NCBI GenBank assembly: GCA_947451285.1
Contig: CANFYL010000009.1
Coordinates: 1-36,171, forward strand
Direction: 5' to 3'
DNA: 36,171 bases
From: Comamonadaceae bacterium
GTDB lineage: Bacteria > Pseudomonadota > Gammaproteobacteria > Burkholderiales > Burkholderiaceae_C
This document shows positions 1 to 36,171 of this stretch, in pieces. The stretch's first letter is position 1; each line of letters starts with the position of its first letter. The notes beneath the pieces were generated by a model that was not told the origin of the DNA, did not search any database, and saw only the letters and a program-made list of their open reading frames with translations. A program made the position numbers and the translations under genes.

Positions 1-482
1 TGGGCAATAAACTGTACGTCGGCAATTTGCCGTATTCGGTACGCGACAGCGATCTTGAGCAGTCTTTCGGACAGTTCGGTACTGTGACCAGCGCCAAAGT
101 CATGATGGAACGCGACACCGGTCGTTCCAAAGGTTTTGGTTTCGTAGAAATGGGCAGCGATGCCGAGGCACTTGCTGCGGTTGAAGGCATGAACGGCGCA
201 CCTTTGGGTGGTCGCAGTTTGGTCGTTAACGAAGCCCGCCCCATGGAAGCTCGTCCTCCCCGCACTGGCGGTGGTGGTTACGGCGGCGGTGGTGGCGGCG
301 GTGGTGGTGGTGGTGGTGGTGGTGGTGGCTACGGTGGTGGTGGCGGCGGTCGTGACGGCGGCGGCGGCGGCGGTTTCCGTAGTCCTTACGGCGGCGGTGG
401 TCGTGAAGGTGGCGGCGGCGGTCGCAGTGGTGGCGGCGGCGGTGGTCGCGGCGGCTTCGGCGGTGGTGGCAACAGCTACTGA
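1..482 (+). CDS. RRM-domain glycine-rich RNA-binding protein (start codon cut by window edge)
   Basis: Bases 1-2 are TG followed by GGC AAT AAA CTG in frame, so the ATG most likely begins one base before the window and the protein is about 160 residues. The N-terminal half is a single RNA recognition motif: an RNP2-like LYVGNL precedes PYSVRD, and the RNP1 motif KGFGFVEM follows. The C-terminal half is almost pure glycine with scattered Arg, Tyr and Phe, ending GGFGGGGNSY. This architecture is that of small bacterial Rbp proteins and resembles plant and cyanobacterial glycine-rich cold-induced proteins; it is expected to bind single-stranded RNA, and a cold or stress role is inferred only. 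The gene stands alone, ends at a strong terminator and converges on lptC. Its GGT repeat makes exact length prone to change. Confidence 0.9.
   Translation, partial: GNKLYVGNLPYSVRDSDLEQSFGQFGTVTSAKVMMERDTGRSKGFGFVEMGSDAEALAAVEGMNGAPLGGRSLVVNEARPMEARPPRTGGGGYGGGGGGGGGGGGGGGGYGGGGGGRDGGGGGGFRSPYGGGGREGGGGGRSGGGGGGRGGFGGGGNSY
300..326 (+). repeat. In-frame (GGT)9 trinucleotide repeat
   Basis: Nine consecutive GGT codons lie within a longer run of GGT/GGC codons (about 268-470) that encodes the glycine-rich tail of the RRM protein. Gain or loss of units would keep the frame and change only the length of the glycine tract. The coding strand has closely spaced GG pairs, which could allow G-quadruplex-like folding; that is inference. 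Confidence 0.85.
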
Positions 483-509
483 CTCACGTCAGCACTCGCT
501 TCAATCTAG

Positions 510-534
510 AAGGCTCCTAATTGGGGCCTTTTTT
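510..534 (+). terminator. Rho-independent terminator after the RRM gene
   Basis: An 8-bp stem AAGGCTCC/GGGGCCTT, with one G-T wobble, encloses the loop TAATT and is followed by a T run. It lies 28 bases after the RRM stop codon. Read from the other strand the hairpin persists, but the T tract is weaker, so it may also partly stop lptC transcripts. Confidence 0.85.
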
Positions 535-553
535 GTGGGCGCCGCCACATTGA

Positions 554-1198
554 TCAAGGTTTGGCCGAGCGCGGCGCCAGCGTGACATGAACTCGGCCAC
601 TGAGTTGCATGACGCGGGCTAAATTATCAAAGTCCATCCGATCCGCCACCAACCTATCCCCTGTTCCTCTCAACAATTCAACCGGGAGATGTGTTTTGAT
701 TTTTTCTGCATTCGCAAACAGGTGAAAAAACTCACCTCGTAACTCACTGCGCTTCTGCCCTGGGTCTGTCCCGGGGGGAACAGCTTCTCGAATCAGCACC
801 GCCTTGACAAACAATTGAACCTCCGACCCATCGGCGTTGATCACCGCGCGCTCTGCACGAGCAATCGTTATTTGACCGTCTCTTGCAATCGCGCGAATGC
901 GGGGTTGGTCAATTTCTAATGTATCAGTGTCCGGATAGTGACGTCCTTGTAGGCCAGACATTTCGTTTTTAAGTTGGCCCTGCGCGTCAAAAACTTTGAC
1001 CGAGAAATCGCGCATAAAGTAGTCTGGCAGATGTTGAGGCGCGGCCTCTAACTCCACATCCGTCACGACAGGTGTGTGACGAACCAACCAGTAGGTCGCC
1101 AAGGCCAGCAAGCCCATCAGCAACAACGGCACGTAAACCGCCAGATGGTCCCAGTGTTGGCGAGCGCGCATCCACAACATCTTGGCCGAAGTACTCAT
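554..1198 (-). CDS. lptC: LptC, LPS export ABC transporter periplasmic protein
   Basis: This 214-residue protein has one N-terminal membrane anchor (about residues 19-39, rich in Leu/Val/Ala) followed by a periplasmic domain with the short beta-strand pattern of the OstA/LptC fold, for example NEMSGLQGRHYPDTDTLEIDQPRIR. LptC sits on the inner-membrane LptBFG transporter and passes lipopolysaccharide to LptA. The start at 1198 overlaps the kdsC stop as ATGA, which decides it over an upstream alternative start. It is the last gene of an mnmE-kdsD-kdsC-lptC run. The usual downstream partners lptA and lptB are not present here; the next gene is the convergent RRM gene. Sequence conservation of LptC is low, so the call rests partly on the kdsD-kdsC neighbourhood. 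Confidence 0.9.
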   Translation of the reverse strand: MSTSAKMLWMRARQHWDHLAVYVPLLLMGLLALATYWLVRHTPVVTDVELEAAPQHLPDYFMRDFSVKVFDAQGQLKNEMSGLQGRHYPDTDTLEIDQPRIRAIARDGQITIARAERAVINADGSEVQLFVKAVLIREAVPPGTDPGQKRSELRGEFFHLFANAEKIKTHLPVELLRGTGDRLVADRMDFDNLARVMQLSGRVHVTLAPRSAKP

Positions 1199-1758
1199 GC
1201 CAAATAACCGCGCCATAAATCCGCGTAACGTCCCGAAGCGACAAGAAGTAAATCACACAACTCGCGCGCAGCACCATGTCCACCTTGAGAGATCGTGACA
1301 TGGTCAGCGACGGCCTTAACCTCAACATGCGCGTTCAAGGGCGCGCAAGCAAAGGCGACACGCTGCATCATCGCCAAGTCAGGCCAATCATCCCCCATGG
1401 CTGCCGCTTCTGACCAGCTCAACCCCAGGCGTTCCAAGATGCGCTCTGCTGCTGGGGCTTTGACTTCGGTGCCATAAATCGCATGTTCAATACCTAAAGC
1501 TTTTAGGCGCGTGCGCAAGGGGGCGCTGTCACGCCCTGTGATCACGGCTGGGGTTATGCCCGCTTTCTGAAGCATTTTCAGTCCATGACCGTCCAAGGTG
1601 GAAAAGCGCTTGATGGTTTCGCCGGACTCGGTGAAATACAAACCACCATCGGTCAAAACGCCATCGACATCAAAGAAAGCCACGCGAATCCCTTGCGCGC
1701 GCAACAAAATGGCAGGGGCAAACGTGAGCGCCGGCATAGAGGGCATCGGGCGGCTCAT
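1195..1758 (-). CDS. kdsC: KdsC, 3-deoxy-D-manno-octulosonate 8-phosphate phosphatase
   Basis: A 187-residue HAD-superfamily phosphatase of the short, cap-less KdsC type, which removes phosphate from Kdo-8-phosphate to give Kdo for lipid A core synthesis in the cytoplasm. HAD motif I is FFDVDGVLTDG, with the nucleophile Asp30 and Asp32. Motif II is VITGRDS, and the metal-binding motif is MGDDWPDLAMM. These, together with the length, match KdsC rather than larger HAD enzymes. The ATG at 1758 shares one base with the kdsD stop (TGATG), and the gene end overlaps lptC as ATGA, so the three genes are translationally coupled. A TTG one codon upstream is possible but less likely. Confidence 0.95.
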   Translation of the reverse strand: MSRPMPSMPALTFAPAILLRAQGIRVAFFDVDGVLTDGGLYFTESGETIKRFSTLDGHGLKMLQKAGITPAVITGRDSAPLRTRLKALGIEHAIYGTEVKAPAAERILERLGLSWSEAAAMGDDWPDLAMMQRVAFACAPLNAHVEVKAVADHVTISQGGHGAARELCDLLLVASGRYADLWRGYLA

Positions 1759-2762
1759 CAAATCACCTTGGCGCGCATCAGGTCATTGCTGTTGACGGCG
1801 CCACACAAACAGGCATCTGCGTCTACCACCAACACACTGGTGATGCGATGCAACTCCATCAATTCGGCGGCTTCTGCAGCCAAAGCACTGGCGCTTACTG
1901 TTCGTGGCCTTGGGTGCATCACTTGCTCGGCAAGGAGTGTGCGCATATCGATGCCTTTTTCTATCAATCGACGAAGGTCTCCATCTGTGAATATGCCAAG
2001 CACTTTGCCCTGCGCATCCGCTACGGCTGAGGCGCCCAAGCCTTTGGCACTCATCTCTTGCATCAATTCGCTGAATGTGGCGGACGGCAGTACGCGAGGT
2101 ACAGCATCGCCGCTGCGCATGACGTCACTGACGTGGGTTAGCAAACGTCGCCCCAAAGAGCCCCCAGGGTGGGACCGCGCAAAGTCTTCTGCCTTGAAGC
2201 CGCGAGCGTCGAGTAGCGCAACTGCTAAAGCATCTCCCAGCGCCATCTGTGCCGTGGTGCTCGCCGTAGGGGCTAAGTTCAACGGACAGGCTTCTTTGCT
2301 CACGGCACTGTCGAGCACGATATCCGCATGCCTCGCCAACGTCGATTGGGCGCCGCCCGTAATGCCAATCAAGGGTACGCCCTGTCGCTTGAGCACTGGC
2401 AAGATGGCCGATAGTTCATCGCTCTCGCCGCTGTTAGAGATGGCAATCACCAAATCGATGTCTTTCACCATGCCCAAATCACCGTGGCTGGCTTCAGCTG
2501 GATGCACAAACATCGCTGGCGTTCCCGTAGAAGCCAAAGTCGCCGTGATCTTGCGCCCAATGTGTCCGCTTTTGCCCATGCCCATCACCACCACACGGCC
2601 GCGCACAGCCAAAATTGCGCGCACGGCATCTACAAAGCTAGACGACAAGCGGTCGCGCAATTGACGAACCGCATCGGCCTCTATGTCGAGCGTCTCGTGG
2701 GCCAAGGCCAAGATGCGTTGGTCGTCGAGCGCATCGGGCGCGGTATTCACGGGATGGATCAT
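1758..2762 (-). CDS. kdsD: KdsD, D-arabinose 5-phosphate isomerase (KpsF/GutQ family)
   Basis: A 334-residue enzyme that interconverts ribulose-5-phosphate and arabinose-5-phosphate, the first step of Kdo synthesis. An N-terminal SIS sugar-isomerase domain (about 40-180) carries VMGMGKSGHIG with Lys64, the HPAEASHGD segment with His93, and ISNSGESDE. The conserved linker SHPGGSLGRRL (from about 197) leads into a C-terminal pair of CBS domains (about 209-330, including FTDGDLRRLIEKG). Length and domain order are typical. It follows mnmE by 28 bases with no strong ribosome-binding site visible, so it probably depends on the upstream transcript and perhaps on translational coupling. It supplies substrate for the pathway completed by the adjacent kdsC. 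Confidence 0.96.
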   Translation of the reverse strand: MIHPVNTAPDALDDQRILALAHETLDIEADAVRQLRDRLSSSFVDAVRAILAVRGRVVVMGMGKSGHIGRKITATLASTGTPAMFVHPAEASHGDLGMVKDIDLVIAISNSGESDELSAILPVLKRQGVPLIGITGGAQSTLARHADIVLDSAVSKEACPLNLAPTASTTAQMALGDALAVALLDARGFKAEDFARSHPGGSLGRRLLTHVSDVMRSGDAVPRVLPSATFSELMQEMSAKGLGASAVADAQGKVLGIFTDGDLRRLIEKGIDMRTLLAEQVMHPRPRTVSASALAAEAAELMELHRITSVLVVDADACLCGAVNSNDLMRAKVI

Positions 2763-2790
2763 GGGCTGATTTTATCGGTCAGCCGAAGAT

Positions 2791-4215
2791 TTATTTACCG
2801 ATGCAAAAGCTCGAAAAAATAACACCCAGTAAATCGTCGGATGTGAACTCTCCGGTGATGGCATTGAGTGCGTTTTGCCCCAGCCTTAGCTCTTCGGCCA
2901 ATACATCCAATGCAGGATGTTTCGCTTCAAGACCCTCCTGGGCATGATGCAAGTGCTCTTGAACCTCTCGCAGCGCTTGAACATGTCTTTCGCGCGCCAT
3001 GAACACACCATCGCTTGCACCTGCTTGCCAACCCACCACGCTCAACAGTTTTTGCCGCAATAAAGCCAAACCTTCGCCTGTTTTGGCTGACACCACGAGG
3101 TCTTGCTCTGTCGCTGGTTTCTCTGTATCAGCATGTGCTGCATCGGCTTTGTTCCATAGGTGCAAGAGCGGCACGTGCCTCGCCAAGGTGTTGGTCAAGG
3201 TCGAAAGGATGCGCGCATCGGCCTGCATGTAGGCCCTGTCTTGCTGGCGGGTAAGGTCATGGAGCATGAGCACCGCATCGGCCAAAGCAATTTGCTCCCA
3301 CGCACGCGACATGCCAATTCGCTCCACCTCATCAGCTTGATTGTGATCTCGCAAACCAGCCGTATCAATGACGTGAAGCGGAACGCCTTCAATTTGGATC
3401 GTTTGTTGAACCACATCGCGGGTCGTGCCCGCAATCGGCGTGACAATGGCCAATTCTGCGCCTGCCAAGGCATTCAGCAAAGAGCTCTTACCGGCATTGG
3501 GTTGGCCTGCAATCACCACCCGAATACCTTCTCGAAGCAATGCTCCTTGCTGTGTCCGCTCCAAGACCTGCACAAGTTGCTGTTGCAGTTGCGCCAGCTG
3601 CCCTTGTGCGTTGGCTTGTTGCAAAAAATCAAGGTCTTCCTCTGGAAAATCCAGTGTGGCCTCAACCAGCATGCGCAGATGAATCAGCGCGTCGCGAAGT
3701 CGATGGATCTCTGCCGAAAATTCCCCCGCTAATGAGCGGCTTGCACTTCTCGCGGCAGACTCGGTGCTCGCATCGATCAAATCAGCCACCGCCTCCGCTT
3801 GTGCCAAGTCAAGCTTGTGGTTCAAAAAAGCCCGCTGAGTGAACTCTCCGGGTTGTGCCAAACGTAAATCTGGCAAAAGCGGTGATTGACTGTCATGGTG
3901 TGTTGCCGCCAGCGCCATACAGCGTGATAACAGCAGTTGCAACACCACCGGTCCACCATGGGCCTGCAGCTCTAAGACGTCCTCGCCGGTATAGCTGTGC
4001 GGCGCAGGAAAGAACAAGGCCAGCACATGGTCTATCGGAACACCATCCGCATCATGCACAGGAAGATATGTGGCTTCGCGCGCTTTCAAGACACGCCCAC
4101 ACAAGGCTTGCACAAGTGGCACAAGGCCTTTTGCGCTAATGCGAACAATGCCTACCGCGCCGCGTCCTGCGGCAGTCGCAATCGCAATGATCGGAGCGTC
4201 GTGTTGAGCCAGCAT
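2791..4215 (-). CDS. mnmE: MnmE (TrmE), tRNA modification GTPase
   Basis: A 474-residue GTPase that works with MnmG to install the 5-carboxymethylaminomethyl group on uridine 34 of some tRNAs. The N-terminal tetrahydrofolate-binding domain begins [19 protein letters not shown] and includes the [15 protein letters not shown] segment. The inserted G domain has GQPNAGKSS (237-245), TTRD (264-267), DTAG (284-287) and NKAD. The protein ends in the conserved FCIGK, whose Cys is the family's C-terminal cysteine. I chose the ATG at 4215; a TTG two codons upstream is also open. A terminator hairpin lies only about 17 bases upstream and no clear Shine-Dalgarno is seen. Its partner gene mnmG is 20 kb away on the other side of the origin, the usual arrangement. 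Confidence 0.97.
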
Positions 4216-4232
4216 AAGCAATCGTTGTCTAG

Positions 4233-4266
4233 AAAAAACCCCGCAAGCTTTTTGAGCAGCGGGGTT
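4233..4266 (-). terminator. Rho-independent terminator after yidC
   Basis: Read on the minus strand, the stem AACCCCGC/GCGGGGTT (8 bp) closes a 14-base loop and runs straight into a T tract. It begins about 21 bases after the yidC stop codon. It ends only about 17 bases before the mnmE start, so any transcript that reaches mnmE from upstream has to pass through it. Confidence 0.88.
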
Positions 4267-4287
4267 AGGTGTTGGCCATGACCAAAT

Positions 4288-6000
4288 TTAAAACCTGGGA
4301 AGATTGAACTGCGGTGGCACACCCATGCGTGTGTTGATGACCCACTGCTGAGCAATCGACAGCACGTTGTTGGTTATCCAGTAGAGCACGAGGCCTGCCG
4401 GAAAGAAAAAGAACATCACGCTGAAAGCTAAGGGCATGATCCACATCATCTTCGCTTGCATCGGATCTGGCGGCGCAGGGTTGAGTGCAGTTTGCAGCAT
4501 GGTGGTAGCCGTCATGACCAAGGGCAGAATGAAGAAGGGGTCTGGCGCAGCAAGATCGTTGATCCATCCTACCCATGGTGCGTTTCGCATCTCAACAGTC
4601 GACAGCAAGACCCAATACAAGGCAATGAACACCGGAATTTGAATTGCAATGGGCAAGCAACCACCCATCGGGTTGACCTTTTCTTCTCGGTAGATCTTCA
4701 TCATCTCCATTTGCATTTGCTGGGGGTTGTCTTTGAGGCGTTCACGCATCTCCATGATGCGTGGGTTGACCGCTTTCATTTTTGCCATGCTCTGGTAGGC
4801 GTGGGCATTGAGCCAATAAAAGCCCGCCTTGAGCAAGATCACCAAAGCCACAATCGACCAGCCCCAATTTCCAAGGTAATGGTTGAGCTTGTCGAGCAAC
4901 CAATAAAGCGGCTTGGCCATGATGGTCAACCAGCCATAGTCTTTGACCAGCTCTAAGCCTGGATAGATGGCTTCGAGCTTCTTTTCCTCTTGGGGGCCAG
5001 CATAAAACGTGGCAGACACGCTTTTGGTTTCTCCCGCCTTGATGCTCTCCAGGGGGGCAATCAAGGTCGCACGGTAACAACAGTCTGGCAAGCTCGAACC
5101 AATGTCAACCGCATCGATCGATATGCTGCGGTTGAGGCCATCAGGCAACACCCAGGCGCTGACAAAGTAGTGCTGCACCATGGCGATGTAGCCGTTCGCA
5201 GACTCTTTTTCAACATCCACTTTTTTCTTTTTGATGTCTGCAAACTCCACTTTCTGATACTTCTTGGCCTCTGTGTACACCGCAGGACCCGTGAACGTGG
5301 AGTAAAAAGACGATTCGCCGACGGGTTTGTTGCCATCACGGACCAACTGGAAATACAGCTGTGGGGCAATGTCTTGTTGCCCAACGTTGACGATGTCGTG
5401 CTTGACCGCCACGTCATAGGCGCCACGCTTGAGGGTGAATGTTTTCACCAGCTTCAACCCGCCTTGGACAGGCGACTCGAAAACCACCGTCAATTCGTTG
5501 GCGTTTTTGTCCAACTCGCGCGGTCCGGGTCGCACACTCATGCGTGTCTTGTGTGTCGGCAAGCCCTCCCCTGTGGCACTGCCAATCAACCCTGTTTGCG
5601 CCTGATAAATGCGCTCCGCGCTGTCATCGAGCAAGATGACGTTTTTCCCAGCATGGTTGACATCGGCATGCTGCAAAAACTCAAGCCTTGCAAGCGTTGC
5701 GCCATCGGTGTCGAAACGCAGTTTCAGGACATCACTCTGCACGTCCACGAACTCTTTGTTTTGGTTGGTCGATTTTTCTGCGCCCGGCAAAACAGCAGGC
5801 CCCGCACCCGTGAGTGCTGGAGGAACATCGGCGGCTTGCGTGACGCTTGACGCCGCAGGGCTACGGTTTTCTTTGGCAGCCGTTGCTGGCGCCGGGAAAA
5901 ATGTGGCTTTGTTGCCGTTGTGCACTTGCCATTGGTCCCACAGCAGGACCATGGAAAACCCAAAAATCACCCACAAAATGGTGCGACGAATGTCATTCAT
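4288..6000 (-). CDS. yidC: YidC, membrane protein insertase
   Basis: A 570-residue inner-membrane insertase of the long Gram-negative type. The N-terminal segment (NDIRRTILWVIFGFSMVLLW) is the first membrane helix and is followed by a Pro/Ala-rich linker and a large periplasmic domain. The conserved C-terminal 60KD_IMP domain begins near YGWLTIMAKPLYWLLDKLN and contains NWGWSIVALVILLKAGFYW, the cytoplasmic hairpin with MKAVNPRIMEMRERLKDNPQ, and the terminal helices. YidC inserts and folds membrane proteins alone or with SecYEG. The start at 6000 matches the family N-terminus, follows GGAAGAAA, and overlaps the end of yidD by 8 bases. The gene is the last of the rpmH-rnpA-yidD-yidC set and is closed by a terminator. 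Confidence 0.98.
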   Translation of the reverse strand: MNDIRRTILWVIFGFSMVLLWDQWQVHNGNKATFFPAPATAAKENRSPAASSVTQAADVPPALTGAGPAVLPGAEKSTNQNKEFVDVQSDVLKLRFDTDGATLARLEFLQHADVNHAGKNVILLDDSAERIYQAQTGLIGSATGEGLPTHKTRMSVRPGPRELDKNANELTVVFESPVQGGLKLVKTFTLKRGAYDVAVKHDIVNVGQQDIAPQLYFQLVRDGNKPVGESSFYSTFTGPAVYTEAKKYQKVEFADIKKKKVDVEKESANGYIAMVQHYFVSAWVLPDGLNRSISIDAVDIGSSLPDCCYRATLIAPLESIKAGETKSVSATFYAGPQEEKKLEAIYPGLELVKDYGWLTIMAKPLYWLLDKLNHYLGNWGWSIVALVILLKAGFYWLNAHAYQSMAKMKAVNPRIMEMRERLKDNPQQMQMEMMKIYREEKVNPMGGCLPIAIQIPVFIALYWVLLSTVEMRNAPWVGWINDLAAPDPFFILPLVMTATTMLQTALNPAPPDPMQAKMMWIMPLAFSVMFFFFPAGLVLYWITNNVLSIAQQWVINTRMGVPPQFNLPRF

Positions 6001-6268
6001 GAAGATTTCTTCCAGAGTTGGAGGATGGCAGAAGGTGAGAAAAAATGAGCGGCTTTGCAGGTACGGGGTCTTGCCCGCCTGCACACCATGGATGACAACG
6101 CAACAAGCGACACGCGGTCAGATAACCGCCATGCGCTGCGCCATGTGTTTGCAGTGCGTCAAGCGCATACGCAGAACACGTGGGCTCGAACCTGCAGCCA
6201 GAGCCAAGCCAAGGACTGAGCAACAAACGGTAGGCACGCACACAGAGAATTAGAAAGCCTTGCATCAT
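5993..6268 (-). CDS. yidD: YidD, membrane protein insertion efficiency factor
   Basis: A 91-residue protein with the family hallmarks: an N-terminal amphipathic and hydrophobic segment (FLILCVRAYRLLLSPWLG), the Cys-containing motif CRFEPTCSAYALDAL, and the basic GGYLTACRLLRCHPWCAGG ending in DPVP. YidD is a small membrane-associated factor that helps YidC-dependent insertion; its biochemical activity is not firmly known. The first of two adjacent ATG codons overlaps the rnpA stop as ATGA, and the C-terminus overlaps yidC by 8 bases, so rnpA, yidD and yidC appear translationally linked. The poorly conserved tail after PVPAKPL is typical for the family. Confidence 0.95.
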   Translation of the reverse strand: MMQGFLILCVRAYRLLLSPWLGSGCRFEPTCSAYALDALQTHGAAHGGYLTACRLLRCHPWCAGGQDPVPAKPLIFSHLLPSSNSGRNLHE

Positions 6269-6663
6269 GGCAACAGAACTTTGTCAAACAATTGTGTCAA
6301 TTCGTCACGCACACACTGTTTAAGAGGCGCAGACGATGCACTGAGAAAGGTTTCAGGGTCAAAGCTTGCCCGCAAACGCACGACATACGCCGTTGCGGGC
6401 AGGCGCGGTTCGAAGGCTTTGGACACGTGATGTATCTGTCGCTTGATCAGGTTGCGTGTGACCGCTCGCTTAGCCCAGCGCTTAGGCGTTAAGGCTCCCA
6501 AACACATCACGCCATCGGCAAATGGGGCCTGAGTTTTTTCAAACTCAAGCCCCACCGCGTGATGTCGAGTGACTGGCCATTGATGCAAAACGAAATGCGC
6601 TGTTTTAGCGGCAACTCCTGAACGCATCACTGCTTGAAATTCAGCCCATTGCTTCAAATGCAC
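6265..6663 (-). CDS. rnpA: RnpA, ribonuclease P protein component
   Basis: About 132 residues, the protein subunit that helps the RNase P RNA bind pre-tRNA 5' leaders. The family pattern is visible: the N-terminal helix LKQWAEFQAVMRSG, the strand segment TAHFVLHQW, and the basic RNP-like motif WAKRAVTRNLIKRQIHHV, where the usual RNR is RNL. No ATG gives a suitable N-terminus, because the frame is open upstream across the whole of rpmH. I chose the GTG at 6663, which places the protein start just before LKQW as in relatives; the GTG one codon upstream is equally possible. It follows rpmH by 44 bases in the conserved rpmH-rnpA-yidD-yidC order and overlaps yidD by ATGA. Confidence 0.92.
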   Translation of the reverse strand: MHLKQWAEFQAVMRSGVAAKTAHFVLHQWPVTRHHAVGLEFEKTQAPFADGVMCLGALTPKRWAKRAVTRNLIKRQIHHVSKAFEPRLPATAYVVRLRASFDPETFLSASSAPLKQCVRDELTQLFDKVLLP

Positions 6664-6707
6664 CACAGCGCTGCACGTGCCGCAATTGTTTGTGATTGCG
6701 CAAACGG

Positions 6708-6842
6708 TCAGACGGCCAAGCGCTTGCGGCCTTTGGCACGACGTGCGTTGATCACGGCACGGCCGCCACGGGTTTTCATGCGGACCAAAAAGCCATGGGT
6801 GCGAGCGCGGCGGGTTTTTGAAGGCTGGTAAGTGCGTTTCAT
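6708..6842 (-). CDS. rpmH: RpmH, 50S ribosomal protein L34
   Basis: A 44-residue, very basic protein beginning [18 protein letters not shown] and ending GRKRLAV, the invariant pattern of bacterial L34. Translating the minus strand from the ATG at 6842 to TGA at 6708 gives the full family length with no change in frame. L34 binds 23S rRNA in the large ribosomal subunit. A GGAATC ribosome-binding site lies just upstream. It is the first gene of the leftward cluster and is divergent from dnaA, the classic origin-region arrangement. Confidence 0.97.
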
Positions 6843-7042
6843 GTTGATTCCAAATATCTGAACCCTGTCGATCAGGGAAACCGATAATTATCGCAAATTT
6901 TTCAGGGCTCAGCAAGCCCGTGCGCCCACGCCAAGAATGGCTAAGTTTTGGTTCCCTCTGTTTTTTATTCATCCTGTGGATAAATTTTTGATAAAGTCTG
7001 TCACCGCGTTCCTTTTGCGCGTACCTATCCACAGAAAAACTC
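6843..7042. promoter_or_regulatory. Divergent rpmH/dnaA control region with DnaA boxes
   Basis: This 200-base, AT-rich spacer must hold the promoters of both rpmH and dnaA. It has a perfect DnaA box in reverse orientation at 6975-6983 (TGTGGATAA) and a one-mismatch box in forward orientation at 7025-7033 (CTATCCACA), only 9 bases before the dnaA ATG. Together they form an inverted pair that fits DnaA autoregulation. It also holds the 12-base palindrome CGATAATTATCG at 6882-6893 and a small hairpin CCCTG-TCGAT-CAGGG at 6863-6877 in the rpmH leader. I could not place -35 and -10 boxes with confidence. Confidence 0.7.
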
Positions 7043-8458
7043 ATGATCCAGGGCGCTCCACCATCCAACAGTTCAGACGGCTTGCCAGCAGGTTCTGGCG
7101 ACGGTTTGTGGCAAGCTTGTGTCGACCAATTGGCGCAAGAACTGCCAGAGCAACAGTTCAACACATGGATCAAGCCACTCACAGCCACCGTGGCTGACGA
7201 CCTGAGCCGGGTGGTGGTTTTGGTCGGGAATCGTTTCAAGCTCGATTGGATTCGAGCTCAATACGCACATCGAATCGCCAGCATCCTGCACCAGATGTAT
7301 GGCCAGCCTGTTCAGCTTGAGTTAGCGATCACTCCTAAAGAACAGCCGATAAAATCTCGCTCTCTGCCTTTTTCTCAAGAATTAGAGGCTTTGCCAGAGA
7401 GTCTGATTGGTTTAGAAGAGTCTGCCCCCAATGGACCGCGCACACGGCTCAACACCGCATTGACGTTTGACAGTTTGGTCGAGGGCACGGCCAACCGAAT
7501 GGCCAGGGCGGCGGCCATGCACGTGGCCACCATGCCAGGACAACTGTACAACCCACTGTTTATTTATGGTGGTGTCGGTTTGGGCAAGACCCATTTGGTT
7601 CATGCGGTGGGCAATAAGCTGCTGGCAGAGCGCCCTGACGCCAAAGTTCTCTACATCCATGCAGAACAATTTGTTTCGGATGTGGTTAAGGCCTATCAGC
7701 GCAAAACCTTTGACGAATTCAAAGAGCGTTACCACTCCTTGGACTTGCTGCTCATCGATGATGTTCAGTTTTTTGCCAACAAAGAGCGAACCCAGGAAGA
7801 GTTTTTCAATGCCTTTGAAGCCTTGCTGGCCAAAAAATCACACATTGTGATGACCAGCGACACCTACCCCAAGGGTTTGACCGACATCCACGAACGTTTG
7901 GTGTCACGCTTTGATGCAGGTCTGACTGTAGCGATTGAGCCCCCAGAACTTGAAATGCGGGTGGCCATTTTGATCAGCAAGGCACGCAACGAAGGAACCG
8001 AAATGCCTGAAGAAGTTGCATTTTTCGTTGCAAAAAATGTTCGCTCCAACGTGCGTGAACTAGAGGGTGCACTGAGAAAAATACTGGCGTATTCCCGTTT
8101 TAACCAAAAAGAAATTTCAATTCAACTTGCACGCGATGCGTTGAGAGACTTGTTGTCGATTCAAAATCGACAAATTTCTGTTGAAAACATTCAGAAAACA
8201 GTCGCGGATTATTACAAGATCAAAGTTGCAGACATGTATTCCAAGAAGCGTCCTGCTTCAATTGCGAGACCCAGACAAATCGCCATGTATCTGGCTAAGG
8301 AACTGACACAAAAAAGTCTGCCGGAAATTGGAGAACTTTTTGGTGGCAGAGATCACACCACGGTACTTCATGCAGTTCGTAAGATCACGGCAGAACGCTT
8401 GCAATTGACAGAACTCAACCAACAACTTCATGTGCTTGAACAAACACTCAAAGGTTAG
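7043..8458 (+). CDS. dnaA: DnaA, chromosomal replication initiator
   Basis: The full-length initiator is 471 residues. Domain I (about 20-100) begins [21 protein letters not shown], the interaction and oligomerisation region. A linker follows. Domain III is an AAA+ ATPase with Walker A GGVGLGKT (176-183) and Walker B LLLIDDVQ (235-242). Domain IV ends with the DNA-binding signature [15 protein letters not shown] (about 434-448), where Arg436, Asp437, His438 and the two Thr contact DnaA boxes in the family. It opens the origin and loads the helicase. A DnaA box sits just before the ATG, suggesting self-regulation. dnaN and gyrB follow in the same direction. Confidence 0.99.
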
Positions 8459-8504
8459 AAACCCTCTGTGCAAAGCTGTGGATGATTTGATAACAAGTCA
8501 CGAC

Positions 8505-8513
8505 TTATCCACA
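8505..8513 (+). promoter_or_regulatory. DnaA box, perfect TTATCCACA
   Basis: It matches the strict DnaA-box consensus. With the reverse near-box at 8477-8485 it forms an inverted pair CTGTGGAT...ATCCACAG with about 20 bases between the two 9-mers. Confidence 0.85.
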
Positions 8514-8649
8514 GAAGACATACACCTGATGAAGTTATCCAGTTTGATGACACACCAAAAAACAGGCTTGCCAACAGCATGAAAGAGAACTCAAGTGCTT
8601 GAAAAAAAAGAGGAAAATGGTGTTTTCCACAGTAACCTGCTGTGCTTAT

Positions 8650-8661
8650 CTACTACTACTA
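8650..8661 (+). promoter_or_regulatory. Candidate DnaA-trio element
   Basis: CTACTACTACTA is four tandem CTA triplets. The complementary strand therefore reads 3'-GAT-5' four times, the optimal DnaA-trio, which DnaA binds as single-stranded DNA during opening. It lies 18 bases after the box at 8623-8631 and directly before an AT-only stretch (8661-8672). Confidence 0.65.
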
Positions 8662-8689
8662 ATTTAAATTAAGAAATCAAGAGGAAACC

Positions 8690-12955
<4,266 letters not shown>

Positions 12956-13065
12956 GACAGAGTCCTTTGAATCAAGAAGCGACATGCTTCTCTCAAGTTC
13001 AGACTTTGCGCCGCGCATGTATCGCTGCCTTGAGCGACACAACAAGTTTCGTAAAGTTGTGTGAC

Positions 13066-13929
13066 TCAACCCATCAAACCGGCGCGGAAATCGTCCACCG
13101 CTTGCGCCAACTCTTCGCGTGTGTTCATCACAAACGGACCATATTGGGCAATGGGTTCGTGCAGGGGTTTGCCCGCGATCAAGATGGCGCGGGTGTTGGC
13201 TTGGCCGCGCAGCACCACGCCGTCGCCGTCATCGCTCAATATCGCCATGCGTTGCGCAGGCACGGCGGTGCTGGTGTTGCCCTGCACCACCTCCAACTCC
13301 CCTCGGTACACGTAAAGGAACGCATGGTGGCTGAACGGAATCGCCTGTTCCAGAACCACCCCATCGCGATCGGGGAAATGCACATCCACATAAAGCGGCT
13401 CGGTATGCTCGCGCGTCACGGCCCCGGTGACTCCGTGGGCCGTGCCAGCAATTACCCGCACCAACACCTGCTCAGGCGTGGTCACTTCGGGAATGTCCGC
13501 ACTTTGAATGTCACGGTACCAGGGCTCACACAGCTTGTTTTTAGCGGGCAGGTTGAGCCAGAGCTGAAACCCCTCCATCACGCCTTCTTCTTGCTCGGGC
13601 ATCTCGCTGTGTACCAAGCCGCGTCCTGCGGTCATCCATTGCACACCACCGTTTTGCAGCAAGCCTTCATGGCCACCGCTGTCACGATGCCGCATGCGAC
13701 CTGCAATCATGTAGGTCACGGTTTCAAAGCCACGGTGGGGGTGGTTGGGAAACCCAGCGATGTAGTCATCGGGTTTGTCGCTGCCAAAGGCGTCAAGCAT
13801 CAAAAACGGGTCCAAGCGCTGTTGCAAATCGTGTGACAACACGCGTGTGAGGCGAACCCCTGCGCCGTCTTGTGTGTCTTGGCCGCGCACCAAGCGCTCT
13901 ACACCGCGGGGTAATGTGATGGGGCTCAT
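13066..13929 (-). CDS. Pirin family protein
   Basis: A 287-residue bicupin of the pirin family. The N-terminal cupin has [17 protein letters not shown] and [14 protein letters not shown], giving His63, His65, His107 and Glu109 as the expected metal ligands, in the same order and spacing as in characterised pirins. The C-terminal cupin (about 160-260) is less conserved. Some bacterial pirins are quercetin dioxygenases or redox modulators; the substrate here is unknown. The ATG at 13929 overlaps the stop of the upstream HMA gene as ATGA, so the two are co-translated. It is followed by the Spy-like gene in the same direction after 110 bases with no gene. Confidence 0.93.
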
Positions 13930-14120
13930 GCGACTTCGTACCCTTCTTGCGCAATAGCCTTTGCCAATATCTCATGCGCTTGTGTGCTGTCGACGTCTAC
14001 TTTGTTGTGTGCTCGGTCAATCACCACCTTGGCTTCGGGGTCGAGACGCAACACGGCTTTCTTGACCGCCATCTCGCAGTGACCGCAAGTCATGCCTTGC
14101 ACTTGGAAGGTGTGATTCAT
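13926..14120 (-). CDS. Small heavy-metal-associated (HMA) protein, CopZ-like copper chaperone
   Basis: The 64 residues form one complete HMA ferredoxin-like fold. The metal site GMTCGHC (Cys12, Cys15) lies in the first loop and is followed by the helix [11 protein letters not shown] and the strands [16 protein letters not shown]. Proteins of this size and motif carry Cu(I) in the cytoplasm and hand it to CopA-type ATPases. It is divergent from copA with only 36 bases between start codons, which supports a copper role. A good AAGGAG ribosome-binding site precedes the ATG. The gene overlaps the downstream pirin gene by four bases. Confidence 0.9.
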
Positions 14121-14126
14121 CAGTGG

Positions 14127-14142
14127 CTCCTTAACAAAGGAG
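14127..14142. repeat. Inverted repeat made of two facing Shine-Dalgarno sequences
   Basis: CTCCTT-AACA-AAGGAG lies in the 36-base gap between the HMA gene and copA. The left arm is the ribosome-binding site of the HMA gene on the minus strand and the right arm is that of copA on the plus strand. Both transcripts would therefore carry a complementary hexamer in their leaders. Confidence 0.7.
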
Positions 14143-14156
14143 TAAGCTTAACGCTT

Positions 14157-16421
14157 ATGAGTGATACCACCTGTGACATTGGCATTGGCGGCATGACCTG
14201 CGCCTCATGCGTGGCCCGTGTGGAGCGAGCCATCGCCAAACTGCCAGGGGTAACGGATGTCAGCGTCAATTTGGCCACGGAGTCCGCGCGTGTAGTCTGG
14301 AATGACGACGACGCCAGCCACGAAGCGCGCTTGCGTCGTGCGGTCCGTGATGCCGGGTATGAGCCCCTGGCACCCGAGCACCTGGAACAACAAGCCGCAG
14401 GTCCGTGGGTGGGTTTCTTTCCGGTGTTGGCTGGTTTGGTGTTGAGCTTGCCCTTGGTGTTGCCCATGCTGGGGGACGTGTTGGGCCAGCATTGGATGCT
14501 GCCTGCGCTGTGGCAATTTTTGTTGGCCACGCCCGTGCAGTTTGTGTTGGGCGCGCGTTTCTACAAAGCGGGTTGGCACGCCTTGCTGGCGGGCACAGGC
14601 AACATGGACTTGTTGGTGGCCCTGGGCACCACGGCCGGCTGGGCCTTGTCGGTGTGGTTATGGTGGTCGTCACCTGCGGGCACCATGGTGCACTTGTATT
14701 TCGAGGGTTCGGCGGTGGTCATCACGTTGGTGCTTCTGGGCAAATGGTTGGAGGCCCGCGCCAAACGTCAAACCACCGACGCCATTCGTGCGCTGCATGC
14801 CTTGCGTCCCGCGCGCGCGCGCGTCATCGGGCCGGATGGCGAACAAGACATTCCCATTGAAGAGCTGTTGGTGGGCGACCGTGTGGTGGTGTTGCCAGGC
14901 GAGCGAGTCCCCGCCGATGGCCGGGTCTTGGCGGGCGACTCTCAACTCGACGAATCCATGCTCACGGGCGAACCGCTGCCTGTGCCCAAGGGTGTTGGGG
15001 CCCGCTTGACGGGTGGCAGCATCAACGGTGAAGGGCGTGTGGTCATGCAGGTCTTGGCCACCGGAACCGCTACCGTCTTGGCCAACATCATCCGTTTGGT
15101 GGAAGACGCGCAATCGGCCAAGGCCCCCATTCAACGTCTGGTGGATCAAGTCTCCGCAGTGTTTGTGCCCGTGGTGTTGGTGTTGGCCTTGCTGACCTTG
15201 CTGGCCTGGTGGTGGAGTGGCCACAGCGTCGAGCTGTCGCTCATCCATGCCGTGGCCGTGTTGGTCATTGCCTGTCCGTGTGCCCTGGGGCTGGCCACGC
15301 CGGCCGCCATCATGGCGGGCACGGGCGTCGCGGCCCAGCATGGCATCTTGATCAAAGACGTGCAAGCGCTGGAGCTGGCCCACCGCGTGGACACGGTGGC
15401 CTTTGACAAAACGGGCACGCTGACGGTGGGCCAACCACGGCTGCTCTCGCTCACACCCGTCGCAGGCACCGCCGAGGCCGCTGACGCTTGGCTGAGCATG
15501 GCCGCCAGCTTGCAAAGCGGCAGCGAGCACCCTCTGGCCCGCGCCGTGGTGCAGGCCGCCAAGGCCCAGAGCCTGGTGTTGGCGGCCCCAGGCACCGTGC
15601 GTGCTGTGCCTGGTTATGGCAGCGAAGGCCTGGTGCAGGGGCGCGCCTTGCTGTTGGGCAGTTTGCGCTGGATGACCGTGTTGAACGTGACAGACACAGC
15701 CAGCCAAGCCGCGCCCTGGGAGGTGCAAGCGCAGGCCTTGCAGGCCCAAGGCGCCACGGTCTCGGTGTTGGTGGAGCGCGTGGGTTCGGGCGACACGGCG
15801 CAGTTGTTGCCGCGCGCCTTGTTGGCCTTTGGTGACGCGCCGAAACCGGGTGTGCAAGCCGCCTTGGCCGCGTTGCGCGCACGCGGTTTGCGCTTGGTCA
15901 TGGTCTCGGGCGACAACTGGGGCGCGGCACGTGCCATGGCGCAACGCTTAGGACTGCGCGACGACGAAGTGCATGCCGAGGTGTTGCCGGGGGACAAATC
16001 TGCCTTGGTGCAACGCTTGCAGCAGGGCGACAACGGGGCCCGTCGGGTGGTGGCTTTTGTGGGGGACGGCATCAACGATGCGCCCGCCTTGGCGGCCGCA
16101 GATGTCGGCATGGCCATGGCCAACCCCAACGGGGGCGGCACCGACGTGGCCATGCAAGCCGCAGGCATCACGCTCATGCGCGGCGAGGTGGCTTTGGTCG
16201 GTGCGGCGCTGGACATCTCACGCCGCACCGTGGCCAAGATTCGGCAAAACTTGTTTTGGGCCTTTGCCTACAACGCGGCGGGCATACCGTTGGCCGCCTT
16301 GGGCTACTTGAGCCCGGTGATGGCGGGTGCGGCCATGGCCTTGAGCTCGGTCAGTGTGATGACCAACGCCTTGCTCCTCAAGCGTTGGTCACCACGGGCG
16401 GGGTCTGAGAAAAATCAGTGA
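14157..16421 (+). CDS. copA: CopA, Cu(I)-exporting P1B-type ATPase
   Basis: A 754-residue pump with one N-terminal HMA domain (GMTCASC, Cys15 and Cys18). The actuator has TGE (270-272). The transmembrane metal site is CPC (373-375, in [14 protein letters not shown]), the phosphorylated Asp417 is in DKTGT, the SEHPLARA motif identifies P1B pumps, and GDGINDAP is the hinge. YNAAGIP in the seventh helix and MALSSVSV in the eighth match the Cu(I) subgroup. It exports cytoplasmic Cu(I) to the periplasm. The ATG at 14157 stands 14 bases after AAGGAG. Its promoter must lie upstream within or beyond the divergent HMA gene. The last seven bases overlap the convergent RND gene. Confidence 0.96.
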
Positions 16422-19400
16422 CCGTTGTGGCTAGGTGGCTTGGGGCTGTTGGAGAACCAAGCCACATACAAAGCGGGCAACACCACCAAAGTCAGCAGCG
16501 TGGCGGTGAACAAGCCACCAATCACCACAATCGCCAAGGGCCGTTGCGTCTCCGAACCAATGTCGTGGCTCAGCGCCATCGGCAGTAAACCCAGCGCTGC
16601 CAACATCGCTGTCATTAAGACCGTGCGCAAACGTTGCAAGGCGCCCTCTTTGACAGCGTCCATCACGGAGAGACCGGCGTTGCGCAGCTGCTGAAACACC
16701 GACAACATCACCACACCGTTGAGCACCGCTTGGCCGGACAGCGCGATAAAGCCAATCGCCGCAGACACCGACAAGGGAATGCTGAAAATCCACAGCGCCA
16801 CAAAGCCACCAATCAAAGCCAAAGGCACGTTGAGCAAAATCAGGCCTGCCGTTTTGAACGACGCAAACGCGTCAAACAGCAGCACAAAAATCAACAACAG
16901 CGAAATGGGCACCACCACCGCCAAACGTTGCATGGCGCGTTCTTGGTTTTCAAATTCGCCTGACCAGGTAACCGCGTAGTTGTCGGCAATCGTCACGTTC
17001 TTGGCCACACGTGCTTTCATGTCGGCGACGACCGATCCCATATCGCGGCCTTTGACAAAAATGCCAATGGCCATCGTGCGCCTGCCCGCCTCACGCGCAA
17101 TGTTCATGGCGCCGCTGGCTTGTCGGATGGTGGCCACCGTCTCAAGCGTGGTGTAGCCCCCGCCCGGCATGGCGATGGCGGTGGTGGGCAAACTGGCCAC
17201 CGTTCGCTTGTCGCCCGGCAGTCGCAACACCACGCTGAACTTGCGCTCACCCTCCCAAATTTGGGTGGTGGCGCGCCCGGCGAGTGCTGACTCGATCACG
17301 TCTTGCACATCGCCCACATTCAGGCCCAAGCGCGAGGCGCGATCGCGGTCAATGTCGATCACCAGCTGTGGCACTTCGCCCAAGCGGTCAATCTCGGCGC
17401 GTTGCACCCCTTGCACTTGTTTGAACTCGCGTTGCATGGCTTCCGTGGTGCGGCGCAGCTCGGCCAAATCGTCGCCCGAGACTTTGACCACGATCTGGCC
17501 TTTGATTTGTGAAATTGACTCCAGCACGTTGTCACGAATCGGCATCGAGAACGCGGGGTCTACGCCCGGTATCACGGCCAGCTTTTCGTCCATCTCTTCA
17601 ATCAGCAGCTCGCGCGTCATGCCCTTGCGCCATTCTTCGACCGGCTTCACGTCGACAAACACTTCGGCCATGCTGAGCGTTTTAGGATCTGTGCCGTCTT
17701 CGGGCTGCCCGGCTTTGGACACCACGGTGCGTACTTCGGGCACGGTGAGCAGTTGCAGGCGCGCTTTGCGCAAAATCTTGGCCGCCTCTTCTTGTGACAC
17801 GCTGGCCGGCATGTCCCAGTTGACCCAGAAGGTGCCTTCGTTGAGCTCAGGCAAGAACTCCGAGCCCAAATGCGCTGCCGCTACGATGGACAAGGCAAAA
17901 CAGCTCAACGCGATCGTGACCACTTTGCGGGGTTTGTCAATCGCCCAGTCCAGCACCGGCGTGTACACCTGTTTGGCCCATGCCACCAGCCGGTTGTCGC
18001 CGTGCGGAATGCCTTTTCGCAACATCCAGTAGGCCAGTAAAGGCACCAAGGTGAGTGAAAAAATTAAAGCCCCAATCAGTGCCGTGGTCACCGACAAGGC
18101 CATCGGCTGGAAGATGCGGCCCTCATGGCGTTGCAACGCAAAAATCGGAATGTGCGCCGCAATGATGATCAACATCGAGAACAAAGTAGGACGCCCCACC
18201 TCATTGGCTGCGTTGGTGATCAGCGCGCGACGCTCTTTCTCGTTCATGCCCTCGCCGCGTTCGGCCAAGCGATGCATGATGTTTTCAATCACGATCACGG
18301 CACCATCCACGATGATGCCAAAGTCCATCGCGCCCAGGCTCAGCAAGTTGGCCGGCACACCCATGATCTTGAGGCCCAAGAACGTGGCCAGCAAGGCCAG
18401 CGGAATTACCACTACCACCGCCAAAGAGGCGCGCATGTTGGACAGGAACAGGTAAAGCACCAACGAGACCAGCAGCGCACCTTCGACCAAGTTTTTGAAC
18501 ACCGTGGTCAAGGTTTTGCCCATCAGCCATGAGCGGTCGTAGAAGGGCTCGATTTGCACCCCGTGAGGCAGCACACGCTTGTTCAGGTCGGCAATTTTTT
18601 CTTTGACGCCTTTGAGCACTACGCTGGGGTTTTCGCCTTTGCGCATGATCACGATGCCGGTCACCACATCGTCGTCCATGTCTTGTCCTACGGTGCCTAA
18701 TCTGGGGACCGCACCAACGCTGACTTTGGCCACGTCGCGCACCAGCACGGGTGTGTTGCTTCGGGCGGTGACCACAATTTGTCCAATGTCATCGGCCGAG
18801 CGCAACAGGCCCAACCCACGGATGGCGAACTGCTGTGCGCCTTGCGCCACATAACTGCCACCCGCGTTGGCGTTGCCTCGGCCCAGCGCATCTTGCAAGT
18901 CTTGCAGCGTGAGTTTGTAGGCGCGCAGTTTTTGCAAGTCGGGTTGCACCTCGTACTGTTTGATGTAGCCGCCCATGCCCACCACATCGGCCACACCGGG
19001 AATCTGGCGCAAGGCGCGCTCGACGGTCCAGTCTTCGATGGTGCGCAGCTCGGTGGATGTTTTGCCGTCGCCTTTGAGGCGATAGCGCATGATCTCGCCC
19101 ACGGGCGTGGCATTGGGCATGACTTCGGCCTCGACGCCAGGTGGCAAGTCGACGCCGCGCAAGCGCTCGTTGACTTGTTGGCGCGCCAAATTGACTTCGG
19201 CTTTGTCGTCATAGGTGACGACGGTGAAAGACAGTCCAAACTGCGTGTGCGAGAACACCCGAATCGAGTTGGGCAAGCCCGACAGCGCCACTTCGATGGG
19301 CAGAGAAACCTCTTTTTCAACCTCTTCCGCCGCGCGCCCAGGATAGAGCGCAATCACCGTGACCTGCGTGTCGGTGACATCTGGAAATGCTTCCACCGAC

Positions 19401-19498
19401 AGGTTGTTGAAGGCAACCACACCGGACATGATGAACAGCAGCGTGCCCAGCAGAATAAACAGGGGCTGGTTCAGCGCATAGTGGATCAGCCGTTTCAT
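16415..19498 (-). CDS. czcA: Heavy-metal efflux RND transporter, inner-membrane pump (CzcA/CusA family)
   Basis: A 1027-residue proton-driven RND pump of the heavy-metal (HME) family. It begins [17 protein letters not shown] and has the usual two halves of transmembrane helices and large periplasmic loops, such as [25 protein letters not shown] and [18 protein letters not shown]. The fourth transmembrane helix reads [15 protein letters not shown], with Asp392, Asp398 and Glu405, the charged triad of CzcA/CnrA-type divalent-cation pumps; Cu/Ag pumps of the CusA type lack it. This favours Zn, Co, Cd or Ni over Cu(I), although copA is next door. It is the last gene of a C-B-A operon and overlaps the adaptor gene as ATGA. 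Confidence 0.92.
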
Positions 19499-20739
19499 GG
19501 GGCGGCAGCTCCAGGGGCGGCTGCAGGCGTGTGTGTTTTGGCTTGCTCCTCGGCGTTTCTGAATTCGCGCGCCAGCAGCAAGCTGTTGTCTTTAACGATC
19601 TGTTCGTTGGCTTTGAGGCCGTCAACGATCAGTACCTCTTGCAAGCCTTCATAGCCCAGACGCACGCGACGCGGTTCAAACACGCCGGGCTCGGTTTGTA
19701 CATAGCACCAGTGTTCGGTGCCGCGCAGCTGCACAGCGCTGGCGGGCACCAACACACCTGCAGCGAGCTGACGTTCGATGCGCGCCGTGCCCAGCATCTC
19801 GGCTTTGAGCAAACGCTGTCGGTTGTCGATCACGGCGCGGACCTTGATGGTTCGGCTCGTTGGGTCGATGAAGTCGCCCGTGGCCGCAATCGTGGCTTCG
19901 AACTTTTGGCCCACGAGATTGGGCAACACCAGTTCAATTTTGGTGCCTGGTTTGAGGGATGCCACGTCAGACTCGCGCGCATCAATTTGAACCCACAACG
20001 AACTGGGGTCGCTCACCACAAACAAGGCTGGATTGCCGGGGCCGCCTTGGTCGGGGCGCACTTCCAGGCCTGCGCTGAGGTTGCGTTCCACCACCACGCC
20101 GGAGATGGTGGCTGACACCCCCAGCTTTTGGTTTATTAAGCCGCCGCTGCCATACATGCTGGTGCGCGCTTGTGCCCGCGCCACCTCGGCTTGCGCACGC
20201 GATGCGTCAGCTTCGGCCTGCTCCAGGTCTTTGCGCGACACGATGCCCGCATTGAACAGGGTTTGTTGCCGTGCCAAGGCGCGCTCGGTCAAACGGGCAT
20301 CGGCAAGCGCCTTGGCGGTGTCGGCTTGTGCGGCACCGAAATCGGGAGAGGCAAACGTGGCCAACACTTGACCTGCCTTGACGTTTTGCCCGACATCCGC
20401 GTTGAGTTGCACCACGCGTCCTGCGAATGCAGGATAGATCCTTTGGGTACGCTCTTCGTTCCACACCAAACGTGCTGGCAAATCAATGGTCACACTCTGT
20501 GCGGCAACAGCAGGCGATGTGCCCAGCAAGGCCAGCTGAGGGTGGCCGGCAGGAAAGCGCAGTTGTTGGCCTTGCACGATGGGCTGAGCGATGACCGGGT
20601 GTGCGGCCAACTCGGGTTTGCTCAGCCAGAAGCCCAGGGTCAGCAACGCCAGCAAGCCAACAGCGGCGCTCCAGCGTTTTGTCGGCGTGTTCAAGAGGGT
20701 TTGCAGCTTATTGGGTTCGCTGGTGTTGTCGTGGTTCAT
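19495..20739 (-). CDS. RND efflux periplasmic adaptor (CzcB/CusB-type membrane fusion protein)
   Basis: The protein has 414 residues and one N-terminal membrane anchor (about 23-40, SAAVGLLALLTLGFWL). Next come a lipoyl-like segment (IYPAFAGRVVQLNADVGQNVKAGQVLA), a coiled-coil hairpin rich in Ala, Gln and Arg (about 155-210, QADTAKALADARLTERALARQQ), and beta-barrel and membrane-proximal segments (LWVQIDARESDVASLKPG). It bridges the inner-membrane pump and the outer-membrane channel. The tail [14 protein letters not shown] is low-complexity and I see no added CusF-like metal domain. It lies 12 bases after the outer-membrane gene and overlaps the pump gene by four bases. Specificity is taken from the pump. 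Confidence 0.92.
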   Translation of the reverse strand: MNHDNTSEPNKLQTLLNTPTKRWSAAVGLLALLTLGFWLSKPELAAHPVIAQPIVQGQQLRFPAGHPQLALLGTSPAVAAQSVTIDLPARLVWNEERTQRIYPAFAGRVVQLNADVGQNVKAGQVLATFASPDFGAAQADTAKALADARLTERALARQQTLFNAGIVSRKDLEQAEADASRAQAEVARAQARTSMYGSGGLINQKLGVSATISGVVVERNLSAGLEVRPDQGGPGNPALFVVSDPSSLWVQIDARESDVASLKPGTKIELVLPNLVGQKFEATIAATGDFIDPTSRTIKVRAVIDNRQRLLKAEMLGTARIERQLAAGVLVPASAVQLRGTEHWCYVQTEPGVFEPRRVRLGYEGLQEVLIVDGLKANEQIVKDNSLLLAREFRNAEEQAKTHTPAAAPGAAAP

Positions 20740-20751
20740 GGTGTGTCGGGC

Positions 20752-22032
20752 TCAGCGTGTGCTGGGGTTCGCAGGGGATGTGCGCAACTGCCAGGCGGTG
20801 TGTGCTTTGGCATAGTCGGCGCGGGTGAAGGCGGCTTCAATCAAGGTGCTGCGCAAGGTGCGACGCGCATCGAGCAAATCGGTCAAGGAGGAGGCGCCGT
20901 GCGTGTAAGCCAACTCGGCTTGTTCGGCCACGCGGCGCGCCCGCGGCAAGATGTCTTGTTCGTACAGGGCTTCGCGTTGTTGGGCGGCATTTCGTTCTTG
21001 CAGCAGGCGTTGGAAATCGGCCAAGGCGTCACGACGCGTTTTGTCCAACAGGTCTTGGGCCAAAGTCAGCTGGGCTTGTGCGCGGCCAATCTCACCCTCA
21101 TAGCCATAGCCCCATTGCAAAGGTACCGAGACCCGCAACTCGAGCAGACGTCTCGATTGCGAGGGGTAGTGGTCCAGGCTGCTGCCGAGGGTCAGGTCAG
21201 ATTTCTTTTGGGCTTGTGCCAACTCAAGCGCGCCACGCGCAGCAGACACGCGTTCGAGCGCGGCCAATACATCCGGGCGCTGGTCTATCCAGGCCTCTTG
21301 CACTGTGCTGAGGTCCAGCATGGTTTGAAGTTGTGGCCAATCGGCGTTGATCTGCCAAGTTTTGAGGTTGATGCGCAGGTTGGTGAACTGGCCCAGTTGC
21401 AGAACGGCGCGCTCTTGGTCGAGCTGTGCGCTGTGTGCATCGGCTTGTGCGCGCTGGGCTTCAATTTCAAGACGCGCCGACTCTTGGGCCGACAAATCAC
21501 CGGCTTTCAGTCGCACCGTGGCGCTTTGTGCCAGTTGTCTGGCGCTGCTGGCAAGTGCCTGCATTTCGCGGTTGCGTTCTATGGCGGCCAGCAAATCGAA
21601 ATAAGCTGACGCAGCTCCGAGTTGTTGCGTCATCCGCATGTCTTGCAGGTCGGCGATGGCGGCGTTGGCTTGGCGCTCGGCGCTTTGGGTGCGTAAGCCA
21701 CGTTTGTTGCCGCGCTCCCACGTCCAGTCAATGCCCCCGGACTTGTCGATCTTCTTTTGGCCAAATGTGCCGGCGCCAATGCCGTGCTCCAAGTCCATCT
21801 GGCTGGTCTTGGCGGTGAAGATCGGGAACGGTGACCGGTCTGCCGCCAACACGTCGGCGCGTGCCGCTTCGGCGACTTGTTGTGCCATCGACACATCGAG
21901 GTTGTTGCGTGCCGCTTCGAGCACTTGGGTCAGGCCCAAGGTTTCGGCACAGGCGACGCTGACCCACACGGGTAAGACCAGTCCTAAGACCCAACTCAGG
22001 CGGCGCGGTTGCAGGTTCTGTCGTATGCTCAT
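20752..22032 (-). CDS. TolC-family outer-membrane efflux protein (CzcC/CusC-type)
   Basis: About 426 residues. A signal peptide (RRLSWVLGLVLPVWVSVACA, cleavage near ACA-ET) precedes a long alpha-helical protein with the two internal repeats of the TolC/OEP fold, seen as LTQVLEAARNNLDVSMAQQVAEAARADVLAADRS and again near SLSDLLDARRTLRSTLIEAAFTRADYAKAHTAWQL. It forms the outer-membrane exit duct for the CzcCBA-type system. I chose the ATG at 22032; starting at 22074 would put the likely operator inside the coding region and lengthen the signal peptide. It is the first gene of the operon and is divergent from the response-regulator gene. Confidence 0.9.
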   Translation of the reverse strand: MSIRQNLQPRRLSWVLGLVLPVWVSVACAETLGLTQVLEAARNNLDVSMAQQVAEAARADVLAADRSPFPIFTAKTSQMDLEHGIGAGTFGQKKIDKSGGIDWTWERGNKRGLRTQSAERQANAAIADLQDMRMTQQLGAASAYFDLLAAIERNREMQALASSARQLAQSATVRLKAGDLSAQESARLEIEAQRAQADAHSAQLDQERAVLQLGQFTNLRINLKTWQINADWPQLQTMLDLSTVQEAWIDQRPDVLAALERVSAARGALELAQAQKKSDLTLGSSLDHYPSQSRRLLELRVSVPLQWGYGYEGEIGRAQAQLTLAQDLLDKTRRDALADFQRLLQERNAAQQREALYEQDILPRARRVAEQAELAYTHGASSLTDLLDARRTLRSTLIEAAFTRADYAKAHTAWQLRTSPANPSTR

Positions 22033-22091
22033 ACAGCGTTTATCGCGCATCCTCCCTGACCAACGCCTGACCATTACTTTTTTCTACATCC
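22033..22091. promoter_or_regulatory. Divergent control region with 11-bp-period direct repeat
   Basis: CCTGACCA occurs at 22055-22062 and again at 22066-22073, separated by ACG, which gives a period of 11 bases. Tandem repeats with this period are the typical binding site for a dimer of an OmpR-family response regulator. It sits between the efflux operon start (22032) and the response-regulator start (22092), so it is a good candidate operator for both. I could not assign -35 and -10 boxes reliably. Confidence 0.65.
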
Positions 22092-22781
22092 GTGCGAATT
22101 TTGCTGATCGAAGACGATGCCGTGCTTCAAGCGGTCATGCTGCGCAGCCTGAGCGATGCGGGACACCGCGTGGATGCGGCGAGTCATTTGGAAGAGGCCT
22201 CTCACTATTGGCAAGTGCAGGCCTACGACGCGGTATTGCTGGACCTGAACTTGCCCTTGAATGGGCAGCTGCATGCAGCATCTGGCAGTGGTTTGCAACT
22301 GCTGCGCGAGGCCCGTCGTCGCGGCGACCGCACGCCGGTGTTGGTGTTGACCGCGCGCAACCGAACCGACGAACGCATTGCCGGATTGGACGCGGGTGCA
22401 GACGATTACTTGGGCAAACCGTTTGACCTCGAAGAGGTCGAGGCACGCTTGCGCGCCTTGGTGCGACGCAGCCTAGGCGCCGACGATGTGGTGCAGGTGG
22501 GCCGCTTGGTGTTGCAGCGTAAGAACCGCCGCATCTTGGTGGACGAGGTCGATTTGGCTTTGCCTGCGCGTGAGTTTGAGGTGCTGTGGGAGTTGATGAC
22601 GCCCCCGGGGCGCACCGTCAGCAAACGTGTGCTGTCTGACAAGTTGTCGGGCTTTGACGAAGCTTTGGGCGATAACGCGCTGGAGGCGTTCATCTCGCGT
22701 TTGCGAAAAAAATTGGCAGATACTGGAGCCACGATCCGCACCTTGCGAGGTATGGGGTATTTCCTGGAGGAGCAGCCATGA
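22092..22781 (+). CDS. OmpR/PhoB-family response regulator
   Basis: A 229-residue regulator with an N-terminal receiver domain (Asp8, Asp9, the phospho-acceptor Asp51 in VLLDLNLP, Thr in VLTARN, Lys in YLGKPFD). The C-terminal winged helix (about 130-229) includes LPAREFEVLWELM, the recognition-helix region NALEAFISRLRKKL and IRTLRGMGYFLEE. The receiver has a slightly long loop after Asp51 (LNGQLHAASGSG). It resembles QseB/PmrA/TctD-type regulators. The start is GTG. It overlaps the kinase gene as ATGA and diverges from the metal-efflux operon, so it probably regulates that operon and itself. The signal is not known; a metal ion is inferred from context. Confidence 0.94.
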   Translation: MRILLIEDDAVLQAVMLRSLSDAGHRVDAASHLEEASHYWQVQAYDAVLLDLNLPLNGQLHAASGSGLQLLREARRRGDRTPVLVLTARNRTDERIAGLDAGADDYLGKPFDLEEVEARLRALVRRSLGADDVVQVGRLVLQRKNRRILVDEVDLALPAREFEVLWELMTPPGRTVSKRVLSDKLSGFDEALGDNALEAFISRLRKKLADTGATIRTLRGMGYFLEEQP

Positions 22782-24199
22782 CGACGCAGCGACTGGCGAA
22801 GAAACCTTCTTTGCGCAACCGCTTGTTGCGCCATGTGTTGCTGCCACTGGCGCTGACTTGGCTGCTGGGTTCGGCCCTGGTCGTGGGCATTGCCACCTAT
22901 TTCACCCAGCAGGCCTATGACCGGGCTTTGTTGGATGACGCCTACTTGTTGGCCAGCCATGTACGTCCCACGGCCGATTTCGACACGGGTGGTTTGGCGT
23001 TGAGTTTGTCGGCCCAAGAGATGAGCACGGTCTTGTTTGACCAAAGCGAGGCCTTGTTCTTTGCCGTGTTGCGACCCGATGGCAGTTTGGTGGCCGGCCA
23101 TGCCGGTTTGTCTGGGCGTCTTGGCACGGTGGGGCAGCCGGTATTTGACACCTTGGACTATCAGAACCGCAGCTTGCGCAGTGTCACCATCTTCCGCGAG
23201 CACCCTGCAAGTTTTTACGTGGTGATGGCACAAACCACCACCAGCCGGGACCGCTTGTTGCAACGGCTGCTGGCGTTTTCTATTGCGCCCCAGATCTTGT
23301 TATTGATTGGCTTGGCCTTGTGGTTGCAGCGCGCCATTGAAACCGACTTGAATCCTTTGGCAGAGTTGACCCGCTTGGTCGGCAAGCGCGATGCACGCGA
23401 CCTCACGCCGGTGCCTGTCTCGGGTAGTACCCGCGATGTGCAGCGTTTGGGCCAAGCCGTCAACGCTTTGTTGGCACGCATTGCGCAAAGTGTCCAAGCG
23501 CAGCGCGAGTTTTCGGGCAATGTCGCGCATGAGTTGCGCACGCCCTTGGCGGGTATTCGTGCCTTGGCAGATTATGGTTTGCGTCATGCCGACCCCCAGG
23601 TGTGGCGCGAGCAGTTGCAAATCATTGCGCAAAGCCAAGAACGCGCCAGCCATTTGGTGGACCAGCTTTTGGCCTTGGCCCTGGCCGACGAAGTGCAGCA
23701 AAACTGGGTGCATGAGCCGGTGGCACTCGATGTTTTGGTGGGCGAGGCTGTGTTGCGCTTTTTGCCCCGTGCCGATGCCGCCGGGGTAGACCTGGGTGCG
23801 CGCGGCGTGGATCAGGCGGTTCAAGTCATGGGCAGTGCGGCCTTGGTCGAGGGCGTCCTCAACAACTTGCTGGACAACGCCTTGCGTTATGGCCGCGCGC
23901 CTGATGGCGACAGCCATGTCACGGTGGCGGTGATGGATGCGCCACAGGCAGTGGTCTTGTCAGTCAGTGATAACGGGCCTGGCGTATCAGCCGTGCAAAT
24001 GCAACAACTCACCCAGCGGTGGGTGCAGGGCTCTGCAGGCGAAGCGCTCAAAGAAGGCTCAGGATTGGGGTTGGCCATCGTCAGCGAGTACGCCCGTTTG
24101 CTGGGTGTGCAGGTGTCGATGCAGGGCGAAACACCCTCTGGCTTGCGCGTGAGTTTGACCTTCGCCAAAACGCCCAAAACCGAAGACGTCAGGGCCTGA
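22778..24199 (+). CDS. Sensor histidine kinase (QseC/TctE type)
   Basis: A 473-residue kinase with two membrane helices (about 18-42 and 165-183) around a periplasmic domain of about 120 residues. A HAMP-like linker follows, then HisKA with the phosphorylated His251 in NVAHELRTPLAGIRALADYG. The ATPase domain contains LNNLLDNALRYG (N box), VSDNGPGV (G1) and GSGLGLAIV (G2). It would phosphorylate the response regulator whose gene overlaps it by four bases. The periplasmic domain shows no clear His/Met/Cys metal-binding cluster, so the sensed signal is open. A probable terminator follows, separating it from mnmG. Confidence 0.94.
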   Translation: MTTQRLAKKPSLRNRLLRHVLLPLALTWLLGSALVVGIATYFTQQAYDRALLDDAYLLASHVRPTADFDTGGLALSLSAQEMSTVLFDQSEALFFAVLRPDGSLVAGHAGLSGRLGTVGQPVFDTLDYQNRSLRSVTIFREHPASFYVVMAQTTTSRDRLLQRLLAFSIAPQILLLIGLALWLQRAIETDLNPLAELTRLVGKRDARDLTPVPVSGSTRDVQRLGQAVNALLARIAQSVQAQREFSGNVAHELRTPLAGIRALADYGLRHADPQVWREQLQIIAQSQERASHLVDQLLALALADEVQQNWVHEPVALDVLVGEAVLRFLPRADAAGVDLGARGVDQAVQVMGSAALVEGVLNNLLDNALRYGRAPDGDSHVTVAVMDAPQAVVLSVSDNGPGVSAVQMQQLTQRWVQGSAGEALKEGSGLGLAIVSEYARLLGVQVSMQGETPSGLRVSLTFAKTPKTEDVRA

Positions 24200-24217
24200 T
24201 CCGACGAGGCAGGCACA

Positions 24218-24241
24218 ACCCCTCTCGCGCAGGGTCTTTTT
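24218..24241 (+). terminator. Possible terminator after the histidine kinase
   Basis: ACCCCT pairs with AGGGT through a one-base bulge around the loop CTCGCGC and is followed by CTTTTTC. The stem is short, so this is only moderately supported. Confidence 0.45.
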
Positions 24242-24332
24242 CTGTGCATGTGCAAACCGCGAGGCCCTTGTAAAATCGCACCCTGCTTGACAGGGCGGCA
24301 CACAGCCCCTGTATCCCAAAGGCTGGTTGTTT
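24242..24332 (+). promoter_or_regulatory. mnmG leader and probable promoter region
   Basis: A consensus -35 hexamer TTGACA lies at 24287-24292, with TGTATC 17 bases downstream as a weak -10. TAAAAT at 24271-24276 could instead be a -10 box. A hairpin CCCTG-CTTGA-CAGGG spans 24281-24295 and overlaps the TTGACA. AAAGG before the start codon is the likely ribosome-binding site. Promoter assignment is tentative. Confidence 0.4.
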
Positions 24333-26351
24333 ATGTTGTACCCCCAAGAATTTGATGTCATCGTGGTCGGTGGCGGCCATGCCGGCACCGAGGCCGCGTT
24401 GGCCGCTGCGCGCATGGGCGCCAAAACCCTGCTGTTGTCGCACAACATCGAAACCTTGGGCCAGATGAGCTGCAACCCTTCCATTGGTGGCATTGGCAAA
24501 GGGCACCTCGTGAAAGAGGTCGATGCGCTGGGCGGTGCCATGGCATTGGCCACTGACGTGGGGGGCATTCAGTTTCGCATTTTGAACAGCTCCAAAGGCC
24601 CCGCTGTGCGCGCCACCCGGGCCCAGGCCGACCGCATTTTGTACAAAGCAGCCATTCGTCACCGGCTGGAAAACCAGCCCAATCTGTGGTTGTTCCAGCA
24701 AGCCGTGGACGACTTGATGATGGAGGGTGCGCGCGTGGCCGGTGCGGTGACCCAGGCCGGCATCCGATTCAAAGGCCGTACCGTGGTGCTGACTGCAGGC
24801 ACCTTCTTGGACGGCAAGATCCACGTAGGACTGAACAACTATTCGGGGGGCCGCGCGGGCGACCCACCGGCGGTGAGCCTGTCGTCGCGCCTCAAGGAAC
24901 TCAAGCTTCCCCAGGGGCGGCTGAAAACCGGCACACCGCCACGGCTCGATGGCCGCACCATCGACTTCAGCCAATGCACCGAGCAACCCGGGGATGGCAT
25001 GCCCGGCGGTTTGCCCGGCGAGGTGCCGGTGTTCAGTTTCATGGGCCGGGCGGCGATGCACCCGCAACACATGCCATGTTGGATCACCCACACCAATGCG
25101 CGCACCCATGACATCATTCGCTCCGGGTTTGACCGCAGCCCTATGTTCACGGGCAAGATCGAGGGTGTGGGGCCACGCTATTGCCCCAGCGTGGAAGACA
25201 AAATCAACCGCTTTGCCGACAAAGACAGCCACCAGATTTTTCTCGAGCCCGAGGGCCTGACCACCCATGAGTACTACCCGAACGGCATCTCGACCAGTCT
25301 GCCCTTTGACATCCAGTACGAGCTGGTGCGCTCCATGAAGGGCTTGGAAAACGCCCACATCATTCGCCCGGGTTATGCCATCGAGTACGACTACTTTGAC
25401 CCGCGCGAACTCAAACGCAGCTTTGAAACCCGGGCCATTGGCGGCCTGTTCTTTGCGGGCCAGATCAACGGCACCACCGGGTACGAAGAAGCCGCAGCCC
25501 AAGGCTTGTTCGCTGGCATCAATGCCGCCCTGCAATGCCGCGCGCTTGCCGGCCATGCCAATGACTTTGGCGGCGCTTGGACGCCTGGCCGTGACCAAGC
25601 CTATTTAGGCGTGTTGGTGGACGATCTGACCACCAAAGGCGTGACCGAGCCCTACCGCATGTTCACCAGCCGTGCCGAGTTCCGCTTGCAGCTGCGCGAA
25701 GACAACGCCGACATGCGATTGACCGAGATGGGTCGCCAGATGGGGCTGGTCGATGACGCGCGCTGGGAAGCCTTCAGCCGCAAACGCGATGCTGTTTCAC
25801 GTGAAACAGAACGCCTGAAGTCGGTCTGGGTCAACCCCCGCAATTTGCTGTCCGCGGAGTCTGAGCGGGTGTTGGGCAAAGCCATCGAGCACGAGCACAA
25901 CTTGGCGGACTTGTTGCGCCGCCCGGATGTAAGCTACGACGCGCTGATGTCGCTGGATGGTGGCCGCTACCAAAGCCCCGAGCTGGTGGCTGGTTTGGGT
26001 GGGGACGATGTTTCACGTGAAACCACCCGCGCGGTGGTGGAACAGGTGGAGATTGCTGCCAAGTACTCGGGCTACATCGACCGCCAACGTGATGAGGTGC
26101 AGCGTGCCGCCCATTACGAAAACCTCAAGCTTCCCCAAGACCTGGACTACAACCAGGTCGCGGCGCTGTCCATCGAAGTGCGGCAAAAGCTTTCCCGCTT
26201 TCGCCCCGAAACCTTGGGGCAGGCCTCGCGTCTGTCGGGCATCACCCCTGCGGCCATTTCCTTGTTGCTGATTCATCTCAAGCGCGCTCGCGCCCAGGGC
26301 TTTGCGCCTGAGGCTGCGGCGGCAGAGTCTTCGGACGTGGCAGCGGCTTGA
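24333..26351 (+). CDS. mnmG: MnmG (GidA), tRNA uridine-34 modification flavoenzyme
   Basis: This FAD protein has 672 residues and acts with MnmE on the wobble uridine of tRNA. The Rossmann motif [19 protein letters not shown] (from about 11) and the signature [20 protein letters not shown] are intact, as are [21 protein letters not shown] and the C-terminal [12 protein letters not shown]...[10 protein letters not shown]. It is somewhat longer than the Escherichia coli protein. Two parS-like sites lie in its 3' third and each encodes the peptide VSRET in the same frame, in segments that look inserted relative to relatives. The ATG at 24333 gives the usual N-terminus. rsmG follows after two bases. 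Confidence 0.97.
25793..25808. promoter_or_regulatory. parS site 1, perfect 16-base consensus
   Basis: TGTTTCACGTGAAACA is the perfect palindromic parS consensus bound by chromosomal ParB (Spo0J) proteins. It lies inside mnmG and encodes VSRET. The ParB gene is 3.3 kb downstream, and the proposed oriC is about 17 kb to the left. Confidence 0.95.
26009..26024. promoter_or_regulatory. parS site 2, one mismatch
   Basis: TGTTTCACGTGAAACC differs from consensus only at the last base. It lies in mnmG, 216 bases from site 1 and in the same reading-frame phase, again encoding VSRET. Confidence 0.9.
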
Positions 26352-26353
26352 CC

Positions 26354-27067
26354 ATGGCGCATCCCTTGGTTGGCGCGTTGCGCCAAGGCCTGCTTGGGTT
26401 GGATTTGTCTTTGGATGCGACTGCGCAGGCGCGGCTCTTGGACTACATGGACTTGATCGCCAAATGGAACAAGGTCTACAACCTCACGGCGGTTCGGGAT
26501 ACGCAAGAAATGTTGACGCACCACGTGCTCGACAGTTTGGCGGTGGTGGCGCCGCTGCGCCGCGAGCTGGCCAAATTGCAGCGCGCTGAAGATGCCCTGC
26601 CGCGCTTGGTTTTGTCCGGCATCACGCCCTTACCTGCAGCCGCAAGTGCGCCGCGTTACCGTTTGCTCGATGTCGGCGCGGGTGCCGGCCTGCCGGGCGT
26701 GGTGATCGCCATCACCTGCCCCGAGGTGTCGGTGACCTGTGTTGACACCGTGGCCAAAAAGGCTGCATTTGTGCAACAGGCGGCGGTGAGCTTGCGCCTA
26801 CCCAATTTGCGTGGTCTGCATGCCCGGGTCGAGACCTTGACCGACCCTTTTGATGTGGTGTGCTCGCGCGCCTTTGCCTCGTTGCTGGACTTCACCTCCT
26901 GGTCTGCCCCTGCCCTGGCGCAGCACGGGGTGTGGCTGGCCATGAAAGGCAAGCACCCCGACGCAGAAATACAGGCCTTGCCGCAAAGCGTGAACGTGTT
27001 TCACGTGGAACCACTGACTGTGCCCGGCTTGGGTGCGGAACGCTGCATCGTTTGGATGCGCGGTTAA
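26354..27067 (+). CDS. rsmG: RsmG (GidB), 16S rRNA guanine-527 N7-methyltransferase
   Basis: This 237-residue SAM-dependent methyltransferase modifies G527 of 16S rRNA. The N-terminal family motif LLDYMDLIAKWNKVYNLTAVRD is followed by the H-x-x-DSL segment HHVLDSLAVV, the SAM-binding loop LLDVGAGAGLPGVV (about 104-117), SVTCVDTVAKKAAFV and CSRAFASLLDF. About 25-30 residues between 70 and 100 look like an insertion relative to the E. coli protein. The ATG at 26354 is two bases after the mnmG stop, so the two are co-transcribed. A third parS-like site lies in its 3' end. Loss of this enzyme is known to give low-level streptomycin resistance in several bacteria. Confidence 0.96.
   Translation: MAHPLVGALRQGLLGLDLSLDATAQARLLDYMDLIAKWNKVYNLTAVRDTQEMLTHHVLDSLAVVAPLRRELAKLQRAEDALPRLVLSGITPLPAAASAPRYRLLDVGAGAGLPGVVIAITCPEVSVTCVDTVAKKAAFVQQAAVSLRLPNLRGLHARVETLTDPFDVVCSRAFASLLDFTSWSAPALAQHGVWLAMKGKHPDAEIQALPQSVNVFHVEPLTVPGLGAERCIVWMRG
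26997..27012. promoter_or_regulatory. parS-like site 3, two mismatches
   Basis: TGTTTCACGTGGAACC lies in the last part of rsmG. The inner GTTTCACGTGGAAC form is itself used as a ParB site in some phyla, so function is plausible though weaker than for sites 1 and 2. It encodes VFHVEP, a different phase from the first two. Confidence 0.7.
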
Positions 27068-27101
27068 ACTCCCACCCCCACTCCCCTGTTTTGAGGCTTG
27101 C

Positions 27102-27716
27102 ATGTTCGGTGTGTCGGACTATGGCGCTTTTGTCGTGGCCATCATTGTGTTTCTGGCCATTCCCGGCCCAGGTAACTTGGCGTTGTTGACGGCAACGGCC
27201 AAGGGCGGCATCCGTGCGGGCTTGGCTGCGACCTTGGGCGTGATTCTGGGTGACCAGGCCTTGCTATGGATGGCCGTGGCTGGCGTGGCGGCTTTGTTGT
27301 TGACCCATCCCAACGTGTTTTATGCAGTGCAGTGGGCGGGGTCAATTTATTTGATTTGGTTGGGCGCCAAGTTGCTGAGCGCCAAACTCGGCGATGCGCC
27401 AGTGCTAGAGCTCAAGCCTCACCACTATTTGCGACAGGCTTTGGTCATCACGGTGTTTAACCCCAAAGCCATTGTGTTTTACATGGCGTTTTTTCCGCTC
27501 TTTGTGGACCCCACCGTGCATCAGGGTTGGGTGACCTTTGCCGTCATGGCGGCCACCATTGCCGCGCTGACCTTTGTCTATGGTTTGGTGGTGGTGGTCT
27601 TGGCGCATTTTTTGGCGGCGCGTGTGCGTGCCAGTGCCGTGGTTTCTACCCTGCTCAACAAAGTCGCCGGCCTGTTGCTGATTGGTTTTGGCCTGAAGTT
27701 GGCCCTGTCTAAATAA
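27102..27716 (+). CDS. LysE/RhtB-family amino-acid exporter
   Basis: A 204-residue integral membrane protein with the LysE/RhtB signature near the N-terminus, FLAIPGPGNLALLTATAKGG, followed by GIRAGLAATLGVILGDQALL and FNPKAIVFYMAFFPLFV. Five to six hydrophobic helices are visible, the usual number. Such proteins export amino acids or homoserine lactone-like compounds; the substrate cannot be told from sequence. The ATG at 27102 follows GAGG and gives the short family N-terminus. It is placed between rsmG (34 bases upstream) and parA (23 bases downstream), splitting the common rsmG-parA junction, and is probably in the same transcript. Confidence 0.92.
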   Translation: MFGVSDYGAFVVAIIVFLAIPGPGNLALLTATAKGGIRAGLAATLGVILGDQALLWMAVAGVAALLLTHPNVFYAVQWAGSIYLIWLGAKLLSAKLGDAPVLELKPHHYLRQALVITVFNPKAIVFYMAFFPLFVDPTVHQGWVTFAVMAATIAALTFVYGLVVVVLAHFLAARVRASAVVSTLLNKVAGLLLIGFGLKLALSK

Positions 27717-27739
27717 ATGTTTTCTTTCTGAAAGTTCTC

Positions 27740-28537
27740 ATGGCCAAAATCTTCTGTGTTGCCAACCAAAAAGGTGGTGTTGGCAAAACCACCACCACAG
27801 TGAACTTGGCCGCGGGCCTGGCTTCGGTCGGGCAACGTGTGTTGATGGTCGACCTCGACCCGCAGGGCAACGCCACCATGGGTTCAGGCATCGACAAGCG
27901 CCAACTCTCGTTGTCGGTGTACGACGTGCTGTTGGATTCGGCCAGCATTGCCGAAGCGCGTGTGCGCAGCAATTGGGGCGACGAGGGTGCACGCGCCAAG
28001 GCGCCGACCTACGACGTGCTGGGCGCGAACCGTGACTTGGCCGGCGCCGAAGTTGAATTGGTCGGCTTGGACAACCGCGAGAACCGCCTCAAGCAAGCCT
28101 TGGCAGCAGTAGCCCTAGACTATGACTTTGTCTTGATCGATTGCCCGCCTTCATTGTCCATGCTCACGCTCAATGGCTTGTGCTCTGCGCATGGCGTGAT
28201 CGTGCCCATGCAGTGCGAATACTTTGCGCTCGAAGGCCTGACCGACTTGGTCAACACCATCAAGCAGGTGCATGCCAACCTGAACCGCGAACTCAAAATC
28301 ATTGGCTTGTTGCGCGTCATGTTTGACCCCCGCATCACCTTGCAGCAGCAGGTGAGCGACCAACTCAAAGACCACTTTGGTGACAAAGTGTTCAACGCCG
28401 TCATTCCGCGCAATGTCCGCCTGGCCGAGGCGCCCAGCTATGGTTTGCCCGGGGTCGTGTTTGACCCCGCGGCGAAAGGCAGTCAAGCCTTTGTCGAGTT
28501 TGCGCAAGAGATGGTCGCGCGCGTTCAAACGCTGTGA
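27740..28537 (+). CDS. parA: ParA (Soj), chromosome-partitioning ATPase
   Basis: A 265-residue ParA-type ATPase, short and without an N-terminal DNA-binding domain, as is usual for chromosomal Soj/ParA. It has the deviant Walker A KGGVGKTTT (11-19), Walker A' MVDLDPQGNATMG, and Walker B YDFVLIDCPPSLSMLT. It ends with the conserved IPRNVRLAEAPSYG and a short C-terminal helix. It forms an ATP-dependent gradient on the nucleoid that moves ParB-parS complexes. Between residues about 75 and 100 is a somewhat long segment (EARVRSNWGDEGARAKAP). A small hydrolase gene separates it from parB. Confidence 0.97.
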   Translation: MAKIFCVANQKGGVGKTTTTVNLAAGLASVGQRVLMVDLDPQGNATMGSGIDKRQLSLSVYDVLLDSASIAEARVRSNWGDEGARAKAPTYDVLGANRDLAGAEVELVGLDNRENRLKQALAAVALDYDFVLIDCPPSLSMLTLNGLCSAHGVIVPMQCEYFALEGLTDLVNTIKQVHANLNRELKIIGLLRVMFDPRITLQQQVSDQLKDHFGDKVFNAVIPRNVRLAEAPSYGLPGVVFDPAAKGSQAFVEFAQEMVARVQTL

Positions 28538-28550
28538 GCCGATCACCACC

Positions 28551-29102
28551 ATGACGACAGTCCTTCTTTTGCCCGGCTGGCACAACAGCGGGCCAGATCA
28601 TTGGCAAAGCCTGTGGGAGGCGCAGCATGGCCACACCCGCGTGGCCCAACATGACTGGTCGTATCCCTTGCGCGGTGACTGGATGGCGCAACTCGAAGAA
28701 GCCGTATTGGCCCATGAAGAGGTGGTGCTGGTCGCCCACAGCTTGGGCTGCATCTTGGTGGCTGCATGGGCCGCGCATTCCCAGCACACCGAGCGCGTGC
28801 GCGGCGCTTTGTTGGTGGCCCCGGGTGATGTGGAACGTCCAGAGATGCAACATGCCTTGTTCAGTTGGAGCCCCATCGTGCGTGATCGACTGCCGTTTCC
28901 AAGCACGCTCGTGACCAGCCGCAATGATCCCCATTGCAGCTTCATGCGGGCCAGTCGTTTGGCCATGGATTGGGGCGCACGCTTGGTCGATGTGGGCAAC
29001 CGAGGCCACATCAACAGCGACTCCAACTTAGGCGACTGGCCGCAAGGCCTGGCCTTGTTGGATGAATTGAAAACCAAAGAGAGAACACACCATGGTCACT
29101 AA
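28551..29102 (+). CDS. RBBP9/YdeN-family serine hydrolase
   Basis: The 183 residues give a compact alpha/beta hydrolase. The N-terminus VLLLPGWHNSGPDHWQSLWE is typical of the family. The nucleophile elbow is VAHSLGC with Ser64, and Asp126 (RNDPHC) and His153 (GNRGHINSDS) complete a likely triad in the right order. Family members are small serine hydrolases of mostly unknown substrate. The gene starts 13 bases after parA and overlaps the start of parB by 11 bases, so it lies within the parAB operon and its translation may affect that of ParB. Whether it has a role in partitioning is unknown. Confidence 0.9.
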   Translation: MTTVLLLPGWHNSGPDHWQSLWEAQHGHTRVAQHDWSYPLRGDWMAQLEEAVLAHEEVVLVAHSLGCILVAAWAAHSQHTERVRGALLVAPGDVERPEMQHALFSWSPIVRDRLPFPSTLVTSRNDPHCSFMRASRLAMDWGARLVDVGNRGHINSDSNLGDWPQGLALLDELKTKERTHHGH

Positions 29103-30006
29103 AAAACCCAAAGGCTTAGGCCGCGGACTCGAAGCCTTGCTGGGCCCCAAAGTCGACGACAACGCTGCGGCCAAAGCTGCTGCTGAGGGCTTGCCCCACA
29201 CCTTGCCTCTGAGCGAGATGGTGCCTGGCATGTATCAGCCGCGCACCCGCATGGACGAAGGTGCGCTGTATGAGCTGGCCGAGAGCATCAAAGCCCAGGG
29301 CATCATGCAGCCCATTCTTGTGCGGCGGCTGACCGATGGCCCCAACGCAGGCAAATACGAAATCATTGCCGGTGAGCGCCGCAGCCGCGCCGCCAAATTG
29401 GCGGGCCTTGACACGGTGCCGGTGCTGGTGCGTGATGTGCCCAACGAGGCGGCGGCGGCCATGGCCCTGATTGAAAACATCCAGCGCGAAGACCTCAACC
29501 CGCTGGAAGAAGCGCAAGGCCTGCAACGCTTGATCAAAGAGTTTGGCCTGACGCACGAAACCGCCGCCCAAGCGGTGGGCCGTTCACGCAGCGCCGCCAG
29601 CAACTTGTTGCGTTTGCTCAACTTGGCCGAGCCCGTGCAAACCATGCTGATGGCGGGCGACTTGGACATGGGCCATGCACGTGCCTTGCTGGCCTTGGAC
29701 CGCGCGGCACAAATCACTGCAGCCAATCAAATTGCCGCCAAACACATGTCGGTGCGAGAGGCCGAGAGTTTGGTGAAAAAACTTGGCGCTGAATTCAATT
29801 TGGTGCCGCAAAAGCCGAAAAAAGAAAAGTCACGTGACTTGAAACGCGTCGAAGAGGAGTTGTCGGACTTGCTCACCGCGCAAGTCGATGTGCGCATCAA
29901 GAAGCGTGTCAAACGCCAAGGACGAATCGAGGAAATGGGCGAGTTGGCCATCCAGTTTGGCTCCTTGGACGAGCTCAATGGCTTGATTGACAAACTCCGC
30001 AGCTGA
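29092..30006 (+). CDS. parB: ParB (Spo0J), parS-binding CTPase
   Basis: A 304-residue ParB. The N-terminal KKPKGLGRGLEALLG is the ParA-interaction segment. The CTP-binding domain has IIAGERRSRAAKLAG (GERRxRA at 94-100) and LIENIQREDLNPLEEA (from 127). The helix-turn-helix that reads parS is near 154-178 (THETAAQAVGRSRSAASNLLRLL). A Lys-rich linker (KKPKKEKSRDLKR) leads to the C-terminal dimer domain (GRIEEMGELAIQFGSLDELNGLIDKL). It loads at the parS sites 2-3 kb upstream and spreads as a sliding clamp. The start overlaps the hydrolase gene by 11 bases. Confidence 0.97.
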   Translation: MVTKKPKGLGRGLEALLGPKVDDNAAAKAAAEGLPHTLPLSEMVPGMYQPRTRMDEGALYELAESIKAQGIMQPILVRRLTDGPNAGKYEIIAGERRSRAAKLAGLDTVPVLVRDVPNEAAAAMALIENIQREDLNPLEEAQGLQRLIKEFGLTHETAAQAVGRSRSAASNLLRLLNLAEPVQTMLMAGDLDMGHARALLALDRAAQITAANQIAAKHMSVREAESLVKKLGAEFNLVPQKPKKEKSRDLKRVEEELSDLLTAQVDVRIKKRVKRQGRIEEMGELAIQFGSLDELNGLIDKLRS

Positions 30007-30029
30007 CGCAGCGCTGGCTGAGACGCACC

Positions 30030-31775
30030 ATGGCATTCGCCTCCCGCGCTGACCCGGTGTTGGATGTTGGCCAACAAGACCTCTTGGACGCGCGGCGGCG
30101 CTTGTTCTCTACCTATTGCTTGCAGCTGACTTTCGCTGCGTCGGTGCTCTTTTATTTCCTCGACCACCCAGGCTATGACCGCCGCATTTATGTGTTCAGC
30201 GGGGGCACTTGCTTGGTCTTGATGGTTTTGCTTCGGCGTGGTTTTTCAACCCTGCTTGCCGCCAATCTGGCGCTGTCGATGGGCATGGCCACATGGCTTT
30301 GGGTCGCGGCACAAACCGGTGGAGTGAACTCCACCAAAAACCTGTGGGCTTGCCTGTTGCCCATGGTGGCCCTGCTCACGGTGGGCCGCAAAGCCAGTTG
30401 GTGGTGGTTGGGGCTGGTGTCATTGAGCCAAGTGGGGCTCATGGGGGCCTGCTTGCTGGGCTGGGTCGACACCCACGTCAACCTGCACCAAGCCGTTGCT
30501 TGGGGGGTGTTCAGCCAAGTCTGTGCGGTGGGCGGATGGGTGTTGGGCATGCACCTCTACGAGCGCATGTACCGCGAACAAGTCCAAGCCAACGAGTTGC
30601 ACAACCAAGACCTAGAGGCGACCCATGAAGCCTTGCTGCGTGCCCAAGCGCACAAAGACGAATTCATTGCATCCGTGGGCCATGAGCTGCGCACACCCAT
30701 GAACGCGATTTTGGGCTTCAACAGTCTTTTGCGCAGCCAGCTCCAAGACCGCGCAGAAGACGTGGTGGTGGTCGACCACATCCGTCGCGCCACCGAGCAG
30801 TTGTTGCAGGTGGTCAATGACATTTTGGATTTTTCGCAGCTTCAAGCAGGACGTTTGGTCTTGCATGCCCAAACCTTTGATGTGTCGTGCGCCCTCACCG
30901 AAGTTTTACAGCCCTATCAAGTGCGGGCGCAAGCCAAGGGTTTGGTGATGTCGGTGGACATCGCGTCCGTCGCGAATGTTTGGGCGCATGCTGACAAGGG
31001 CCGGCTGTTACAAATCTTGCACAACTTGGTGGACAACGCCATCAAATTCACCCAGAACGGGCACATCGATGTGCATGTGACCTTGGAAAATGCCCTGCTG
31101 GAGGTGGTGGTGCAAGACACGGGGATTGGGATTGCCGAGGATCGGCAGCAGGTTATTTTTGACCGCTTCGAACATGCCAACATTCAAACCAATCGCCAGT
31201 TCGGTGGCACCGGTTTGGGCATGGCCATTTGTGAGCGACTGGTGCGCATGCAAGGCGGCGCGCTGGGACTGAGCAGTCAAGTGGGGCAAGGCTCACGCTT
31301 TTGGTTCAAGCTGCCCTTGCCGTTGGTGGCGACACCGACGCAAGCCTATTCAGGCGCAGAGAGCCTCACGCAAGAGCCGTGGCATTTCTTACTGGTCGAC
31401 GACAACGCGGTGAACCTGATGGTGGCCGGCTTGATGTTGAAAAAACACTTTCCCCATGCCACCGTGACACAGGCCAACAGCGGCGCCCAAGCCTTGGCGC
31501 TGCTGCAAGCCCAAAACTTCGACCTGGTGTTGATGGACATGATGATGCCGGAGATGGACGGTCTAGAAGCCACCCGTGTCTTGCGCAACACCTTGCCAGT
31601 GCCTGCGCGTGATGTGCCTGTGTTGGCCCTCACCGCCAGCGTGAACCCGGTGGACCGCGAACGTTGTTTGGCCAGTGGCATGGACGATGTGTTGTACAAA
31701 CCGCTCGACCCCAGTGACACGGTGGCGCTGATCACGCGCTGCTTGTGGCTGCACAGACAAGGGGCCACCCCATGA
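30030..31775 (+). CDS. Membrane-bound hybrid histidine kinase with C-terminal receiver (1 of 2)
   Basis: A 581-residue kinase. Six predicted membrane helices (about 31-175) are joined by very short loops, so there is no periplasmic sensor domain. A short coiled coil (180-208) leads to HisKA with His218 (SVGHELRTPMNAILGF). The ATPase has N332-N336 (NLVDN), DTGIGIA (363-369) and GGTGLGMAI. A receiver domain follows (Asp457/Asp458, phospho-acceptor Asp503, Thr535, Lys557). All catalytic residues are present. There is no HPt domain, so phosphate must pass to another protein. It starts 23 bases after parB and overlaps the next kinase gene as ATGA. The two kinases are clear paralogues. Confidence 0.92.
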   Translation: MAFASRADPVLDVGQQDLLDARRRLFSTYCLQLTFAASVLFYFLDHPGYDRRIYVFSGGTCLVLMVLLRRGFSTLLAANLALSMGMATWLWVAAQTGGVNSTKNLWACLLPMVALLTVGRKASWWWLGLVSLSQVGLMGACLLGWVDTHVNLHQAVAWGVFSQVCAVGGWVLGMHLYERMYREQVQANELHNQDLEATHEALLRAQAHKDEFIASVGHELRTPMNAILGFNSLLRSQLQDRAEDVVVVDHIRRATEQLLQVVNDILDFSQLQAGRLVLHAQTFDVSCALTEVLQPYQVRAQAKGLVMSVDIASVANVWAHADKGRLLQILHNLVDNAIKFTQNGHIDVHVTLENALLEVVVQDTGIGIAEDRQQVIFDRFEHANIQTNRQFGGTGLGMAICERLVRMQGGALGLSSQVGQGSRFWFKLPLPLVATPTQAYSGAESLTQEPWHFLLVDDNAVNLMVAGLMLKKHFPHATVTQANSGAQALALLQAQNFDLVLMDMMMPEMDGLEATRVLRNTLPVPARDVPVLALTASVNPVDRERCLASGMDDVLYKPLDPSDTVALITRCLWLHRQGATP

Positions 31776-33538
31776 GCGCTGTTTTTTGGCCCCGGTGTTC
31801 GGCCTGGCTCACGGCCCGTGTGCCGATGCGCTTGCGCGAAAACAAAATGCAGTCCTTTGTTGCCACCTGTGCCATGGTGTCGGCCACCTTGTGGACGTGC
31901 ACATTTTTCGCGCCGTTTGCAGAAGCCATGGCCACCGCCGTGATGGCTGTGACCTTGATGCTGGCCGCGCTGGCCGTCTATCTTGGGGTCAGCTTGCAAG
32001 CCTGCATCCGATGGGTGCTGTGCATGACCTTGGTGACCTTGGCCTATGCGGTGTGGGGCACGGGCGGTATTTTTTCGCCTTATTTGGCTTGGTTGTCGGT
32101 GGTCCCCGTGGCGGCGTTCTTCTTGGTGGGGCAACGTCAAGGGCTGTGGTGGGCGGGCGTCGTCGCGGTGTTCTTGGCGCTTGCCGCCTATGCCACGGCG
32201 CATGCTTGGCTCGATCCGCGCTTTATCTTGGACGCCAACATGGCGCCTCGCGCTTTCGCCACCAATTTGGTGGTGCCCCTCACCTTGCTCTTAGCCCCCC
32301 TGTTGTATGACAACCTCTACAAGCGCGGACTGATCACCAGCAAAGAGCGCACCCATGCCCTAGAGCTGAAAAAACAAGAGTTGCTGCGCGCTTCGGAAGT
32401 TCGCGAACATTTCATCGCCACCGTCAGCCATGAATTGCGCACGCCCATGAATGCGATTTTGGGCTTCAACGCCATGTTGCTGTCGCGGGTGCAAGACCGC
32501 CCCGAAGCCTTGCGAATTTTGAACCACACGCGCCAGTCGGCCGACCACTTGCTCACCGTCATCAACGATGTGTTGGACCACTCGCAGTTGCAAGCGGGGC
32601 AGCTGAGCATTCATAGCGAAACCTTTGCGCTGCGAGACACCGTTCAGAGTGCTTTTGGTTTGTTCCAAATGCGCGTGCAAAGCATGCGGATTGACTACCA
32701 CTGCATCATCGATGCCGATGTGCCGGTTTGGGTGAAAACAGACCGCCACCGTTTGATGCAGGTGTTGGTCAATCTGATCGGTAATGCGATCAAATTCACC
32801 CACCAAGGGCATGTGTATTTGCGTGTGCGCGCCCACGACAACGGGGTTCGGTTTTTGGTGGAAGACACGGGCATTGGCATTGCCAAGGAACAGCGGGCGC
32901 ATATTTTTGAGCGCTTTTCTCAAGCCAATGACAGCATCCAAAACCGCTACGGCGGCAATGGCCTGGGCCTGTCGATCTCTCAGCGCTTGGTTCAATTGTT
33001 GGGCGGTGAAATCGGCTTTGACAGTGAGCCTGGAGGCGGTGCTGTGTTTTGGTTTGATTTGCCTTTGCGCGAAGTCGTAGCGCCCAGTTCGGGGCCAGTG
33101 GCAGCGGGGGTCGTACATGCCAGTGCGGATCGCGCGTTGCGCTTTTTGGTGGTGGATGACCACCCGATGAACCGGCTGCTGGTTCGACAAATTTTGCGCA
33201 ACGCATGGCAAAACAGCATCTTGGTGGAGGCAGACACCGGCCTCAAAGCCTTGCAGGCACTCACAACGCAAACCTTTGATGTGGTCCTGATGGACATGGT
33301 GATGCCCGAAATGGATGGCATCGAAGCCACCCGTAGCTTGCGCATGGCCATGCCCATGCCCGCTTGCCAGACGCCCGTATTGGGCTTGACCGCCAATGTC
33401 AATCCGCAGGACTTGTTGCGTTTTCAGGCCGCCGGCGTGAATGCGGTGCTGCTCAAACCCTTTGACCAAGAGCAACTGTGTCAACACGTCGAAAACTTGG
33501 TCGCGTTACACGCCACAACCAACGACGCGGCGCAATGA
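31772..33538 (+). CDS. Membrane-bound hybrid histidine kinase with C-terminal receiver (2 of 2)
   Basis: The 588 residues repeat the layout of the upstream gene: a six-helix membrane region (about 28-180), coiled coil (185-212), HisKA with His220 (TVSHELRTPMNAILGFN), ATPase with NLIGNAIKF (334-342), DTGIGIA (365-371) and GGNGLGLSI, and a receiver (Asp462/Asp463, Asp508, Thr540, Lys562). Both kinases share the membrane-domain pattern GG-x-x-S-x4-W-x4-P-x2-A-x3-VG, here GGIFSPYLAWLSVVPVAAFFLVG. The start is fixed by the ATGA overlap. Catalytic residues are intact. No HPt or DNA-binding output is encoded nearby, so the target is unknown. It converges on the D-lactate dehydrogenase-type gene 15 bases away. 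Confidence 0.92.
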   Translation: MSAVFWPRCSAWLTARVPMRLRENKMQSFVATCAMVSATLWTCTFFAPFAEAMATAVMAVTLMLAALAVYLGVSLQACIRWVLCMTLVTLAYAVWGTGGIFSPYLAWLSVVPVAAFFLVGQRQGLWWAGVVAVFLALAAYATAHAWLDPRFILDANMAPRAFATNLVVPLTLLLAPLLYDNLYKRGLITSKERTHALELKKQELLRASEVREHFIATVSHELRTPMNAILGFNAMLLSRVQDRPEALRILNHTRQSADHLLTVINDVLDHSQLQAGQLSIHSETFALRDTVQSAFGLFQMRVQSMRIDYHCIIDADVPVWVKTDRHRLMQVLVNLIGNAIKFTHQGHVYLRVRAHDNGVRFLVEDTGIGIAKEQRAHIFERFSQANDSIQNRYGGNGLGLSISQRLVQLLGGEIGFDSEPGGGAVFWFDLPLREVVAPSSGPVAAGVVHASADRALRFLVVDDHPMNRLLVRQILRNAWQNSILVEADTGLKALQALTTQTFDVVLMDMVMPEMDGIEATRSLRMAMPMPACQTPVLGLTANVNPQDLLRFQAAGVNAVLLKPFDQEQLCQHVENLVALHATTNDAAQ

Positions 33539-33553
33539 CGCGCACGGAGTGCA

Positions 33554-34981
33554 TCACAGGCTGAAAATCTTGCCAGGGTTCATGATGTTGTGCGGGTCCA
33601 GGGCACGTTTGATGGTGCGCATCATGTCTACCGCCCCGTGGCCCGTTTCGCTCAGCAAGAAATCCATTTTGTGCAAGCCAATGCCATGTTCGCCGGTGCA
33701 GGTGCCTTCCAGCGCCAAGGCGCGTTGCACCAGTTGGTGGTTGAGTTGCTCGGCGGTTTCACGCTCAGCAGGGATGTTGGGGTCGATCAAATAACCGAAG
33801 TGGAAATTACCGTCGCCCACGTGGCCGACCAAGAAATACGGAATCCCTGAGGCATCGGCTTCGGCCACCGAATCCAGCAAGCAGTCGGCCAGTCGGCTGA
33901 TGGGCACACAGGTGTCGGTACTGATGGCACGGCACCCGGCCCGGCTTTGGATGGCGGCGAAATACGCGTTGTGTCGCGCCGTCCACAAGCGCGTGCGCTC
34001 TTCGGGCGTGGTGGCCCACTCAAACGATTGCCCGCCGTGTTCTGAGGCAATCTCTTGCACGGTTTCGGCTTGCTCTTTCACGCCGTTGGGCGAGCCGTGA
34101 AACTCCATCAGCAGCATGGGCGACTCGTTCAAACCCAGCTTGGCATAGGCGTTCACCATGCGCACGGTGTTGCTGTCGATCAACTCCACACGCGCAATGG
34201 GCACGCCCATCTGGATGATGGTGATCGTGGTCTGCACCGCCGCTTCGATGCTGGGGAACGAACACACCGCCGCAGACACGGCTTCGGGCAACGGGTACAG
34301 CCGCAGCGTGACCTCGGTGATCACGCCCAGCGTGCCTTCGCTGCCCACCATCAAGCGGGTCAAGTCATAGCCTGCGCTCGACTTCTTGGCGCGTGTGCCG
34401 GTGCGAATCACGTCGCCACTGGCTGTGACCAGTTCCAGGGCCAACACGTTCTCGCGCATGGTGCCGTAGCGCACGGCGTTGGTTCCGCTGGCGCGGGTGG
34501 CGCTCATGCCGCCAATGGTGGCGTCGGCACCGGGGTCGATCGGAAAAAACAAACCCGTGCTTTTGATCTCTTCGTTGAGTTGCTTGCGTGTCACGCCGGG
34601 CTGCACCGTCACGGTCAAATCTTCGGCGTTGATGCTCAGCACGCGGTTCATGCGCCCCACGTCCAGGCTGATGCCGCCTTGCACGGCCAGCAGATGGCCT
34701 TCGAGCGACGAGCCCACGCCAAACGGAATCACCGGCGCTTTGAATTGCGCTGCCAAGGCCACCGCATCGGCCACGTCTTGGGTGCTTTCGGCAAACACCA
34801 CGGCGGCAGGGGGTGGCACCGTGGTGAAGGCCGACTCGTCGCGACCATGCTGCTCACGCACGATCTGCGCAGTCGAGCAGTTGGCGCCAAAGCGTTGGCC
34901 CAAGGCGTCAAGCAGCGCTTGGGGCACCTCGCGTTGCGACACCGTGGGGGACAGATGGGCGTGGGATGTGGGGGCGTTCAT
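33554..34981 (-). CDS. FAD-binding D-lactate dehydrogenase (cytochrome)-type oxidoreductase
   Basis: This flavoprotein has 475 residues and belongs to the D-lactate/glycolate/2-hydroxyglutarate dehydrogenase group. The FAD domain (about 55-235) contains [53 protein letters not shown], and [15 protein letters not shown]. The C-terminal catalytic domain has [14 protein letters not shown] (from 386) and [12 protein letters not shown] (from 431). It ends with the family's [16 protein letters not shown]. It likely oxidises a D-2-hydroxyacid, feeding electrons to a carrier; D-lactate is the best guess, but glycolate or another hydroxyacid is possible. It stands as a single gene, divergent from the adenosyltransferase gene. 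Confidence 0.92.
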   Translation of the reverse strand: [475 protein letters not shown]

Positions 34982-35088
34982 GGGGCAGTCTCCGTGTTTG
35001 CCAAAGATTCTACGGATAAGGGCTGTGGCCTGGGCGCATCGTGTGCGACAGGCACAATAAGCTTTCGACGAGACAAGGACCCTGCACC

Positions 35089-35655
35089 ATGAGCAACCGA
35101 TTGACGCAAATTGCCACCCGCACCGGAGACGCCGGCACCACCGGTTTAGGCAACAACCAACGGGTGTCTAAAAACAGCTTGCGCGTCCACGCCATGGGCG
35201 AGGTGGACGAACTCAACTCCCACATTGGCGTGCTGTTGTGCGAAGACATGGGCGCCGATGTGCGTGCCTTGTTGGTGGAAATCCAGCACCAGCTGTTCAA
35301 TCTGGGTGGCGAGCTGTCTATTCCGGGATTTGAGCTGCTCAAGGCCGAAGCGGTGCTGGCGCTGGATGAAGCGCTGGAGAACTACAACGCCCAATTGCCT
35401 CGTTTGCAAGAATTTATTTTGCCGGCGGGCAACCGCGCGGCCTCTCTGGCCCATGTGTGCCGCACGGTGGCGCGTCGTGCTGAGCGTGCGGTGGTGGCCT
35501 TGGGCAACGAAGAGGCCATTCAAGAAGCGCCGCGGCAGTACCTCAACCGTTTGAGTGATTTGATGTTTGTGTTGGCGCGTGTGCTCAACCGCCTCAATGG
35601 CGGTGACGATGTGTACTGGAAGAGCGAGCGCATGCAGCGCGACGCTGCAGCGTAA
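35089..35655 (+). CDS. PduO-type cob(I)alamin adenosyltransferase
   Basis: This ATP:cob(I)alamin adenosyltransferase has 188 residues, the normal length for the single-domain PduO type. The ATP-binding N-terminal motif TRTGDAGTTGLG is intact. The segment VHAMGEVDELNSHIGVL and the C-terminal CRTVARRAERAVVAL and YLNRLSDLMFVLARVLNR give the conserved Arg and Asn residues of the five-helix-bundle active site. It makes adenosylcobalamin for enzymes such as methylmalonyl-CoA mutase. The ATG at 35089 follows AAGGA; earlier in-frame codons look non-coding. No cobalamin riboswitch was recognised upstream. It converges on the cyclase gene with a 6-base gap. Confidence 0.94.
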   Translation: MSNRLTQIATRTGDAGTTGLGNNQRVSKNSLRVHAMGEVDELNSHIGVLLCEDMGADVRALLVEIQHQLFNLGGELSIPGFELLKAEAVLALDEALENYNAQLPRLQEFILPAGNRAASLAHVCRTVARRAERAVVALGNEEAIQEAPRQYLNRLSDLMFVLARVLNRLNGGDDVYWKSERMQRDAAA

Positions 35656-35661
35656 GCGGGC

Positions 35662-36171
35662 TCACTTGGACGACGCTGCCATCAGCGCGTCGTCAAAAAT
35701 TGCCACCGCGCGTGTCCACCCGGCCGATGCGCCACGGATCTTGTGCGGAAAGCAGCTGATGTAAAAGCCCGTGGGCGGCAAGGCTTCGAGGTTGTGCATT
35801 TTTTCGATGTGGCAGTAGCCAATGTCGCGGCCCGCTTTGTGGCCTTCCCAAATCAGCGAGGCGTCCTGCGTTTCGCCATATTTCTTGGCCGTGTGCACAA
35901 AGGGCGCGTCCCAACTCCAGGCGTCGGTGCCGGTCAAACGAATGCCGCGCTCCAGCAAATACATGGTGGCTTCGTAGCCCATGCCGCACCCACTGGCCAC
36001 ATAGTCGTTGTGGCCGTAGCGCGACCCGGCACGGGTGTTGATCACCACAATCTCCAGCGGGCTCAAGCTGTGGCCAATGCGTTGCAACTCGGCCTCCACG
36101 TCCGCGGCGGTCACCACATAGCCGTCGGGCAGGTGGCGAAAGTCCAGCTTCACGCCGGGCTGAAAACACCA
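35662..36171 (-). CDS. Cyclase-family (kynurenine formamidase-like) hydrolase, 5' end outside window
   Basis: The C-terminal 169 residues of a protein whose start lies beyond the right edge; the frame stays open to base 36171, and the GTG at 36151-36153 reads naturally as Val in QPGVKLDFRHLPDG. The pattern matches the putative cyclase family (metal-dependent formamidase-like hydrolases): VVTAADVEAEL, IVVINTRAG, SGCGMGYEATMYLLERGIRLTGTDAWSWDAPF, and PPTGFYISCFPHKIRGASAGWTRAVAIF. The HGTHxD-type metal motif expected near the N-terminus is not visible because it would be outside the window. The substrate is unknown. It ends six bases from the convergent adenosyltransferase gene. Confidence 0.88.
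   Translation of the reverse strand, partial: WCFQPGVKLDFRHLPDGYVVTAADVEAELQRIGHSLSPLEIVVINTRAGSRYGHNDYVASGCGMGYEATMYLLERGIRLTGTDAWSWDAPFVHTAKKYGETQDASLIWEGHKAGRDIGYCHIEKMHNLEALPPTGFYISCFPHKIRGASAGWTRAVAIFDDALMAASSK

Follow-up and report, generated by a model that had tools for sequence, protein, structure and literature searches.

The replication origins of Escherichia coli and Bacillus are usually taught as two distinct mechanisms of opening a chromosome. The basal unwinding system (BUS) at incC of Bacillus subtilis consists of DnaA boxes followed by 3'-GAT-5' trios (PMC6669920, PMC8287927, PMC10721633). Structural work on B. subtilis shows each trio gripped by two adjacent DnaA molecules, both of which contribute residues, and although no key residue is conserved universally, their properties generally are (PMC10721633). 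Trio origins have already been predicted throughout bacteria: a BUS was predicted in 1755 of 2070 origins, and BUS sequences are reported from all over the bacterial tree, in which five classes of Proteobacteria are marked, under a search rule that allows a spacer of 0-16 bases between box and trios (PMC8287927). The left half of E. coli oriC comprises the DUE, R1, IBS1 and R5M (PMC10380432), and the stretch beside R1 is annotated as an IHF site (PMC7174414). In some gammaproteobacterial origins IHF motifs and 'DnaA trio' motifs are given separately (PMC7174414), and it is an open question whether the putative trios of E. coli are used (PMC13220808).

Here we analyse a dnaA-dnaN spacer in which both kinds of element are found, and follow its counterparts through related genomes. 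What seems to be new over the known trio origins is an IHF-centred trio core together with its repeated relocation; no description of such a core in betaproteobacteria, or of its repeated moves, was found in the open-licence PMC literature, supplements aside.

The dnaA-dnaN spacer and its resemblance to a basal unwinding system

The window, that is, the whole stretch of 36,171 bases that was analysed, is the entire contig C9 of a draft genome that is 62% complete. An identical DnaA occurs in a Comamonadaceae MAG, and the DnaA of Limnohabitans sp. B9-3 is 91% identical to it. Upstream of dnaA, on the other strand, are mnmE and yidC; gyrB lies downstream. DnaA boxes in the spacer were sought with the consensus TTATNCACA, allowing at most one mismatch, and the locus is made up as follows.

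7043-8458, + strand: dnaA, matching solved DnaA structures across most of its length
8477-8485, - strand: near DnaA box TCATCCACA, one mismatch, in reverse orientation
8505-8513, + strand: perfect DnaA box TTATCCACA, in the part of the spacer nearer dnaA
8568-8576, + strand: distal box position TTGCCAACA, weak, with three mismatches, in a register like that of R5M, with 15 bases between it and the IHF-like motif
8592-8604, + strand: IHF-like motif CAAGTGCTTGAAA, one mismatch to YAANNNNYTGATW (the IHF consensus quoted in PMC10380432, reverse-complemented)
8605-8622, + strand: A-rich 18-base spacer from the IHF-like motif to the proximal box
8623-8631, + strand: proximal DnaA box TTTTCCACA, one mismatch, in an R1-like register
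8632-8649, + strand: 18-base gap with the 3' end GCTTAT (family consensus before the run, CCCTTA)
8650-8661, + strand: four DnaA-trios CTACTACTACTA, CTA x4 (3'-GAT-5' on the other strand)
8662-8672, + strand: AT-only stretch ATTTAAATTAA
8690-9796, + strand: presumably dnaN, by gene order and sequence

An earlier note on this DNA had placed the CTA run and the AT-only bases after it in the spacer, at positions that proved exact, and its four uninterrupted perfect trios were confirmed, CTACTACTACTA being the sole match with at most one mismatch in the 36,171 bases of the window and such a match being found in none of 100 dinucleotide shuffles. The forward DnaA boxes that it described are indeed forward at 8505-8513 and 8623-8631, but the near-box at 8477-8485 is reversed. 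GATC is absent from 8566-8683. Over the whole window 13 DnaA boxes were observed against 16.4 expected, and since this is not above expectation, box enrichment was dropped as evidence for an origin.

Directly upstream of dnaA stand two DnaA boxes that point towards one another, one of them perfect and the other with one mismatch (6975-6983, - strand; 7025-7033, + strand). A similar facing pair was seen by eye before dnaA in most of the listed loci of relatives whose spacer has no CTA run, and the pair probably serves dnaA autoregulation. About 8 kb from the putative origin, 16415-20739 (- strand) encodes a CusA/CzcA-type heavy-metal RND efflux permease and its adaptor.

Like the BUS of B. subtilis, the window has boxes followed by 3'-GAT-5' trios, here beside dnaA; unlike it, the window has a gap of 18 bases rather than at most 16, in which no second conserved box was seen, and an IHF-like motif upstream. 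A BUS calls for at least three in-frame 3'-NAN-5' trios, which are present (CTA x4, then ATT), and for an upstream DnaA box with at most two mismatches, for which TTTTCCACA, with one, suffices; the conserved box nevertheless oversteps the published 0-16 base spacer by two bases, and the window passes the rule only via an overlapping two-mismatch box, TTATCTACT, with a 1-base gap and three trios. Because the conserved box misses the 16-base limit, we do not file the locus as a textbook BUS, though we propose that it may work like one, coupled to a bend of the E. coli type. The rule is in any case unusable alone as a yes/no test here, since only 28 of the 58 modules compared below satisfy it with the CTA run. 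The window DnaA retains the B. subtilis trio-contact residues E183, K222, E223 and E228, and has N187 changed to S, I190 to V, I193 to Y, N196 to K and R202 to K; the change of N to S and that of I193 to Y strain the published statement that residue properties are generally conserved.

Conservation, relocation and replication start

The earlier note had regarded the 18-base gap as the weak point of the locus, and had proposed that the dnaA-dnaN spacers of relatives be aligned. From a DnaA scan we took the best 80 of 584 loci, in 78 of which both genes were readable (L005 and L028 are without dnaN). The CTA run is present in 32 of these 78 spacers, counting imperfect forms in L011, L023, L040 and L074 as well as L002, which is nearly the window itself; it is absent from 46, where the lack of conservation that the note had named as refuting its reading does occur, yet 44 of those 46 genomes match the module elsewhere. 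Proximal box and run are 18 bases apart in 22 of the 32 spacers, 17 in seven and 14 in three, and in these last three the run has a 16-base form, CTACTAGCTACTACTA, whose end is still 30 bases from the box. The gap does exceed the published 16-base limit, but it is real and recurs in the spacers of relatives, and is hence a family trait. The distance from run to dnaN is 40-59 bases, with one of 271, and the run is therefore tied more to the box than to dnaN. On a tree of DnaA and DnaN, the state of the spacer changes at least seven times, with three changes forced by well-supported branches (by a quick method, and with several long branches).

A 64-position module model, R1, was built from 32 sequences. 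At E ≤ 0.01 it matched in 225 of 299 family genomes, the other 74 being without a match at this threshold, and in 184 genomes drawn over the class it gave nine matches, which are the window's genome, one more family member and seven outside the family, the best of these seven at 2.6e-4. At the dnaA loci of the 46 organisms with a run-less spacer the model had no match even at E 1, and no exact CTACTACTA was found upstream of dnaA in the run-less loci examined, some of which have little upstream DNA. The matches elsewhere in 44 of these genomes all reach E ≤ 0.01 (the weakest, in G492, at 0.0075), with two genomes giving none at that level. Thirteen of the 46, including Comamonas testosteroni NFYY023 and Delftia acidovorans, have two matches 417-573 bases apart on one strand, and Variovorax boronicumulans Xaverov has three inside 2 kb.

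We located dnaA in the best 80 of 130 listed genomes that match the model, taken strongest first and so picked for strong matches. The best module match lies 162-275 bases downstream of dnaA, always on dnaA's strand, in 39 of these 80 genomes, and elsewhere in 41: in 26 it shares dnaA's contig at a distance of 7.6-184 kb (on the opposite strand in 18 of the 26), and in 15 it is on another contig. Judged by these matches, the core appears to be self-contained, lying kilobases from dnaA in many relatives and often in two nearby copies.

Modules away from dnaA are often paired, some 400-800 bases apart on one strand (e.g. L112, L113 and L129). Two modules flank dnaA in G252 (L127), pointing apart (3152-3211, - strand; 5319-5379, + strand), and G118 and G250 each have one module beside dnaA and another about 24 and about 28 kb off respectively; the doubled modules of these three genomes are possible intermediates of a move, or double origins. 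The moved module of L115 (4525-4584) stands directly before minC-minD, linking origin and division-site genes, and protein clustering seems to give the same order in L118 and L128. Other moved modules lie near GGDEF/EAL proteins or a TctC protein; the guess of a location at mnmG/parAB found no support in a scan of 20 proteins from a few loci.

GC skew, also suggested beforehand as a check, spoke for the dnaA-dnaN region in a relative and less sharply in the window itself, where the skew rises from -0.019 ahead of the spacer to +0.022 beyond it but the cumulative minimum falls at 14 kb, 5 kb past the spacer. In the single-contig congener G073, sampled 20-kb stretches were positive in 11 of 11 cases from position 1 to 1.22 Mb and negative in 9 of 9 over 1.40-2.545 Mb; the sampling excluded 2.545-2.574 Mb, and the last 20 kb before dnaA has a skew near zero (+0.006). 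The change of sign across dnaA-dnaN therefore places the origin of this genome within about 50 kb of the two genes, and no finer. A skew switch of the kind that marks a chromosomal oriC was thus found in G073, by sampling and to within about 50 kb, and also at a moved module in G242, where the cumulative minimum over 400 kb, at 705-710 kb, encloses the module (707.5 kb), dnaA lying 180 kb away at 527 kb. Skew support is weaker or ambiguous in the other moved cases. In G175 the skew is negative at dnaA (182 kb), has its cumulative minimum at 240 kb and is clearly positive from 265 kb, the site of two modules; in G039 it changes near 75 kb (modules at 69 and 73 kb, dnaA at 185 kb), with the lowest cumulative value at the end of the stretch; and in G276 it steps up near 40 kb (modules at 42 kb, dnaA at 1) and is irregular elsewhere. 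The minimum of G197, at 630 kb, is ambiguous, falling between module (598 kb) and dnaA (653 kb), and in G250, which has modules at both places, the skew is too weak to choose between them.

Cupriavidus metallidurans presumably belongs to the same broad family as the window organism. On chromosome 1 of its strain CH34 the skew switch lies about 90 kb from dnaA-dnaN, adjoining a 213-base region with three perfect DnaA boxes (PMC2864759). This origin is like the moved modules in having its skew switch away from dnaA-dnaN; compared by description, the excerpted account of it mentions no trios or IHF-centred module (PMC2864759).

The IHF-like motif and the register of E. coli oriC

Fifty-eight modules were compared, 35 beside dnaA and 23 elsewhere, the spacing of the IHF motif being no part of their selection. 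Upstream of the proximal box they have a second conserved block, CAAGTNNTTGATW, which matches the reverse complement of the IHF consensus. An IHF-like motif with at most one mismatch is present in 43 of the 58 (shuffle mean 2.1, largest 6), and in 41 the motif stands exactly 18 bases before the proximal box (shuffle mean 0.05, largest 2). Exactly 15 bases before the motif lies the best box-like 9-mer of 37 of the 58 modules (23 of the 35 beside dnaA, 14 of the 23 elsewhere). This distal 9-mer is usually a poor box, with at least three mismatches in 51 of the 58; in the 51 modules that were aligned, its terminal CA is invariant and the preceding A is kept in at least 90%. The tendency of the family is a distal box, IHF-like motif, proximal box and trios spaced 15/18/18. 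Across the 60 bases compared, median identity between modules is only about 50%, and the common spacing is therefore not mere recent copying. At the run itself, three of the four cytosines are invariant in the 51 aligned modules and the fourth is kept in at least 90%, the AT-rich bases after the run varying more; part of this agreement is selection, since the modules were picked by patterns or by a model containing the run.

An ihfA-type profile matched in 12 of 12 genomes, eight of them above the curated cut-off. The window's genome scores 118.1 bits against a cut-off of 120.25, and because the profile also matches 9 of 14 control genomes (above the cut-off in one only), matches below the cut-off, the window's included, may be relatives such as HU.

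On the strand of K-12 oriC in which R1 reads TTATCCACA, the box TCATTCACA, which we take to be R5M, is followed after 15 bases by the IHF-like motif CAGGTTGTTGATC (two mismatches) and after 18 more by TTATCCACA. A register matrix made from the 58 modules, with the proximal box omitted, was scored over 901 bases of E. coli oriC; the box-IHF-R1 register ranks first of 1652, and none of 20,000 shuffles scores as high. A longer model, R2, was made from 51 of the 58 modules, the seven with more than two IHF mismatches being excluded. In a search of 37 kb it matches E. coli oriC at E 0.0013; the alignment breaks off within the gap, short of the trio positions, and E. coli therefore does not share the trios. 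At E ≤ 0.01 R2 matched in 55 of 232 class genomes, 52 of them outside the family, where chance alone should give about two if the rough E-values are right. R2 carries no positional information, yet of its best nine loci outside the family seven lie in the dnaA-dnaN spacer, one upstream of dnaA and one beside a gene that by eye is rpmH.

The window is thus like the left half of E. coli oriC in its order of distal box (three mismatches), 15 bases, IHF motif (one mismatch), 18 bases and R1-like proximal box, then the opening region. It is unlike E. coli oriC in adjoining dnaA and in having perfect trios in place of the 13-mer DUE with its GATC sites, GATC being absent from 8566-8683.

Proposed opening of the origin and its alternatives

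From the arrangement of its parts, we consider it probable that 8568-8672 of the window is the unwinding core of oriC, in which an E. coli-type bent box pair would feed Bacillus-type trios. DnaA would occupy the proximal box (8623-8631) and the weaker distal box (8568-8576), with IHF (or HU) bending the intervening motif in the manner of the left half of E. coli oriC. A DnaA filament anchored at the proximal box would extend onto the strand complementary to CTACTACTACTA and capture the 3'-GAT-5' trios as in the Bacillus BUS, upon which the adjoining AT stretch would melt and allow helicase loading. The motifs, their recurrent spacing, conservation and relocation, the agreement with skew in some genomes and the IHF-type genes were observed directly. 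Binding by DnaA and IHF, bending, trio capture and strand opening are what we infer from sequence. The origin module with DnaA-trios that had first been suggested is supported by conservation, geometry and skew; calling it Bacillus-like was incomplete, as an IHF-like motif and a distal box, which the note does not mention, stand upstream of the proximal box at E. coli spacing.

Were the locus instead a plain Bacillus-type BUS of box, short spacer and trios, the upstream motif would be incidental and IHF would have no part in opening. The trios are of the commonest type, 3'-GAT-5', and systems of this kind are predicted in most origins surveyed (1755 of 2070; PMC8287927). We nonetheless find this rather unlikely, given that 41 of 58 modules have the IHF-like motif exactly 18 bases from the box and that the gap is above the published limit, with 28 of 58 modules passing the rule and the window doing so only through TTATCTACT. 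An oriC that works wholly in the E. coli way, its bent box pair recruiting a single-stranded DUE and its CTA run being just easily melted DNA, would account for the register of box, IHF motif and box common to E. coli, where the role of the putative trios is itself unknown (PMC13220808). The near-invariant cytosines of the run, in modules partly selected by that run, count against mere melting, because AT-richness alone needs no cytosines, and we hold this reading to be unlikely.

The run might also be a dnaN promoter or leader, or a simple-sequence repeat, with no role in replication, for it lies 28-40 bases before the start of dnaN and slippage can produce triplet runs. Since its distance to dnaN varies more than its distance to the box, the best module match is 7.6-184 kb from dnaA in 26 of the best 80 genomes, and a module sits at the skew minimum in G242, this reading seems very improbable.

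If the proposed core, with its bent box pair and trios, is correct, origins in which perfect trios are combined with the bend geometry of E. coli would allow either part to be mutated in one molecule, and the module model may locate origins where dnaA misleads, as in the 41 of the best 80 genomes whose best match lies elsewhere. We regard it as evenly poised whether beta- and gammaproteobacteria share an ancestral core of distal box, IHF bend, proximal box and trios in 15/18/18 register, of which E. coli kept the spacing and changed the trios, and which in the family of the window organism was movable, left the spacer several times and was sometimes doubled, carrying the start of replication with it. 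If this is true, the two modes of chromosome opening that textbooks describe would be the extremes of a single mechanism.
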